Assembly (NCBI RefSeq): GCF_022132145.1 | Contig: NZ_JAJISP010000004.1 | Span: 310,001 to 374,000 of the forward strand | Direction: 5' to 3' | Source: Pseudomonas sp. MMS21 TM103 | GTDB lineage: Bacteria; Pseudomonadota; Gammaproteobacteria; Pseudomonadales; Pseudomonadaceae | Length of the DNA stretch: 64,000 nt | In this document: positions 1 through 64,000 of the stretch, one piece after another | Numbering within the stretch: the first letter of the stretch is position 1 | Layout: each line of letters begins with the position of its first letter | Position numbers and translations under genes: made by a program | The notes under the pieces: generated by a model | What the model was told of the DNA's origin: nothing | Databases searched by the model: none | The model's input: the letters and a program-made list of their open reading frames with translations, nothing else

Positions 1-2450
1 GCCAGGACGGGCAAATCTCCGGGATCCTCGGCGAGTTGCTGAGTGAAATCGCCCGTAAGGAAAGTTGGCAACTGATCCCGATGCCCTGCGACTGGCAGAC
101 CTGCCTGGAGCTGGCACAGAGCGGCACAATCGACCTGCTGCCAGATGTGGCCTTCAACGAAGCGCGCGCGCGGTATCTGGACTTTCACCAGCAGCCTTCG
201 CTGTATAGCTGGTCGCAGCTGTATAGCCGCGAGGAGGCCAAACTCCAGTCGATTCTCGACCTCAAGGACCGACGCATCGCCGTGCTGGACGGCTCCATTC
301 AGCAGAACTACCTGCAAACGCTGCTCGACAGCTTTGGCCTGCAGGCCAGGCTGATTGCCGTGCAGAGCCTGGCCGAGGGTTTCGAACTGGTGGCCAGCCA
401 GCAGGCCGAGGCGGTAGTGGCCAACCAGCGCTTCGGCGACTTCCACGCGCCGCACTACCAGCTACGCAGCACGCCGATCATGTTCCAGCCCGTGCGGCTG
501 TTCTATGCCACCCGCAAGGGCTCCAACAGCGACCTGCTGAGCAGCATCGACCGCCATCTGCGCGAGTGGCAAGACTCGCCCTCATCGTATTACTACCAGA
601 CCCTGCAGCGCTGGGGCGGCGAACGACCCCGACTGCTGGTGCCAACCGCCGCCTGGTGGGGCCTGGCCATCCTCGCCGGCCTGCTCCTGACCGCGCTCGG
701 CGGCGCCCTGCTGCTGCGCCGCCAGGTCGCCGAGAAGACCCGCCACCTGAAGGCCAGCGAGCAGCGCCTGAACACCATTCTCGACAGCGTCGAAGCCTAT
801 ATCTACATCAAGGATCCCGACCTGCGTTACCAGTACGCCAACCGCAAGGTCTGCGAACTGTTCGGCGTGCCGCTGGCGCAGGTGGTGGGGCAGACCGACC
901 AACACTTCTTCGACGCCGCCACTGTGGCCGGTCTGCATGAGAATGATCGCCGCGTGCTGCTGCTCGGCGAGCGGGTGGAGACCGAAGAAATCAACCGCAG
1001 CCCTGATGGCGCCCTCGAGCAGACCTACCTCTCGGTGAAGCTGCCACTGCGCCGTCCGGATGGCAGTATCTACGCCCTGTGCGGCATCTCCACCGACATC
1101 AGCGAGCACAAGAGGAACCTCGAGCAGATCCATCGCCTGGCCTTCTACGACCTGCTCACCGGCCTGCCCAACCGCCGCCTGCTGCTCGACCGCCTGCAGC
1201 ATGCCCTGGCGCAGCGTGGCCGCAACCAGTTGGACGGCGCCCTGCTGTTCATCGACCTGGACAACTTCAAGGACATCAACGACACCCTCGGCCACGACAT
1301 GGGCGACCAGCTGCTGCAACAGGTCGCCTTGCGCCTGAGCAGTCATGTCCGCGAGGAGGACACCCTGGCCCGCCTCGGCGGTGACGAGTTCGTCCTCATG
1401 CTCGAAGGGCTGCAGCTGCAGCACCCCGAGTCCATCGCCCAGATCGAAACGGTGGCGAGCAAGCTGATCCAGGTCCTGGGCGAACCCTATGTGCTGCAGG
1501 GGCGCAGCCATACCAGCACCGCCAGCATAGGTATCGCCCTGTTTTCCGAGGCCCAGGGCACCATGGATGAACTGCTCAAGCGGGCCGATCTGGCCATGTA
1601 CGAGGCCAAGGCCGCCGGACGCAACACCCTGAGGTTCTTCAACCCCGAGATGCAGGCCGAAGTCAGCGCCCGCACCAACCTGGAAAACGAGCTGCGCCAG
1701 AGCCTGGGCGCGCGTCACTTCATCCTGCACTATCAGCCGCAGGTCAACGCCCAGGGCCAACTGCTCGGCGCCGAAGCCCTGGTGCGCTGGCAGCATCCCA
1801 GTCGTGGCCTGGTGGCCCCCGGCGAGTTTATCCCGCTGGCGGAAAGTACCGGCCTGATCCTGCCCCTGGGCCGCTGGATCCTGCAAAGTGCCTGCCTGCA
1901 ACTGGTGGCCTGGGCTGCAGACCCCGAGCGCGAGCCACTGACCATGGCGGTCAACGTCAGCGCGCGGCAATTCCACCACCGTGATTTTGTCAACGACGTG
2001 CTCGCCGTGCTGGATGAAACCGGGGCCAACCCACAGCGCCTGGAGCTGGAGCTGACCGAAAGCCACCTGATCCAGGACGTGGAAACCATGATCGTCAAGA
2101 TGGGTCAGCTCAAGGCGCGCGGCGTGCGCTTCGCGCTGGACGACTTTGGCACCGGCTATTCGTCGCTCAGCTACCTCAAGCGTCTGCCGCTGGACCAGCT
2201 GAAGATCGACCGTTCCTTCGTCCGCGACCTGCTCAGCGACCCCAACGACGAGGCCATCGTCCGCACCATAGTCGCGCTGGGCGCCAGCATGGACCTGGAG
2301 GTGATCGCCGAAGGCGTGGAAACCCTGGCGCAGCGCGATGCCTTGCTGCGCCTTGGCTGCCAGCGCTTCCAGGGTTATCTGTTCGGCAAACCGGCGCCGC
2401 CACAACTGCTCGAACAGCGGCCCAAGCCGGCCGACACCAGCAGCGCCTGA
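1..2450 (+). CDS. Membrane sensor diguanylate cyclase/phosphodiesterase (SBP_bac_3-PAS-GGDEF-EAL), 5' end outside window
   Basis: The reading frame is already open at base 3, with residues typical of an amino-acid-binding-protein domain, so the true start lies upstream; a TTG at 36 is not the start. Order: truncated periplasmic solute-binding-type sensor (about residues 1-205 counted from base 3), one membrane helix (about 213-237), a PAS domain, GGDEF at 459-463 and EAL at 591-593. An RxxD inhibitory site (REED) lies five residues before GGDEF, and the EAL part keeps DDFGTGYSSL and EVIAEGVET. Both catalytic halves therefore look intact, so it may make or degrade cyclic-di-GMP in response to a periplasmic ligand. 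Its stop lies 12 bases from the stop of the convergent, similarly built gene. The ligand is unknown. Confidence 0.93.
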   Translation, partial: QDGQISGILGELLSEIARKESWQLIPMPCDWQTCLELAQSGTIDLLPDVAFNEARARYLDFHQQPSLYSWSQLYSREEAKLQSILDLKDRRIAVLDGSIQQNYLQTLLDSFGLQARLIAVQSLAEGFELVASQQAEAVVANQRFGDFHAPHYQLRSTPIMFQPVRLFYATRKGSNSDLLSSIDRHLREWQDSPSSYYYQTLQRWGGERPRLLVPTAAWWGLAILAGLLLTALGGALLLRRQVAEKTRHLKASEQRLNTILDSVEAYIYIKDPDLRYQYANRKVCELFGVPLAQVVGQTDQHFFDAATVAGLHENDRRVLLLGERVETEEINRSPDGALEQTYLSVKLPLRRPDGSIYALCGISTDISEHKRNLEQIHRLAFYDLLTGLPNRRLLLDRLQHALAQRGRNQLDGALLFIDLDNFKDINDTLGHDMGDQLLQQVALRLSSHVREEDTLARLGGDEFVLMLEGLQLQHPESIAQIETVASKLIQVLGEPYVLQGRSHTSTASIGIALFSEAQGTMDELLKRADLAMYEAKAAGRNTLRFFNPEMQAEVSARTNLENELRQSLGARHFILHYQPQVNAQGQLLGAEALVRWQHPSRGLVAPGEFIPLAESTGLILPLGRWILQSACLQLVAWAADPEREPLTMAVNVSARQFHHRDFVNDVLAVLDETGANPQRLELELTESHLIQDVETMIVKMGQLKARGVRFALDDFGTGYSSLSYLKRLPLDQLKIDRSFVRDLLSDPNDEAIVRTIVALGASMDLEVIAEGVETLAQRDALLRLGCQRFQGYLFGKPAPPQLLEQRPKPADTSSA

Positions 2451-2462
2451 GCCGGATACCGC

Positions 2463-5114
2463 TCAAGCCTCGGACACAGCCCCTGCATGCCTGAAGCGCA
2501 ACAGATCGGACGCGGCAAAATCCGCCACGGCCATGGGCCGGCCATAAAAGTAGCCCTGGTAATGCAGGCAGCCATTGCTCTGCAGGCTGTCGCGCTGTGC
2601 CTGGGTTTCCACGCCTTCGGCGATCACCTCCAGCTTGAGGCTGTGCGCCAAGGCGATAATCGCGCGGACGATGGCCAGGCTGCTGGGATTGTCCGGCAAC
2701 TCACGCGTAAACGACTGATCGATCTTCAGCTGATCCAGCGGCAACTGCTGCAGATAGGCCATGGACGAGTAACCGGTACCGAAGTCATCGATGGAGAAAC
2801 GGATCCCCATGTCTCTCAGCGTCTGCATGCGCACAATGGCTTCGTCCATGTCCGTCAGCAGCAATGACTCGGTCAGTTCCAGTTTGAGGAGCCGGGGGTT
2901 GGCCCCGCTCTGCTGCAAGGTCTGTTGCACTGCTTCGACAAAGTCCGCCCGATAGAGCAGACGCGCGCTGAGGTTTACCGACAGGCTCAAGCCGGCGCTG
3001 GAGGGCTGTTGCGCCCACTTCGCGAGTAACGCGCAGGCGGCGCCGAGCACCTGCATATCCAGGGTTTCGACCAGCCCGCAGCGCTCGGCGATGGTGATGA
3101 AGGCGCCAGGCGCCAGCAACCCGCGCCGCGGATGCTGCCAGCGCACCAGCGCCTCGGCACCGTTCAGGCAGCCCAGCTGATCCACCTGCGGCTGCAGATA
3201 CACAAGGAATTCGCCGTTCTGCAGCCCTCGGCGCAGGTCCTGCTCCAGCTGCAGGCGCGCGCTGACCGCCTCCTGCATCCGCGCGTCGTAAAAACTCAGG
3301 GCGTTCTTGCCCGCGGCCTTGGCCGTGTACATCGACAGGTCGGCGCGCTGCATCAGCTCATCCACCGAATGCTGATCGTCGTTGAACAGCACCACGCCCA
3401 GGCTGGCGCTGCTGAACAGGCGGTGCCCGCCAGCCAGATAGGGCTGGCGCAGGGCGTCGAGCACCTGGGCGCCAAGGTGCTCGACCTGGGAGGCGGCTTC
3501 CTCGGTTCGGGTCTCCAGCCCTTCGAGCATGACGACGAACTCGTCGCCACCCAAGCGGGCCACGGTATCGCGCTCGCGCAGGCTATCGCGTAAGCGCTCG
3601 GCCACCTGACACAGCAGCTCATCACCGACCTGATGGCCATACAGGTCATTCACATTCTTGAAGTTGTCGAGGTCGAGGAACACCAGCGCGGCATGCTGGT
3701 TGTTGCGCCGACTCAGCGCCTGCGCCTGCTGCAGGCGGTCACGCAGCAGGCGCCGATTGGGCAGGCCGGTAAGGGCATCGTAGAACGCCAGGTGCTTGAT
3801 CTTCTGCTCGGCAGATTTGCGCTCGCTGATATCGGTCAACGACGCCACATAGTTGCTGACCCGCCCACGCTCATCGCGCACCGCGCTGATGGCCAGCCAC
3901 TCGGGAAAGACTTCACCATTCTTGCGCCGGTTCCAGACCTCCCCCTCCCACATACCCGTCTCGACCAGGGTCTGCCACAGGGCCTGGTAGAACTCCGGGC
4001 CATGGCGCCCGGAGCTGAGCATCTGGGTGGTCTGGCCAATGGCTTCGGCGGCACTGTAGCCGCTGATCTGGCTGAAGGCGCGGTTGACCTTGAGGATCCG
4101 CGTGCTGGCATCGGTAATCAGCATGCCCTGCTGGGACTCGAAGGCAATCGCCGCAACCCGCCGATCCAGCTCGAAATTGACCCTGTCGGTAATATCACGG
4201 GCGATGAACACCCCTGCCCGCTTGCCCTGCAGCAGGGTATCCAGACGCCTGGCGCGCCCCTCGAATACCCGGTGGCCGGAAGGCGTGCGCATGCTGTATT
4301 CCAGGGTTTGCGGGCTGTCGCTGGCCAGGGTGTGCGCGAGAAAGGTCATGAAGCGCTCCGTCTGGCCAACGGACAGCACATCGGCCAGGTGCTTGCCGAC
4401 CAGACCCACACCGCCGCCATAGAGCAGCTGCGGGTCGGGGGCCATCACCTCCAGGTAGCGCCCCTCCTCGTCCAGCACCAGGGTCAGGTCCGGGCTGGCC
4501 TCATTGATCGCCCGCAGGCGCGCCTCGCTCTCACGCAGGGCCTGACGATCACGGGCTTGCTGGGCGATATCCTGCAACAGCAGCCCCAGCAGCACGGTGG
4601 CCGGCGTCAGCACCAGAAAGATCGGCACCGCCACCTGCTGCAGCGCCTGGCTGAAATTCTTGGCCGGCAACAGGCTCAGGCTCAGCACCAGCAGCAGATG
4701 CACCAGCGCGCCGAAGAGCAACAACTGCCAGACCCCAATGCGCAGCCAATTGCGCTGGCAGGCCGCTCGATAGGCCAGGCCCATCAGCACCGGCATGACG
4801 ATATTGAACAGGCCCGGAATGACCCCCACCCCACCCAGCCAGAGCCGATAGGCGCCAGCCATCAGCCCGGCGATGGCCGCCACCATGGGGCCTCCGAACA
4901 GGCCGGCCATGCTCAGCACCACGCTGCGCGCATCGAAGATCAGCCCCTCACGGAGGGTGAGCGGAGTCAACATGCCGATCACGCAGATGGCCCCGAACAG
5001 GCCGCCGGCAAGCAGCTGACGCAGCAGTTGCCGCTGGACATGCCGCATATTCAGGGCATGCAGCCAGCACAGCGCGATCAGCACAGCCGCGCTCTCGATA
5101 AGCTTCAGGATCAT
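2463..5114 (-). CDS. Membrane PAS-PAS-GGDEF-EAL cyclic-di-GMP protein
   Basis: A protein of 883 residues. The first 190 residues hold about five to six hydrophobic segments resembling the 5TMR-LYT membrane sensor. Two PAS domains follow (about 205-325 and 330-450), then GGDEF at 522-526, preceded by the inhibitory-site motif RERD, and EAL at 654-656 with DDFGTGYSSM and EVIAEGVET. All signature residues for synthesis and hydrolysis of cyclic-di-GMP are visible. ATG at 5114 is chosen because the hydrophobic N-terminus begins there; the frame opens 28 codons earlier without a convincing ribosome site. It is convergent with the gene ending at 2450 and shares its GGDEF-EAL design, so the two may be old paralogues. 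Net activity cannot be told from sequence. Confidence 0.93.
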   Translation of the reverse strand: MILKLIESAAVLIALCWLHALNMRHVQRQLLRQLLAGGLFGAICVIGMLTPLTLREGLIFDARSVVLSMAGLFGGPMVAAIAGLMAGAYRLWLGGVGVIPGLFNIVMPVLMGLAYRAACQRNWLRIGVWQLLLFGALVHLLLVLSLSLLPAKNFSQALQQVAVPIFLVLTPATVLLGLLLQDIAQQARDRQALRESEARLRAINEASPDLTLVLDEEGRYLEVMAPDPQLLYGGGVGLVGKHLADVLSVGQTERFMTFLAHTLASDSPQTLEYSMRTPSGHRVFEGRARRLDTLLQGKRAGVFIARDITDRVNFELDRRVAAIAFESQQGMLITDASTRILKVNRAFSQISGYSAAEAIGQTTQMLSSGRHGPEFYQALWQTLVETGMWEGEVWNRRKNGEVFPEWLAISAVRDERGRVSNYVASLTDISERKSAEQKIKHLAFYDALTGLPNRRLLRDRLQQAQALSRRNNQHAALVFLDLDNFKNVNDLYGHQVGDELLCQVAERLRDSLRERDTVARLGGDEFVVMLEGLETRTEEAASQVEHLGAQVLDALRQPYLAGGHRLFSSASLGVVLFNDDQHSVDELMQRADLSMYTAKAAGKNALSFYDARMQEAVSARLQLEQDLRRGLQNGEFLVYLQPQVDQLGCLNGAEALVRWQHPRRGLLAPGAFITIAERCGLVETLDMQVLGAACALLAKWAQQPSSAGLSLSVNLSARLLYRADFVEAVQQTLQQSGANPRLLKLELTESLLLTDMDEAIVRMQTLRDMGIRFSIDDFGTGYSSMAYLQQLPLDQLKIDQSFTRELPDNPSSLAIVRAIIALAHSLKLEVIAEGVETQAQRDSLQSNGCLHYQGYFYGRPMAVADFAASDLLRFRHAGAVSEA

Positions 5115-5239
5115 TGAACAACTCGATGGGTTTACCAACACTGGCGGGCAACGGAGGCCGAGTGCCAGCAACGGCGCATGATAGCAATTTACCAGCAACC
5201 CGCTAAGGCCTTAGGTCAATCAGAACACCCGGTCGCTGG

Positions 5240-5887
5240 CTAGCTCGCTGACTCGCGCAGCTGCAGGGCATCCACCAGGCCCGCGGCGATGGCCATGCCG
5301 ACCAGATCGGCGAGGGTCTCTGCCTGCATGCGCTTCATCACCCGCGAGCGGTACAGGTCGACGGTTTTGACGCTGATCGCCAGCTGCTCGGCCACTTCCC
5401 GATTGGTGTAACCGCACACCAGCGGCAGCAGCACATCGCGCTCGCGCGGGGTGAGACTGTCCAGGCGCGCCTGCACCGCCTGCAGGCGCTCATCCACCGC
5501 CGGGGTCGCCGGCGGCCGACTCAGGGCCTGCTGCACGCTGTCGAGCAGCAACTGTTCGTTGTAGGGCTTCTCGATAAAGTCCACCGCACCGGCGCGAAAG
5601 GCGCGCACCACGATGGGCACATCGGCATGGCCACTGACGAAGATGATCGGCATCTCGATCCCACGCTCGCGCAGGGCTTCCTGCACATTCAGCCCCCCCA
5701 TGCCGGGCATGCGCACGTCCAGCAGCACGCAGCCACGGGTCTCGGCCGCACAGGCCTCGAGAAAGTCCCGGCCGCTGGTAAAGGGCAAGGCCTTGAGCCC
5801 CACCGACTCCAGCAGCCAGACGGTGGAATCGAGCATGCCCTGGTCATCATCGACCACATATACCTGCTGTTGCACTTGTCCGCTCAT
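5240..5887 (-). CDS. FixJ/NarL-type two-component response regulator
   Basis: A protein of 215 residues with an N-terminal receiver domain: acidic pocket DDD at 13-15, phospho-acceptor Asp57 in LLDVRMPG, Ser85 and Lys107 in IEKPYN. A C-terminal LuxR/FixJ helix-turn-helix (about 150-195, LTPRERDVLLP) follows. It is a DNA-binding transcription factor activated by phosphorylation. Its start overlaps the stop of the upstream kinase gene by 4 bases (ATGA), so the two are translationally coupled cognate partners. The nearest divergent targets are the acyl-CoA synthetase and permease genes starting at 8428, which is only an inference from position. Confidence 0.93.
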   Translation of the reverse strand: MSGQVQQQVYVVDDDQGMLDSTVWLLESVGLKALPFTSGRDFLEACAAETRGCVLLDVRMPGMGGLNVQEALRERGIEMPIIFVSGHADVPIVVRAFRAGAVDFIEKPYNEQLLLDSVQQALSRPPATPAVDERLQAVQARLDSLTPRERDVLLPLVCGYTNREVAEQLAISVKTVDLYRSRVMKRMQAETLADLVGMAIAAGLVDALQLRESAS

Positions 5888-8181
5888 CCCTTGCTCCTCT
5901 GGTTATTCTTGCTCGCGGCCTCGTCAGCCCGGCCCAGCGGCAGCCGACATTCCAGGCAGAGTCCGGCCGCCTTGCCTGGATGAGCCTCCAGGGCACCACC
6001 AAAGCCTTCGACAATGCTACGACTCATCGACAGGCCCAGACCCAGGCCTTCCGCCTTGCTGGTGTAGAACGGGGTGAAGATGTGCTCCAACTGCGCCGCT
6101 GCCACGCCCGGACCCTGGTCACTGACCCAGACGCACAACTGGCCGCCACGCTCGCCGGCACTCAGTTCGATACGCGAGGGCTGGCCCGGATGGGCTTCGC
6201 GGTTGGCGTCGATGGCGTTGCGCAACAGGTTGAGCAGCACCTGCTCGAGCAGCACCCGGTCGGCGTAGACCGGCGGCAGATTATCCGCCAGTTGCTCGAC
6301 GATATTCACCTGCCAGTTGCTCGCCTCCCACTGACACAGGCGCATCGCCTCGCGGGCCACCTCGGCGATATCCAGGGCCTGGGTGCGACGCTGGCCCTTG
6401 CGCAGGAAGGCGCGCAGCCGCTTGATCACCTCGGCGGCGTGGTTGGCGTGTTCGGTGATGCGCTCCAGGCCTTGGGCCACCTTGTCCGCCGCCTGCGGAT
6501 TAGTGCCGAGGGCCTTGAGGTAGCGTTGGCTGGCACTGGCGTAATTGACTACCGCCGCCAGCGGCTGGTTGATCTCATGGGCGATACCCGAAGCCAGCTC
6601 GCCCAGGGTGACCAGTCGCGCGGTGTGCGCCAGCTCGTCCTGATGGTGACGCTGCTGGGCCTCGCGCAGCTCGCGCTCGGTCATGTCGCGGGCCACCAGC
6701 GAATAGTAGTGCTCGCCACCACTGCCACGATGGGCCAGCAGCACCAGCGACACCGGCAGCGGCGCGCGCGCACCCAGCGGCAGCAGGCGGGCCTCGGCGC
6801 TCCACACCCCGCGGCTATCGGCGGTGGCCCAGCCGCGGGCCTGCAGGCGTTGCACATCGTCTTCGCCGAGCAAGGTTTCCAGCGCGGGCAGCGGCTGGTC
6901 CGGGGCGATATTCAGGGCATGCCGGGCCGACGGGTTGAGGTAGGTCAGGCAGCCGCCCGGGTCGATAAACAGCACCAGGTCGGTATTGGCCTCGACCACT
7001 TCGGCCAGGCGGCGCTTGTTCTCCTCGGCCTGCACCCGCGCGGTGATGTCGCGCGACACGCTGACCACTTCCACCACCGCACCGGTGTAGGTTTCGCGGA
7101 TTGCCCGGCTGGCGGTCTCGAACCACAGGTAGTGGCCATCGCGGTGGGCAATGCGGAAGGTCATGGTGTGGTAGCCGTCCTGCTCCAGCGCTTCGCGGGT
7201 GCTCTGCACCAGTTGCGCCTGGTCCTGGCGGTGGAACAACGCCTGCACCCGGGTGCCGCGCAGCTCTTCCGGCCAGTAGCCGAGCAGCGTCCAGCTGGCC
7301 GGCGAGGCATCGAGGAAACGCCCGTCCGGGGTGTGCCGGGAAATCAGGTCGGTGGTGTTCTCGGTGATCAGCCGGTATAGCCGGCTGGCTTTGGCCGCCT
7401 CGCGTTCGGCACGAACCTGAACGGTGGCCAGCCGGCAACGGGCCAAGACCCGCTGTTCCAGCGCGTCGGGCATGAACAGCCAGATCAGAATCTGCCCGTC
7501 GACCTGCGCCTCCACCTCCTCGATGGCCCGGCCCTGCTGCAAGCAGGCGCGCACCAGTTGCACCGCGTTGACCGGCAGAAACTCGGCCACCGCCGGCAAC
7601 GGCCGCTCGCCCAGCAGCTTGAGCATGGCCGCATTCAATTGCAGCGGCTGAGCCTGGGCATCCAGCAGCAGACTCGGCTGCGGGTCGGCGCCGAGCAGGG
7701 CGTTGCCGCGCGCCTGCAGGGGCAGGCTGGCCAGCAGGGCCAGCAGCAGTTCATGGATGAAACCGAGCCAATCGAGGCTGATACCCTCCTGCAGTTCGAT
7801 CAGCAACAGCCCGGGCTGGCCCTGATCCAGCTGCAAGGCCAGCACCTGACCGTGGCTGATCGCGGCGCGGCGCACGCGTCCGGCCAGCCAGCAGGGCAAC
7901 ACGCGCAACTCGGCCAGGCTCAGGCGCGGCTGCTCTGCCAGGGCGTCGAACAGCAGCCGATCGCTGACCTGCAAGGGATCGCCAAAGCCCGGCGGCAGGT
8001 GCGGGGCACTGCCTTCATGGCTGTAGATGCCCGTGCCTGGCTTCCAGCCAAGAAAGAACGCCTGACGCACTTCGGGGCACGCCTGCAGGGTGCGACGCAA
8101 GGCATCGGCGCGCACCGCCAGGGGTAGCGCCTCGCGCTGCAGACACAGCCAGCTGTGCAACTGCACCTGGATCTCACTCAT
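5884..8181 (-). CDS. PAS-domain sensor histidine kinase
   Basis: A protein of 765 residues. About 250 N-terminal residues match no domain I recognise. Two PAS domains follow (about 280-390 and 410-520), then a HisKA dimerisation helix with phospho-acceptor His535 (GIAHEINQPLAAV), and a HATPase domain with an N box (NLLRNAIDAN), DQGPG and GLGLSMS. No transmembrane helix is evident, so it is probably a cytoplasmic FixL/TodS-like kinase. ATG at 8181 is preceded by GAGGAAA at good spacing; the frame extends upstream to 8307 but that part does not look like protein. It forms an operon with the response regulator. Without a heme or ligand motif, the signal is unknown; the adjacent acyl-CoA genes suggest an acid or alcohol substrate. 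Confidence 0.92.
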   Translation of the reverse strand: MSEIQVQLHSWLCLQREALPLAVRADALRRTLQACPEVRQAFFLGWKPGTGIYSHEGSAPHLPPGFGDPLQVSDRLLFDALAEQPRLSLAELRVLPCWLAGRVRRAAISHGQVLALQLDQGQPGLLLIELQEGISLDWLGFIHELLLALLASLPLQARGNALLGADPQPSLLLDAQAQPLQLNAAMLKLLGERPLPAVAEFLPVNAVQLVRACLQQGRAIEEVEAQVDGQILIWLFMPDALEQRVLARCRLATVQVRAEREAAKASRLYRLITENTTDLISRHTPDGRFLDASPASWTLLGYWPEELRGTRVQALFHRQDQAQLVQSTREALEQDGYHTMTFRIAHRDGHYLWFETASRAIRETYTGAVVEVVSVSRDITARVQAEENKRRLAEVVEANTDLVLFIDPGGCLTYLNPSARHALNIAPDQPLPALETLLGEDDVQRLQARGWATADSRGVWSAEARLLPLGARAPLPVSLVLLAHRGSGGEHYYSLVARDMTERELREAQQRHHQDELAHTARLVTLGELASGIAHEINQPLAAVVNYASASQRYLKALGTNPQAADKVAQGLERITEHANHAAEVIKRLRAFLRKGQRRTQALDIAEVAREAMRLCQWEASNWQVNIVEQLADNLPPVYADRVLLEQVLLNLLRNAIDANREAHPGQPSRIELSAGERGGQLCVWVSDQGPGVAAAQLEHIFTPFYTSKAEGLGLGLSMSRSIVEGFGGALEAHPGKAAGLCLECRLPLGRADEAASKNNQRSKG

Positions 8182-8296
8182 CGATTGTGTTTCCTCGCAG
8201 CGGGCTGTCCGCAAGCCTGAATTGAACAGCCGCGAGCATCGGGGCAACGCGCGCGGAATGCAAAGCGACCAAGGCATATAACCCCACCCAGCCGGT

Positions 8297-8344
8297 CTAG
8301 TAAACATACTATAGAACTATGGTTTAACTTCCATATTTTACTAG
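8297..8344. promoter_or_regulatory. Nested inverted repeats in divergent promoter region
   Basis: An AT-rich island lies between the kinase gene (start 8181) and the acyl-CoA synthetase (start 8428). It holds a perfect 8-base outer inverted repeat, CTAGTAAA (8297-8304) and TTTACTAG (8337-8344), and an inner repeat TATGG (8318-8322) and CCATA (8331-8335). Such symmetry in a divergent control region is typical of regulator binding sites. The adjacent FixJ-like regulator is the obvious candidate, but no known consensus was matched. Confidence 0.45.
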
Positions 8345-8427
8345 GCGAATATATAAATAGCCTCCGGTTACAACATCAAGCGTCCGCTCGCCCAGCGAAC
8401 CGGCGCCACAAGAGCAAACAATCTGCC

Positions 8428-10062
8428 ATGGGTACCCGCATGTCGATCTACGAACAGGGCCTTGCGCCTGCCGCCGTTAACCACATCGCCCTCTCCCCGC
8501 TGAGCTTTCTCGAGCGCACCGCGAGCGTCTACCCGCACTACCCCGCGGTGATCCATGGCTCGATTCGCCGCGACTGGGCCGAGACCTATGCCCGTTGCCG
8601 GCGCCTGGCATCGGCCCTGGCCGGCCGCGGCATCGGCAAGGGCGACACGGTGGCGCTGATGCTGCCCAATACCCCGGCGATGCTTGAAGCGCATTTCGGC
8701 GTGCCAATGATCGGCGCGGTGCTCAACCCGCTCAACGTACGCCTGGACGCCGAGGCCATCGCCTTCATGCTGCAGCACGGCGAAGCCAAGGTGCTGATCA
8801 CCGACCGCGAGTTCTTCGATGTGGTGCATGCCGCCGTCGGCATGCTCGATCATCCGCCGCTGGTGATCGATGTCGATGACCCGGAATACGGCGAAGGCCA
8901 GGCGGTCAGCGACCTCGACTACGAAGCCCTGCTGGCCGAAGGCGATCCGCAATTCGCCTGGCAATGGCCGGATGACGAATGGCAGGCGATCAGCCTCAAC
9001 TACACCTCCGGCACCACCGGCAATCCCAAGGGGGTGGTCTACCACCATCGCGGCGCCTATCTCAACTCGCTGGGCAACCAGATGACCTGGGCCATGGGTC
9101 ACCACCCGGTGTACCTCTGGACCCTGCCGATGTTCCACTGCAACGGCTGGTGCTACCCCTGGACCATCACCGCCCTAGCCGGCGTGCACGTGTTCCTGCG
9201 CCGCGTCGACCCGCAGAAAATCCTCCACCTGATCCGCGAGCACAAGGTCAGTCACCTGTGCGGCGCCCCCATCGTGCTCAACGCCCTAGTCAACATGCCC
9301 GAGTCGGCCAAGGCGGCCATCGAGCACCCGGTCAATGCCATGGTCGCCGGCGCGGCGCCGCCGGCCAAGGTCATAGGTGCGGTCGAGGAGATGGGCATCA
9401 AGGTCACCCACGTCTACGGCCTCACCGAGGTGTACGGCCCGGTCACCGTATGCGCCTGGCATGCCGAATGGGATGAACTGCCACTGGAGCAGCGGGCGCA
9501 GATCAAATCGCGCCAGGGCGTGCGCTACCCGACCCTGGAAGGGCTGATGGTCGGCGATCCGAAAACCCTGGAGCCGACGCCGCGCGATGGCGAGACCATC
9601 GGCGAGATCTTCATGCGCGGCAACACCGTAATGAAGGGCTACCTGAAGAACCCCAGCGCCACCGCCGAGGCCTTCGAAGGCGGCTGGTTCCACACCGGCG
9701 ACCTGGCCGTGTGTCACCCCGATGGCTATGTGGAGATCAAGGATCGCCTGAAGGACATCATCATCTCCGGTGGCGAGAACATCTCCACCATCGAACTGGA
9801 GGCCGTGCTCTACCGCCACCACGCGGTACTGGAAGCGGCCGTGGTCGCCCGCCCGGATGAAAAGTGGGGCGAAACCCCCTGCGCCTTCATCACCCTCAAG
9901 GTCGACCAGCAAGCCACCCGCGAGAGCGAAATCATCGCGTTCTGCCGTGAGCACCTGGCCGGCTTCAAGGTGCCGAAAACCGTGGTCTTCACCCAGCTGC
10001 CGAAGACCAGCACCGGCAAGATCCAGAAATTCGTCCTGCGCGACATGGCCAAGGCGCTCTGA
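8428..10062 (+). CDS. Acyl-CoA synthetase (AMP-forming)
   Basis: A protein of 544 residues of the ANL adenylating family. Visible are the phosphate-binding loop SGTTGNPKG from residue 194, the YGLTE motif, HTGD near 422 and the C-terminal catalytic Lys531 in TSTGKIQ. It should activate a carboxylic acid with ATP to an acyl-adenylate and then to the CoA thioester; the sequence resembles the medium-chain fatty-acid group, but chain length is not certain. ATG at 8440 is an alternative start; neither has a clear ribosome site. It is followed by a permease and an acyl-CoA dehydrogenase on the same strand, a plausible uptake-activation-oxidation set, possibly controlled by the divergent two-component pair. 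Confidence 0.92.
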   Translation: MGTRMSIYEQGLAPAAVNHIALSPLSFLERTASVYPHYPAVIHGSIRRDWAETYARCRRLASALAGRGIGKGDTVALMLPNTPAMLEAHFGVPMIGAVLNPLNVRLDAEAIAFMLQHGEAKVLITDREFFDVVHAAVGMLDHPPLVIDVDDPEYGEGQAVSDLDYEALLAEGDPQFAWQWPDDEWQAISLNYTSGTTGNPKGVVYHHRGAYLNSLGNQMTWAMGHHPVYLWTLPMFHCNGWCYPWTITALAGVHVFLRRVDPQKILHLIREHKVSHLCGAPIVLNALVNMPESAKAAIEHPVNAMVAGAAPPAKVIGAVEEMGIKVTHVYGLTEVYGPVTVCAWHAEWDELPLEQRAQIKSRQGVRYPTLEGLMVGDPKTLEPTPRDGETIGEIFMRGNTVMKGYLKNPSATAEAFEGGWFHTGDLAVCHPDGYVEIKDRLKDIIISGGENISTIELEAVLYRHHAVLEAAVVARPDEKWGETPCAFITLKVDQQATRESEIIAFCREHLAGFKVPKTVVFTQLPKTSTGKIQKFVLRDMAKAL

Positions 10063-10177
10063 TCGACAAACCCGCTCGCCCCTGCCCGGCGAGCGGGCAG
10101 TCAGCCCGATCCACAACAACAAAAACCCAACAAAAAGGCACGCGCCCCGAGGCGCTATGCCAACGGAGACAGCACCC

Positions 10178-11551
10178 ATGCAACTGTACCAACGCAAAGA
10201 TGGCGAACAGCAACCCTGCTGGTCGTTCGGGCCTTTCCGAGTGCGCCTGCCGTTTATCCACTACCGCTGGGAAACCGCGGAAATGCTCCAGGCGCTGATC
10301 ATGTTCGTGGTCAGCCTGGCGATGATTCCGCTGCTGGAAAAATACCTCGGCCTGCCCTACGACGTGGCCCTGGCCTATGTGGTGGTGTGCGGCATCGGCT
10401 TCATGCTGCCGGCGCTGCTCGGGGTGCCCTTCGTGCCCGGCTGGATCACCCCGGGCATCCCGGTGGTGCTGCTGTTTCTGGGTAACTTCAAGCCCGGCCC
10501 GGAAGCGATCCAGGCGCTGTTCGCCCTGCAGTTTCTGGTGTTCGTGATCTTCCTGGTGCTCGGCGTCACCCGCCTGGGCAGCACCCTGGTCAAGATCATT
10601 CCCAACTCGATGAAAGGCGGCATCATCATCGGTGCCGGTATCGCCGCACTGATGGGCGAAATTTCCAGCGGCGGACGCCTGGCCAACACCCCGATCTCCC
10701 TGGTGCTGGGCAGCCTGATCTGCCTGTACCTGATGTTCTCGGTGTCGTTCAAGGGCCTCACCGAGCGCGTGCCCTTCGCCCGCAAGATCGTCAACTACGG
10801 CATGGTGCCGGGCATGTTGATCGCCATTTTTATCGGCATCGCCGTCGGCGAATACAAGATGCCCGACGTGCGCTTCGGCATCACCGCGCCGGCCTTCGCC
10901 GAGATGTGGAACTACCTGCCGTTCAACGTCGGCTTCCCCGGTCTGGATGTGTTCCTGCTGGCCGTGCCCACCGCGGTGATCGCCTATATCATCGCCTTCG
11001 GCGACATCATCGTCGGCCAGTCGCTGATGCAGCGCGCCGACGAACTGCGCACCGATGAAGTGATCGAGAACAATATCGACCGCGTGCACCTGGTGACCGC
11101 CCTGCGCAACGCCCTGCACGCCTTCTTCGCCCCCTACCCGGGCCTGGCCGGGCCGCTGTGGACCGCCGTCGCGGCGACCATGGCCGAGCGTTACAAGTAC
11201 GGGCGCAAGGCCATGGACTCGATCTACAGTGGTGCCGGCACCTTCTGGATCACCGGCTTTATCGCCCTGTTCGCCCTGCCGCTGGTGAGCTTCTTCCAGC
11301 CGGTACTGCCGATCGCCCTGTCGCTGACCCTAATCCTAACCGGCTACATCTGCCTGATGGTCGGTTTCGAGCAACTCAACAACAACACCGAGCGCGGCGT
11401 CGCCGGCACCATGGGCGTGGTCCTGGCTGTCTACGGCGCAGGCTGGGGGCTGGCCGCCGGTGCCGCGCTGTACATCCTGGTCGAGCGCACCCACCTGCTC
11501 AGGTTCGCCTCGAGCAAGGACAAGACCAGCGGCGCCCCCGAGGTCGACTAA
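10178..11551 (+). CDS. Permease, UraA/NCS2 (SLC23)-like
   Basis: A polytopic membrane protein of 457 residues with about 12-14 hydrophobic segments. It contains an internal stretch around IIVGQSLMQRADE that resembles the nucleobase/ascorbate (NCS2) and SulP fold. The ATG at 10178 has GGAG 12 bases upstream; an in-frame ATG at 10157 is less well placed. It sits 115 bases after the acyl-CoA synthetase and before the acyl-CoA dehydrogenase, so its substrate may be the acid that the synthetase activates rather than a nucleobase. Family placement is by overall character, not by a diagnostic motif. Confidence 0.8.
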   Translation: MQLYQRKDGEQQPCWSFGPFRVRLPFIHYRWETAEMLQALIMFVVSLAMIPLLEKYLGLPYDVALAYVVVCGIGFMLPALLGVPFVPGWITPGIPVVLLFLGNFKPGPEAIQALFALQFLVFVIFLVLGVTRLGSTLVKIIPNSMKGGIIIGAGIAALMGEISSGGRLANTPISLVLGSLICLYLMFSVSFKGLTERVPFARKIVNYGMVPGMLIAIFIGIAVGEYKMPDVRFGITAPAFAEMWNYLPFNVGFPGLDVFLLAVPTAVIAYIIAFGDIIVGQSLMQRADELRTDEVIENNIDRVHLVTALRNALHAFFAPYPGLAGPLWTAVAATMAERYKYGRKAMDSIYSGAGTFWITGFIALFALPLVSFFQPVLPIALSLTLILTGYICLMVGFEQLNNNTERGVAGTMGVVLAVYGAGWGLAAGAALYILVERTHLLRFASSKDKTSGAPEVD

Positions 11552-11580
11552 CGCGCTATAACCCTACTTATCTTGCCCAC

Positions 11581-11600
11581 GCCGCAGGTTCGCCTGCGGC
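11581..11600 (+). terminator. Strong hairpin between permease and acyl-CoA dehydrogenase
   Basis: A perfect inverted repeat with an 8-base stem (GCCGCAGG / CCTGCGGC) and a TTCG loop. It is followed after five bases by GTTTT and then by the ribosome site of the next gene. It may act as a partial terminator or as an RNA-stability element that sets expression of the downstream dehydrogenase apart from the permease. Confidence 0.5.
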
Positions 11601-11620
11601 ACTCTGTTTTGAGGTGCCCC

Positions 11621-13393
<1,773 letters not shown>

Positions 13394-13419
13394 CCGGCTA
13401 AGGCTATAGTTGAGCGTTT

Positions 13420-13455
13420 GCGCGGTGTGCTGACAACGAGACATCGCGCTTTTTT
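13420..13455 (+). terminator. Rho-independent terminator
   Basis: A nine-pair stem, GCGCGGTGT with ACATCGCGC (one G-U pair), with a 12-base loop, runs directly into TTTTTT. It ends transcription of the acyl-CoA dehydrogenase operon before the hydrolase gene at 13512. Confidence 0.8.
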
Positions 13456-13511
13456 ATTCGAGCCGAGGGTGCACCCTACGCACCGATAGCAACCAGCCAG
13501 ACGAGAAGACC

Positions 13512-14378
13512 ATGCGCACCCTGACCACCCTGACCGGCAACAGCCAGAAACTCGACGGCGGCGCCATGTTCGGCAACGCCCCCAAGGCCCTTTGGCAGCG
13601 CTGGATGGCCGCGGATGAGCAGAACCGTATCGACCTCGGCTGCCGCGCACTGCTGGTGCAGGAAGAGGGGCGCAATATCCTGGTGGAAACCGGTATCGGT
13701 GCCTTCTTCAGCCCGGAGCAGAAAGACCGCTTCGGCGTTCAGGAAGACCGCCATGTACTGCTCGACAGCCTGGCCGAACTGGGCCTGGACGATGCCGACA
13801 TCGACATCGTGGTGCTCACCCACCTGCACTTCGACCATGCCGGCGGCCTGCTCGCCGCCTGGGAGAAGGATCAGCCGGCACGCCTGCTGTTCGCCAATGC
13901 ACGCTACGTCACCGGCAAGCGCCAGTGGCAACGCGCCTGCCAGCCCCACGCCCGCGACCGCGCCTCGTATATCCCGGAACTCCTGGCCCTGCTGGAAAGC
14001 AGCGGCCGCCTGACCTTGCTGGAGGAGACCGAACAGTGCCAGCTGCTCGGCCCGGACTGGCGCCTGCACTGGAGCGATGGCCACACCCCGGGACTGCTTC
14101 TGCCCGAAGTGGCCATGCCCGGCGGCCCGGTGCTCTTCCCCAGTGACCTGATCCCCGGCGCGCCCTGGGTGCACCTGCCGATCACCATGGGCTACGACCG
14201 CTTCCCCGAAGGGCTGATCGAGGAGAAACAAGCGCTGCTCGCCGACCTGCTGGCCCGTGGCGGCCGCCTGGTCTTCACCCATGATCCGGAAATCGCCATG
14301 GGCAAGGTGGTGCGTGACGCCAAAGGCCGTTATGGCCTGAGCCAAACCCGCAGCGCGGTTCGCGCCCTGGATCAGTAG
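13512..14378 (+). CDS. Metallo-beta-lactamase-fold hydrolase
   Basis: A protein of 288 residues with the zinc-binding HLHFDH motif (His104, His106, Asp108, His109), a further metal His191 in SDGHTPG and His257 in FTHDPE. These are the expected ligands of a di-zinc (or iron) hydrolase of the MBL superfamily, similar in arrangement to quorum-quenching lactonases and glyoxalase-II-like enzymes. No signal peptide is seen, so it is likely cytoplasmic. It follows a terminator and appears to be monocistronic. The substrate cannot be inferred; lactonase, thioesterase or phosphodiesterase activity are all possible. Confidence 0.9.
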
Positions 14379-14540
14379 CCATTCTCAGGCTGGCGCACAG
14401 TCCCGGGCGGCTTCAGCCCGCCAAGATAAAGGCGTTCCCCCGCGGGGAACGATGACAGCGCCCGAGGCAAATCGGCCATCGGCCAGCACAGACCGTCGTG
14501 CGGCGGTGCAGACGCGCGGCAATTATGGTAAAACGCGTCT
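14379..14540. other. Non-coding stretch with hairpins upstream of the rib leader
   Basis: No gene is seen here. It contains a GGGC/GCCC stem with a GGCTTCA loop near 14404-14420 and a perfect 8-base stem (CGTTCCCC / GGGGAACG) with loop CGC at 14433-14451. Neither is followed by a T-run. TATGGT at 14524-14529 is a possible -10 element for the riboflavin transcript, but no good -35 element is visible. This stretch is also one edge of the proposed inversion. Confidence 0.5.
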
Positions 14541-14558
14541 CGGCCACCTCGGTGGCCG
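14541..14558 (+). repeat. Palindrome between putative promoter and FMN riboswitch
   Basis: CGGCCACC and GGTGGCCG face each other with only TC between them. The palindrome sits immediately before the riboswitch and could form a short 5' stabilising hairpin in the RNA or be a protein site. Its function is unknown. Confidence 0.5.
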
Positions 14559-14561
14559 CAA

Positions 14562-14716
14562 CGTTCTCAGGGCGGGGTGTGATTCCCCACCGGCGGTAAT
14601 GGCAGTCAATTGCCTAGCCCGCGAGCGCTTGCCCAGGCTGCGTAAGCAACCCGGCAAGGTCAGCAGACCCGGTGTGATTCCGGGGCCGACGGTATAGTCC
14701 GGATAAAGAGAGAGCG
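14562..14716 (+). promoter_or_regulatory. FMN riboswitch (RFN element)
   Basis: The conserved blocks of the RFN element are readable: TTCTCAGGGCGGGGTG, then ATTCCCCACCGGCGGTAAT, a variable arm, then GGTCAGCAGACCC, GTGTGATTCCGGGGCCGACGG and AGTCCGGATAAAGAGAG. The closing P1 helix pairs CGTTCTC (14562-14568) with GAGAGCG (14710-14716). FMN binding should lower expression of the riboflavin genes starting at 14845. The downstream region lacks an obvious U-tract terminator and instead has a hairpin covering a ribosome site, so translational control is more likely. Confidence 0.95.
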
Positions 14717-14774
14717 GGATTCCCTCCTCGGGCGCGGCATGCGCACCCGTGAAATCCCTATCGATCGGCATTGC

Positions 14775-14794
14775 CCTGTTTTGCTCAAAACAGG
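14775..14794 (+). promoter_or_regulatory. Hairpin overlapping a Shine-Dalgarno site
   Basis: A perfect 9-base stem (CCTGTTTTG / CAAAACAGG) has its 3' arm ending inside the AGGAG ribosome site at 14792-14796. It could hide the ribosome site and serve as expression platform of the riboswitch. Confidence 0.6.
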
Positions 14795-14803
14795 AGTTCA
14801 TTC

Positions 14804-14860
14804 ATGCTGTTCAACATCAGCTTCACTCGAGCACCGGAGGACCCATGTTCACCGGCATAA
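14804..14860 (+). CDS. Short leader ORF overlapping the ribE start
   Basis: An ATG at 14804 sits 7 bases after a perfect AGGAG (14792-14796) and opens an 18-codon frame (begins MLFNISFTRA) whose TAA stop lies at 14858-14860, thirteen bases inside ribE in another frame. The arrangement fits translational coupling from a leader peptide to ribE. The ribosome site is partly hidden in the hairpin just upstream. No homologue is known to me. Alternatively the peptide is incidental and only GGAGG at 14836 drives ribE. Confidence 0.45.
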   Translation: MLFNISFTRAPEDPCSPA

Positions 14861-15507
14861 TCGAATCCATTGGCAGCATCCGTGCGCTGACGCCCAAGGG
14901 CGGCGACGTGCGGGTCTATGTCGCCACCGGCAAGCTCGACTTGGGCGACGTCAAGCTGGGCGACAGCATCGCGGTCAATGGCGTCTGCCTGACTGCGGTG
15001 GAACTGCCCGGCGACGGTTTCTGGGCCGATGTCAGCCGCGAGACCCTGGCCCGCACCGCCTTTATCGACTTGAAGCCCGGCAGCCCGGTCAATCTGGAAA
15101 AGGCCCTGACGCCATCCAGTCGCCTCGGCGGCCATCTGGTCAGCGGCCATATTGATGGTGTCGGTGAAGTCATTGCCCGCGCCGACAACGCCCGCGCCGT
15201 GCAATTCACCATCCGCGCGCCGCGCGAGCTGGCCAAATACATCGCCCACAAAGGCTCGATCACTGTCGACGGCACCAGCCTGACCGTCAATGCGGTGAAT
15301 GGCGCCGAATTCGAGCTGACCATAGTGCCGCACACCCTGGCCGAGACCATCATGGTCGACTATCGCCCCGGCCGGCAGGTCAACCTCGAGGTCGACCTGC
15401 TGGCGCGTTACCTGGAGCGTCTGCTGCTCGGCGACAAAGCCGCCGAGCCAAGCGCCTCGGGCATGACGGAAAATTTTTTGGCCGAACACGGCTACCTGAA
15501 GAATTGA
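14845..15507 (+). CDS. ribE: Riboflavin synthase, alpha subunit
   Basis: A protein of 220 residues with the two internally similar lumazine-binding halves of the family; each begins with a GxI(I)-type strand, for example MFTGIIESIG at 1-10 and LGGHLVSGHIDGVG near 92-105. It dismutates two 6,7-dimethyl-8-ribityllumazine molecules to riboflavin and the pyrimidine product that is recycled. ATG 14845 has GGAGG five bases upstream. An upstream in-frame extension (to 14749) would run through the riboswitch expression platform and is rejected. It is first in the ribE-ribBA-ribH-nusB-thiL-pgpA operon. Pseudomonas annotations often call it ribC. Confidence 0.96.
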   Translation: MFTGIIESIGSIRALTPKGGDVRVYVATGKLDLGDVKLGDSIAVNGVCLTAVELPGDGFWADVSRETLARTAFIDLKPGSPVNLEKALTPSSRLGGHLVSGHIDGVGEVIARADNARAVQFTIRAPRELAKYIAHKGSITVDGTSLTVNAVNGAEFELTIVPHTLAETIMVDYRPGRQVNLEVDLLARYLERLLLGDKAAEPSASGMTENFLAEHGYLKN

Positions 15508-15519
15508 AGGAATAGCCTC

Positions 15520-16614
15520 ATGGCTCTCAATAGCATCGAAGAACTGGTTGAAGACATCCGCGCCGGCAAGATGGTCATCCTCATGGATGACGAGGACCGC
15601 GAGAATGAAGGCGACCTGATCATCGCCTCCGAGTGCGTGAGCGCCGAGCACATCAACTTCATGGCGCGTTTCGCCCGTGGCCTGATCTGCATGCCGATGA
15701 CCCGCGAGCGCTGCGAGACCCTCAAGCTGCCGCTGATGTCACCGCGCAACGGCTCCGGTTTCGGCACCAAGTTCACCGTCTCGATCGAGGCGGCCATCGG
15801 CGTCACCACCGGCATTTCCGCCGCCGACCGGGCGCGCACCGTGCAGGCCGCCGCCGCCAGGAACGCGGTAGCCGACGACATTGTCAGCCCCGGCCACATC
15901 TTCCCGCTGATGGCCCAGCCCGGTGGCGTGCTGGCCCGTGCCGGCCACACCGAGGCGGCCTGCGACCTGGCGCGCATGGGTGGCTTCGAGCCGAGCGGGG
16001 TGATCTGCGAAATCATGAACGACGACGGCACCATGGCCCGCCGCCCCGAACTGGAAGAGTTCGCCAAGGCCCACGACATCAAGATCGGCACCATCGCCGA
16101 CCTGATCCACTACCGGCTGATTCACGAACGCACCGTCGAGCGCGTCAGCGAGCAGATCCTGGATAGCGAACTGGGCCAGTTCAACCTGGTGACCTACCGC
16201 GATTCGGTGGAGAACGATGTGCACATGGCGCTGACCCTGGGCACCATCTGCGCGGATGAGCCGACCCTGGTGCGGGTGCACAACATGGATCCGCTGCGCG
16301 ACCTGTTCATGGTCAAGCAGCCCGGCCGCTGGAGCCTACGCGCGGCCATGACCCAAGTTGCCCAGGATGGCAGCGGCGTGGTGCTGCTGCTGGGCAACCC
16401 GCTGACCGGCCCTGACCTGCTGGCACACCTGGAACGGCAGCTGGGCGGCGAGACGAAAGTGGCCAATCCGACCACTTACAGCACCGTCGGCGCCGGTTCG
16501 CAGATACTGCGTGACCTCGGGGTGCGCAAGATGCGCCTGATGAGTTCGCCGATGAAGTTCAATGCGATATCCGGTTTCGACCTGGAAGTTGTAGAATACC
16601 TGCCCGCTGAATAA
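15520..16614 (+). CDS. ribBA: 3,4-dihydroxy-2-butanone 4-phosphate synthase with degenerate GTP cyclohydrolase II domain
   Basis: A protein of 364 residues. The N-terminal half is a complete DHBP synthase with the acidic DDEDRENEGDL motif (about 23-33) and makes the four-carbon unit of riboflavin from ribulose 5-phosphate. The C-terminal half (about 205-364) has the GTP cyclohydrolase II fold (SVENDVHMAL) but lacks the ECLTGD...RCDCG zinc-binding cysteines; the matching segment reads NMDPLRDLFMVK. It is therefore unlikely to be a cyclohydrolase. A separate complete ribA lies at 21078. AAGGA is well placed before the ATG. Confidence 0.95.
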   Translation: MALNSIEELVEDIRAGKMVILMDDEDRENEGDLIIASECVSAEHINFMARFARGLICMPMTRERCETLKLPLMSPRNGSGFGTKFTVSIEAAIGVTTGISAADRARTVQAAAARNAVADDIVSPGHIFPLMAQPGGVLARAGHTEAACDLARMGGFEPSGVICEIMNDDGTMARRPELEEFAKAHDIKIGTIADLIHYRLIHERTVERVSEQILDSELGQFNLVTYRDSVENDVHMALTLGTICADEPTLVRVHNMDPLRDLFMVKQPGRWSLRAAMTQVAQDGSGVVLLLGNPLTGPDLLAHLERQLGGETKVANPTTYSTVGAGSQILRDLGVRKMRLMSSPMKFNAISGFDLEVVEYLPAE

Positions 16615-16800
16615 CGACCGCCGCGCTACTGCGCGTGGACATACTGCGTTGCAAACAGGCTCGGCTTGCCCATTTACCCCCGTAAACGCCGCAGCCCCGC
16701 CTGTTTCCGCCTTGTCTGTCCTGCGCTCGCCACGCGCTGTTCCGTTGGAACTGTAGATTTTTTGCCCCCTGGCTCTTTAACGCTATATGAGAATTGTTTT
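16615..16800. other. Intergenic region ribBA-ribH
   Basis: This 186-base gap inside the operon has no convincing ORF. CTATATGAG just before the ribH ATG and a T-rich stretch (GATTTTTTG) could supply a weak internal promoter, but no paired -35 element was found. Confidence 0.4.
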
Positions 16801-17277
16801 ATGACCCTGAAGACCATCGAAGGTACTTTCATCGCCCCCAAGGGCCGCTTTGCACTGGTCGTCGGCCGCTTTAACAGCTTCGTTGTCGAGAGCCTGGTAA
16901 GTGGCGCCGTTGACGCCCTGGTTCGCCATGGCGTGAGCGAAAGCGACATCACCATCATCCGTGCGCCGGGTGCCTTCGAGATCCCGCTGGTCGCCCAGAA
17001 AGTCGCCCAACGTGGTGATTTTGACGCGATCATCGCCCTGGGTGCGGTGATCCGTGGCGGCACCCCGCATTTCGAATACGTGGCTGGCGAATGCACCAAG
17101 GGCCTGGCCCAGGTGTCCATGGAGTTCGGCGTACCGGTGGCCTTCGGCGTACTGACCGTCGACTCCATCGAGCAAGCCATTGAGCGTTCCGGCACCAAGG
17201 CCGGCAACAAGGGTGCGGAAGCTGCACTGTCCGCCCTGGAAATGGTCAGCCTGCTGGCGCAGTTGGAGGCCAAGTGA
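16801..17277 (+). CDS. ribH: 6,7-dimethyl-8-ribityllumazine synthase
   Basis: A protein of 158 residues, normal length for lumazine synthase, which joins the RibA/RibD product to the RibB product. The characteristic GRFN near the N-terminus, APGAFEIP (substrate pocket) and [14 protein letters not shown] with its catalytic histidine are present. The family forms 60-meric or decameric shells in the cytoplasm. ATG 16801 gives the family N-terminus; the in-frame ORF extending to 16666 is intergenic sequence. No strong ribosome site is seen. Its stop overlaps the GTG start of nusB (GTGA). Confidence 0.96.
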
Positions 17278-17765
17278 GCCAGAACGACAGCACCGGGCAG
17301 AAGCCGCAGCCGGGCAAGAAAGCACCCAGTGGCAAAACCCTGGCGCGCCGTCAGGCGCGCACCCTGGCCATGCAGGCGCTGTACTCCTGGCATATGGCCG
17401 GTCAGCAACTGAACGAGATCGAGGCACAGTTCCGCGTCGATAACGATTTCAGCACGGTCGACGGGGCCTACTTCCACGAGATCCTGCACGGCGTGCCGCG
17501 GCAGAAAAGCGAGATCGACGGGGCCTTCGAGGTTCTGCTCGATCGGCCGATCGCGGAGATCGACCCGGTCGAGCTGTCGATTCTGCGTCTGTCGACCTAC
17601 GAGCTGAAGAACCGCCTCGATGTGCCCTATCGCGTGGTGATCAACGAAGGTATCGAGTTGGCCAAGGTATTCGGTGCCACCGACGGGCACAAGTTCGTCA
17701 ACGGCGTGTTGGACAAGCTGGCGCCACGCCTGCGAGCCGACGAAGTCCGCGCCAACCGGCGCTGA
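17274..17765 (+). CDS. nusB: Transcription antitermination factor NusB
   Basis: A protein of 163 residues with the all-helical NusB fold: [17 protein letters not shown] near residues 22-40 and the C-terminal [16 protein letters not shown] and [11 protein letters not shown] signatures. With NusE (S10) it binds the boxA RNA and promotes rRNA antitermination. It starts at GTG 17274, overlapping the ribH stop by 4 bases. The lysine-rich N-terminal 20 residues are variable in the family. Its linkage to ribH and thiL is conserved in many proteobacteria. Confidence 0.96.
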
Positions 17766-17869
17766 TCGCCTCTTGACGCGCGACTGCGAGTTGCGGAGTC
17801 CGGGCGACCGCCTGGTCGCCGCGGGTGATTCGCGGCAGCGGGCAATGCACCTGTCAGGAGTCGCCATCT

Positions 17870-18838
17870 TTGGGTGAGTTCGAGCTGATCCGTCAATACT
17901 TCGCTGCGGCGTCCTGTGCGCAGGCCGGCGAAGGCGTGGCGCTGGGCATTGGCGATGACTGTGCCCTGCTGGAACTGCCGGCTGGCGAGCAGCTGGCGGT
18001 ATCCACCGACACCCTGGTTGCCGAAGTCCATTTTCCCGAATCAGCCGATCCGTTTCTGCTGGCTCAGCGTGGCCTGGGCGTGTCGGTCAGTGACCTGGCC
18101 GCCATGGGGGCCACTCCGATCGGCTTCACCCTGGCCTTGACTCTCCCCCGCGCCGAACCGACCTGGCTGCAAGCCTTCGCCTGCGGCCTCGATCGAATGG
18201 CGCAGGCCTGCGCCGTGCGCCTGATCGGCGGCGATACCTCGCGCGGGCCGCTGAGCCTGACCCTGACGGTGTTCGGCCGGGTGCCCTGCGGCCGGGCCCT
18301 AACCCGCTCCGGTGCCCGGGTCGGCGACTTGCTCTGCGTTGGCGGCGAGCTGGGCGATGGCGCCGGCGCCTTGCCGCTGGTGCTCGGTCAGCGTCAGGCG
18401 CCGGCGGCGATTGCCGAACCCTTGCTGGCGCGCTATTGGTCGCCGCAACCGCAACTGGCGCTGGGCCAGGCGCTGCGCGGCAAGGCTACAGCGGCGCTGG
18501 ATATTTCCGATGGCCTGCTGGCCGACTGCGGGCATATCGCCGCCGCCTCCGGCGTGGCGCTGCTGATCGAGCAGGCGCGCCTGCCGCTGTCGACGGCGCT
18601 GCTGGCCCTGCTCGGCACCAGTGGCGCGTGTGACTGCGCGCTCAGCGGTGGTGACGATTACCTGTTGGCCTTTACCCTGCCGCCTGAGCATCTCGCCGAT
18701 TTGCAGGCGCAGGGCTGGCCGATCCACGTGATTGGTCGCGCCGAAGCAGGGGCAGGCGTACAACTGCTGGATCAACGCGGTCAACGCATCACCCCGCAGG
18801 CGCGGGGCTATCAACATTTTGGGAGTGACGGTGACTGA
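17870..18838 (+). CDS. thiL: Thiamine-monophosphate kinase
   Basis: A protein of 322 residues that phosphorylates thiamine monophosphate to the active diphosphate. The N-terminus GEFELIRQYF, the GDDCALL metal-binding loop, STDTLVAEVHF and the GGDTSRGPLS segment are typical of ThiL of the PurM-like kinase fold. The start is TTG at 17870, preceded by CAGGAG (17855-17860); the in-frame ATG at 17825 would add fifteen unrelated residues. It is part of the rib-nusB-thiL-pgpA operon and overlaps the next start by 8 bases. Confidence 0.94.
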   Translation: MGEFELIRQYFAAASCAQAGEGVALGIGDDCALLELPAGEQLAVSTDTLVAEVHFPESADPFLLAQRGLGVSVSDLAAMGATPIGFTLALTLPRAEPTWLQAFACGLDRMAQACAVRLIGGDTSRGPLSLTLTVFGRVPCGRALTRSGARVGDLLCVGGELGDGAGALPLVLGQRQAPAAIAEPLLARYWSPQPQLALGQALRGKATAALDISDGLLADCGHIAAASGVALLIEQARLPLSTALLALLGTSGACDCALSGGDDYLLAFTLPPEHLADLQAQGWPIHVIGRAEAGAGVQLLDQRGQRITPQARGYQHFGSDGD

Positions 18839-19343
18839 ACCGCTAAGCGTGCCGCCATCGGTATGGCGCAATCCATGGCATTTCATCGCCTTCGGCTTTG
18901 GCTCGGGCACCCTGCCCAAGGCGCCGGGCACCTGGGGCTCGCTGGTGGCGCTGCCGTTTATCCCGCTGTGGCAGCTGCTGCCGGACTGGGGCTACTGGCT
19001 GATGCTCGGCGTCACCATGCTGTTCGGCTTCTGGCTGTGCGGCAAGGTTGCCGCAGACCTGCGCGTGCATGACCATGCCGGCATCGTCTGGGATGAAATG
19101 GTCGGCATGTGGATCACCCTGTGGCTGGTGCCGGAAGGCTGGGCCTGGCTGCTGGTGGGTTTCCTGATGTTCCGCCTGTTCGACATCCTCAAGCCCTGGC
19201 CGATCAGCTGGATCGACCGTCACGTGCATGGCGGTGTCGGCATCATGCTCGACGATGTGCTGGCCGGGGTGTTCGCCTGGCTGGCCATGCAGGCGCTTGT
19301 GTGGGGCTGGGCCAATGGCCTGGCGAGCGGACTGGGCCTTTAA
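18831..19343 (+). CDS. pgpA: Phosphatidylglycerophosphatase A
   Basis: A membrane protein of 170 residues that removes phosphate from phosphatidylglycerophosphate to give phosphatidylglycerol at the inner membrane. It shows the conserved GTLPKAPGTWGS segment, IVWDEMVGMW with acidic metal ligands and a following DDVLAGVFA segment, with about four hydrophobic helices. The start is GTG 18831, five bases after GGGAG and overlapping thiL by 8 bases; GTG 18825 is possible. It is the last gene of the rib operon. Confidence 0.93.
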   Translation: MTEPLSVPPSVWRNPWHFIAFGFGSGTLPKAPGTWGSLVALPFIPLWQLLPDWGYWLMLGVTMLFGFWLCGKVAADLRVHDHAGIVWDEMVGMWITLWLVPEGWAWLLVGFLMFRLFDILKPWPISWIDRHVHGGVGIMLDDVLAGVFAWLAMQALVWGWANGLASGLGL

Positions 19344-19534
19344 CCGACTGTGGAAAATCCACCGGCGCTGCCAATACAGCGTTAAAAAACACCCCACAAG
19401 TGAGCCCAGCCAACATGCTCATTTACCACAGTAGACTTGCGCGCCAGCCCGGCCCGTTTTTCGGCCATTTCTGCCTTGCCTTGGCTGCCGCGCCCACTGC
19501 ATCAGGCGGTAGGTCAAGCAGGCCGAGATCGCTC

Positions 19535-20272
19535 ATGGTGAGCTGCTGGCTGGCTATATTGCTCGGCGTACTCGGTGTACTGGGCTGCTCAGGCGCCCTG
19601 GCGGATCCTGCTGCGCCGCAGGAGATTCGCCTGGCCAGCGAGGTGTGGGTAGACCATACCAATGCCGACGGTACGGGGCTGGCCTGGGATATTCTGCGTC
19701 AGGTGTTCGAGCCCGCGGGCATCGCCCTGCTGATCCAGAGCGTGCCTTATACCCGCTCCATTGGTCTGGTACAGCGCGGTGAGGCCGATGCCTGGGTCGG
19801 TTCCTACCTCAATGAAGTGGAAAAAGGCGTGCTCTACCCGCACTGGCATTATGACGTCGATCAGATCAGTGCGCTGGGCTTGAGCGAGCTGCCAGCGCCA
19901 AGTCTGGCGACGCTCGGCAAGTTTCGCCTGGTGTGGATGCGTGGCTACGAATATCAACGCTATCTGCCGAATTTGACGCACTACCGGGCAGTGCAGCGTC
20001 AAAGCGATATCCTCAATATGCTGAAGCTTGACCGCACGGATTTTTATATAGATGCGCGCACAGAGGTCGACGAGGTACTTGAGACGGCCAGCGATCCGGC
20101 GCGCTACCGGATTACCGACCTGACCCGTTTGCCGGTGTACCTGGGATTTGCCGATACTCCGCGTGGCCAAGCCTTGGCCCAGATCTACGACCAGCGCATG
20201 GCGGTGCTGGTCGAAGCACACAGCTTGCGCCCCCTGTTCAAGCGCTGGCAGCAACCCTACCCCTTCGATTAA
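19535..20272 (+). CDS. Periplasmic solute-binding-like protein
   Basis: A protein of 245 residues with an N-terminal hydrophobic signal (MVSCWLAILLGVLGVLGCSG, a possible lipobox at GCSG) followed by a type-II periplasmic binding domain of the amino-acid-binding (SBP_bac_3-like) class: EIRLASEVW, GLAWDILRQVF, QRGEADAWVGSY. It has no nearby permease, so it may be a sensory or orphan binding protein. ATG 19535 puts the signal at the N-terminus; ATG 19415 is in frame but adds 40 residues before the hydrophobic core. The frame reads on into pgpA shadows, which are ignored. Confidence 0.78.
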   Translation: MVSCWLAILLGVLGVLGCSGALADPAAPQEIRLASEVWVDHTNADGTGLAWDILRQVFEPAGIALLIQSVPYTRSIGLVQRGEADAWVGSYLNEVEKGVLYPHWHYDVDQISALGLSELPAPSLATLGKFRLVWMRGYEYQRYLPNLTHYRAVQRQSDILNMLKLDRTDFYIDARTEVDEVLETASDPARYRITDLTRLPVYLGFADTPRGQALAQIYDQRMAVLVEAHSLRPLFKRWQQPYPFD

Positions 20273-20289
20273 CCGAATGTGAGAGCCTG

Positions 20290-20937
20290 ATGCGTGGACT
20301 GAAATCGTTGACTGTCGCGGCGCTGCTAGTGGCCTGCGGCTCGAGCGGGGCGGAGCCCCTGGTGCTGGTGGTCGGCCTGTTCCCCGGTGCCGCGGTGCTC
20401 AATGTCGACGGCCAGCGCAAACTGGTGAAGGCCGGCCAGACCGGTCCCGGGGGGGTGGTGGTGGTCAGTGCCGACAGTCGCGGGGCCGTGTTGCGGGTGA
20501 ATGGCGTGGAACGCACTTACACCCTGAGCCGGGAATACAGCGAAGGTTTTGCCGAGCCGAAAACGCGCCAGTTGAGCATTGCCAAAGGCATTGGCGGACA
20601 TTACTGGATCGCCGGCTCGGTGGATGGCCATCCGGTGCAGTTCCTGGTCGACACCGGTGCCACTTCGGTCGCCCTCAACGATGGTCAGGCGCGCCGCCTG
20701 GGCATCGACTATCGCGTGGTCGGCCAGCCGCTGCAGGTCAATACCGCCAGCGGCACCGTGCGTGGCTGGCGGGTCAACCTCAACAGCGTCAAGGTCGGCA
20801 CCCTGGAAGTGCTCGGCGTCGAGGCGGTGGTGCTGGAGGGTGGCTCACCCACCGAGGCGCTGCTCGGCATGAGCTTTCTGAGCCGGGTTGGCTGGCGGGT
20901 GGAGCAGGACCTGCTGGTGCTGGAATCCAAGCTATGA
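20290..20937 (+). CDS. Secreted retropepsin-like aspartic protease (TIGR02281-type)
   Basis: A protein of 215 residues with a signal or lipoprotein-like N-terminus (LLVACGSSG). After a beta-rich segment comes the retroviral-type aspartic protease domain with the catalytic motif VDTGATSVAL near residue 118 and the hydrophobic GMSFLSR near the C-terminus. One active-site DTG per chain is expected, so the active enzyme would be a dimer. It begins 17 bases after the preceding gene and is probably cotranscribed. The substrate is unknown. Confidence 0.87.
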   Translation: MRGLKSLTVAALLVACGSSGAEPLVLVVGLFPGAAVLNVDGQRKLVKAGQTGPGGVVVVSADSRGAVLRVNGVERTYTLSREYSEGFAEPKTRQLSIAKGIGGHYWIAGSVDGHPVQFLVDTGATSVALNDGQARRLGIDYRVVGQPLQVNTASGTVRGWRVNLNSVKVGTLEVLGVEAVVLEGGSPTEALLGMSFLSRVGWRVEQDLLVLESKL

Positions 20938-21077
20938 GCTGCACCTGAACTGCCGGGTTCGCAGCGTGCGGCTTATCCGATCCTTATCATCGGTAATTCA
21001 GGCTGACCCGCCGGCGGGGGCTGCTGTTACAATGCGCCCTCGCAAATTTCCAGCCCTTATCTATTTAGGAGCATCCG

Positions 21078-21698
21078 GTGTCTGTCGTGTTCGTCGCCGC
21101 CTCCCAGCTGCCTACCCCGTTCGGGGTGTTTACCATGCATGGCTTTCTCGAAACGGCCACGGGCAAGGAACATGTTGCGCTGACCTTTGGCGATGTAGCC
21201 GATGGCGCGCCGGTACTGGGGCGCCTGCACTCCGAGTGCCTGACCGGCGATGCGCTGTTCAGCCTGCGCTGTGACTGCGGCTTCCAGCTCGAAGCCGCGC
21301 TGCGGGCGATTGCCGCCGAAGGGCGTGGCGTCCTGCTCTACCTGCGCCAGGAGGGTCGCGGCATTGGCCTGCTGAACAAGATCCGCGCCTATGAGCTGCA
21401 GGATGGTGGCGCCGATACGGTTGAGGCCAATGAACTCCTCGGTTTTGGTGCCGATCAGCGCGACTACGCGATCTGCCTGCCGATGCTTGAACACCTGCAC
21501 ATCAAGGCGCTCAAGTTGATGACCAACAACCCGCGCAAGGTCAAGGCGCTGGGCGATATGGGCATCAACGTGGCCACTCGCGTGCCACTGCAGATCGACC
21601 ATAACCCGCACAACAAGAAGTACCTGGCGACCAAAGCCGGCAAGCTCGGGCACATGCTTGGCAGCCTGCATCAGGGCGAGGTCGAGGAAAGCCTGTGA
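21078..21698 (+). CDS. ribA: GTP cyclohydrolase II
   Basis: A protein of 206 residues that opens GTP to the first pyrimidine of riboflavin synthesis. The zinc ligands Cys54, Cys65 and Cys67 are present in SECLTGD and RCDCG, followed by [11 protein letters not shown] and the C-terminal NNPRKVKAL loop; length and positions agree with E. coli RibA. It starts at GTG 21078 with AGGAGC upstream. This is the only intact cyclohydrolase II in the window, because the domain in ribBA is degenerate. Its stop overlaps the next GTG start by 4 bases. Confidence 0.97.
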
Positions 21699-22111
21699 CC
21701 CGCGCCGACGTGCGCCGTCGCCTGGCGCTGGCCTGGTGGTCGCAGCTGGCGATGGCTCTGGCGCCGCTGTTTGTCCTCAATCTGCTGTTCGGTGCGGATC
21801 AGCAGGTCGGTGTGCTGAGCATGCCGGTGTTTATCGCCGGCCTGGCTTCGATGTTTGTCAGCCTGCCGCTGTTCCATGCCTACAAGCACGCGTTGATCGC
21901 CACCGGAAAGGCCCTCGACAGCCCTGCAGAGCCGGCCGCCTGGCTGGCCTTGGCCGCGCGGCGCCGGCTGGCCCTGCTGGGTGCCGGCCTGCCGGCCTGG
22001 ATTGCCGCCATCGCGGTGTTTGCCGGGCTGGAGGCGATCCCGCTGATGCTCCTAGCGCTGTCCAGCGTCGTCCTGTTCTACCTCTACCGCATTCCCCGCC
22101 AGCTCGGCTGA
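21695..22111 (+). CDS. Small polytopic membrane protein
   Basis: A protein of 138 residues with four hydrophobic helices (about 14-35, 42-64, 90-112, 117-134) and a basic N-terminus, consistent with an inner-membrane protein. No domain is recognised. It is coupled to ribA by a GTGA overlap and to the BtuF-like gene by a one-base overlap, so the three are cotranscribed. It could assist the binding protein that follows, but that is conjecture. Confidence 0.82.
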
Positions 22112-22908
22112 TGCGCCGTCTTTGCGCCTGCCTGCTTGCGTTGCTGGCCTGGCCGGTGAACGCGGTCGAGCGGGTGGTCAGCCTGGCGCCCTCCCTGAGT
22201 GAGATCGTCGTGGAACTGGATGCCGCCGACTTGCTGGTCGGCGTGCTGGATGGCGGCGAGCGGCCGGCGGCGCTGGCCCACCTGCCCTCGGTGGGGCGCT
22301 ACGGTCAACTGGAAATGGAAAGCCTGCTGCAGTTACAGCCCGATCTGATCCTGCTGTGGCCAGACAGCATCAGCAGCGCCCAGCGTCAGCAGCTGGAGCG
22401 TTTCGGCATCCCGCTGCTGATCACCGAGCCGCACAACCTGGCGAATCTGGCCGAGCAGTTCGCCGTCATCGGCACCCGCCTCGGCCGCCATGCACAAGGG
22501 CAAGCCCTGCGCCAGCGCTTCAGCCTGCGCCTGGCCGAACTGAGCGCCCGCTACCGGCGAGAGCCACCGCTGCGGGTGTTTTACCAGATCTGGGATGTGC
22601 CGCTGTACACCATCGGTGGTCGGCAGATCATCAGCGATGCCTTGCGCGTATGCGGTGGCGAGAATGTGTTTGCCGAGCTCGACCTGCCGGCGCCGCAGGT
22701 CAGCGTGGAGGCAGTGCTGCAGCGCGATCCCGAGGTGATCCTCGGCGGCAGCGGCGCGCAGCTGGAAGCCTGGCGCATCTGGCCGCGCCTGACGGCGGTG
22801 GCGCGCCAGCAACTCTGGCAGGTGCCGGACAAGGGCCTGGAGCGGCCCAGTTTTCAGATGCTGGAAGCGACCGAGCGCCTGTGCCAGCAGTTGGCCGAGG
22901 CGCGCTGA
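22111..22908 (+). CDS. Cobalamin/heme-type ABC substrate-binding protein (BtuF-like)
   Basis: A protein of 265 residues with a signal peptide ([18 protein letters not shown]) and a helical-backbone class III binding domain: RVVSLAPSLSEIV, LPSVGRYGQLEMESLL and LQPDLILLWPDS are typical of BtuF and heme/siderophore binding proteins. It should capture a corrinoid or heme in the periplasm. No permease or ATPase gene is adjacent. It is convergent with a btuB-like receptor under a cobalamin riboswitch, which favours vitamin B12 as ligand. Confidence 0.85.
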   Translation: MRRLCACLLALLAWPVNAVERVVSLAPSLSEIVVELDAADLLVGVLDGGERPAALAHLPSVGRYGQLEMESLLQLQPDLILLWPDSISSAQRQQLERFGIPLLITEPHNLANLAEQFAVIGTRLGRHAQGQALRQRFSLRLAELSARYRREPPLRVFYQIWDVPLYTIGGRQIISDALRVCGGENVFAELDLPAPQVSVEAVLQRDPEVILGGSGAQLEAWRIWPRLTAVARQQLWQVPDKGLERPSFQMLEATERLCQQLAEAR

Positions 22909-22960
22909 AGCTCGGGATAAACGCCCTATGGGATGGTCCTGGCTACGATTCTCGGGCATT

Positions 22961-23055
22961 TCGTAGGAGCGGCGGGGGCGCCTAGCCCATGCCCACGATA
23001 GCGCGCGCCTGCAATAAGCATCGCGGACAAGTAACTGGCCCCCCGCTCCCGCACG
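22961..23055. repeat. Imperfect inverted repeat, REP-like
   Basis: TCGTAGGAGCGGCGGGGGCG at 22961-22980 faces GCCCCCCGCTCC...ACGA ending near 23055. The TCGTAGGAGCGG core is a repeat type common between convergent Pseudomonas genes. Its place between two convergent stops fits an RNA 3'-end or REP-family role. Confidence 0.45.
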
Positions 23056-23079
23056 AAGTAGCTACGTTCTGCCTCTGCG

Positions 23080-24984
23080 TTAAAGCTGAGGTGTCCAGGT
23101 CAGCGCGAGCAATCCGCTGCGGCCCTCCTCGCGGAAGCCATGGCGGGACATGCTGCTGAAGAAGGCATCGTCCGGGCGGCTATAGGTCGCCTGGCTGTAG
23201 TCCTTATCCAGCAGGTTGTCGACTTTCAGCTGCCAGTTCAGTTCATCGTTCATTTTCCAGCTGCCACGCAGGCCGAGCAGGCCGTAGCCGGCCACTTCGA
23301 TGCTATTGGCGGCGTCGTCGTAGCGGCTGGAGACCGCTTGCCAGGTCAGGCCGGCGCCGAAGTCGCCGAACTGACGGTCGAGATCCAGGCTCAGGCTACG
23401 TTTGGCGCGCCTGGGCAGGGTATGGCCGCTGTCGCGGTCACGCGGATCGACCCAACCGGCGGCCAAAACCGCCTGCCAGCCCAGCAGGTCGCGTTCCAGG
23501 CTCAACTCCACGCCTTGCAGGCGTGCCTTGCTGACGTTTTGCGGTTGACTGAAGAAGGTCAGCGGGTCGCTGACCACGGTGATCAGATCCTTCACCTCGG
23601 TACGGTAGGCCGCCAGGCTCCAGATGGTCTCCAGATGCTCGCCGCGCAATTGCACCTCGTAGGTCTTGGAACGTTCCGGATCCAGATCGGGGTTGCCGCC
23701 AAAGAATGCCGAAGTAGGAAAGTACAGGTCGTTGAAGGTCGGCGCGTGGAAGCCTTCGCCATAGCTGAGCAGCAGGTCCAGCTGCTGGCTGAGATTGAGG
23801 GTCAGCGCGGCGTTCAGCGTGTTCTCGCTGCCGAACTGCTCGTTGTCGTCATGGCGCAGGCCCAGTTCGGTGGCGAAGCCATCGCCCTGATAGCGATGCT
23901 GGGCGAAGGCCGCCTGGTTCCAGCGCTCGGTTTCGCTGAAGCTGGTGCTACTGGTTAGGCGATCCTCGTACCAATCCGCACCCAACAGGAGCTGATGGGC
24001 ATCCCCCAGTTTCAGGGTGTTCAGCCAGCTGGCGGAGTCGCGGTAGGTGTTGAAGGCGAAGTTGTTAAACACGTTGAAGCTATCGCGGTTGTCGCTCTTG
24101 TCCTCGACATGACCGAGTTCCAGGCGGCTGCTCCAGGCATCCAGCAGCTGCGCCTCCAGATGGCCGGCGACGCTGGAAAGGCTGAAGCGCTCGCTGGGGT
24201 TGCCCGGGTCGAAGCTGAAGAGGTCGTCATACTCGGTCTCGCCGCGCTGATCGAGCAGGTTGAAACCGCCTTTCAGGCGCTCATTGAAACGATGTTCCAG
24301 GCTCAGGTTGAGGGCCTGACGGCGTAGGCCATCATGATCGCTATCGCGGCCGCGAGAATCGTTGGAGCGGTCGAAGCCCGCGGATTCGTCGAGGCTGGCG
24401 CCGAGGTCGAAGCGGGTTTGCGCGTCGCCGCCGGACAGGCCGAGGCTGCGTTCGAAACTCTGCTGGCTGCCCGCGGCCAGGCGCAGGCGCGACTGCAGGC
24501 CGGCCTCGCCGCGGCGGGTGAAGATCTGGATCACCCCGCCGATAGCGTCGGCGCCATAAAGCGCCGAGCGTGGCCCGCGCACCACCTCGACCCGCTCGAT
24601 CTGCTCGGGACTGAGGAACTCCAGGCGCGCCAGACCACTGGCGGCGGCGTTGAGGCGTACGCCATCGACCAGCACCAGGGTCTGACTGGAGTTGGCGCCG
24701 CGCAGGAACACGCTGGTCAGGCTGCCGCGGCCGCCGTTTTGCACGATCGATACGCCGGGCACGCGGCTCAGTAGTTCGGGCACGCTGCGCACCTGTAGGC
24801 GCTCGATATCCTGGCGCGTGAAGACGCTGGTCGCGGCCGTCGACTGGCGTTGTGGTTCCAGTTGCCGCCCGGAGGTCACGATCAACGGTCGCAATTCAAG
24901 CGAATCGGCGTAGCTGCTGGCCTGTTCAGCCTGGGCAGTCAGCGGCAGCAGCGCCACAGCCAGGGCAATTCGGGACAATTTCAT
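23080..24984 (-). CDS. btuB: TonB-dependent outer-membrane cobalamin receptor
   Basis: A protein of 634 residues with a signal peptide (ends TAQA near residue 18), a TonB-box-like LIVTSGR, a plug domain (ELLSRVPGVSIVQNGG, RVEVVRGPRSALYG, GGVIQIFT) and a 22-strand barrel region. Length and plug match BtuB. ATG 24984 has GAGGG upstream on the minus strand; the frame extends back through the riboswitch and that part is not translated. It ends TWTPQL rather than with the usual terminal Phe. The cobalamin riboswitch upstream supports B12 transport. Confidence 0.93.
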   Translation of the reverse strand: MKLSRIALAVALLPLTAQAEQASSYADSLELRPLIVTSGRQLEPQRQSTAATSVFTRQDIERLQVRSVPELLSRVPGVSIVQNGGRGSLTSVFLRGANSSQTLVLVDGVRLNAAASGLARLEFLSPEQIERVEVVRGPRSALYGADAIGGVIQIFTRRGEAGLQSRLRLAAGSQQSFERSLGLSGGDAQTRFDLGASLDESAGFDRSNDSRGRDSDHDGLRRQALNLSLEHRFNERLKGGFNLLDQRGETEYDDLFSFDPGNPSERFSLSSVAGHLEAQLLDAWSSRLELGHVEDKSDNRDSFNVFNNFAFNTYRDSASWLNTLKLGDAHQLLLGADWYEDRLTSSTSFSETERWNQAAFAQHRYQGDGFATELGLRHDDNEQFGSENTLNAALTLNLSQQLDLLLSYGEGFHAPTFNDLYFPTSAFFGGNPDLDPERSKTYEVQLRGEHLETIWSLAAYRTEVKDLITVVSDPLTFFSQPQNVSKARLQGVELSLERDLLGWQAVLAAGWVDPRDRDSGHTLPRRAKRSLSLDLDRQFGDFGAGLTWQAVSSRYDDAANSIEVAGYGLLGLRGSWKMNDELNWQLKVDNLLDKDYSQATYSRPDDAFFSSMSRHGFREEGRSGLLALTWTPQL

Positions 24985-25097
24985 CGGTAAACCCTCAAAA
25001 GGCAGAAAACTTTCGAGGAGGGCAGGGACAAGCACCGGACAAGGAGGCAATAGCCAGCGCTTGACGGTGATGCCCTCCGCAACACCAGTCAGATCGC

Positions 25098-25285
25098 GCC
25101 GAGGCAGGTCTCCGGGCTGCCGACTGGCACTTTCCCGCCTTCCCAGGCGAACCCAGTGGCGTATCGAGAAAGCGGGCGCCCTGGCCGTGCTGGTCGGGCG
25201 CTGTCGGTTACCGTTGCGGGGGCAGCGCAGGCATTGCGGCCGTCGAGTCGACGGCAACGCACCTGCTTCCCTTTTCACGCCTGGG
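25098..25285 (-). promoter_or_regulatory. Cobalamin riboswitch
   Basis: Read on the minus strand, the conserved B12 elements appear in order: AAGCAGGTGCG, AATGCCTGCG, the core CTGCCCCCGCAACGGTAA, GCCACTGGG, GGGAAGGCGGG and GTCGGCAGCCCGGAGACCTGCCT. The element ends about 110 bases before the btuB ATG. Binding of adenosylcobalamin should repress btuB. Confidence 0.95.
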
Positions 25286-25327
25286 CCTTGCGGCTGTCGG
25301 CGACCTCGGACAAGTAAAACGCCGCGC

Positions 25328-25356
25328 ACCATAAACGTACGCAGCGGGTAAAGCAA
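25328..25356 (-). promoter_or_regulatory. Sigma-70-type promoter for btuB transcript
   Basis: On the minus strand TTGCTT (25356-25351) and TATGGT (25333-25328) are separated by exactly 17 bases. This puts the transcription start near 25320, just before the cobalamin riboswitch. Confidence 0.6.
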
Positions 25357-25483
25357 TTCATGTGGCCAGTACCAGGGGGCGCGGCTTCGGCCTGCACGCT
25401 TTAAAACTCCAGGTCGGGCCTAAGCCCACCCTGCCCCAGCCGTTGCCGATCCTCGCCCGCCCGCTGGAGACCTCGTGCTGCGC

Positions 25484-27382
25484 TCAGCTCGTGAGGATCG
25501 CCAAGTGCTGGCGCACTGCGACCTCGATGCCCGCCTGGTCGAGGCCGCACTCGGCGAGCATCTGGCTCGGCTTGGCGTGCTCGACGTAGTAGTCCGGCAG
25601 GCCCAGGTGGAGCATCGGCTTGAGGATGTTTTCGCTGACGAGGAATTCGCTGACCGCACTGCCAGCGCCGCCCATGATGCTGTTTTCTTCGATGCTCACC
25701 AGCAGTTCATGGCTGGCGGCCAGTTCGCGCAGCAGGGCTTCGTCCAATGGTTTGACGAAGCGCATGTCGACCACGGTGGCGTCCAGGGTTTCGCCGACCT
25801 TGAGCGCTTCGGCCAGTTGCACGCCGAACACCAGCAGGGCAACGCGCCGGCCCGTGCGGCGAACGACGCCCTTGCCGATCGGCAGGGGGTCGAGGCGCGC
25901 TTCGATCGGCGCGTTCGGGCCGCTGCCGCGCGGATAGCGCACCGCCGCCGGGCCATCGAACAGGTAGCCGGTGGTGAGCATGTGGCGCAGTTCGTTCTCG
26001 TCGCTGGGGGTCATCACCAGCATGCCGGGGATGCAGCGCAGGTAGGACAAATCGAAGCTGCCGGCGTGGGTCGGACCGTCTTCGCCAACCAGGCCGGCGC
26101 GGTCGATGGCGAACAGCACATCCAGATTCTGCACCGCGACGTCGTGGATCAGCTGGTCGTAGGCACGCTGCAAAAAGGTCGAGTAGATCGCCACCACCGG
26201 CTTGATGCCGTCGCAGGCCATACCGGCGGCCAGGGTCACCGCGTGTTGCTCGGCGATGGCCACGTCGAAATAGCGCTGCGGGTAGCGCTCGCTGAAGGCC
26301 ACCAGGTCCGAGCCCTCCTTCATCGCCGGGGTGATCCCGACCAGGCGTGGGTCTTGCTCGGCCATGTCGCACAGCCACTGGCCGAACACGCTGGAATACT
26401 TGGGGCCCGCAACTTTTTTCGGGGCCGCGACCGGCGCATTGATCGGCTCCAGCTTGGTGATCGCGTGATAGCCGATCGGGTCGGCTTCGGCCGGGGCGAA
26501 GCCCTTACCCTTCTTGGTCACGACATGGAGGAACTGCGGGCCTTCCAGGTCGCGCATATTGCGCAAGGTAGCGAGCAGGATCGGCAGGTCGTGGCCATCG
26601 ATGGGGCCGACATAGTTCCAGCCCAGCTCCTCGAACAGGGTGCCGGGCACCAGCATGCCCTTGGCGTGCTCCTCGACCTTGCGCGCGATCTCCCAGGCGC
26701 CGGGAAGGCTCGAGAGGATCTTCTTGCTGCCCTCGCGCATGCTGGCGTAGGTGCGACTGGAGATGATCTTGGCCAGGTAGTTGGACAGGCCGCCGACGTT
26801 CTTGGAGATCGACATGTCGTTGTCGTTGAGGATCACCAGCATGTTGGCGTTGACGTCGCTGGCGTGGTTGAGCGCCTCGAAGGCCATGCCCGCGGTCAGC
26901 GCGCCGTCGCCGATCACCGCCACTGCCTTGCGCCGCGAACCCTGCAGGCGGGCGGCGATGGCCATGCCCAGGGCGGCGCTGATGCTGGTGCTGGAGTGGC
27001 CGACGCCGAAGGTGTCGTACTCGCTCTCGCTGCGGCGCGGGAAGGCGGCGATGCCGTCTTTCTGGCGCAGGCTGGCCATGCGTTCACGACGGCCGGTGAG
27101 GATCTTGTGCGGATAGGCCTGGTGGCCGACGTCCCACACCAGACGGTCGTCCGGCGTGTCGAAGACGTAATGCAGGGCGACGGTCAGCTCGATCACGCCG
27201 AGGCCCGCGCCGAAATGCCCGCCGGTCTGGCCGACCGTGTAGAGCAGGTACTGGCGCAGTTCATCGGCCAGGGTTTCCAGCTCGGCCTCGCCCAGACGGC
27301 GCAGCTGATCCGGCGTGTTGGCGCGGTCGAGCAAGGGCGTCAGTGGGCGTTCGCGAGGAATCTCGTGGAAGGTCGTCGGCAT
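25484..27382 (-). CDS. dxs: 1-deoxy-D-xylulose-5-phosphate synthase
   Basis: A protein of 632 residues that condenses pyruvate and glyceraldehyde 3-phosphate in the first step of the MEP isoprenoid pathway, using thiamine diphosphate. It shows [13 protein letters not shown] near 80, [13 protein letters not shown] near 122, the ThDP motif [10 protein letters not shown]...LNDNDMSIS and the transketolase pyrimidine domain with [11 protein letters not shown]. It is usually linked to xseB-ispA in pseudomonads; here ispA lies 7 kb away and dxs has about 90 bases of upstream sequence after a hairpin, so it must have its own promoter (TATAAC lies near the start). Confidence 0.97.
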
Positions 27383-27472
27383 CGGGCTGATCGTTATAGG
27401 TGCAAAAGATGCGGCAGTTTACCCGAAGCGCCGGAAACTGCCCAAACAAGCTGTTGCAGTGGCATGCAGGCA

Positions 27473-27508
27473 GGGTGGCTTTCAGCCCAGATAGGCTGAA
27501 AGCCACCC
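27473..27508 (-). terminator. Perfect 15-base hairpin downstream of the carboxylase gene
   Basis: GGGTGGCTTTCAGCC (27473-27487) pairs exactly with GGCTGAAAGCCACCC (27494-27508) around a six-base loop. There is no T-run on either side. It stands 20 bases after the carboxylase stop and 90 bases before the dxs start, so it is a likely RNA 3'-end structure or insulator, or a member of a dispersed repeat family. Confidence 0.55.
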
Positions 27509-27528
27509 CGCACGCCCTCCCCTAGCGG

Positions 27529-30500
27529 TCACCAGGTGTCGACAAACGGCCGTTTCTTGCCGGCTCGAGCGGCAGGTTTGGGCGCGGCATTCAGCCCGCG
27601 CACCAGCCAGGCGCGGGTTTCGAGCGGGTCTATCACTGCATCTATCTCCAGAAAGCTGGCCATATTGATGCCCTTGCCGCTCTGGTAGGCCTTGGCCACC
27701 AGCTTGTCGAACAGCTGCTGACGGGCGCCAAGTTCCTCGACGGCCGCCAGTTCCTTGGAGAAACCCAGGCGCACCGCGCCCTCCAGGCCCATGGCGCCGA
27801 ATTCGCCGCTGGGCCAGGCGATGGTGAACAGCGGCGAGTGGAAGCTGCCGGCGGCCATGGCCTGGGCACCGAGGCCGTAGCCCTTGCGCAAGACCACGGT
27901 AAAGAACGGCACCGTCAGGCTGGCGGCGGCGACAAACATGCGTGATACATGGCGCACCGTGGCCTGCTTCTCCGCCTCCGGCCCGACCATGAAGCCGGGG
28001 GTGTCGCACAGCGACAGCATGGGGATGTCGAAGGCATCGCACAGCTGCATGAAGCGCGCGGCCTTGTCGCCGGCCACCGCGTCGATGGCGCCGCCCAGGT
28101 GCGCGGGGTTGTTGGCGAGCAGGCCGAAGGGTTGGCCCTCGATGCGCACCAGGGCGGTGATCAGCCCAGGAGCGAACTGCCGGCGCAGCTCCAGCACCGA
28201 GCCCGTATCGGCCAGGGTGGCGATCACCTGGCGGATGTCGTAGACCCGCAGGCGGTTTTCCGGGATCAGCTGGCGCAACTCGCGTTGATCGGCGCACTGC
28301 CAGTCGGGGAGCACGCCCTGGAAGTAGCCCAGGTACTGCTGGGCCACTCGCACCGCTTCAGCCTCATCCGCCACCTGCACATCGATCACCCCGTTTGGTC
28401 CCTGCACCGAGACCGGGCCGACTTCTTCGGGTTTGTAGCTACCCAGGCCGCCGCCCTCGATCATCGCCGGGCCGGCCATGCCGATGGTCGCGTTGGCGGT
28501 GGCGATGATCACATCGCAGCAGCCGAGCAGTGCCGCGTTACCGGCAAAACAGCGCCCGGAGACCACCCCGACCAGTGGCACCAGCCCGGACAATCGGGCC
28601 ATGCCGACGAAGGTGTGGCAGTCGAGGCCGGCGACGCCAACGAAGTCGGTGTCGCCCGGCCGCCCGCCCCCGCCCTCGGCGAACAACACCAAGGGCAGGC
28701 GCCATTGCTCGGCGAGGCCGAGCATGCGGTCGGTCTTCTTGTGGTTCATCACCCCCTGGGTACCGGCGAACACCGTGTAGTCGTAGGCGATGGCCAGGCA
28801 GCGCGCGGCCTGGCTGCCGAACAGCCCGGCGTTGACCGTTCCGATCCCGCTGACCAGGCCGTCGGCCGGGCTCTGCTCGATCAGCTCCTCCAGCGAGCGG
28901 CGTCGGCGCTGGGCGGCCAGGGCCAGGGCGCCGTATTCGCTGAAGCTGCCGTCGTCGAGCAAGTCGGCGAGGTTCTCGCGCACCGTCCGTTGACCGGTCT
29001 TGCGCCGTTTGGCCACGGCGTGCGGACGGCGTTCGTCGCGAGTGATGGCATGACGTTCGAGCACCTCGGCCAGATCCGCGCGGATATGCTCGAGATCCAG
29101 GCTTTGCTCGCTGTGGCTGTGCGCCGCATCGACCTCGGCCGGCTCGATGAACAGCAGCGGCTGGCCTTCGCCGACTACGCTGCCGGGCTGCACGGCGAGG
29201 ACACGAACGATGCCGCTGTGGCTGGCCTTGACCACGAACTCCATCTTCATTGCCTCGAGCACGGCGATGCCCTGGCCGATCGCCACGGCGTCGCCTTCGG
29301 CCACATCCAGGCACACCAGCACGCCGCTGCTCGGCGCCTGCAAGGGCAGGCAACCGGGCGGCGCATCGAGCGCCTGTTGCGCCGCACTGGCCACCGCCGG
29401 GCCGCCGGCAAAGAACAGGTGCGGATGGGCCTGCTGTTGGGGCGCCAGCAATCGCTCCAGCTGGCTTTCGACGAAGCGCGTGCTGACGTGATTGGCGGCG
29501 ACTTCCGGCAGGCGCAACAGGTTCTGCAGCAGGTGCAGGTTGCTCGCCACGCCCTCCAGGCGGAACTCGCAGAGCGCACGGTAGGCGCGGCGCAGGGCGC
29601 TCGGGTAGTCCGGGGCATGGGCGATCAGCTTGGCCAGCAGCGAATCGTAGCTGGGGCTGACCGGATAGCCGGCGTAGCCGTAACCATCGACGCGCAGGCC
29701 GGGGCCGCTGGGCGGCTCGTAGGCCGTCAGGGTGCCGCTGGCCGGACGGGTGCTGCCGTCGGCGTTCATGCTTTCCAGGTTGATCCGCAGTTGCACGGCG
29801 CAGCCATGGATCGGCGGCGGCGGCAGCAGATGCAGTTGCTCCAGGCTGTGCCCGGCAGCCAGCCTGAGCTGGGTCTGCAGCAGGTCGATGCCGGTGACCT
29901 GCTCGGTCACCGTGTGCTCGACCTGGATGCGCGGATTGGCTTCCATAAAATAGAAACGCTCGGGCTGCTGGTTATCCAGCAGGAACTCGAAGGTGCCCAG
30001 GCCCTGATACTGCGCTGCGCCGGCCAGTTTCAGCGCGGCGGCGATCATCCGTTCGCGGGTAGCGCCAGGCAGATCCGCGCTGGGGGCGATCTCCACCAGC
30101 TTCTGCTGACGCCGCTGCAGGCTGCAATCGCGCTCCCACAGATGGCTGACTGCGCCCGTGTGGTCGCCCAGCACCTGGATCTCGATATGCCGGGCATCGC
30201 GCACCAGCTGCTCGACATACAGCCCGTCGCTGCCGAAGGCCGCGCGGGCTTCCGACTGGCAGCGGGCGAAGGCTGCATCCAGCTCAGCTGCCGCGAACAC
30301 CGGGCGCATGCCGCGTCCGCCGCCCCCGGCCAGAGCCTTGAGCATCACCGCGCCGCCGTCGCCCAGGTTGTGCAGGAAGGCGTGAGCCTCGTCCAGGGTC
30401 ACGGCGCGGTTAATCCCGGACACCAGCGGCACGTCGCAGCGCTCGGCCAGCGCGCGCGCAGCGGCCTTGTCACCGAACAGTTCCAGCACCTCGGCACTGG

Positions 30501-30819
30501 GACCGATAAAGCACAGGCCGGCGGCCTGGCAGCGCCGGGCAAACTCGGCGTTCTCGGCGAGAAAACCGTAACCGGGATGGATCGCCGCGCAGCCCTGCGC
30601 TTTGGCGATGGCGATCAGCTGGTCCATGTCCAGATAGGCCGGCACGCCCCGGCCGCTGAGCGGCACCGCGCTGTCGGCCTTGCGCAGATGCAGGGAGGCG
30701 GCGTCGTCCTCGGCGTAGACCGCCACCGAGCGAATGCCCAGCTCGGCGGCGGCGCGGGCGATACGGATGGCAATCTCGCCGCGGTTGGCGATCAGCAGGG
30801 CGGTAAAGGGGGCGATCAC
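27529..30819 (-). CDS. Single-chain biotin-dependent acyl-CoA carboxylase (BC-BCCP-CT)
   Basis: A protein of 1096 residues joining three functions usually on separate chains: biotin carboxylase (about 1-450; ATP-grasp loop AGGGGRGMR, MEANPRIQVEHTVTE), biotin carboxyl carrier with biotinylated Lys525 in EAMKMEF, and a full carboxyltransferase (about 590-1090; GRCFAGNAALLG, LCDTPGFMVG). It carboxylates an acyl-CoA, as in the LCC-type enzymes of Mycobacterium and Rhodopseudomonas. It may be labelled pyruvate carboxylase in databases, but the C-terminal domain is of acyl-CoA carboxylase type. It starts at GTG 30819, overlapping the upstream acyl-CoA ligase stop by 4 bases (GTGA), so the ligase product is a likely substrate. 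Confidence 0.93.
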   Translation of the reverse strand: MIAPFTALLIANRGEIAIRIARAAAELGIRSVAVYAEDDAASLHLRKADSAVPLSGRGVPAYLDMDQLIAIAKAQGCAAIHPGYGFLAENAEFARRCQAAGLCFIGPSAEVLELFGDKAAARALAERCDVPLVSGINRAVTLDEAHAFLHNLGDGGAVMLKALAGGGGRGMRPVFAAAELDAAFARCQSEARAAFGSDGLYVEQLVRDARHIEIQVLGDHTGAVSHLWERDCSLQRRQQKLVEIAPSADLPGATRERMIAAALKLAGAAQYQGLGTFEFLLDNQQPERFYFMEANPRIQVEHTVTEQVTGIDLLQTQLRLAAGHSLEQLHLLPPPPIHGCAVQLRINLESMNADGSTRPASGTLTAYEPPSGPGLRVDGYGYAGYPVSPSYDSLLAKLIAHAPDYPSALRRAYRALCEFRLEGVASNLHLLQNLLRLPEVAANHVSTRFVESQLERLLAPQQQAHPHLFFAGGPAVASAAQQALDAPPGCLPLQAPSSGVLVCLDVAEGDAVAIGQGIAVLEAMKMEFVVKASHSGIVRVLAVQPGSVVGEGQPLLFIEPAEVDAAHSHSEQSLDLEHIRADLAEVLERHAITRDERRPHAVAKRRKTGQRTVRENLADLLDDGSFSEYGALALAAQRRRRSLEELIEQSPADGLVSGIGTVNAGLFGSQAARCLAIAYDYTVFAGTQGVMNHKKTDRMLGLAEQWRLPLVLFAEGGGGRPGDTDFVGVAGLDCHTFVGMARLSGLVPLVGVVSGRCFAGNAALLGCCDVIIATANATIGMAGPAMIEGGGLGSYKPEEVGPVSVQGPNGVIDVQVADEAEAVRVAQQYLGYFQGVLPDWQCADQRELRQLIPENRLRVYDIRQVIATLADTGSVLELRRQFAPGLITALVRIEGQPFGLLANNPAHLGGAIDAVAGDKAARFMQLCDAFDIPMLSLCDTPGFMVGPEAEKQATVRHVSRMFVAAASLTVPFFTVVLRKGYGLGAQAMAAGSFHSPLFTIAWPSGEFGAMGLEGAVRLGFSKELAAVEELGARQQLFDKLVAKAYQSGKGINMASFLEIDAVIDPLETRAWLVRGLNAAPKPAARAGKKRPFVDTW

Positions 30820-32507
30820 AGCAGCTTCTCCAGTTCGTTCTTTTTCACCTTGCCGGTGGCGGTCAGCGGCAGGTCATCGAGCAGGCGGATATCCGGCACT
30901 TTGTAAACCGCCATGGCCTCGCGACACCAGGTTTGCAAGCTGTCCGGGCTGGCGGCGCTGCCGGGTTTGAGCACCACGAAGGCCACCGGTCGCTGGCCGG
31001 AGCGTTCGTCGCTGCGGCCGAGCACGGCGCTGGCGAGGATCGCCGGGTGCTGGCCGAGCAGCGCCTCCAGCTCGCTGGGGAACACGCTCATGCCATTGAC
31101 CTTGAGCATCTCCTTGCGCCGACCGAGGTAGCGGATAAAGCCCTGCTCGCTGATCTGGCCGAGGTCGCCGCTGTGCAGCCAGCCATCGCGCAGCGCCTCG
31201 GCGCTGGCCTCCGGGCGGTTCCAATAGCCCTTGAGCAGCGACGGACTGCGCAGGCACAGTTCGCCCTCCTGGCCCAGCGGCAGCAGCTCGCCGGTGACGA
31301 AGTCACAGACCTTGAACTGGGTGCCCGGCACCGGCAGGCCGACGAAGGTCGGCGCGCTCCTGAGGTCGAAGTCGTCGTCCTGCAGGCCGGCGGTGAAGGT
31401 GTCGCAGGTGTGGCTCTCGGTCATGCCGAAGCTGAACTCGAACAGGCGGGTGCCGGTCAGCGCGCGCCAGCGCGCACGGTAGTCGGGGGTGAGCTTCTTG
31501 ATAAAGGAGATGCTGCCGGTCTGCTGCAGCGAACTGAAATCGAAGTCGCCGACCCGTGGGTGCTCCAGCACCTCGGCGGCGTTGTCCACCAGCAGGCCGC
31601 AGTGGCTGACCCGGTAGTGCTCGACCGCCGCCATGAAGGCCGGGGCGTCCCAGCGCGCCAGCAGCACCAGCTGGCAGCCGCTGAAGACCGGGAACAGCAG
31701 GCCGGCGTTTTCTCCGGCGATCCAGAATTCGGGGAGGAAGTTCAGCAGCACGCTGCGCGGGTGCAGTCGCAGGGCCACCGCGAGGAAGCTGGCGCAGGTG
31801 TAGAGCATGTCGCCATGGGTATGCACGCAGCCCTTGGGCAGGCCGGTGGTGCCACCGGTGTAGTTGAGCGCGGCGATGTCGTCCAGTTGCGGACGGTGCG
31901 CCGGTGTTGGCGCCTGGCAGGCTGCCAGGGCCGGGTAGAAGTCGATGAAGTCGTCGCCCTCCACCTTGGGCGCGCGCAGCAACTCCGGTACCGGGATGCT
32001 CGGCTCAGCCGGGCACAGCTCGGACAGGCTGGTCGCCAGCACATGACCAAGCTGGCAGTCCTCGCGCACGGCACGCACCACCGGCAGCAACTGGTCGAAA
32101 CAGAGGATGGTGCGCGCGCCGCTGTCCTTGAGCTGATAACTCAGCTCCAGCGCCTTGCTCAGCGGGCTGACCGGCGCATAGACGGCGCCGCACTTGAGGA
32201 TGGCGTAGAAGGCGATATGCAGCTGCGGGCAGTTGGGCATGAATACCGCCACCCGCTCTCCCGGTTCGATGCCCAGCTCCACCAGCAACGCGGCGCAGCG
32301 GTCGGACTGCCGGTCCAGCTCGGCATAACTCAGGCGCGCGCCGTAGAAGTCCAGGGCCGGCGCCTCGGGCTGCAGCCGGGCCCAGGCGCGCAGGTATTCG
32401 CTCAGTGGCTGGCGGCCGTGCGGGTAGTGCGGCTGGCGCGGCGTGCCGGCCGGCCAGGCGGCGGCTTGCAGGGCGGCCAGCTGTTCGAGGTAGGCGTCTT
32501 GGTTCAT
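30816..32507 (-). CDS. Acyl-CoA ligase (AMP-forming)
   Basis: A protein of 563 residues of the ANL family with YTGGTTGLPKG, FGMTESHTCD, GWLHSGDLGQI, the GRRKEMLKVNG hinge and the C-terminal catalytic Lys in LTATGKVKK. It should make an acyl-CoA thioester, presumably for the carboxylase encoded immediately downstream. ATG 32507 has GAGG upstream; the frame extends to 32588 without family similarity. It is divergent from a LysR gene, which probably controls the pair. The acid substrate is unknown. Confidence 0.92.
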   Translation of the reverse strand: MNQDAYLEQLAALQAAAWPAGTPRQPHYPHGRQPLSEYLRAWARLQPEAPALDFYGARLSYAELDRQSDRCAALLVELGIEPGERVAVFMPNCPQLHIAFYAILKCGAVYAPVSPLSKALELSYQLKDSGARTILCFDQLLPVVRAVREDCQLGHVLATSLSELCPAEPSIPVPELLRAPKVEGDDFIDFYPALAACQAPTPAHRPQLDDIAALNYTGGTTGLPKGCVHTHGDMLYTCASFLAVALRLHPRSVLLNFLPEFWIAGENAGLLFPVFSGCQLVLLARWDAPAFMAAVEHYRVSHCGLLVDNAAEVLEHPRVGDFDFSSLQQTGSISFIKKLTPDYRARWRALTGTRLFEFSFGMTESHTCDTFTAGLQDDDFDLRSAPTFVGLPVPGTQFKVCDFVTGELLPLGQEGELCLRSPSLLKGYWNRPEASAEALRDGWLHSGDLGQISEQGFIRYLGRRKEMLKVNGMSVFPSELEALLGQHPAILASAVLGRSDERSGQRPVAFVVLKPGSAASPDSLQTWCREAMAVYKVPDIRLLDDLPLTATGKVKKNELEKLL

Positions 32508-32576
32508 GGGGGCCTCGGTTGTGTGTGTGTCTACGGGCATCCTAGGGGGCCGCGCCACCGGGCAGAACTGATGCTT

Positions 32577-32605
32577 ATGCATCGACATCCATGAATCTCA
32601 TGCAT
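32577..32605. promoter_or_regulatory. Candidate LysR-type operator in divergent promoter
   Basis: Between the ligase and LysR starts, ATGCAT occurs twice (32577-32582 and 32600-32605) with a CATGA-ATC-TCATG dyad at 32590-32602 between and overlapping. Repeated symmetric sites in a divergent spacer are what a LysR protein binds. The consensus for this regulator is unknown. Confidence 0.45.
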
Positions 32606-32664
32606 GACTACCTCTAGCCTTGCTGCTGCTAGGCTCAGGGTCATTGCCAAAGGCTGGAATAACC

Positions 32665-33585
32665 ATGAATCAACCGCATGAATGGTCGACACTGAGCCGC
32701 CTCGATCTCAACCTGTTCCGCGTGTTCGAGGTGATCTACCGCGAACGCAACCTGACCCGCAGCGCGGTGATCCTGCACCTCAGCCAGTCGGCGGTGAGCC
32801 ACGCCCTGGCACGGCTGCGCGAGCAGATTGGCGACCCGCTGTTCGTCCGCGACGGTCGCGGGGTGGCGCCGACGCCATTGGCCGAGCAACTGGCGCCGAG
32901 CATCCAGGAGGCCCTGAGCAGCCTGCGGCGCAGCGTCGGCGGCTGGCAGGCCTTCGACCCGCAGCGTGACCGGCGCAGCTTCACCCTGAACATGGCCGAG
33001 CAGCTCGAGCCGCTGGTGCTGCCGGCGGTGCTCACCCAGCTGCAGCGGGTCGCGCCCCAGGTGCAGGTGCGCAGCAGTTGCGTGCATTGGGCCGAACTGC
33101 AGCTGGAGCTGGCGGCCGGCCGGGTCGACCTGGCCATCGAGATCGCCCGGCCGACGGACGCCGAGCTGCGCCAGCAGCAACTGTTGCGCGACCCGCTGTG
33201 CGTAATGGCCGGGCCGGCGTTCAGCGGCGAACTGACGACGCAGCGCTACCTGGCCGCTGAGCACGTGGCGGTGACCTCGCGCCGCCGCGGCATCTGCGTC
33301 GAGGACCTGGCGCTGGCCAACCTGGGCTTGGCCCGGCGCGTGCGCCAGCACTGTCAGCACTACCTGTCGGCGGCGCTGCTGGTGGCCCAGGGCGAGCTGC
33401 TGCTGAGCATGCCCAGGCGCTATGCCGAACTGCTCAATCGCGGCCTGGGCAATCGCCTGCTGCCGATGCCGCTGGAGCTGCCGCCGGTCACCCTCAACCT
33501 GTACTGGTCGCGCCACGCCGATGGCGAGGCCGGCAACCAGTGGCTGCGCGGCCAGTTGCTGGAGCTGGCGCGGCTGCAGTTCTGA
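32665..33585 (+). CDS. LysR-family transcriptional regulator
   Basis: A protein of 306 residues with an N-terminal winged helix-turn-helix (about 12-70; ERNLTRSAVILHLSQSAVSHALARLRE) and a LysR substrate-binding domain in the rest. ATG 32665 gives the standard N-terminus (SRLDLNLFRVFEVIY). It is divergent from the acyl-CoA ligase/carboxylase pair and most likely regulates it in response to an acid or acyl-CoA. The following gene, a formate/nitrite-family channel, lies 100 bases downstream on the same strand. Confidence 0.93.
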   Translation: MNQPHEWSTLSRLDLNLFRVFEVIYRERNLTRSAVILHLSQSAVSHALARLREQIGDPLFVRDGRGVAPTPLAEQLAPSIQEALSSLRRSVGGWQAFDPQRDRRSFTLNMAEQLEPLVLPAVLTQLQRVAPQVQVRSSCVHWAELQLELAAGRVDLAIEIARPTDAELRQQQLLRDPLCVMAGPAFSGELTTQRYLAAEHVAVTSRRRGICVEDLALANLGLARRVRQHCQHYLSAALLVAQGELLLSMPRRYAELLNRGLGNRLLPMPLELPPVTLNLYWSRHADGEAGNQWLRGQLLELARLQF

Positions 33586-33685
33586 GGCGGCCCGACGGGC
33601 AGCCGAGCCCGGCTGGACTAGGCTGAACAAGGCAGCCAGCGGCACCCGACGGTGCTGCGCGCGTATCCGAGGAGGAGCCCCCCCC

Positions 33686-34498
33686 ATGGTTGACCGACAC
33701 CTGTTCGGCGATGCCTACCAGCCCCGCGAGATTGCCCGGCGGGTCGAGGAGATGGGCGTGGCCAAGGCGCGCGCCGATGCCCTGACGCTGTTCGTCCTGG
33801 CCGTGCTGGCCGGCGCCTTCATCGCCCTGGGCGCGCTGTTCTTCATGGTCGTCTCCACCGGCAGCACCCTGGGCTTTGGCGTGACCCGCCTGCTCGGCGG
33901 CCTGAGTTTCTGCCTCGGCCTGGTGCTGGTGGTGATCGGCGGCGCCGAGCTGTTCACCGGCAACAACCTGATGGCCATGGCCTGGGCCAGTCGCCTGATC
34001 AGCACCCGCGAGGTCCTGCGCAACTGGGTCCTGGTTTACCTGGGCAACGTGGTCGGCGGCCTGGGCATGGTGGCGCTGGTGTGCTGGGCCGATATCGCCA
34101 GCCTGGGCGGCGACGCCCTCGGTGAGACGGCGCTGCAGATCGCCCGCGGCAAGGCCGCGCTGGGCCTGGGCGAGGCCTTCGCCCGCGGCATCCTGTGCAA
34201 TGCCCTCGTATGCCTGGGGGTATGGCTGGCGATGGGCGGGCACAGCGTCACCGACAAGATCCTCGGAATCGTCTTTCCGATCAGCGCCTTCGTCGCCCTG
34301 GGCTTCGAGCACTCGATCGCCAACTGGTTCTTCCTGCCCTATGGGCTGGTGCTGGACGGCCAGGGGCTGGTGCCGGTCGAGGGCGCGCTGCGCAACCTGC
34401 TGGCGGTGACCGCCGGCAACATCGTCGGCGGTACCCTGCTGGTCGCCGGGGTCTATTGGCTGGCCTATCGGCGCGGCGCGCGGGCTGGCGACGAGTAG
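33686..34498 (+). CDS. Formate/nitrite transporter family channel
   Basis: A protein of 270 residues with six membrane helices and the FNT signatures GGAELFTGN and EHSIANWFFLP, where the histidine is the conserved central gate residue. These pentameric channels pass small monovalent anions such as formate, nitrite, acetate or bicarbonate. GAGGAGGAG precedes the ATG at 33686. No formate or nitrite enzyme genes are adjacent; its neighbours are a LysR regulator and a biotin carboxylase that consumes bicarbonate, so bicarbonate or a short acid is worth considering. Confidence 0.88.
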   Translation: MVDRHLFGDAYQPREIARRVEEMGVAKARADALTLFVLAVLAGAFIALGALFFMVVSTGSTLGFGVTRLLGGLSFCLGLVLVVIGGAELFTGNNLMAMAWASRLISTREVLRNWVLVYLGNVVGGLGMVALVCWADIASLGGDALGETALQIARGKAALGLGEAFARGILCNALVCLGVWLAMGGHSVTDKILGIVFPISAFVALGFEHSIANWFFLPYGLVLDGQGLVPVEGALRNLLAVTAGNIVGGTLLVAGVYWLAYRRGARAGDE

Positions 34499-34525
34499 AC
34501 CGACGCGGCTCGGTGGCGCCGGGTC

Positions 34526-35413
34526 TTAGTTGCGCCGCTCGACGATATAGCGGGCCAGGTCGCGCAGCGGCTCGGCGGCGCAGTCGAACGGGCGCAGCGC
34601 ATGCAGGGCCAGGTCGCGCAGCTCCAGGGCGTAGGCCTTGGCCTGCTCCAGGCCGAGCAGCGCCGGGTAGGTCGGCTTGTGATTGGCCTCATCCTTGCCC
34701 TGGGTCTTGCCCAGGGTGGCGGTGTCGCTTTCCACGTCGAGGATGTCATCCTGCACCTGGAACGCCAGGCCGATGGCCTGGGCATAACTATGCAGGGCAC
34801 TGAGCGCGCGCGGGTCGGCGACTCCGCTGGCCAGCGCACCGAGGTGCACGCTGGCTTCGATCAGGGCGCCGGTTTTGTGCCGGTGCATGATTTCCAGCGC
34901 CGCCTGATCGAGCGTCTGGCCGACCGAGCCGAGGTCGATGGCCTGGCCACCGACCATCCCCGCCGGGCCGGCCGCCCTGGTCAGGCTGACGATCATGTCC
35001 AGGCGCAGCTCGGCGCTCTGCGGGTTGCGCCGGGCATCGGCGAGCACTTCGAAGGCCAGACTCTGCAAGCCGTCACCCGCGAGGATGGCCACGGCTTCGT
35101 CGAACGCCTTGTGAGTGGTCGGCTGGCCACGGCGCAGGTCGTCATCGTCCATCGCCGGCAAATCATCGTGCACCAGCGAGTAGGCATGAATCAGCTCGAC
35201 CGCGCAGGCCGCACCATCGGCGCGCGCAGGCTCACCGCCGAGGGCTTCGCAGGCGGCATAGACCAGCAGCGGGCGCACCCGCTTGCCGCCGTTGAACACG
35301 CTGTAGCGCATGGCCTGGTAGAGCCGCTGCAATTCACTGGGCGGGGCTTCGAACAGGCTCTCCAGTGCCGCATCGACACGGCGCTGGCACTGCGCCTGGT
35401 AGGCCTCGATCAT
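34526..35413 (-). CDS. ispA: Polyprenyl (farnesyl) diphosphate synthase
   Basis: A protein of 295 residues of the all-helical trans-prenyltransferase family. It has GGKRVRPLL, the first aspartate-rich motif [11 protein letters not shown] and the second in [11 protein letters not shown]. It adds isopentenyl diphosphate units to make geranyl and farnesyl diphosphate in the cytoplasm. Its ATG overlaps the xseB stop by 4 bases. In other pseudomonads dxs follows directly, but here the next gene in that direction is a convergent FNT channel gene. Confidence 0.96.
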
Positions 35414-35652
35414 GCTTGTCGATCCGCGTCGAAGGGGGCTTCCTCCAACTCGCCGTCGCGCTCCATGAGGATTTGCACTTTCTGCTCGGCCTGAGCCAGG
35501 GCGGCCTGGCAGTCGCGGGTCAGACGGATACCTTGTTCGAAGGCGGTCAGCGAGTCTTCCAGCGACAGCTCGCCGTTTTCCAGGCGCTCGACCAGATTCT
35601 GCAAGTCGGTGAGGGATTGCTCAAAGTCGAGTGAGGCTTTTTTACGGGCCAT
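35410..35652 (-). CDS. xseB: Exodeoxyribonuclease VII small subunit
   Basis: A protein of 80 residues with the family pattern: [30 protein letters not shown] region near 8-38, helical throughout. It binds the large subunit XseA, encoded elsewhere, to degrade single-stranded DNA. The start [11 protein letters not shown] at 35652 is the usual one; an ATG three codons earlier (35661) is possible. It is first gene of the xseB-ispA pair. Confidence 0.94.
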
Positions 35653-35789
35653 GGCGGACATTCTCTGGCGGCGGCTCGGGCAGGAGTTGCAAGCGGCGCG
35701 ACACTAGCAGAGCCGCGCCGCGCGGGCAAATCGACGGCGTTCGTACCGGGATTTTAGTCGGCGGGCACTGGGCCCGGCAGGCGCGGCCT

Positions 35790-36560
35790 TCAGCCGGCGA
35801 AATAGGTCACCCGGAAATAATAGAGCGTCATGCTGGCTCCGACCAGGATCACGAACGCGCGCAGCAGCGCCGGCGGCAAGCGCTGGCCCAGGACGCCGCC
35901 GGCATAGCCGCCGCATGTCGCGCCGACCAGCAGAATCGCCAGCTCGTACCAGCTGACCCGCCCGGCGACCACGAAGGTGAGGGTGGCGATGCTGTAGATC
36001 ACCGCCGAAATCAGGTTCTTCAGGGCATTGGCGCGGCCCAGCGGATGGCCTTCGATGGAGAATGCCGCCAGTTGCAGGATGCCCATGCCGGCGCCGAAAT
36101 AGCCGCCGTAGATCGACACGCCGATGTGCGCGGCGAGCGACAGCTTGCTGTGTGGCGGTTGCGCGGCTTCGGCGCGGCGCGCAGCCAGCCAGCGACTGAG
36201 CCAGGGGCTGGCCGTGAACAGCGCGGTGGCGGTGAGCAGCAGCCAGGGGATCAGATTGGCAAACACATCATCGCCGCCGGCCAGCAGCAACAGGCCGCCG
36301 AGCAGGCCACCGCATAGGCCAGCGAGCAGCAACGGCAGCAGATAGCGGCCCAGCGGGCGCAGCGAGGCCCGCGCCGCCCAGGCCCCGGCCAGGCTGGCAG
36401 GCCACAGCGCCACGGCATTGGTGGCATTGGCCGTCACCGGCGGCAGACCGGCCGCGAGCAAGGCCGGAAAGGAGAAAAAGGTACCGCCACCGGCCAGGGC
36501 ATTCATGCCGCCGGCGGCGAAACCGGCGAGGACCAGCAGAAGAATGTCTGAATAAGGCAT
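35790..36560 (-). CDS. TauE/SafE-family membrane permease
   Basis: A protein of 256 residues with about eight hydrophobic helices, beginning with the repeat-type motif AGFAAGGMNALAGGGTFFSFP and having a second related half (GVSIYGGYFGAGMGI). This is the sulfite exporter TauE/SafE (TSUP) family, which moves sulfur-containing or small organic anions across the inner membrane. It appears monocistronic. Nothing in the neighbourhood names the substrate. Confidence 0.9.
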   Translation of the reverse strand: MPYSDILLLVLAGFAAGGMNALAGGGTFFSFPALLAAGLPPVTANATNAVALWPASLAGAWAARASLRPLGRYLLPLLLAGLCGGLLGGLLLLAGGDDVFANLIPWLLLTATALFTASPWLSRWLAARRAEAAQPPHSKLSLAAHIGVSIYGGYFGAGMGILQLAAFSIEGHPLGRANALKNLISAVIYSIATLTFVVAGRVSWYELAILLVGATCGGYAGGVLGQRLPPALLRAFVILVGASMTLYYFRVTYFAG

Positions 36561-36632
36561 GAACCGGGCTCACGGCAAAAGGAGGCAGAGTACGACCATC
36601 AGCACATGGTCAACCAGTGCGATCTGCGGACG

Positions 36633-36659
36633 TAAAAAAGCCGGCTTGTGGCCGGCTTT
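36633..36659 (-). terminator. Rho-independent terminator of ppa
   Basis: On the minus strand AAAGCCGGC, a five-base loop, then GCCGGCTTT runs into TTTTTA. It stands just after the ppa stop and is a standard intrinsic terminator. Confidence 0.88.
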
Positions 36660-36676
36660 CAGGGGGTGGTGTCAGC

Positions 36677-37204
36677 TTATTTTTGGTAAGCCGCCACTGC
36701 CTTGATGATTTCGGCGCGGGCTGCGTCGGCGTTGCCCCAGCCTTCGACCTTGACCCACTTGCCTTTCTCGAGATCCTTGTAGTTCTCGAAGAAGTGCTTG
36801 ATCTGCTCGAGCAGCAGAGCCGGCAGGTCGGTGTATTCCTTCACGTCCACATACAGCTGGCTCAGCTTGTCGTGCGGGACGGCGATCAGCTTGGCGTCGC
36901 CGCCGGCTTCGTCGGTCATGTGCAGGACGCCAACCGGACGCGCGCGGATGACTGCGCCAGGTGCCACCGGGTACGGGGTCACGACCAGCACGTCGAGGGC
37001 GTCGCCGTCGTCGGCCAGGGTATTGGGGATGTAGCCGTAGTTGGCCGGGTAGAACATCGGGGTGGCCATGAAGCGGTCGACGAACAGGCAATCGCTGTCC
37101 TTGTCGATTTCGTATTTGATCGGCGCGTGGTTGGCCGGGATTTCGATGGCGACGTAGATGTCGTTCGGTACGTCTAGACCGGCTGGAATCTTGCTGTAGC
37201 TCAT
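36677..37204 (-). CDS. ppa: Inorganic pyrophosphatase
   Basis: A protein of 175 residues, family I soluble pyrophosphatase. The active-site motif DGDALDVLV (about 66-74) carries the metal-binding aspartates; [12 protein letters not shown] and [10 protein letters not shown] are also diagnostic. It hydrolyses diphosphate to drive biosynthetic reactions. GGGAG precedes the ATG at good spacing, and a clear -10 element and terminator bracket the gene, so it is a single-gene transcript. Confidence 0.98.
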
Positions 37205-37239
37205 GGAGTGACTCCCGGGGGGGCTAAAAAAGTGGCGCG

Positions 37240-37245
37240 ATTATA
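37240..37245 (-). promoter_or_regulatory. -10 element of ppa
   Basis: A perfect TATAAT on the minus strand about 35 bases before the ppa ATG. The -35 position (17-18 bases upstream) is poor, TAGCAA. Confidence 0.55.
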
Positions 37246-37279
37246 GGCGTATTCCCTGGCAGTTGCTATGCCGGGGGGT

Positions 37280-38119
37280 CTAGCCATTGGTCGCGTGGCG
37301 GCCTCCTTTGGGCCCAGTGCGATAGTCCGGGTGCGCCGCCAGCAGGCGCTGCAGACGCGCCAGCGGGTCTTGCCGGTAGAACAGCGCCAGCTGCGCATAG
37401 ACCGCGGGGAAGGCGGCGGCGAGCAGATCCGGGGCACTGAAGAAGTATTCGCTGGTTACCGCGAAGAATTCCGCCGGGTTTTCGGCGGCGTAGGCATCGA
37501 TGGCGGGTTTGCTGTGCGGATGGGCGTCGAGCTGGCGGTTCAGGGCGTCGTAGGCACTTTGCATGGCGCTGGCCCAGTCGCCGATACGCATGCTGGCGTG
37601 CAGCGGCGGCAGGCCGTTGGCGGCGCCATTGAGCATGTCCAGCTTGTGTGCCAGTTCGTGAATCACCAGGTTGTAGCCGTCCCAGCCACCGCCGGCCTGC
37701 ACGCCGGGCCAGGCGAGGATTACCGGCCCCTGCAGCCAGGCTTCGCCGCTGTGCACGCCGTTCCACTCGTGGACCACGCCGCTGGCATCGCGATGGCGTT
37801 GCGGGCTGACGAAATCGTCGGGGTAGAGGACGATCTCATGGAAGCCCTGGTACCAGTTGAGGTCGGCCAGATGCAGCAGCGGCAGCTCGGCCTGGGCCGC
37901 CAGGGTCAGGCGGTCGCTGGCATCCAGCTCGACCCCGGGCAAGGCGCTCAGGTGCTTGTTGTGCAGGAACAGCACGGCGCGCTCGCACAGGCGCTGTTGC
38001 TCGCTGTCGCTCAGGCCGTCGAGCAGCGGCAGGCGCTGACGCACGATAGCCCAGATCGCGGGGGATATTGGGTGGCGGGCAAGGATGCGCCGGCGGCGCC
38101 AGGCGCGGAACGACCACAT
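37280..38119 (-). CDS. mtfA: MtfA-like zinc peptidase (glucose-regulated metallopeptidase family)
   Basis: A protein of 279 residues with the gluzincin motif HELAHKLDM and an upstream SGEAWLQGPVILAWP segment typical of MtfA (DUF980). In E. coli MtfA binds the Mlc repressor and links glucose transport with ptsG expression; whether that applies here is unknown. The start used is ATG 38119 (MWSFRAWRRRR); GTG 38140 in frame would add seven residues. The gene is divergent from the pseudokinase gene at 38240. Confidence 0.88.
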   Translation of the reverse strand: MWSFRAWRRRRILARHPISPAIWAIVRQRLPLLDGLSDSEQQRLCERAVLFLHNKHLSALPGVELDASDRLTLAAQAELPLLHLADLNWYQGFHEIVLYPDDFVSPQRHRDASGVVHEWNGVHSGEAWLQGPVILAWPGVQAGGGWDGYNLVIHELAHKLDMLNGAANGLPPLHASMRIGDWASAMQSAYDALNRQLDAHPHSKPAIDAYAAENPAEFFAVTSEYFFSAPDLLAAAFPAVYAQLALFYRQDPLARLQRLLAAHPDYRTGPKGGRHATNG

Positions 38120-38239
38120 GGGGACAGGCTCGGGTTGCACGGCTGCTCACCATAAGCGGGGCCGGTACTAGCGGCAAGTTGCATAGAGTCGGCACAAAGG
38201 CTGCAACGGCCTTGGCAGTAATGTCCCGAGGGGCTAGCG

Positions 38240-39835
38240 ATGTCGATAGAACGCATGGATCACCCTGCCGTCAGCCTGGTGCTGGGCGGCGGTATAGACC
38301 TGCCGAGCCAGGCGGCGCGGGCCCGCGCGACCTGGCTGCCTGGGCGCCAGGGACGACCGCCAATGTTGCTGGTGGCCTTGCTGTGGGCGCGTGAATGCCC
38401 CGATGTGGTGCAACAGCTGGACGGGTATCTGGATGCGCTGTTCGCCGACTATCGCTGCACGCCCGCGGGCTGGAGCGAGGCGCAGGCGGCGCGGCAGGTG
38501 TTGGCGGCGCTCAATCAGCAGCTGTTCCGTAGCCGGCAGGCGGGCCGCCGTGTGCCCCAGCTGGATGCCGGCGTGCTGTTGCTGCAGGAAGGCGATGCCC
38601 AGTACCTGCAGGCCGGGGCGGTTGGCCTGCTGCGCTACAAGGGCGGAACTCTGCAGAGCCTGCCGGGCCGCGAGGACATGCAACTGGGCATGCAGGCCGA
38701 GCTGGCGCTGGTGCAGCACAGCATGCCCTTGAGTGAGGGCGAGGCACTGCTGCTGGCGCCGCAGCCGCTGCTCGGCGTGGCCGATCTGGACAGCTTCCGC
38801 GCCGGCTGCGCGGCGCCTGCCGTGGATAACCTGCCGGGATTGCTGGCGCCCTTGCTCAAGGCACCGGGCGCCGCCGTGCTGCTGCTACCGGGAGCAGCCG
38901 AAAGCCTGCCACCGCCGACACCGCGCGAGCAGTGGCCGGCCCTGCGTGACGCCGCGGCGGGCATCCTGGTGGATGGCTGGACGCTGCTTGGCGAGTGTCC
39001 CTTCGGCCCTGCGGGCCGGCTGTTCCGGGCACGCGACGAAAGCGGCCGCGAGGCCTTGCTGTGGCTCGCCGCGCAGGCGGCCGACGAGGTTTTCTGGCAG
39101 CGCGAATGGGCCTTGCGCCGCAGTCCGGTGGCCAGCTTGCCACGGGTGATGTCGTCGCATCGGCCGCGCCAGCATGCCTTCATGCTGTTCGAACCACCCG
39201 GGGCGGGGATGCGCAGCCTGGTCGATTGGGCCGCGAGCCATGGCCCGGTGGATGGGGCGACCCTGCTGGCCCTGCTCGGCCAGGCGATTGCGGCCGTGCG
39301 CGCCCTGCAGCGCCGCGGCATGCAGGGGCTGTGGCTGAGTCCGCGCAATATCCTGATCAGCCAGAGCGGACGCCTGCTGCTGTTGCCGGAATATGCCGCG
39401 CTGTTGCCGGGCGTGCCCCGTCAGCAGCTGCCCGCCGAGGCGATCCCACTGGCGCCGGAGGTGCGCGGCGAGCAACGGCTGGATGGCCGCGCCGATCAGT
39501 TCGCCCTGGCGGCACTGGCCTATTGGCTGATCTGTGGGCAATGGCCGGAAGTCGCAGGCCCGGAAGGCGGGCCGGCGAGCCATTACCTGCCGCTGGCCAA
39601 TTTCACCACGCACTTGCCGGCCGGTTGGGACGGCGTGCTGGCGCGGGCCTTGGCGCCCCAGCCGGCTGCGCGGTTCGAGGCGTTGTCGGAGTTTCACCAG
39701 GCGTTGCAGGAGCCATTGACACATCCGCCGGCCCCGGCGCGGGTCAACCTGCGCGCACAGCCCTGGCGGCTGGCACTGCTCGGCGCCTTGCTGATGCAGC
39801 TGGGGCTTGGCTTGTGGCTGAGCCTGCTGGGCTAG
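38240..39835 (+). CDS. Degenerate PP2C phosphatase/protein kinase fusion, tail-anchored
   Basis: A protein of 531 residues laid out like the bacterial PP2C-Ser/Thr-kinase fusions but with altered active sites. The N-terminal ~245 residues follow the PP2C strand order, yet the metal-binding GD reads AGAVG (about 129) and the SDG position reads APQP. The C-terminal part follows the kinase fold: a helix-C-like FWQREWALRR, PRNIL where HRDxxPxN is expected, LPEYAAL where DFG is expected, then a well conserved APE-like LAPEVRGE and RADQFALAALAYWLICGQWP. The VAIK lysine is also missing. It ends in a hydrophobic helix (about 508-530). GAGGGG precedes the ATG. It is best read as a pseudophosphatase-pseudokinase scaffold at the membrane. 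Confidence 0.8.
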   Translation: MSIERMDHPAVSLVLGGGIDLPSQAARARATWLPGRQGRPPMLLVALLWARECPDVVQQLDGYLDALFADYRCTPAGWSEAQAARQVLAALNQQLFRSRQAGRRVPQLDAGVLLLQEGDAQYLQAGAVGLLRYKGGTLQSLPGREDMQLGMQAELALVQHSMPLSEGEALLLAPQPLLGVADLDSFRAGCAAPAVDNLPGLLAPLLKAPGAAVLLLPGAAESLPPPTPREQWPALRDAAAGILVDGWTLLGECPFGPAGRLFRARDESGREALLWLAAQAADEVFWQREWALRRSPVASLPRVMSSHRPRQHAFMLFEPPGAGMRSLVDWAASHGPVDGATLLALLGQAIAAVRALQRRGMQGLWLSPRNILISQSGRLLLLPEYAALLPGVPRQQLPAEAIPLAPEVRGEQRLDGRADQFALAALAYWLICGQWPEVAGPEGGPASHYLPLANFTTHLPAGWDGVLARALAPQPAARFEALSEFHQALQEPLTHPPAPARVNLRAQPWRLALLGALLMQLGLGLWLSLLG

Positions 39836-39907
39836 GCGAGCGCGCGCCAGCGCCGGCCTCAAGCCAGCGGCCGAGCTGGCCGCCGGATGGGCCCGGCGCG
39901 GCCCAGG

Positions 39908-40363
39908 TCAATCGAGGTTGATGGGCAACACGTAGTTCTTGAACTGCTGGTCTTCGACGAAGCCGATCGACTCGTAGACCTTGTGCGCCACCTCGTTATC
40001 CCGGCTGGTGGCAACGCGCATGCGCACGGCGTTGGTGTCCTTGGCCATTTTCTTCGCGGTTTGCAGCAGGCGGTCGGCCACCAACTGGCGCCGCGCGTCT
40101 TCGGCGACGTAGATATCGTTGAGGATCCACACGCGCTTGAGCGACAGCGAGGAATAGCTCGGGTAGAGCTGGCAGAACCCCAGCAGCTTGTCCTCGTCGT
40201 CGGCCAGGGCCAGGTAAATCACCGATTCCTTGCGGCGCAGGCGGGTTTCCAGGAACTTGCGCGAGGAATCGGGGAAAGGCAGCTCGCCATAGAACTCACG
40301 GTATTTGACGAACAGCGGGGTCAACAGATCCAGGTGCTCCAGGGTAGCAGGGACGATACGCAT
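39908..40363 (-). CDS. GNAT-family N-acetyltransferase
   Basis: A protein of 151 residues with the GCN5-related fold: LADDEDKLLGFCQLYPSYSS as motifs C/D, LNDIYVAEDARRQLVADRLL as the acetyl-CoA-binding motif A (a degenerate RxxGxG/A) and YESIGFVED as motif B. ATG 40363 has GAGG upstream; the frame runs to 40405 without family similarity. It follows eutC at a distance of about 130 bases on the same strand but is probably a separate unit. The acceptor substrate is unknown. Confidence 0.88.
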   Translation of the reverse strand: MRIVPATLEHLDLLTPLFVKYREFYGELPFPDSSRKFLETRLRRKESVIYLALADDEDKLLGFCQLYPSYSSLSLKRVWILNDIYVAEDARRQLVADRLLQTAKKMAKDTNAVRMRVATSRDNEVAHKVYESIGFVEDQQFKNYVLPINLD

Positions 40364-40494
40364 GGCGAGCCTCGGTATTAATGATTGGCTGGGGTGGCAG
40401 TGCATGAGCCATGCCAGTGGACATGGCGATGCTGCCTAATGCTTTTGGAAAGCGCAATCCAAGCAAGCGTTTGATCTGGTCTCGCGGGCGAAAA

Positions 40495-41310
40495 CTAGCT
40501 CAGCAGGAAATTGCCCATGCCGGATGCTGCCGTGTCCAGGCACGGCACTTGCGCCTCATCCTTCAGGTTGACCCCGGACAGCTGGCGCCGACAGGCCTCG
40601 CGCATCAGGTACAGCAAGCGATGGGCGGCCATGCCATAACTCTGCCCCTCCAGGCGTACGTTGGAGATGCAGTTGCGGTAGGCATCGGTGAGGCCGACGC
40701 GGGGCGCATAGGTGAAGTACAGGCCGAGGCTGTCCGGCGAACTGAGACCCGGGCGTTCTCCGATCAGAATCACCACCATCTTGGCGTTGAGCAGTTCGGC
40801 GACTTCGTCGGCCACTGCCACCCGGCCCTGGGCCACCAGGGCCACCGGCGACAGCGACCAGCCTTCGGCGTTCGCCAGCTCTTCCATTCGGGCGAGAAAT
40901 GGCAGCGCATGCCGATGCACGGCGAGCGCCGACAGGCCGTCCGCCACCACGACCGCCAGGTCCACGCCGCCGGGGTTGGCCTGGGCGTAGTCGTGTAAAT
41001 GGCGGATCGATGCCTCATTCAGGCGGCGCCCCAGATCGGGGCGCTGCAGGTAGGTATCGCGATCCGCCGCGGCGCTGTGCAGCAGCAAGCTGGCGCGCCC
41101 GCGGTCCGCCAGGCCGGCACGGAGGGCGGCATGGTCGAATGGCAGGTGCACCGCGTCACGCGCCTGGGCGTGGGCATACTGGAAGTCCAGCAGGGCCGTG
41201 GTCGGCAGGCTGGTGCCGGCGCGACCGAGGGCGATGCGCGCCGGCGTCAGGCGGCGCAGCTCCTGCCAGGGATTCTCGGTGGTGGCGGAAACGGGCAGTT
41301 CTGGTTCCAT
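40495..41310 (-). CDS. eutC: Ethanolamine ammonia-lyase small subunit
   Basis: A protein of 271 residues, the light chain of adenosylcobalamin-dependent ethanolamine ammonia-lyase. The segments [39 protein letters not shown] and [17 protein letters not shown] are family signatures, and the length is near that of other Pseudomonas EutC proteins. With EutB it converts ethanolamine to acetaldehyde and ammonia. The gene follows eutB by 57 bases. Product acetaldehyde would need an aldehyde dehydrogenase, whose gene next door is a pseudogene. Confidence 0.96.
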
Positions 41311-41367
41311 GGTGATTTCTCGATCGCTGTTGGCGAGCGGGCCGGGCCCGCCTCTCCGGGGACGCTG

Positions 41368-42762
41368 TCAGCCCAACTGGGCCAGGGCCCGGCGGAATGC
41401 CGGGGGTAAGTTGTCGCCGAAGCGCACGCGTCCGTCGGCCTGGGTGAAGATGCCCATGCGCTGCAGCCAGGCTTCGAACTCCGGTGCCGGCTTCAGCCCC
41501 TGGCTCTGGCGCACGTAGAGGGCGTCGTGGAACGAGGTGGTCTGGTAGTTGAGCATGATGTCATCGGAGCCGGGGATGCCCATGATGAAGTTGATCCCGG
41601 CCACGCCAAACAAGGTCAGCAGCGTGTCCATGTCGTCCTGGTCGGCCTCGGCGTGGTTGGTGTAACAGACGTCGCAGCCCATCGGCAGGCCGAGCAGCTT
41701 GCCGCAGAAGTGATCCTCCAGCCCGGCGCGGATGATCTGCTTGCCGTTGTACAGGTATTCCGGACCGATAAAACCGACCACAGTGTTGACCAGGAACGGT
41801 TTGAAATGGCGTGCCACCGCATAGGCGCGGGTTTCGCAGGTCTGCTGATCGAGGCCGTGGTGGGCGTTGGCCGACAGGGCGCTGCCCTGGCCGGTTTCAA
41901 AGTACATCAGGTTGTTGCCGAGGCTGCCGCGCTTGAGCGACAGCCCGGCCTCGTAGCCTTCCTGGAGGACCTGCAGGTTGATGCCGAAGCTGGCGTTGGC
42001 CGCTTCGGTGCCGGCGATCGACTGGAACACCAGGTCCAGCGGCACGCCGCGGTTGATCGCCTCGATCGAACTGGTGACGTGGGTCAGCACGCAGGCCTGG
42101 GTCGGGATCTCGTAGCGCTGGATGATGCCATCGAGCATGCGCAGCATCTCGCAGATCGAACCGATGCTGTCGGTGGCCGGGTTGATGCCGAGCATGGCGT
42201 CGCCGTTGCCATACAGCAGGCCGTCGAGAATGCTCGCGGCGATGCCCGCCGGCTCGTCGGTCGGGTGATTGGGCTGCAGGCGGGTGGACATGCGCCCGCG
42301 CAGGCCGACGGTGTTGCGAAAGCGGGTGACCACGCGGATCTTCTGTGCCACCAGGATCAGGTCCTGCACGCGCATCAGTTTCGACACGGCGGCGGCCATT
42401 TCCGGGGTCAGGCCGGGGGCCAGGGCACGCAGCGAGGCTTCAGTGGCCTGGTCGCTGAGCAGCCAGTCGCGCAGGCCACCGACGGTCAGGTGGCTGGCCG
42501 CGGCGAAGGCCGAGCGGTCGTGGCTGTCGATGATCAGCCGGGTGACCTCATCCCCTTCATAGGGGATCAGCGCCTCGTCGAGGAAATGCGCGAGGGGAAT
42601 GTCGGCCAGGGTCATCTGCGCGGCCACCCGCTCGCCGTCGCTGGCGGCGGCGACGCCTGCCAGGTAGTCGCCGGAGCGCGCCGGACTGGCCTTGGCCATG
42701 ACCTCCCTGAGGCTGTCGAACCGGTAGGTTTCACCACCCACCGAATGAAAAAAACGGGCCAT
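41368..42762 (-). CDS. eutB: Ethanolamine ammonia-lyase large subunit
   Basis: A protein of 464 residues, normal for EutB, the catalytic TIM-barrel subunit that binds the substrate and, with EutC, adenosylcobalamin. Family segments seen include RMSTRLQPNHPTD, YGNGDAMLGINPATDS and MGCDVCYTNHAEADQDDMD. No truncation or frameshift is visible, so the enzyme should be functional given B12. The gene is first of the eutBC pair; a stem-loop lies 40-76 bases upstream. No transporter, reactivase or eutR regulator is in the window. Confidence 0.97.
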   Translation of the reverse strand: MARFFHSVGGETYRFDSLREVMAKASPARSGDYLAGVAAASDGERVAAQMTLADIPLAHFLDEALIPYEGDEVTRLIIDSHDRSAFAAASHLTVGGLRDWLLSDQATEASLRALAPGLTPEMAAAVSKLMRVQDLILVAQKIRVVTRFRNTVGLRGRMSTRLQPNHPTDEPAGIAASILDGLLYGNGDAMLGINPATDSIGSICEMLRMLDGIIQRYEIPTQACVLTHVTSSIEAINRGVPLDLVFQSIAGTEAANASFGINLQVLQEGYEAGLSLKRGSLGNNLMYFETGQGSALSANAHHGLDQQTCETRAYAVARHFKPFLVNTVVGFIGPEYLYNGKQIIRAGLEDHFCGKLLGLPMGCDVCYTNHAEADQDDMDTLLTLFGVAGINFIMGIPGSDDIMLNYQTTSFHDALYVRQSQGLKPAPEFEAWLQRMGIFTQADGRVRFGDNLPPAFRRALAQLG

Positions 42763-43085
42763 GCGTTAGCTACTCCTGAAACGGCTCGTTATCGCGAAAC
42801 GGGCAAAGCGCATGGCGCTGTTCGCCCATGCGCTTGCCTGCACTTTAATGGAGCCTCCGGCGCACCTGAGCGCGCCAGAGGTGCAGCTTAAACCCCAGTC
42901 AGCATGGCGTCAGCCGGCGCGTCGGAGCGCTGCTGATGGGGGAGTAAGAAGTAGGTGTGGCCCAGGCCGGCAGCGCCCCCATAGATGCAGGCTGACGAGT
43001 GCAGTTTTGAGTTGCAGTCGTCATTGCGTCGCCGCCTTGAGAGTTGCTCCGCTGAAAGACTTGCTGATGCAGGCAACCGCCATGC
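42763..43085. other. Non-coding leader region upstream of eutB
   Basis: About 320 bases with no convincing gene. A long stem, GGCAAAGCGCATGG (42802-42815) with CCATGCGCTTGCC (42826-42838), one base bulged, would lie in the eutB 5' leader on the minus strand. The rest shows no recognised element and may contain decayed sequence continuing from the aldehyde dehydrogenase remnant. Confidence 0.5.
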
Positions 43086-43460
43086 CAGCGGGTTGATGCC
43101 GTAGCTGATCAGCCGGTTCTTGGTCTGCTGGCAGTGGTCGAGCACCGAGCTTATTGGTCACGTGGCCGCCGCCGGACTTCATGTAACCACCTAAGGCAGC
43201 GGCCGCCGGCTACAGGAGGTAACACGCGGTCCAGATACGTCCGGCACATGCGCTAGGCGCGGTTGATGTCGCGGGTCCACAGGCCGGAACCCAGGCCGAA
43301 TTCGGTGTCATTGGCAATCGCCAGGGTTTCGCGCACGGTCTTGCCGTTGTCCCTGCGATCGGCAATTGGCAGCGCCAGCCAGCGGTTCTGCAGCGAGGTC
43401 TTGCCCCGGTATCGGCGGCGGGAGGGCGTGCGCGATCTGTCCTCGGCGCGTGCAGCAACA
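43086..43460 (-). pseudogene. Collapsed aldehyde dehydrogenase gene (ExaC/acetaldehyde dehydrogenase type)
   Basis: Minus-strand fragments match an NAD-aldehyde dehydrogenase in the right order but in different frames: AED/IAHAL and GKTS near the N-terminus, ADRRDNGKTVRETLA, then directly IANDTEFGLGSGLWTRDINRA from the C-terminal quarter, then RIWTACYLL, an in-frame stop (43210-43212), ALGGYMKSGGG, a frame change and MLDHCQQTKNRLISYGINPL. The catalytic cysteine and most of the centre are deleted, so no enzyme can be made. It lies just upstream of eutBC, where pseudomonads keep an aldehyde dehydrogenase for the acetaldehyde formed from ethanolamine. Confidence 0.85.
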
Positions 43461-43750
43461 AGGCGCACTGTTGCAGTCCTTGCTCGGTGAGGACTCCCGC
43501 GAGCTTTCTCGAGCGGCTGCGGTCGAATCAGCCTTGGCTGAGGTAGAGGCCGGGAAAGAGGCTGCTGTGCTAACCTGCGGCGAGTTTTCCGGGGCCTTGT
43601 GTTCGTCCTGAGCCGCTCCAGGTGTGTGCATGTTGTCGCAGCGGCTCAGTCGCGAAAATCGCGGATAAATCCGCGCCTGCGGACTCGCCATGCGTTGCTG
43701 CGATACGGCCTGCCTGACGGTCTTAATTCGTTGGTTTTTCGAGGTTATTC
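43461..43750. other. Region upstream of mpl
   Basis: No supported gene. It may hold further unreadable remains of the aldehyde dehydrogenase 5' end on the minus strand and the promoter of mpl on the plus strand. GAGG at 43740 is the mpl ribosome site. Confidence 0.4.
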
Positions 43751-45100
43751 ATGCATATCCATATTCTCGGCATCTGCGGCACCTTTATGGGTTCGCTGGC
43801 CGTGCTGGCCAAGGAACTGGGCCATCGCGTCACCGGGTCCGATGCCAATGTCTACCCGCCGATGAGCACCCAGCTCGAAGCCCAGGGCATCGAACTGACC
43901 CAGGGCTACGATGCCGCGCAACTCGATCCGGCACCGGATCTGGTGGTGATCGGCAATGCGCTGTCGCGCGGCAATCCGGCGGTTGAATACGTGCTGAACC
44001 AGGGCCTGCCCTACGTCAGCGGCCCTCAGTGGCTGGCCGACCACGTGCTGCAAGGGCGCTGGGTGCTGGCAGTGGCCGGCACCCATGGCAAGACCACCAG
44101 CAGCAGCATGCTGGCCTGGGTCCTGGAGCAGGCCGGCATGAGCCCGGGCTTCCTGATTGGCGGGGTGCCGCAGAACTTTGGCATTTCCGCGCGCCTGGGC
44201 GGCACGCCGTTCTTCGTGGTCGAGGCCGACGAGTACGACAGCGCCTTCTTCGACAAGCGCAGCAAGTTCGTCCACTACCGCCCGCGCACCGCGATCCTGA
44301 ATAACCTGGAGTTCGATCACGCGGACATCTTCCCGGATCTGGCGGCCATCGAGCGGCAATTCCATCACCTGGTACGGACCATTCCCGGTGACGGGCTGAT
44401 CATCCACCCGGCGGCCGAAGTGGCGCTGCAACGGGTCATCGAGATGGGCTGCTGGACCCCGGTGCAGACCACCGGCGCAGGCGGCCAGTGGCAGGCCCGT
44501 TTGCTCAGCGCCGATGGCGCGCGCTTCGAGGTGCTGTTCGACGGCCGGCCCCAGGGCGTGGTCGACTGGCAGCTGACCGGCCAGCACAACGTGGCCAATG
44601 CCCTCGCGGTACTGGCGGCGGCGCGCCATGTCGGCGTGGTCCCGGAGCTCGGGATCGGCGCCCTGTGCAGCTTTATCAACGCCAAGCGGCGGATGGAAAA
44701 GGTTGCCGAAATCAATGGCGTGACCATCTTCGACGACTTCGCCCACCACCCGACGGCGATTGCCACCACCCTCGACGGCCTGCGAAAAAGCATCGGCAAT
44801 GCCAAGCTGATCGCGGTGATCGAACCACGCTCCAACTCGATGAAACTCGGTGCCCACCGCGACGGCTTGCCGGGTTCGGTGGTCCAGGCCGATTCGGTGT
44901 ACTGGTACGCACCGGCCAACCTCGGCTGGGACCTGGCGGCGAGCGTGGCCTCATCGGCAGTGCCGACCCAGGTCTGTGATTCCCTGGAGGCCATCATCAA
45001 AGGGGTCAAGGCCGAAGCCGCGCCGGGCACCCAGGTGGTGGTGATGAGCAACGGTGGCTTTGGCGGCTTGCATGGCAAGCTGGCCGCGGCACTGGCCTGA
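43751..45100 (+). CDS. mpl: UDP-N-acetylmuramate:L-alanyl-gamma-D-glutamyl-meso-diaminopimelate ligase
   Basis: A protein of 449 residues of the Mur ligase family. It reuses the tripeptide released from old peptidoglycan by joining it to UDP-MurNAc. Seen are the Rossmann-like N-terminus (HIHILGICGTFMG), the ATP-binding loop AGTHGKTTSSSM near 110, EADEYDSAFFDKRSKFVHY and the C-terminal FDDFAHHPTAI. The start ATG has GAGG ten bases upstream. It is followed by ubiX, as in related genomes. Confidence 0.96.
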   Translation: MHIHILGICGTFMGSLAVLAKELGHRVTGSDANVYPPMSTQLEAQGIELTQGYDAAQLDPAPDLVVIGNALSRGNPAVEYVLNQGLPYVSGPQWLADHVLQGRWVLAVAGTHGKTTSSSMLAWVLEQAGMSPGFLIGGVPQNFGISARLGGTPFFVVEADEYDSAFFDKRSKFVHYRPRTAILNNLEFDHADIFPDLAAIERQFHHLVRTIPGDGLIIHPAAEVALQRVIEMGCWTPVQTTGAGGQWQARLLSADGARFEVLFDGRPQGVVDWQLTGQHNVANALAVLAAARHVGVVPELGIGALCSFINAKRRMEKVAEINGVTIFDDFAHHPTAIATTLDGLRKSIGNAKLIAVIEPRSNSMKLGAHRDGLPGSVVQADSVYWYAPANLGWDLAASVASSAVPTQVCDSLEAIIKGVKAEAAPGTQVVVMSNGGFGGLHGKLAAALA

Positions 45101-45116
45101 TAAAAAGTGCACATTC

Positions 45117-45138
45117 GCGCTCATGGTGTCGTGAGCGC
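45117..45138 (+). terminator. Hairpin after mpl
   Basis: GCGCTCA and TGAGCGC pair around an eight-base loop 16 bases after the mpl stop. There is no T-run, so it is at best a weak or factor-dependent 3' end. Confidence 0.3.
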
Positions 45139-45227
45139 ACGATTAGGTCGGGCCGCGTAGGCAAGACGAAGGCCTGCGAGAAACGCAGCGCAGCATCAGC
45201 AAGCGCAACAGCTTTGAGAGTGAATTC

Positions 45228-45857
45228 ATGAGCGGACCCGAGAGAATTACCCTGGCCATGACCGGTGCCTCCGGCGCCCAGTACGGCCTGCGCCTGCTCG
45301 ACTGCCTGGTGCAGGAAGATCGCGAGGTGCATTTCCTGATTTCCAAGGCCGCGCAATTGGTGCTGGCCACCGAAACGGACGTGACCCTGCCAGCCAAGCC
45401 CCAGGCCATGCAGGCGTTCTTGAGTGAGTACACCGGTGCGGCGCCAGGGCAAATTCGCGTCTACGGCAAGGAAGACTGGATGGCCCCGGCGGCCTCCGGC
45501 TCGGGTGCGCCCAGCGCCATGGTGGTGGTGCCCTGCTCGACCGGCACCCTGTCGGCGATTGCCACGGGCGCCTGCAACAACCTGATCGAGCGCGCCGCCG
45601 ATGTGGTGCTCAAGGAGCGTCGTCAGTTGATCCTGGTGCCGCGCGAGGCGCCATTTTCCAGCATCCACCTGGAGAATATGCTCAAGCTGTCGAACCTGGG
45701 CGCGGTGATCCTGCCGGCGGCGCCGGGCTTCTATCACCAGCCGCAGACCATCGACGACCTGATCGACTTCGTCGTGGCGCGCATCCTCAACTGCCTGGGC
45801 GTGCCTCAGGACATGCTGCCGCGCTGGGGCGAACAGCATCGGGGCTCGGATGAGTAA
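45228..45857 (+). CDS. ubiX: Flavin prenyltransferase UbiX
   Basis: A protein of 209 residues that attaches a dimethylallyl unit to FMN to make the prenylated cofactor of UbiD-type decarboxylases, needed for ubiquinone synthesis. Signatures are the N-terminal [48 protein letters not shown] region (about 98-130) and [15 protein letters not shown]. The cofactor substrate FMN links it thematically to the riboflavin genes of the window. It overlaps the following lipoprotein gene by 8 bases. Confidence 0.96.
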
Positions 45858-46146
45858 CAGAACCCTGCGGACCGTGTGCCTGTTGCTCGTGCTGTCGAGC
45901 AGCGGTTGCGCCACGCTGCGCACCCTGGACGCGGCCAAGCCGGGCGCGCCGGTTATCTATGCCGGCACCCAACTGGATCTGTATGCGTTGAACCACGGTT
46001 GCTGCGCGCAGGAACGTTTCGGCGCCGAGGCGCCGCACTACCCCGGCCTCGACCTGCCCGCCAGTGCTCTGCTGGACACCCTGTTGCTGCCATTCTCGCT
46101 GGCGACCGAACTGGGTGTGAACCTGGGCGTCAGCGGCGGGCTTTGA
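45850..46146 (+). CDS. YceK/YidQ-family small lipoprotein
   Basis: A protein of 98 residues with a lipoprotein signal (lipobox LSSSGC, Cys20) and a short domain containing [11 protein letters not shown] and [21 protein letters not shown], the pattern of YceK/YidQ family (DUF1375) outer-membrane lipoproteins of unknown function. It overlaps ubiX by 8 bases and so is probably translated with it. It lies at the second edge of the proposed inversion: the next gene, ribD, faces it. Confidence 0.85.
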
Positions 46147-46239
46147 TTCGGCATAACGCCAGGTTCGCGAGCCGATCTGCAGGATGGCCCGGCCCCTGCC
46201 ATCAAGACGCCCCGCGCAACCCCGCAGGCAGCGCGGCGC

Positions 46240-47364
46240 CTAATCGCGCTCTTCGCGCTGCGGCACCGCAATGATCCGCCAGTCGTCACCGACCGCGCGG
46301 ATCTCGACGATCTTCAGCGCCTGCGCCTCGGCCATGCGTGCTAGCGGCAACTCGAGCAACGGTCGTGCACTGGAGCCGAGAAACTTCGGTGCGACGAACA
46401 ATTGATACTCATCGACCAGGCCCTCGCGGGCGAATGCGCCGGCCAGACGCGGCCCGGCTTCGACCAGAACTTCATTGGCGCCGCGCCCGGCCAGCTCGGC
46501 CAGCAACTTGTGCAGATCGACATGGCCGCTACTGCCCGGCACGGCCAACAGCTCGTGACCGGCGTCCAGGTAGCGCTCACGCGCCATCGCCGCCGCGCAG
46601 GTCGCCACCAGCGTCGCGCCGGCCTGAAAGAAAGGCACATCCAGCGGCACCCGCAGACGGCCATCGACCAGCACCCGCAGCGGTGGCCGGCTTGCCGCCA
46701 GCGCCGTCAGCTCGGCATCCAGGCCCAGCTCATCGGGGCGCACGGTCAAGCGGGCGTTATCCGCCAATACGGTGTCGGCGCCGCTCAGCACCACGCTGGC
46801 GCGGGCGCGCAAGCGCTGCACCGCGGCGCGGGCAGCCGGCCCGGTAATCCACTGGCTCTCGCCGCTGGCCATGGCGGTGCGGCCATCCAGGCTCATCGCC
46901 AACTTGACCCGCACCAAGGGCAAGCCCTGTTCCATGCGTTTGATGAAACCGGCGTTGAGCGTGCGCGCTTCGGCTTCCAGCACACCGCAGTGCACTTCAA
47001 TGCCGGCCTGCATCAGGCGCGCCAAGCCAGTGCCGGCGACCTGCGGATTGGGATCCTGCATGGCCACCACCACCCGCGCGACGCCAGCAGCGACCAGCGC
47101 ATCGGCGCACGGCGGGGTGCGGCCATGATGGCTGCAGGGCTCCAGGGTCACATAGGCGGTGGCGCCACGCGCCTGCGCGCCGGCCTGGCGCAACGCGTGC
47201 ACTTCGGCGTGCGGCTCACCGGCGCGCACATGCCAGCCTTCGCCGACGACCTTCCCGTCGCGGGCGATGACGCAGCCGACGCGCGGATTCGGGTGAGTGG
47301 AGTACAGGCCTTTGCCGGCCAGCTCCAGGGCGCGGGCCATGCAGGCATGATCGAAGCTCATCAT
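46240..47364 (-). CDS. ribD: Bifunctional diaminohydroxyphosphoribosylaminopyrimidine deaminase/reductase
   Basis: A protein of 374 residues. The N-terminal deaminase domain has the zinc motif HAEVHAL and [11 protein letters not shown] (about 50-85), preceded by [11 protein letters not shown]; the C-terminal reductase domain (about 150-370) has [12 protein letters not shown] and [10 protein letters not shown]. It performs the second and third steps of riboflavin synthesis. ATG 47364 overlaps the nrdR stop by 4 bases. In related genomes ribE follows; here the facing lipoprotein gene does, and ribE is 31 kb away on the other strand. Confidence 0.96.
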
Positions 47365-47828
47365 TGCTCTTTCGAGGGTTCGCGGGACAGCCGGTCGATT
47401 TCCTCGCGGAATTCGTTGAGATCCTGAAAGCGCCGGTAAACCGAGGCGAAGCGGATGTAGGCAACCTCATCGAGCTTTTGCAACTCGCTCATCACCAACT
47501 CGCCGAGCACCAGCGACTTGATCTCGCGCTCGCCGGTAGCGCGCAGCTGGTGCTTGATATGGGCAATGGCCGCCTCCAGACGCTCGATGCTCACCGGACG
47601 TTTCTCCAGGGCGCGCTGCATGCCGGCACGCAGCTTGTCCTCGTCGAACGGCTGGCGGCTGCCGTCCTGCTTGATCAGCCGCGGCATCACCAGTTCGGCG
47701 GTCTCAAAGGTGGTGAAGCGCTCTTCGCAGGCCAGGCATTCGCGCCGACGACGCACTTGCCCGCCCTCGGCGACCAGGCGCGAATCGATAACCTTGGTGT
47801 CATTGGCACCGCAGAAGGGACAGTGCAT
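47361..47828 (-). CDS. nrdR: Transcriptional repressor NrdR
   Basis: A protein of 155 residues with the N-terminal zinc ribbon CPFCG...CLACEERF (Cys3, Cys6, Cys31, Cys34) and an ATP-cone domain (about 50-140). It senses dATP/ATP and represses ribonucleotide reductase operons. ATG 47828 begins the canonical MHCPFCG; the frame is open further upstream without similarity. It is first gene of the nrdR-ribD pair. Confidence 0.97.
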
Positions 47829-47965
47829 AGGAGGGCAGCCGCCTTGAACAGGAAAGCGCCATGGTAGCGCATCCCGCAGGCAAGACAAGCCGAGGACTTT
47901 ACGGTATACAGGCGCGCGTTCGACTACCTTTCAGACACAACGCTTCTTTCAGGCATACCCCTTAG

Positions 47966-48421
47966 ATGAACATTGCCATGCGACTGCTCGCTCCGTTCAC
48001 CCTGGCCGGCCTGCTCGCGGCCTGCGCCGGCGAACCGGCCTTGTCGCCCCAGGCGCCGACCACGCCGGCGTCTGCCGCAACCATGGATGCGCCGCCTGCG
48101 CCCCTGCCGGCCCATCTGCGTGAGCTCAGCGGCAGCCTGCTCGGCGTGCCCAGCGATAGCGAAGTCGAACTGGCCCTGCTGCAGATTGATGCGCGCGGCT
48201 TGCCCCAGGGCCTGCTGGGCAATATTCAACTGACCGGCAACGGCGCGGCCCTGCCCTTTCGCCTGCCCTTCAACCCTCAGGCCTTCATCCCCGGCACTCG
48301 GGTCGAGCTGCGCGGGCGGGTCAATCAAGCCGGCCGCCTGATCCTGCGCCTGCCGCCCCAAGTGATTGAGCACAACGACAGCCAGCAGCTCGGCGAGATA
48401 CGCCTGGTGCCGGCGCCATGA
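47966..48421 (+). CDS. YbaY-like lipoprotein
   Basis: A protein of 151 residues with a lipoprotein signal (LAACAG lipobox near residue 20), a Pro/Ala-rich linker and a beta-rich domain containing LRELSGSL, VELALLQIDARG and LPFRLPFNPQAFIPG, like the YbaY (type III secretion pilotin-like, DUF4377/YscW) group. It is likely anchored in the outer or inner membrane. ATG 47978 is an alternative start. It is divergent from nrdR and overlaps the next gene by 4 bases (ATGA). Confidence 0.8.
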   Translation: MNIAMRLLAPFTLAGLLAACAGEPALSPQAPTTPASAATMDAPPAPLPAHLRELSGSLLGVPSDSEVELALLQIDARGLPQGLLGNIQLTGNGAALPFRLPFNPQAFIPGTRVELRGRVNQAGRLILRLPPQVIEHNDSQQLGEIRLVPAP

Positions 48422-49074
48422 GCACAACCGCTGCCCTGCAAGCGGCGTTGAGCGAGCAGCTCGGTGACGCCAGGCTGGTGGCCGAGCATTTGCCAGGCAC
48501 CGCGCTGAAACTCTGGCTGATCGATGCCGCCAATATGGCGCGCGCCTTCAACCCGGAGGAAACCCGGCGCATTCTCGAAGAACCGCCCTACTGGTGTTTC
48601 TGCTGGGCCAGCGGCCTGGTACTGGCCCGCTGGCTGGCCGCGCACCCGCAGTGGGTGCGCGGCAAGCGCGTGCTGGATTTCGGCGCCGGCTCCGGTGTCG
48701 CGGCGATCGCTGCGGCCAAGGCTGGCGCCCTCGAAGTGGTGGCCTGCGACCTCGACCCACTGGCCCTGGCGGCCTGCCGAGCCAATGCCGCACTCAACCA
48801 GGTGGAACTGGGCTACTCGGCGGACTTCTTCCAGGAAGCCGACCGTTTCGACCTGATCCTGGTCGCCGACGTACTCTACGACCGCGCCAACCTGCCGCTG
48901 CTCGACCAGTTCCTCAGCCGCGGGCAGCAGGCGCTGGTCGCCGATTCACGGGTGCGCGACTTCCGGCATCCGCTGTACCAGCGCCTTGGCGTGATGGAGG
49001 CCTGCACCTGCCCAGACCTGGCCGAACCGGCCGAGTTTCGCCAGGTCAGCCTCTACCACGCACAACGCCCTTAA
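48418..49074 (+). CDS. SAM-dependent methyltransferase (ETFB-lysine methyltransferase-like)
   Basis: A protein of 218 residues with a class I methyltransferase domain: motif I VLDFGAGSGVAAIAAA near residue 83-98, an acidic post-I VVACDLDPLAL, and LILVADVLYDR in place of the DPPY-type motif IV. The last is typical of the seven-beta-strand protein lysine methyltransferases related to the one acting on electron-transfer flavoprotein beta. The substrate is probably a protein. It is coupled to the lipoprotein gene upstream. Confidence 0.88.
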   Translation: MSTTAALQAALSEQLGDARLVAEHLPGTALKLWLIDAANMARAFNPEETRRILEEPPYWCFCWASGLVLARWLAAHPQWVRGKRVLDFGAGSGVAAIAAAKAGALEVVACDLDPLALAACRANAALNQVELGYSADFFQEADRFDLILVADVLYDRANLPLLDQFLSRGQQALVADSRVRDFRHPLYQRLGVMEACTCPDLAEPAEFRQVSLYHAQRP

Positions 49075-49145
49075 TGCCGGCCTTGTTTCCGCAAGGCAGC
49101 GCCCACATTTATAGTGTTTAGCACTTTCGCCCAGCGAGACCCATC

Positions 49146-50018
49146 ATGAGCGACATCCCCTATATTTTCGACGTATCCGGCGACGCCAGCTTCGAGCAGC
49201 TGGTCGTGCAGAACTCCTTCCACAAGCCGGTGCTGGTGGATTTCTGGGCCGAGTGGTGCGCGCCGTGCAAGGCGCTGATGCCCTTGCTCGCGCAGATCAC
49301 CGAGAGCTACCAGGGCGAGCTGCTGCTGGCCAAGGTCGACTGCGACGCCGAACAGGACATCGTCGCGCGCTTCGGCATCCGCAACCTGCCAACCGTGGTG
49401 CTGTTCAAGGACGGCCAACCGGTCGACGGCTTCTCCGGCGCGCAGCCGGAGTCGGCGATCCGCGAAATGCTCAAGCCGCATGTCGCCGAGCCTCCGGCGC
49501 CGCAGGCCGACTTGCTGCAAAGCGCACAAACCCTGTTCGCCGAAGGCCGCATCGGCGAGGCGGAAACCCTGCTCAAGCAACTGCTCGGCGAAGACAACGA
49601 GAATGCCCCTGCGCTGATCCTCTACGCCCGCTGCCTGGCCGAACGTGGCGAACTGGGCGAAGCTGAAACGGTACTCGAAGCCGTCAAGGGCGATGAGCAC
49701 AAGCAGGCCCTGGCCGGCGCCCGCGCCCAGCTAACCTTCCTGAGCCAGGTGGTCGACCTGCCCGACGTCGCCAGCCTGAAAACCCGCCTGGCGCAGAACG
49801 CCGAAGATGACGAGGCGGCCCTCCAGCTGGCGATTCAGCAATTGGCCCGCCAGCAATACGAGCCAGCCCTGGACGGCCTGCTCAAGCTGTTCGTGCGCAA
49901 CCGCAGCTATGCCGATGGCCTGCCGCACAAGACCCTGCTGCAGGTGTTCGACCTGCTCGGCAACGAGCATCCGCTGGTCACCGCCTACCGGCGCAAGCTG
50001 TACCAGGCGATCTACTGA
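49146..50018 (+). CDS. CnoX/YbbN-type thioredoxin-TPR chaperone
   Basis: A protein of 290 residues: a thioredoxin domain (about 1-110) with active site WCAPCK, then a helical TPR-like C-terminal region (about 125-290). The architecture is that of CnoX (YbbN), which holds unfolding proteins under bleach or heat stress and hands them to GroEL. Unlike E. coli CnoX, which lacks the catalytic pair, both cysteines are present here, so disulfide exchange is possible. It is a single gene followed by a convergent small ORF and a repeat element. Confidence 0.92.
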   Translation: MSDIPYIFDVSGDASFEQLVVQNSFHKPVLVDFWAEWCAPCKALMPLLAQITESYQGELLLAKVDCDAEQDIVARFGIRNLPTVVLFKDGQPVDGFSGAQPESAIREMLKPHVAEPPAPQADLLQSAQTLFAEGRIGEAETLLKQLLGEDNENAPALILYARCLAERGELGEAETVLEAVKGDEHKQALAGARAQLTFLSQVVDLPDVASLKTRLAQNAEDDEAALQLAIQQLARQQYEPALDGLLKLFVRNRSYADGLPHKTLLQVFDLLGNEHPLVTAYRRKLYQAIY

Positions 50019-50038
50019 TCGCAGCGCGAATGGGCTCG

Positions 50039-50105
50039 CGTAGGGGCGGCAACCCACAGTGTTTTATCGCCACTTGCAGCCATGGCGGGTTTCACCCGCC
50101 CTACG
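50039..50105. repeat. Intergenic inverted repeat of the GTAGGG...CCCTAC type
   Basis: Outer arms CGTAGGG (50039-50045) and CCCTACG (50099-50105) enclose an inner perfect hairpin GGCGGGT-TTC-ACCCGCC (50084-50100). It stands between two convergent genes; repeats with this core are frequent between pseudomonad genes and may act as transcript ends. Confidence 0.6.
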
Positions 50106-50155
50106 GGTACGGCTGTTGGGCTGAGCACCGCGATACTCCACATCGCCCCGCCTGG

Positions 50156-50491
50156 CTAGCCGACCCAGTGATAGATAGGCGCATCCGCAGCGGTTTCCAT
50201 GCGCACTTGGGCGCAATGGCGCAAGCGCACCAGCAGGCGTTTGCCCGCCGCCTCACTGCCGGCCAAGGCGGCCAGCTGGGCCAGTAGCTGTGGGCCCTCG
50301 ATCTGCCCGGCCTGGCGCAGCAAGTCCAGAGTGGTCTGCCACAGCGCATCCGTTGCCACGGCGACCGCTGCCGGCTCGCTGGTGACGGCAGCAGGCGTGA
50401 TGTGCTGCGCAAGTTGCGCCCAGTCCTGCGCGTCCAGTTCCACTGTCAGATCCACCGGCCAATCGCCGACCCGTCCACGGATTCGCACCAT
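50156..50491 (-). CDS. Conserved hypothetical protein, 111 residues
   Basis: A protein of 111 residues with a beta-rich start (VRIRGRVGDWPVDLTVELD) and a helical remainder (LWQTTLDLLRQAG, LLAQLAALAG). No signal peptide, membrane helix or recognised domain is seen. It is convergent with the CnoX gene and divergent from the zinc operon, whose Zur-type palindrome lies 84 bases upstream of its start. A gene at the same relative place is, as I recall, present in P. aeruginosa, which supports its being real. Confidence 0.68.
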   Translation of the reverse strand: MVRIRGRVGDWPVDLTVELDAQDWAQLAQHITPAAVTSEPAAVAVATDALWQTTLDLLRQAGQIEGPQLLAQLAALAGSEAAGKRLLVRLRHCAQVRMETAADAPIYHWVG

Positions 50492-50574
50492 CTTGCCGCC
50501 CTCGAGTAATCGACAGGCATGCTCCCACGTCAGCCGCAGCCCGCCAAGCGGAGCTGGCCAGACCCATATGAAAG

Positions 50575-50591
50575 TTGTTATAACGTAACAA
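50575..50591 (+). promoter_or_regulatory. Zur-type operator
   Basis: TTGTTA (50575-50580) and TAACAA (50586-50591) form a perfect dyad with five bases between; the core GTTATAACGTAAC resembles the GTTATAnnATAAC palindrome bound by Zur. It lies 28 bases before the ATG of a zinc-uptake gene. Confidence 0.75.
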
Positions 50592-50619
50592 GTAAATTGA
50601 ATCCCGACCGGAGATCACC

Positions 50620-51189
50620 ATGCGTCGCCTGCTGCTTGCCCTGCCTTTTGCCCTGCTTCCCTTGGCCGCCGCCCAGGCCAACGAGCACAACCACGCGCAT
50701 GAGGATGAGCATGGCAGCCTTGACGCCCATGAGCATGGCGCCGCCCGGCTCAATGTGGTGCTGGACGGAGCAACCCTGGAACTGCAGCTGGAAAGCCCTG
50801 CGATGAACCTGGTGGGTTTCGAACATGCGCCCACCAGCACCACCGATAAAGCCACAGTCGCCGCTACGCGCCGCCAGCTGGAGGAACCGCAGGCACTGTT
50901 CGGCCTGACCGCCGGCGCCTGCACCCTGAGTGAACAGGAACTGGAAAGTGCGCTATTCGAAGAGGCCGCGCACGACGAACAGCACGCCGACGAGGCGGGC
51001 AGCGAGCACAGCGAAATCCATGCGCATTACCAGCTCGACTGCAAAAAGCCGAGTGAATTGAAGCAATTGAACCTGGGCGAGCTGTTCAAGCGCTTCCCCG
51101 CCACCGAGAAAATTCAGGTACAACTGATCGGCCCGAGCGGCCAGCAAGGCGTCGAGTTGACGCCCGCCAACGCCTCGCTGAATTTTTAA
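50620..51189 (+). CDS. ZrgA-like periplasmic zinc-binding protein (DUF2796)
   Basis: A protein of 189 residues with a signal peptide (cleaved near AQA-N, residue 20) and two His/Asp/Glu-rich stretches (HNHAHEDEH near 23-31 and EEAAHDEQHADEAGSEH near 107-123) that can bind zinc. The DUF2796/ZrgA family takes part in zinc acquisition. GGAG precedes the ATG. It leads an operon with an ABC ATPase, a permease and a DUF3299 protein, and the Zur-type site implies induction when zinc is scarce. Confidence 0.9.
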   Translation: MRRLLLALPFALLPLAAAQANEHNHAHEDEHGSLDAHEHGAARLNVVLDGATLELQLESPAMNLVGFEHAPTSTTDKATVAATRRQLEEPQALFGLTAGACTLSEQELESALFEEAAHDEQHADEAGSEHSEIHAHYQLDCKKPSELKQLNLGELFKRFPATEKIQVQLIGPSGQQGVELTPANASLNF

Positions 51190-51253
51190 TCGGCCTATTC
51201 GCCGCAGCACGGCCGGGGTAATCCGACCGCCACTTCATGAGTTTCGCGTTGTC

Positions 51254-51964
51254 ATGAGTTCAGCCCTGATCAGCCTGTCCAACCTCGGTTTCGCCTGGCC
51301 CGGCCAGGCGCAGCTGCTGGATATCCCCAGTTTCACCCTGGAGCGCGGCGAAAGCCTGTTTCTCAAGGGCCCCAGCGGCAGCGGCAAGACCACCCTGCTC
51401 GGCCTGCTCGGCGGCGTGCAAACGCCCAATCGTGGCAGCATTCGCCTGCTCGGACAGGAATTGAGTGCTCTATCGGCCAGCGCCCGCGATCGCTTCCGGG
51501 TCGACCACACCGGCTACATTTTCCAGCAGTTCAACCTGCTGCCGTTTCTCTCGGTGCGCGAAAACGTCGAACTGCCCTGCCACTTCTCCAGGAGTCGGGC
51601 GCAGCGTGCTATCCAGCGCCACGGCAGCATCGACCAGGCCGCCACCAACCTGCTCGCTCACCTCGGTTTACACGAACCGACCTTGCTCGAGCGCCGTGCC
51701 GATGAACTGTCCATCGGCCAGCAGCAACGGGTCGCCGCGGCCCGCGCCCTGATCGGCCAGCCGGAACTGGTGATCGCCGACGAGCCGACCTCGGCGCTGG
51801 ACTCTGACGCCCGCGAAGCTTTTCTCCAACTGTTGTTCGCCGAATGCCGCGAGGCCGGCGCCAGCCTCCTGTTCGTCAGCCACGACCAGAGCCTGGCAGC
51901 GCTGTTCGATCGCAGCCTGTCGCTGGCCGAACTCAATCGCGCCGCGCACCCGCAGGAGGTCTGA
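51254..51964 (+). CDS. ABC transporter ATP-binding protein (LolD/MacB type)
   Basis: A protein of 236 residues with Walker A GPSGSGKTT (about 39-47), Q-loop FQQFNLL, signature ELSIGQQQR, Walker B LVIADEPTSAL and a switch histidine in FVSHDQS. It belongs to the mechanotransmission class (LolD/MacB/FtsE-like) and pairs with the FtsX-like permease that starts two bases after its stop. Within this zinc operon it probably powers extraction or release of a lipoprotein or small molecule rather than classical zinc import. Confidence 0.93.
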   Translation: MSSALISLSNLGFAWPGQAQLLDIPSFTLERGESLFLKGPSGSGKTTLLGLLGGVQTPNRGSIRLLGQELSALSASARDRFRVDHTGYIFQQFNLLPFLSVRENVELPCHFSRSRAQRAIQRHGSIDQAATNLLAHLGLHEPTLLERRADELSIGQQQRVAAARALIGQPELVIADEPTSALDSDAREAFLQLLFAECREAGASLLFVSHDQSLAALFDRSLSLAELNRAAHPQEV

Positions 51965-51965
51965 C

Positions 51966-53231
51966 ATGCACCTGCTACGCATCGCCTTGGCCAGCCTTAA
52001 CAACCGCCGCTTCACCGCCCTGCTCACGGTGTTCGCCATCGCCCTGTCCGTTTGCCTGTTATTGGCCGTCGAACGCGTGCGCAGTGAGGCCCGCGCCAGT
52101 TTCGCCAATACCATCAGCGGCACCGACCTGATCGTCGGCGCGCGCTCCGGCGCGGTCAATCTGCTGCTGTATTCGGTGTTCCGCATCGGCAACGCTACCA
52201 ACAACATTCGCTGGGACAGCTTCGAGCACTTCGCCGCGCACCGCCAGGTCAAGTGGGCGATCCCCATTGCCCTCGGCGACTCGCACCGCGGCTACCGGGT
52301 GATGGGCACCAGCCCAGCCTACTTCGAGCACTACCGCTATGCCCGCAGCCAGCCCCTGCAGCTGGCCGAGGGCCGCGCCTTTGCCGAGGACCCGTTCGAA
52401 GTGGTACTTGGCGCCGAGGTCGCACGGGCGCTGAGCTATCAGCTCGGCGAACCACTGGTGCTGGCCCATGGCGTAGCCACCATCAGCCTGGTCAAGCACG
52501 ACGACAAACCCTTCAAGGTGGTGGGCATCCTGGCGCGCACCGGCACACCGGTGGACCGCACCCTGCATATTTCCCTGGCGGGCATGGAGGCGATGCACGT
52601 CGACTGGCAGAACGGCATGCCGGCCCGCGGCGCCGGTGTGGTCAGCGCCGAGCAAGCGCGTGCCATGCACCTGCAACCGACCGCCATCACTGCCGTGCTG
52701 TTGGGGCTGAAGAGCAAGATCGCCACCTTTAGCCTGCAACGCGAGATCAATGAATTTCGCGGCGAGCCGTTGCTGGCGATTCTTCCAGGGGTGGCCCTGC
52801 AGGAGTTGTGGAGTCTGATGGGCACGGCGGAACAAGCGCTGTTCGTGGTCTCGCTGTTTGTGGTGGTGACCGGGCTGATCGGCATGCTCACAGCGATTCT
52901 CACCAGCCTCAATGAACGCCGACGGGAAATGGCGATCTTGCGCTCGGTCGGTGCGCGTCCCTGGCATATCGCCAGCCTGCTGATTCTGGAGGCCTTCGGC
53001 CTGGCGCTGGCCGGCGTGCTGCTGGGCCTATTGCTGCTGTACCTGGGTATCGCCGGGGCGCAGGGCCATGTGCAGGCCAGTTACGGTCTGTATCTGCCGC
53101 TTGACCTGCCGACGGCCTATGAGTGGACGCTGCTCGGCGCTATTCTCGGTGCAGCCCTGCTGATGGGCTGTATCCCCGCCTGGCGGGCTTATCGGCAGTC
53201 CCTGGCCGACGGCCTGTCGATTCGCCTTTAA
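51966..53231 (+). CDS. FtsX/MacB-type ABC permease
   Basis: A protein of 421 residues with the four-helix MacB/LolCE architecture: one N-terminal helix (about 14-33), a large periplasmic domain (about 40-280), and three C-terminal helices with the FtsX motif NERRREMAILRSVGARPWHI. It works with the preceding ATPase. In P. aeruginosa the corresponding Zur-controlled genes are counted as a second zinc-acquisition system; the cargo is not established. Confidence 0.92.
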   Translation: MHLLRIALASLNNRRFTALLTVFAIALSVCLLLAVERVRSEARASFANTISGTDLIVGARSGAVNLLLYSVFRIGNATNNIRWDSFEHFAAHRQVKWAIPIALGDSHRGYRVMGTSPAYFEHYRYARSQPLQLAEGRAFAEDPFEVVLGAEVARALSYQLGEPLVLAHGVATISLVKHDDKPFKVVGILARTGTPVDRTLHISLAGMEAMHVDWQNGMPARGAGVVSAEQARAMHLQPTAITAVLLGLKSKIATFSLQREINEFRGEPLLAILPGVALQELWSLMGTAEQALFVVSLFVVVTGLIGMLTAILTSLNERRREMAILRSVGARPWHIASLLILEAFGLALAGVLLGLLLLYLGIAGAQGHVQASYGLYLPLDLPTAYEWTLLGAILGAALLMGCIPAWRAYRQSLADGLSIRL

Positions 53232-53346
53232 CCCGACCGGGCTCATGAACGGCAGCTCGACATGTTCATGCGCACCAGTAAACTGCGCGTGCTCACTGCC
53301 GTGAGCCCGCGTTCGCGACGCTTGAATATTGATATGAGGCTCCGCC

Positions 53347-53868
53347 ATGCAACGTCCCCTGCTCGCCGCCCTGCTGTTCACCCTGGCCATGCCCCTATCG
53401 GCCGCCGAGGTGCGTGAGCTGGCCTGGTCGGACATGGTGCCGGCCGATGCGCCGCCGCAGGTCGTCGAACCCGTGCCCATGCATGACCTCTCGCAACTGG
53501 CCGATGCCTTGTCCGAAGCTGGCCCGGCCACGCGGCAGCAATCGCCCGCCGCGCCCGTGGTCAAGCAACTGGATGGCCTGGCGGTGAAGCTGCCCGGCTA
53601 TATAGTGCCGCTGGATGTCACCGAAGAAGGCCGCGTCACCGAGTTCCTGCTGGTGCCCTACTTCGGCGCCTGCATCCATGTACCGCCACCGCCGTCCAAC
53701 CAGATCGTGCATGTCACCACCGAGCTGGGCGTGCTGCTGGATGCGCTCTATCAGCCGTTCTGGATCGAAGGCGCGCTGCAGGTCGAACAGAGCAGCAGCG
53801 AATTGGCCGAGGCCGGTTATCAGATGCAGGCGGACAAAATCTACGCCTACGAACTGCCGGATAGTTAA
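53347..53868 (+). CDS. DUF3299 periplasmic protein of zinc operon
   Basis: A protein of 173 residues with a signal peptide (MQRPLLAALLFTLAMPLSAA). The DUF3299 core holds KLPGYIVPLD, FLLVPYFGACIHVPPPPSNQ with a conserved Cys-x-His that could bind metal, and a C-terminal KIYAYEL. Members are small exported proteins often next to LolD/MacB-like ABC genes. It lies 115 bases after the permease and is probably the last gene of the zinc operon. Confidence 0.88.
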   Translation: MQRPLLAALLFTLAMPLSAAEVRELAWSDMVPADAPPQVVEPVPMHDLSQLADALSEAGPATRQQSPAAPVVKQLDGLAVKLPGYIVPLDVTEEGRVTEFLLVPYFGACIHVPPPPSNQIVHVTTELGVLLDALYQPFWIEGALQVEQSSSELAEAGYQMQADKIYAYELPDS

Positions 53869-54130
53869 CCGCGAGCACCAACCATACTTGTGCATTCGCT
53901 GCGACCTCTTTGCGCTTTTGCTTGCAGGCATAGGCTGGCTTAGCGGCGCAGGCCCGCTCCCTTGAAAGCACAGCAAGCGCCGCGCGCCGCGTAACCCGAC
54001 ACCGCGCAATACCATTCCGGCATCGCCGGCGGGTCAGGGCGCGACCGGCAGCGGCCGTGCCCTGGCAAAACCTGCCAGGCGCCTAACCCACCCTACCCGG
54101 CCGTCGACCTGCACGATGCCAGGCGCCAAC
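53869..54130. other. Convergent intergenic region with hairpin
   Basis: No gene seen. A perfect stem CCTGGCA/TGCCAGG at 54061-54079 is followed by a partial CCCACCCTAC repeat, and GCCAGGCGCC occurs twice (54074 and 54118). These lie between two converging operons and probably mark transcript ends. Confidence 0.45.
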
Positions 54131-55228
54131 CTAGCCGGCGCTGGCCAGGCGCTTTGCCCGCACGACACTCAGTTCAGTTTCCGCCCAGTTGCGCCAGGCG
54201 CGCACCTGGCTGGGCTCGGCACCGGCGCGTTCGGCCTCGGCCAGGGCATCCAGCCCGGCCTGCCAACGCGCCTGTTCCAACTCCAACTGGGCCAGGTTCA
54301 ACCAATGCTTGGCACTGCCCGAACGCCCCGCCAGTTCGCGGTAGATGCGCGCCGCCGCAGCGCGCTCGCGGGCCTGCCACCAGAGCAGGGCCAGGCGCTC
54401 TTCGCGGCCGGCCGTGCGCGGCAGCAAGCCCTGTTCGAGCATGCCGGTGAGCAGCAGGGCACCCTGCCAGGGCTGCTCGGCCGCGCCAGCCAGCAACACC
54501 AGGTTATCCAGCTCGGCCGCATTGAAGCGCAGGCCTTTGCTGTGTGCGGCGCGCAGGGTCGCCAGCGCCCTGTCGTGGCGGCCGCTCAGCTGCTGCAAAG
54601 CAGCCAGTTGCCGCCAGCCCTGCGCACGATCCGGCTGACGATCGAGCAGCTGGCGCTGCCAGCGCTCGGCGGCGGGATAACGCTTGAGGCCGGCATTGAC
54701 CGCGACAAGGAACTGCAACCAGCTATCCGCCGCCCGCGGATTGCCCTGAACGTAACGCTCGGCCAAGGGCAGCGCCTGGGCGGGCTGACCCAGGCCCTGG
54801 TAGGCCTGCACCAGCATCTGCAGAATATCTTCACTGGCCGCCGCCTGTTGCGGCGCCAGCAGGCTGACGACCTGGGCGTAGCGGCGTTCGAGCAGGTTGA
54901 GCCGGGCCAGGTTGAGCTGCTCGCTGGTCCGCGTCTCGGCGTCCAGCTTGCCACTGTCCAGCGCCTTGCCGAGCCACTCGATGGCCTTGGCATTCTGCCC
55001 TTCGGCCCAGGCCAGATAGCCGCGACTGCGCCACAGCAGGGCCTGCTCCAGGCTGTCCGACTTGGCCTTGGCCGCATCCAGCGCCCGCCTGGCCGCGGCG
55101 TAGTCGCCCTGTTGCTGAGCCGCTTGGGCTGCATTGAGGGCGCGGAATACGCTCGGCTCGACACTCTGCCCGGCCGCCTGTGCGGCCCCCGCCATGCACA
55201 GCATCCATAACCACAACCAACGCGGCAT
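54131..55228 (-). CDS. Tetratricopeptide-repeat protein of TonB operon
   Basis: A protein of 365 residues with a signal peptide (MPRWLWLWMLCMAGAAQA) and a helical array of TPR-like repeats, for example ALNAAQAAQQQGDYAAARRAL, SRGYLAWAEGQNAKAIEWLGKAL and AQAYQGLGQPAQALPLAERYV-type units. It is the last gene of the DUF3450-ExbB-ExbB-ExbD-TonB set, one base after tonB. TPR proteins in this place accompany the TonB2-type systems of Vibrio and related bacteria, where they support siderophore uptake. Confidence 0.9.
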   Translation of the reverse strand: MPRWLWLWMLCMAGAAQAAGQSVEPSVFRALNAAQAAQQQGDYAAARRALDAAKAKSDSLEQALLWRSRGYLAWAEGQNAKAIEWLGKALDSGKLDAETRTSEQLNLARLNLLERRYAQVVSLLAPQQAAASEDILQMLVQAYQGLGQPAQALPLAERYVQGNPRAADSWLQFLVAVNAGLKRYPAAERWQRQLLDRQPDRAQGWRQLAALQQLSGRHDRALATLRAAHSKGLRFNAAELDNLVLLAGAAEQPWQGALLLTGMLEQGLLPRTAGREERLALLWWQARERAAAARIYRELAGRSGSAKHWLNLAQLELEQARWQAGLDALAEAERAGAEPSQVRAWRNWAETELSVVRAKRLASAG

Positions 55229-55229
55229 C

Positions 55230-55919
55230 TCAGTGACCTCCCTCAAGGCGGAAGTACAGGGTTTTCACCGCTTCGCGGGTCACCGCCAGGCCGCCCTCGG
55301 TACGCGGGGCAAAGCGCCAACGCACGGCGGCGCGACGCGCTTCGCGCTCGAACACATGCTGCGGACTGGCCTCGAGCACCCGAAGATTCTCCACCGCACC
55401 GGCGCGGCTGATAGTGAACGCCAGCTTGACGTGCCCTTCGATGCCGCGCTGCAGGGCGTAGCGCGGGTAATCCGGACTGACATCGTTGAGCGGCATCACC
55501 TCGCTCTCCGGGCCGCCGGGCTGGCCAGCGGCGGCGGCAGCGCTGGCTGCTGGCGCGCTCGGTGCCGCAGCGGCGCTCAAACCACTAAGGCTCGGGGTCG
55601 GCGCACTGTTGACGGCAATCCCGCTATTCAGGCTTGGCACCGGCAGATCCAGGGCCGGCAGCTTGGCACTCGGGGAGGCGGCGACCGGGGTAAGCGCAGT
55701 CGGGACTTGCGGGGTTTGTGGCTCGGGGGGCTGCGGCGCCTGCTGGCGGCTGCGGGTTGCAGTGTTGTTCGACTCCCCAGTGAGACGCACGAAGTTGGCC
55801 ACTGTCAGCGGCTCGGCGGACGGCTGGCTGCGCGGCGGCGCGACCATGTACAGCATCAGGGCGAACAGCGCCAAGGCCATCAGACAGGCGCCGAAAAAGG
55901 CCAGCGGCACGCGCATCAT
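55230..55919 (-). CDS. tonB: TonB energy-transducing protein
   Basis: A protein of 229 residues: an N-terminal membrane anchor (about 5-27), a Pro/Ala-rich periplasm-spanning linker (about 60-140, PQPPEPQTPQVP and an alanine-rich tract) and a C-terminal TonB domain with PDYPRYALQRGIEGHVKLAFTI and RWRFAP. It carries proton-motive energy from ExbB/ExbD to outer-membrane receptors. ATG 55919 overlaps the exbD stop by 4 bases; the longer in-frame ORF reads through exbD and is rejected. Confidence 0.93.
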   Translation of the reverse strand: MMRVPLAFFGACLMALALFALMLYMVAPPRSQPSAEPLTVANFVRLTGESNNTATRSRQQAPQPPEPQTPQVPTALTPVAASPSAKLPALDLPVPSLNSGIAVNSAPTPSLSGLSAAAAPSAPAASAAAAAGQPGGPESEVMPLNDVSPDYPRYALQRGIEGHVKLAFTISRAGAVENLRVLEASPQHVFEREARRAAVRWRFAPRTEGGLAVTREAVKTLYFRLEGGH

Positions 55920-56326
55920 AGCGCTCCCGAGGTAGCGGCCAGGGCGACATCCTGCACCCCGGCCAGGCGCGCCTGATCCATCACCTGCACCACCAGACCG
56001 GTGCGTGCATCCTGGTCGGCCTGCACCACCACCGCGCCGTCCGGCTGGTCGACGCGCAGGCGTTCGACATGGGCACGCACGCTGCGCACGTCGATGACCT
56101 TCTTGTCCATCCACACCTGGCCGTCGGCGGTGACGGCGATGAGGATATTGCCCTTGTCCTGCGGGCTGGCAGTCTCCGCCTGGGGACGCTGCACTTCGAC
56201 ACCGGACTCCTTGATAAAGGAGCTGGTGACGATAAAGAAGATCAGCATGATGAAGACCACGTCGAGCATCGGTGTCAGGTCGATGCCCGGGTCTTCGTCT
56301 TGCTGGTGGTGTCGGCGCATTCTCAT
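55916..56326 (-). CDS. exbD: ExbD/TolR-family biopolymer transport protein
   Basis: A protein of 136 residues with a single N-terminal helix containing the proton-path aspartate in IDLTPMLDVVFIMLIFFIVTSSF (about 15-37) and a periplasmic domain. Together with the ExbB-type proteins encoded upstream it forms the inner-membrane motor for TonB. It overlaps tonB by 4 bases and begins 12 bases after the second exbB gene. Confidence 0.94.
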   Translation of the reverse strand: MRMRRHHQQDEDPGIDLTPMLDVVFIMLIFFIVTSSFIKESGVEVQRPQAETASPQDKGNILIAVTADGQVWMDKKVIDVRSVRAHVERLRVDQPDGAVVVQADQDARTGLVVQVMDQARLAGVQDVALAATSGAL

Positions 56327-56337
56327 GGGGTGTTATC

Positions 56338-56886
56338 TCATTCGTGGCGCAGCTGGTCGGCCAGCCGCTCGAGAGCCCGGCGCGCATCACGTTCGAGGCG
56401 CGCCAGGCTGAACAATCCGGTAATCGCCAGGACCATGCCGGCCAGGGTCGGTAGGGTCGCCTGCCAGACCCCGGCAGCCATGCCACGCGGGTTACCGGCA
56501 CCGTTGATGGCGAGCACATCGAACACCGCGACCATGCCGCTGACCGTACCAAGCAAGCCGAGCAGCGGGTACAGGGCCACCAGGGTCTTGCTCAGGCGCA
56601 GCGGCCCGATCAGGTGCTGCCGCGCCTGAGCCAGCCAGGCGGCGCGCACTGCGCGGCGCCAGGTGCCGCTGTCGTCTTGCAGCAGTTGCTGCCAGGCCTT
56701 GCGCCGCTCGCGCCCCCACTGCGGGAAGACCCGCCGCACATACCAGAAGCGCTCGAATACCAGGGTCCAGAACAGCACGCAGAGCCCGGCCAGCGCCCAC
56801 ATCACCACGCCGCCAGCGCTCATGAAGTCGAGCAGCGCATAGCCGCTGTCGATCAACGCCAGCCACAAGTCGAGCCAATCAGTCAC
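56338..56886 (-). CDS. exbB: ExbB/TolQ-family proton channel protein (second, short copy)
   Basis: A protein of 182 residues of the MotA/TolQ/ExbB family with three membrane segments: VMWALAGLCVLFWTLVFERFWYV (about 30-50), LYPLLGLLGTVSGMVAVFDVL (about 105-125) and LPTLAGMVLAITGLFSLARLE. It starts at GTG 56886, overlapping the larger upstream ExbB gene by 8 bases; other starts are farther up in frame. This short copy is the likely partner of ExbD. Confidence 0.9.
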   Translation of the reverse strand: MTDWLDLWLALIDSGYALLDFMSAGGVVMWALAGLCVLFWTLVFERFWYVRRVFPQWGRERRKAWQQLLQDDSGTWRRAVRAAWLAQARQHLIGPLRLSKTLVALYPLLGLLGTVSGMVAVFDVLAINGAGNPRGMAAGVWQATLPTLAGMVLAITGLFSLARLERDARRALERLADQLRHE

Positions 56887-58225
56887 GCCGCGGCGCCCCG
56901 GACAGGTGCAAGGCAATCAACCCGGCGCTCTGCTGCTCGAGCAACTGGATCAAGCTTTTGCTGCGACTGGCCAGCAGGCTGTGCAGGAACAGCAACGGAA
57001 TCGCCACCACCAGCCCCAGCACCGTGGTCACCAGGGCCTGGGAAATGCCCTCGGCCATCAGCCGCGAATCGCCGCCACCGCCCTGGGTGATGGCCTGGAA
57101 GGTGACGATCATGCCGGTCACGGTGCCGAGCAGACCGAGCAACGGCGCCACCGCACAGAGCAGCTTGAGCAGGCTCTGGCCCTTTTCCAGCGGCGGGGTT
57201 TCCAGCAGGATCGCCTCGTCGAGCTTCAGCTCCAGGGTTTCCAGATCGGCCAGCTGCGGCTTGGGCCCGAGCACACCGATCACCCGGCCGAGCGGATTGT
57301 CGTCACGCGGCACGCTGAGAGCACGGACTTGCGCCCTCACCCCCGCGCCAACCCGGGCCAGATAAACCATGCGCCAGGTGGCCAGGAGCAGACCCACTAT
57401 GCCCAATGCGACGATCAGCCAACCGACCAGGCCGCCCTGTTGCAGGCGATCCCACAGGGTCGGCTGGCGCTGCAGTTGCGCCAACAGCGTGCCACGACTG
57501 GGGTCGATGGGCAGGCTGGAGAGCATCTCGCTGCTGTGCAAATAATCCTCAACCCCACCCAACCCGGTCGGCTGGCGCGGTGGCGCCAGAAGCTCGCCGG
57601 CGTCGGCGTCGTAACGCAGGAAGGCCGTCTCACTGAAAGCCGAGAAGGTGCCGACCCGCAACACCGACTGCTCGCTGCGGGTGCCATCGGCGGCGACCAC
57701 CGGCAATTGCAACTGCTCGACTCGGCCGCTGGCGGTCAGGTCTTCCAGCAGCAGCATCCAGTAGCCGTCGAGGGCTTCGGCGGACGGTAGGGTACGACTC
57801 TCGGCCAGCGCCTTGAGGCGCTGCAAACGCTCGGGATACTGCGCATTGAGCAGGCTGTCCTGCCATTGCCCGGCGACATCGCCGGCGCTCTGGCGGACCA
57901 CGCCGAACAACTCGCCCAGATGACCGACGCGCTGGGCCAGCAGTGTTTCCTGCTCGGCCAGCTCGGCCTCCTGACGGTCGAATTCGGCTTTCAAGCGCTC
58001 GGCCTGAGCCTTTTGGCTGTGCAAGGCAGCCTGCGCGCTGGCGAGCAGCCGCGCACGCTCGCCACGCTGGGCGACAAACGCCTGCTCGCGACTCTGCATG
58101 GCCGCGACTTCGGCGGCGCGCTCGCTGCGGATGCGCTGTAGCAGTTGATCCGGACTGAGCGGCGCGGCGCCAGCAATCGTCGGCAACAGTGCCAGGGCCA
58201 GGATGGCCAACACTCGACGGCTCAT
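56879..58225 (-). CDS. Large ExbB/TolQ-family protein with periplasmic coiled coil (TtpC-like)
   Basis: A protein of 448 residues. A signal peptide (MSRRVLAILALALLPTIAGA) is followed by a long periplasmic coiled coil (about 25-110, rich in Glu/Arg/Gln heptads), a folded region, one helix (GLVGWLIVALGIVGLLLATW) and the ExbB core (LLKLLCAVAPLLGLLGTVTGMIVTFQ and LVTTVLGLVVAIPLLFLHSLLA). This is the layout of TtpC, required by TonB2 systems of Vibrio. ATG 58225 overlaps the DUF3450 gene stop by 4 bases. Confidence 0.92.
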   Translation of the reverse strand: MSRRVLAILALALLPTIAGAAPLSPDQLLQRIRSERAAEVAAMQSREQAFVAQRGERARLLASAQAALHSQKAQAERLKAEFDRQEAELAEQETLLAQRVGHLGELFGVVRQSAGDVAGQWQDSLLNAQYPERLQRLKALAESRTLPSAEALDGYWMLLLEDLTASGRVEQLQLPVVAADGTRSEQSVLRVGTFSAFSETAFLRYDADAGELLAPPRQPTGLGGVEDYLHSSEMLSSLPIDPSRGTLLAQLQRQPTLWDRLQQGGLVGWLIVALGIVGLLLATWRMVYLARVGAGVRAQVRALSVPRDDNPLGRVIGVLGPKPQLADLETLELKLDEAILLETPPLEKGQSLLKLLCAVAPLLGLLGTVTGMIVTFQAITQGGGGDSRLMAEGISQALVTTVLGLVVAIPLLFLHSLLASRSKSLIQLLEQQSAGLIALHLSGAPRRD

Positions 58226-58995
58226 GGCCTGGTCTCCTGAGCCAGGGTTCTCACGGGGAGATCGAGCAGAGCCGGCGCCTGTTCCTGGCGGGCGATGGCG
58301 ATGGCCTGGTGCAACGGTCGCCGGGCACTGCTGTCGAGCGCGGCCCAACTGCGGCTTTGCGGGTTCCACCAGCCACTCTCATGGCCGTCGAGGGTCTGGA
58401 AGTACAGCATCGCCCGGCCGAGACGAAGAAACTCGACACTGCGCGACGCGCCGCCGTCGACCAGCAGTTCGCCCCGCCAGGCCTCCAGGGTCCGGCCGTA
58501 GTCGCTCTCGACCTGATAGGCCTCGAGGATGCGCCGGTACTTTTCCGCCAGGCTGACATCGGCACGCGGTAGCAGATCCTGCAGTTGCGCCAGGCGGTCA
58601 CTGCGCTCATCCGGCAGGAACGGCAAGTCGGCGGCGATGAATTCGCCGAGCACCTCGACCATCCGGCGCATCTGTGGCGTCACCGCCTCCTGGGTACGTT
58701 CGATGCCGTCCAGTTGCTCCTGGTAACCCGCCAGCTCCTGGCGCTGGGCCACGACCAGCGCTTGCAACTGCTGGTTATAACCTTTCAGCGCCTCGGCCTG
58801 CTGCAAGGCATTGCGGTACTCACCGAGCATCTCGCGACTGTCATCGTCGAGCTGTTCGATACGCGCCTGGGACGCCTTGGCGTCTGCGGCCAGGCGCTGA
58901 CTCTCGGCCAGCGCGGCGTCCAGCGGCCCGGCCAGCAATGGCGTACTGCTTAGCAATAGTGCTGCGGCCAGCAAACGCAGGGGGTACAGGTTCAT
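58222..58995 (-). CDS. DUF3450 periplasmic coiled-coil protein of TonB system
   Basis: A protein of 257 residues with a signal peptide (MNLYPLRLLAAALLLSSTPLLA) and a long amphipathic coiled coil (about 25-110, LAESQRLAADAKASQARIEQL), then the DUF3450 region (VTPQMRRMVEVLGEFI, LPFLPDERSDRL, WRGELLVDGGASRSVEFLRLGR). DUF3450 proteins are found at the head of TonB2-like operons and are thought to act in the periplasm with the ExbB-like TtpC. ATG 58995 has GAGGA upstream; the longer frame is intergenic sequence. Confidence 0.91.
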   Translation of the reverse strand: MNLYPLRLLAAALLLSSTPLLAGPLDAALAESQRLAADAKASQARIEQLDDDSREMLGEYRNALQQAEALKGYNQQLQALVVAQRQELAGYQEQLDGIERTQEAVTPQMRRMVEVLGEFIAADLPFLPDERSDRLAQLQDLLPRADVSLAEKYRRILEAYQVESDYGRTLEAWRGELLVDGGASRSVEFLRLGRAMLYFQTLDGHESGWWNPQSRSWAALDSSARRPLHQAIAIARQEQAPALLDLPVRTLAQETRP

Positions 58996-59202
58996 GCGAA
59001 GGGAGTCCTCGAGCGACGGGCTTATACCAAAATGAAACATAATAACCTTTCTCAATTGCAGGTTACTGCGCGGCTGAGTGGCGTTCGACAAACATCTCGC
59101 GGCGAACACCTGATCTGCACCGTGGCTCAGCCAGTCAGATGCAGGCTAGGTCCACTGCGGCATGCGGGGCTGCCGCTGTCAGGTGTCTTGATGCAGAAGA
59201 CA
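58996..59202. other. Leader region of the DUF3450-TonB operon
   Basis: No supported gene. On the minus strand there is a hairpin TGTCTT-N7-AAGACA (59202-59184) right after the candidate micro-ORF, a GCGGC/GCCGC stem near 59165, and TTGAGA with TATAAG near 59035-59060 as possible but badly spaced promoter elements. Confidence 0.4.
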
Positions 59203-59265
59203 TTACCGATAGATTAGCCAAGCGCCAACAATAAAGATAACCATTATCAACTGCGTTAGCATCAT
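59203..59265 (-). CDS. Candidate 20-residue membrane peptide
   Basis: On the minus strand GGGAGG (59278-59273) stands seven bases before ATGATG (59265), opening a 20-codon frame that begins MMLTQLIMVI and ends LIYR before TAA. Except for the ends it is entirely hydrophobic with a terminal arginine, so it would form one membrane helix. The ribosome site is the best in the surrounding 600 bases. It lies 208 bases upstream of the TonB-system operon in the same direction. No homologue is known to me. Confidence 0.5.
   Translation of the reverse strand: MMLTQLIMVIFIVGAWLIYR
59230..59248. promoter_or_regulatory. Possible Fur box
   Basis: The 19-mer here matches 16 of 19 positions of GATAATGATAATCATTATC (mismatches at positions 1, 6 and 12), with GATAACCATTATC as its core. 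It lies upstream of a TonB energising operon, a usual Fur target. However it overlaps the candidate micro-ORF, so the match could be a by-product of Ile/Val codons. Confidence 0.5.
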
Positions 59266-59503
59266 CCAGCAACCTCCCATGCTCGACTTGCGCGCAATCT
59301 CTGCACCGAGTTCCCGGCAGCCTTCTTGTGAGACGGCGAGCGGCGAGTGTATGAGAACGATGATCACGACCCATCAGGCCAGCCTGTGCGGCAATACGCC
59401 ACACGCGGCGCATACCGCGCACTCCAAGCACCAACGACGCTGCCTGCGAGCCATCTGCGGGAATCACTGCAGCACTATTGCCTGGGGTCACCAGACCAAT
59501 TCA

Positions 59504-59544
59504 TTGAGCTGGGTCAAAACTCGCTTTGCTTAGGCTCCTAACAT
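59504..59544 (+). promoter_or_regulatory. Anr/FNR-type promoter of oprG
   Basis: TTGAG-CTGG-GTCAA (59504-59517) keeps both TTGA/TCAA half-site cores of the TTGATnnnnATCAA box. TAACAT at 59539-59544 can be the -10 element, which puts the box centre about 41 bases before the start of transcription, the position for class II activation. P. aeruginosa oprG is known to depend on Anr. Confidence 0.65.
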
Positions 59545-59586
59545 TGCCCTCAGCCCAACCAACTGATGACTCGACCGGAGTTCACC

Positions 59587-60273
59587 ATGCGCAAGTCCCT
59601 GCTCGCCCTCTCCATCCTGGCCACCGCATTGGCCGCCCCCCTCGCCCAGGCTTACCAGGCAGGCGACATTATCGTGCGCGCAGGTGCCGCTACCGTCGAT
59701 CCGCATGAAAGCAGCAGTGATATCTGGGTCGGCGCGCTGAACACCGACGTGGCCGGCACCAAAGCCACGCTGAACAGCGATACCCAGCTGGGCTTGACTG
59801 GCACTTACATGATCACCAACCACGTCGGCCTTGACCTGCTCGCGGCCACCCCGTTTAACCATGACGTCGGTGTGAAAGGCATGCCCGGAGCATTTGCAGG
59901 CCTGAATGGCAAGCTGGGTGAACTCAAGCACCTGCCGCCAACCCTAAGCGTCGTCTACTACCCGCTCGACAGTGCATCAACCTTCCAGCCTTATGCTGGT
60001 CTGGGTATCAACTACACCTGGTTCTTCGATACAGAGCTGAGCAGCGAAGCCGAAGGCAAGGGCTTCAGCGGTCTGGACATGAAAGACTCCTGGGGACTCG
60101 CCGCCCAACTGGGCATGGACTACATGCTGACCGACAACCTCTTGGTCAACGCTCACGTGCGCTACATCGACATCGACACCACGGGCACCACTTCCTTCGG
60201 TGGCGAGAAGGTCAAGGTCGATGTGGATGTGGATCCATTCGTTTACATGGTCGGCCTCGGCTACAAGTTCTAA
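59587..60273 (+). CDS. oprG: Outer membrane protein OprG (OmpW family)
   Basis: A protein of 228 residues: signal peptide MRKSLLALSILATALAAPLAQA, then an eight-stranded OmpW-type barrel starting YQAGDIIVRAGAATVDP, with ITNHVGLDLLAATPF, QPYAGLGINYTWFF and the typical end VYMVGLGYKF (C-terminal Phe). OmpW-family proteins let small hydrophobic molecules or amino acids pass the outer membrane. ATG 59587 is preceded by CCGGAG; seven residues upstream in frame are rejected. An Anr-type promoter precedes it and an intrinsic terminator follows. Confidence 0.95.
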   Translation: MRKSLLALSILATALAAPLAQAYQAGDIIVRAGAATVDPHESSSDIWVGALNTDVAGTKATLNSDTQLGLTGTYMITNHVGLDLLAATPFNHDVGVKGMPGAFAGLNGKLGELKHLPPTLSVVYYPLDSASTFQPYAGLGINYTWFFDTELSSEAEGKGFSGLDMKDSWGLAAQLGMDYMLTDNLLVNAHVRYIDIDTTGTTSFGGEKVKVDVDVDPFVYMVGLGYKF

Positions 60274-60288
60274 GGCCAACCGACACCC

Positions 60289-60322
60289 ACAAAAAAGCCG
60301 GCCTCAGCGCCGGCTTTTTTGT
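60289..60322. terminator. Bidirectional intrinsic terminator
   Basis: A perfect 14-base stem (ACAAAAAAGCCGGC / GCCGGCTTTTTTGT) with a six-base loop, having A-runs and T-runs on both sides. It serves oprG on the plus strand and the convergent epimerase operon on the minus strand. Confidence 0.92.
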
Positions 60323-60331
60323 CGCTACAGA

Positions 60332-61264
60332 TCAGTCTTGTGCCAATAGCCTGCGCAAACCCTCACGCATCGGTGTCGCCGCTGGCAGCTGGTAGCAATC
60401 CTGCAAACGCCGGTTATTCGCCCGCGAGTGGCGGATATCGCCGGGCCGCTCCGCCTGATAATCAACGGCTGGCAAGCCGCCACACAAACTGCCGATCTCG
60501 GCCAGCAGCTGGTTGAGGCTGACCGCCTGATTCCAGCCGACATTCACCGCCCCCACGACAACCTGCGGCATGTCCAGCGCCTGGGTCAGCAGCGCCAGCA
60601 GATCGCCGATATAGAAGAAATCGCGCGTCTGCTCGCCATCGCCAAACACCCGGATCGGCAAGCCTTGCAGCGCCCGCTGGGTGAAGATGCTGATCACTCC
60701 GGAGTAGGGTGAGGACGGATCCTGACGCGGGCCGAAAATATTGAAGAAGCGGAAAATCGCCGGTTCCAGGCCATGCTGACGGCGATAGAAGTCCAGGTAA
60801 TGCTCACTGGCCAGCTTGTCCGACGCGTAAGGGGTCAACGGCGCCTTGGCCGTCCCCTCATCAATCGCCTGGCCTGCGCCATTGTTGCCGTAAACCGCCG
60901 CACTCGAGGCATAGACCACCCGCTTGACGCCGTGCCGGCGCATGGCCTCGCAAACGTTGAGGGTGCCGACGAAGTTGCTCTGGTGGGTACTCACCGGATC
61001 GTCCACCGAGGCTTGTACCGAGGCCACCGCAGCCAAATGCACCACGGCCGCACAACCGGCCATGGCCTGATCAACCAAGGCGGCATCGGCCACATCGCCT
61101 TCGAGCAAAGCCAGTCGCGGATTGTCCAGCGGCAGGTTGCTGCGCTTGCCCATGGACAGGTTGTCCAGCACGCGCACCCTATGGCCATGACTCAATAAGG
61201 CATCGACCAGGTGTGAGCCGATGAAACCGGCGCCGCCGGTAATCAGGATAGGTGCATCAGACAT
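60332..61264 (-). CDS. NAD-dependent sugar-nucleotide epimerase
   Basis: A protein of 310 residues, extended short-chain dehydrogenase of the GalE/WbpP group. It has the NAD-binding GGAGFIGSHLV near residues 9-19, acid D38 in VLDNLS, the catalytic YASDK (Tyr-x-x-x-Lys), an upstream SSAAVYG serine motif and FNIFGPRQDPSSPYSGVIS. It probably epimerises or otherwise remodels a nucleotide sugar. ATG 61264 overlaps the upstream gene by 8 bases. No polysaccharide cluster is adjacent. Confidence 0.92.
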   Translation of the reverse strand: MSDAPILITGGAGFIGSHLVDALLSHGHRVRVLDNLSMGKRSNLPLDNPRLALLEGDVADAALVDQAMAGCAAVVHLAAVASVQASVDDPVSTHQSNFVGTLNVCEAMRRHGVKRVVYASSAAVYGNNGAGQAIDEGTAKAPLTPYASDKLASEHYLDFYRRQHGLEPAIFRFFNIFGPRQDPSSPYSGVISIFTQRALQGLPIRVFGDGEQTRDFFYIGDLLALLTQALDMPQVVVGAVNVGWNQAVSLNQLLAEIGSLCGGLPAVDYQAERPGDIRHSRANNRRLQDCYQLPAATPMREGLRRLLAQD

Positions 61265-62141
61265 GGCGATAGTAGCGGTCCAGTAAGCTCGGCAGCCCGG
61301 AGCGCCAGGCGCGCGGCTTGATACCGAAGGTATGCAGGATTTTCTTGCAGGCCAGCACCGCGTGCTGCGGTTCTTCGGCGGCATCCGGACGCGCGGCATG
61401 GGCCTGTGGCGTGATTTCGTCGAGCAGATTGCTGCGGAAGTTGCGCGCCTCGCTCAATACCGCCTGACCCAGTGCCAGCGAGGTGGTGGCCTCGTGACCG
61501 CCATAGTGGAACGTCCCCCAGAGCGGCGTCTGGCAATCGAGCTGCTTGAGCACGGCGAGAATTACCCGCGCCGCATCGTCGACCGGGGTCGGGTTGCCGC
61601 GCCGATCATCGGCGAGTTCGATGCTTTCATCCCGTTCGGCGCGCGCCAGGAAACGCCCGAGCTGACCGTCCGGGCTCTCATCCAGCAACCAGCCGAAGCG
61701 CAACAACACATGCCGCGGGCACACCGCGCGCACGCTCTGTTCGAGACGCCACAAGGCCTGACCACGCACGCCCAGGGGCACCGGCACTTCCCTTTCGCTG
61801 TAGGCGGTAACCCGCGAACCATCGAACACCCGGTAACTGGACGGCTGTAACAGGCGGATTTCATGATGCTGACACAGTTCGGCAAGCCGCTCGACCGCTT
61901 GCCCCTGGGCAGCAAGGCGCGCCTCGCTCACCCCTTCGGCCTGAAACCAGTCGAAATAGTAAGCAAGGTTGATCAGGGCGTCGGGCCGCGTGTCGTCAAG
62001 CAACTGGGTCAGGCTGGCAGCATCCCAGCCAGACTCCGGCGGACGCGGCGCGAGGAAGCCGATGTCCTCCTCGGCGCCGAGACGGATCAGCGCCTGCCCC
62101 AAGGCATTACCGCCACCCAACAGCATTAAACGCATACGCAT
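61257..62141 (-). CDS. RmlD-like sugar-nucleotide reductase family protein
   Basis: A protein of 294 residues with an NAD(P)-binding start (LMLLGGGNALGQALIRLG) and an RmlD-type substrate-binding course: DALINLAYYFDW, LLQPSSYRVFDG, SEREVPVPLGVRGQALWRLEQ and RRGNPTPVDDAARVI. The YxxxK catalytic pair normally expected in RmlD is not evident (the corresponding stretch reads GVRGQALWR), so it may be a non-catalytic or divergent member. The start is ATG 62141; ATG 62135 and TTG 62153 are alternatives. It is cotranscribed with the epimerase gene. Confidence 0.82.
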   Translation of the reverse strand: MRMRLMLLGGGNALGQALIRLGAEEDIGFLAPRPPESGWDAASLTQLLDDTRPDALINLAYYFDWFQAEGVSEARLAAQGQAVERLAELCQHHEIRLLQPSSYRVFDGSRVTAYSEREVPVPLGVRGQALWRLEQSVRAVCPRHVLLRFGWLLDESPDGQLGRFLARAERDESIELADDRRGNPTPVDDAARVILAVLKQLDCQTPLWGTFHYGGHEATTSLALGQAVLSEARNFRSNLLDEITPQAHAARPDAAEEPQHAVLACKKILHTFGIKPRAWRSGLPSLLDRYYRHV

Positions 62142-62470
62142 GGTGTCTCGCAACGGTCGAACCCGTCAGGCGACTGCAGTGGGCAGCCCGGCATAACGCT
62201 GGCCACACCCCTTGCTCATCACGCCAGACCCTCGACCACCGCCTCTCTCCCGGTTAGGCATTATCGAAATTAGACGCTGACATCGCGCCAAAGTGTCGCA
62301 TTTTGCGGGTTTACGCGCACGCCGTCATTAGCCGTGTACACCGCAGGGCGCAACAGCAGAGGCAAAGCCACCTACGACCTGGCGAGAGCCCCTTGCACGA
62401 CAGCGCGGAAGACCTCTTTTCCATCCTGCCTAGCCGCAAGCGCGCTGCCAGCGGCACAACTCACACACAC
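62142..62470. other. Intergenic region, nothing recognised
   Basis: About 330 bases between the RmlD-like gene and the ABC ATPase gene, both on the minus strand. It must hold the promoter of the RmlD-like/epimerase pair. No convincing ORF, repeat, RNA or terminator was found. Confidence 0.5.
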
Positions 62471-63526
62471 TCAGGCGGTCAGTACCCGACAGGCTTCGGC
62501 TGGGATGGTCACCGACACCGGATTGCCAATGCCCAGGCCAATCCCCTGACAAGGCGTGCTCAGCGCGGTCAGCGAAACGCCGGAGCATTCGATGGTGGTT
62601 TCGATGGTCGCGCCGCTGTCGCGCACGAAGGTCACGGTGCCCTGCAGACGGTTGCCGGCAGTGGCCTGGGGTAGCGACAACTGCAGGTCTTCCGGGCGCA
62701 CCAGCATCTTGATGCTGGTGCCGGCGTGAATGCTCTCGCAGATCGGCACCCGGATCGCTGCACCGCCCGGCAGGCCCACCCGGCCGTTGCCCAGGGCGAT
62801 CGCCGGGAAGATATTGCCGCTGCCGATGAAATCGGCGACGAAGGCGTTGGCCGGGTTGCGGTAGATGTCGATCGGCGTGCCGACCTGCTGCACCCGATGT
62901 TCGCCGAGCACCACCACGATATCGGCCATGGTCATGGCTTCACGCTGGTCATGGGTGACCAGGATGGTGGTGATATTCAGGCGCTGTTGCAGCTGGCGAA
63001 TTTCCACCTGCATGGATTCGCGCAGCTTGGCGTCCAGCGCCGACAGCGGCTCGTCGAGCAACAGTAGCTTGGGCCGCGCGGCAATCGCTCGGGCGATCGC
63101 TACCCGTTGGCGCTGCCCACCGGAGAGTTTGGCCACCGGACGGTCGACCATTTCCTGCAACTGGATTAGCTGCAGCAGTTCAATCAAGCGCGTCTGCTGA
63201 TCGGCCTTGCTCACACCACGCAACTTCAGCGGGTAGGCGATGTTTTCGCCGACGGTCATGTGCGGGAACAGTGCCAGCGATTGGAACACCATGCCAAAGT
63301 TGCGCTGATGCGCCGGGGTGTGGCCGATGTCTTCGCCGTCCAGGCGGATTTCGCCGGCGCTGAGGGTTTCCAGCCCGGCGATCATGCGCAGCAGGGTGGT
63401 CTTTCCGCAGCCCGAGGGACCGAGGAAGCACACCAGCTTGCCCTCCGGCAGGTGCAGGTTGACGTCCGTCACGGCGCAGGCCGAACCATAGTGCTTTTCG
63501 ACGTTTTCTAGAACCAATCCGTTCAT
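62471..63526 (-). CDS. ABC transporter ATP-binding protein, PotA-like
   Basis: A protein of 351 residues with Walker A GPSGCGKTT near 36-44, Q-loop VFQSLALFPH, signature LSGGQRQR, Walker B LLLLDEPLSALD, the His-loop LVTHDQRE and a C-terminal TOBE domain (about 275-345). The arrangement is that of polyamine/thiamine/iron(III)-type importers (PotA, FbpC). ATG 63526 (MNGLVLENVEKHYG) is the natural start. It follows the permease gene by 54 bases in the same operon. Confidence 0.93.
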   Translation of the reverse strand: MNGLVLENVEKHYGSACAVTDVNLHLPEGKLVCFLGPSGCGKTTLLRMIAGLETLSAGEIRLDGEDIGHTPAHQRNFGMVFQSLALFPHMTVGENIAYPLKLRGVSKADQQTRLIELLQLIQLQEMVDRPVAKLSGGQRQRVAIARAIAARPKLLLLDEPLSALDAKLRESMQVEIRQLQQRLNITTILVTHDQREAMTMADIVVVLGEHRVQQVGTPIDIYRNPANAFVADFIGSGNIFPAIALGNGRVGLPGGAAIRVPICESIHAGTSIKMLVRPEDLQLSLPQATAGNRLQGTVTFVRDSGATIETTIECSGVSLTALSTPCQGIGLGIGNPVSVTIPAEACRVLTA

Positions 63527-63580
63527 GCGGCACCTCAAATAAGCTGTTGCCCGCAAGCCGCCAGGGCCTGCCCGGCTGAA

Positions 63581-64000
63581 TTAAAAGGACACGCCACCTT
63601 CACCGACCAGCTTCTCCAGCGCCCAGATCAGGGCGAAGTCGATCAGCACGATCAACACGGCGAACGAGAACACCGTCGGGTCGAGGGAAGACACGGTTCG
63701 GCTGTACATCCAGATCGGCACGGTCATCACGTCGATGTTGTAGAGGAAGTAGGTCACGGTGAATTCATTGAACGAGATGATGAAGGCCAGCAGCATCCCG
63801 GCCAGAATGCCCGAGCGCATGAGCGGCACCACCACGTCGACGATCGCCCGCAGCGGCGAGGCGCCGAGCATTTGTGCGGCCTCCTCGACCTCGCTGCCGA
63901 TCGACAGCATGGCGGCGGTGCAGTTCTTCACCACGAACGGCAGGGCGAGGATCACGTGGGCGATCACCAGCCGCGAGGTGTTGAGCTGAAACGGCAGGCT
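63581..64000 (-). CDS. ABC transporter permease, PotC-like (partial)
   Basis: The C-terminal 139 residues of a binding-protein-dependent permease; the frame is open through base 64000, so the N-terminus lies outside the window. The EAA loop (EVEEAAQMLGASPLRAIVDVVVPLMRSGI) that contacts the ATPase is clear, with at least three membrane segments. It belongs with the PotA-like ATPase encoded downstream; a second permease and a binding protein are expected beyond the window. Confidence 0.92.
   Translation of the reverse strand, partial: SLPFQLNTSRLVIAHVILALPFVVKNCTAAMLSIGSEVEEAAQMLGASPLRAIVDVVVPLMRSGILAGMLLAFIISFNEFTVTYFLYNIDVMTVPIWMYSRTVSSLDPTVFSFAVLIVLIDFALIWALEKLVGEGGVSF

Follow-up and report, generated by a model that had tools for sequence, protein, structure and literature searches.

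A putative tail-anchored double pseudo-enzyme with an inactive PP2C half and a GLW-type pseudokinase half, preceded by a conserved sigma54-type promoter element, in Pseudomonas and related genera

The window (the whole stretch of 64,000 nucleotides analyzed) belongs to a Pseudomonas-like genome of 4.95 Mb whose nearest named relative, P. aestuarii, is 92% identical. It carries a gene, here called D, for a product of 531 amino acids; the name D is also used, by extension, for the orthologues of this protein. The reading frame is intact over 531 codons from ATG to TAG, as an earlier note on this DNA had stated. Two other long open frames overlap gene D, at 38885-39862 on the minus strand and at 38995-39921 in another frame of the plus strand (325 and 308 amino acids, respectively), and these are probably shadows of G+C-rich coding DNA. 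The features of the locus are given in Table 1. Since the genes on both sides of D lie on the opposite strand, D was read as a single-gene unit and an operon partner was rejected.

Table 1. Features of the D locus in the window (positions are those of the window)
Feature	Position	Strand	Basis
mtfA-type M90 peptidase gene, divergent neighbour	37280..38140	-	PF06167, E 7e-89; beside D at 45/46 loci
sigma54-type -24/-12 element CGGCACAAAGGCTGCA (GG-N10-GC)	38190..38205	+	47/47 orthologous loci, L136 not among them
gene D, putative tail-anchored double pseudo-enzyme	38240..39835	+	intact ATG..TAG frame, 531 codons
inactive PP2C (PPM) domain, D residues 1-235	38240..38944	+	fold match and motif table, 45 orthologues
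W49 codon, replaces Gly of PP2C ADG motif	38384..38386	+	W 45/45
GLW-type pseudokinase domain, D residues 236-495	38945..39724	+	PknI fold match and motif table
W275 codon, replaces ATP-binding beta3 Lys	39062..39064	+	W 40/45, L 4/45, C 1/45
G363-L364-W365, replaces HRD	39326..39334	+	GLW 43/45, GLL 2/45
P383-E384-Y385, replaces DFG	39386..39394	+	motif table
C-terminal membrane helix, D residues 508-530	39761..39829	+	predicted helix; hydrophobic tail in 43/45 orthologues
GNAT acetyltransferase gene, convergent neighbour	39908..40405	-	PF00583, E 5e-15; downstream of D at 46/46 loci

Pfam recognized neither a PP2C nor a kinase domain in D and reported only SpoIIE, below the cut-off; for the 13 members of alignment A1 it gave SpoIIE at E ≤ 0.01 in 11 and Pkinase in one. 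AlphaFold2 models of D were built from 13 orthologues. Residues 1-236 modelled alone had a pLDDT of 79.3, and the best Foldseek match of this PP2C half was PppA (6jkv, E 8e-11); VIA-align placed 202 of its residues on 2pk0 with a Z score of 22.7 and an rmsd of 2.6. The full-length model had a pLDDT of 70.5, with values under 50 at residues 403-414 and 437-454, where the activation segment of the C-lobe and the stretch after it are poorly modelled. PknI was the best Foldseek match of the kinase half (E 9e-10), residues from about 236 to 498 gave VIA-align Z scores of 17-18 to TTBK1 and PknI (17.8 for PknI), and phmmer with the D sequence retrieved PknI structures (E 7e-9). A hydrophobic helix at residues 508-530 closes the full model. 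Structure prediction and structural search thus recovered both folds, rather than neither, in the PP2C-kinase order read in the earlier note, and the membrane tail proposed there is also predicted by the model. D is predicted to be tail-anchored through this helix, with a putatively cytosolic N-terminal bulk. In two orthologues (L113 and L116, genomes G027 and G118) the tail helix is missing and the C-terminus is an Arg/Trp-rich stretch, perhaps an alternative membrane hold. PADLOC returned only kinase-domain matches for D (best E 7.6e-8), which were taken to reflect the shared kinase fold, and a defence-system identity was rejected.

The catalytic positions of the window protein were assigned by alignment to L044, an active paralogue in the same genome, and the kinase and PP2C motifs were given their usual roles. 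Orthologous loci numbered 47 (the window, 13 named and 33 unnamed), with L136, a 48th place in a damaged block, excluded; after the broken frames of L013 and L132 were set aside, 45 distinct D proteins including that of the window remained for the motif table, and orthologues were 52-92% identical to the window protein. The reference set comprised 11 active homologues, nine L044-like and two of a second type. Two of these active rows show T and A in the Lys column, but a Lys sits directly beside, so that the column is merely shifted there.

None of the 45 D proteins has the beta3 Lys, the HRD Asp or the DFG Asp. The last is replaced by Pro in 43, by Ala in one and by Val in one, the Leu-rich strand at the beta3 Lys position reads ALLWL in the window, and the catalytic-loop Asn is retained in 13 of the 45. 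In the PP2C half, NQD reads SQA in the window, its Asp being Ala in 44 orthologues and Ser in one; the Asp-Gly of ADG is L48-W49, with Leu in 43, Ile in one and Phe in one at the Asp; the Asp-Gly of SDG is Gln-Pro throughout (Q175-P176 in the window); GD is GA in the window, with the Asp retained in one orthologue; and nothing in any of the 45 corresponds to the DN pair. Structural residues of the kinase fold are kept: the window protein retains the alphaC Glu289, APE, the alphaF Asp419 and the alphaI Arg478, and the alphaC Glu, APE and alphaI Arg are found in 45/45 and the alphaF Asp in 42/45 orthologues. Invariant columns numbered 92 over the 45 proteins; the PP2C half has 39 of them and the kinase half 53, and 37 of the 92 are absent from all 11 active homologues. 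Trp occupies the PP2C ADG position in every aligned orthologue, and most of them also have it where the beta3 Lys and the HRD Asp would be. Judged by these residues, D fits neither an active Hanks-type Ser/Thr kinase nor an active PP2C phosphatase, the folds being kept and the catalytic sets gone. These results bear out the claim of the earlier note that the catalytic Lys and Asp residues and the metal-binding Asp residues of PP2C are replaced, and the two folds together with the motif table support its description of a double pseudo-enzyme. The losses are conserved in the multiple alignment; loss of both active sites is a family trait of D and not a quirk of the window copy.

The kinase half was compared with pseudokinases already described. 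GLW pseudokinases are one of 42 bacterial STK families of O'Boyle et al. 2025, defined in the excerpted text by GLW instead of HRD, Leu or Trp instead of the beta3 Lys, and a transmembrane region C-terminal to the kinase domain; like D, they carry the Leu or Trp in a Leu-rich strand and occur in Proteobacteria (PMC12599244). All three features were found in D: GLW for HRD in 43 of the 45 orthologues, the window included, and GLL in two; Trp (40), Leu (4) or Cys (1) for the Lys in the Leu-rich strand; and, C-terminal to the kinase, a hydrophobic tail in 43 of the 45, modelled as the helix at 508-530. By these described features the kinase half of D appears to fit the GLW family. The comparison is one by description, and for this family the excerpted text mentions neither a phosphatase half nor a promoter, a gene order or a function; in it the term PP2C is absent and "phosphatase" occurs only in a reference title, and the bacterial pseudokinase families are said to have unknown functions (PMC12599244). 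What D probably adds to the GLW kind is a dead PP2C half, a conserved promoter and a probable phenotype. MviN-type ActPs3 and EssB/YukC are, like D, membrane-bound pseudokinases with degraded motifs and have structural or regulatory roles; unlike D, they belong to other families with other fused parts, and the excerpted text describes no PP2C half in them (PMC12599244). A PP2C-pseudokinase double pseudo-enzyme was not found described in the open-licence literature on bacterial pseudokinases, PP2C and PA4027.

The consensus of sigma54 promoters is GG-N10-GC, with GGCA and TGCA around these dinucleotides. An element of this type, CGGCAYRAAGGCTGCA, precedes the start of D at all 47 loci, in the form CGGCA[TC][AG]AAGGCTGCA with few deviations. 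The distance from the C of its TGC to the D start is 35-39 nt at 45 of the 47 loci (35 nt in the window) and 48 and 21 nt at the other two. GG-N10-GC with both GGCA and TGCA was present at 47/47 loci; three positions depart from the consensus: GG is preceded by C and not T, GGCAY is followed by A and not G (37/47), and TGC is preceded by C and not T. The expression describing the element had exactly 47 matches in the 1,310,634 bases of the D loci, both strands counted. In the window genome GGCAYRAAGNYTGCA had 12 matches at no more than one mismatch, of which one, the element before D, was exact; the reversed control pattern had 4. The sequences thus point to a conserved sigma54-type promoter ahead of D, which is reported here as new.

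D was found in 20 of 199 genomes of the genus at E ≤ 1e-181, the next best match being at 4e-21, and in 21 of 148 genomes of the family at E ≤ 4e-180, in genera g1, g4, g9 and g12, with the split frame of G201 among them. No match of such strength was detected outside the window genome in the order sample (145 genomes, next best 5e-33) or in the class sample (274 genomes, next best 3e-27). The order D-GNAT-eutC-eutB was present in 4 of the 10 g12 loci (L121, L124, L128 and L129); eutC lay 3.7-3.8 kb from the GNAT gene in L122, L123 and L130 and was absent from the stretch read in L119, L120 and L127. Given the compact D-GNAT-eutC order, with eutC as PA4025 and ppa as what we take to be PA4031, PA4027 is the expected orthologue in P. 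aeruginosa. This assignment, probable from gene order, includes the guess that g12 is the genus of P. aeruginosa.

The identity of PA4025 as eutC follows the excerpted text of PMC13415123. PA4027 is one of ten genes whose expression, according to the excerpted report, fell in a pilR mutant and rose in a pilA mutant (PMC6058289). Swarming was impaired by an insertion in PA14_11740 (PA4027), and twitching was as in the wild-type in all mutants tested; the swarming result comes from a single transposon insertion (PMC6058289). At the pilA promoter, PilR binds together with sigma54 (PMC6058289). The sigma54-type element of D and the PilR dependence of PA4027 agree with each other.

The active paralogue L044 (G000:C6:149391-151049, also L137) is an intact PP2C-kinase fusion with PF00069 and PF13672 over the cut-off, and it is the only Hanks kinase over the cut-off in the window genome; we presume it to be PA1782-like. 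Downstream of it follow a gene for a nitrite/sulphite reductase (PF01077, E 1e-33) and one for a molybdopterin oxidoreductase, and these neighbours suggest that the active cousin has a role in nitrate assimilation. L044 shares with D the order PP2C-kinase-tail helix and is 26% identical to the window protein over residues 52-491; unlike D, it has all catalytic motifs, a dN/dS of 0.055-0.084 and a different chromosomal place, beside the reductase genes.

The earlier note had suggested that D is a scaffold or allosteric partner of an active kinase or phosphatase, and L044 could be such a partner, being the sole Hanks kinase over the cut-off in its genome, having the domain order and tail of D and occurring as an orthologue in 13 of the 20 genomes of the genus that carry D. 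However, seven carriers (G014, G041, G064, G069, G075, G133 and G154) have no L044 orthologue, their best matches ranging from 1.5e-80 to 8e-14, and L044 is no richer in carriers: strong matches (E under 1e-200) were found in 13/20 carriers and 154/179 non-carriers, indicating that D does not go with L044. Kinases over the PF00069 cut-off were found in 19 of the 20 carriers, with no single type in all 20, and a PP2C_2 (PF13672) match likewise in 19. Genome G069 has no Hanks kinase over the cut-off, only a sub-threshold PF00069 match, and no PF13672 match, yet its D (L004, same contig) has a dN/dS of 0.14-0.19 against three relatives; this is a metagenome-assembled genome, 99% complete and 3% contaminated, from which a gene may have been missed. 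Since no partner was constant by co-occurrence over the 20 carriers in a search that covered L044, PF00069 and PF13672 and left PF07228-type phosphatases outside, an obligate active partner was rejected. The suggestion of the earlier note is thus unsupported as a general rule, and we consider an allosteric or scaffolding partnership with an active enzyme such as L044 rather unlikely. D as such may act as a scaffold.

In a tree of 58 PP2C-kinase fusions (14 of the 45 D proteins and 44 others) D formed one clade with support of 100/100. Its stem measures 3.35 changes per column, and the tree warns of long branches meeting. The nearest active relative of D therefore cannot be named, and an origin of D from the intact fusion in the same genome is not supportable from the tree. 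Three PP2C-kinase fusions of two other families of the order, L152, L153 and L158, have no HxD catalytic loop (3 of 37 by pattern). They stand next to D along the unrooted tree and were rejected as proof of repeated loss; D and these dead-looking fusions may share a single origin.

Another explanation is that D works with its conserved neighbours, the MtfA peptidase and the GNAT acetyltransferase, as the order mtfA(-), D(+), GNAT(-) is kept in 45 of the 46 loci read (damaged L136 left out). The genes do not form an operon, however, both neighbours being on the strand opposite to D. Moreover, in L107 no mtfA was detected next to D, and a gap of 810-883 bases separates the two genes in all 10 g12 and 4 g9 loci read and in L113; in L119 this gap is occupied by a VTT-domain (DedA-type) gene on the opposite strand. 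A joint function with these neighbours therefore appears improbable.

The damaged locus L136 lies with L142 and L143 in a block of contig G263:C7 (about 126001-150000) whose strands are extremely asymmetric, one of them containing 2-4% T, 29-38% A and 39-46% C. The block is flanked by normal stretches, includes one normal 2-kb piece near 141.5-143.5 kb and has retained recognizable, collinear matches to ppa, mtfA, D, eutC and eutB, with identities of 24-37%. No ppa was found in G263 other than this damaged copy, which has 34% identity and an internal stop. The block is either an assembly or sequencing artefact or a case of localised hypermutation; ppa is an essential gene, and because the damage hits it the artefact is favoured.

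The kinase fold of D could also run another reaction, as in SelO (AMPylation) or SidJ (glutamylation), and these precedents (PMC12599244) and the set of D-specific invariant residues speak for such a reading. Against it, the Lys, the HRD Asp and the DFG Asp are gone from every orthologue and the loop Asn is kept in a minority of them; in the excerpted account of the GLW family the bulky hydrophobic residues in the site are taken as likely to prevent ATP binding (PMC12599244). We give this alternative chemistry only a slim chance.

The selection acting on D was estimated as dN/dS by the method of Nei-Gojobori, comparing the window with eight relatives. D had values of 0.16-0.24, the PP2C and kinase halves were alike (0.13-0.26) and the tail was looser (0.14-0.88); the neighbouring mtfA and GNAT genes had 0.18-0.25 and 0.07-0.20, respectively. 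The range of the active paralogue given above comes from three comparisons, and in the three genomes that allow a side-by-side comparison the dN/dS of D was about 3 times that of L044, indicating a milder constraint on D. Thus D is under purifying selection and is less constrained than its active cousin, and the earlier view that it has been retained as a protein holds, with an intact frame and this dN/dS. A unique decayed copy was rejected, the losses being common to 45/45 orthologues and 92 columns invariant; the case of homologues with intact active sites and a lone relaxed copy in the window likewise fails, 0/45 being intact. The frames at L013 (Pseudomonas sp. CC6-YY-74) and L132 (G201) are broken, and the promoter element is retained at both. 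That D is a decaying duplicate without function is scarcely credible, for in spite of its higher dN/dS than the active paralogue and the two broken frames, the frame is open at 45 of the 47 loci, 92 residues are invariant among sequences with identity down to 52% and the promoter element is kept at every locus.

The explanation that we somewhat favour is that D is an inducible, membrane-tethered, non-catalytic adaptor made of a GLW-type pseudokinase and an inactivated PP2C, probably tied to surface motility. Such a protein would be attached to the inner membrane on its cytoplasmic side, and its action would consist in binding a ligand or other proteins rather than in transferring phosphoryl groups. 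It would be switched on by RpoN and an enhancer-binding activator, which in P. aeruginosa would be PilR if PA4027 is the orthologue, and may feed into surface motility (swarming) rather than into an obligate Hanks-kinase/PP2C pair. A bolder form of the adaptor reading, which we put forward tentatively and think less likely to be true than false, holds that both halves of the PP2C-kinase fusion have become Trp-plugged binding modules family-wide and that PilR controls D on demand through a sigma54 promoter dedicated to it; the amount of a membrane adaptor governing swarming, with no phosphoryl chemistry, would then be set by the level of pilin or by surface contact.

These results supply a GLW-type protein with a phosphatase half that is dead, with its gene order and conserved promoter, with a probable locus tag in P. 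aeruginosa for which a swarming phenotype has been reported, and with evidence against an obligate kinase partner. Together they make the function of D directly testable. If the proposed reading is true, D would exemplify clearly how a whole phosphorylation/dephosphorylation module can turn into a non-catalytic part.
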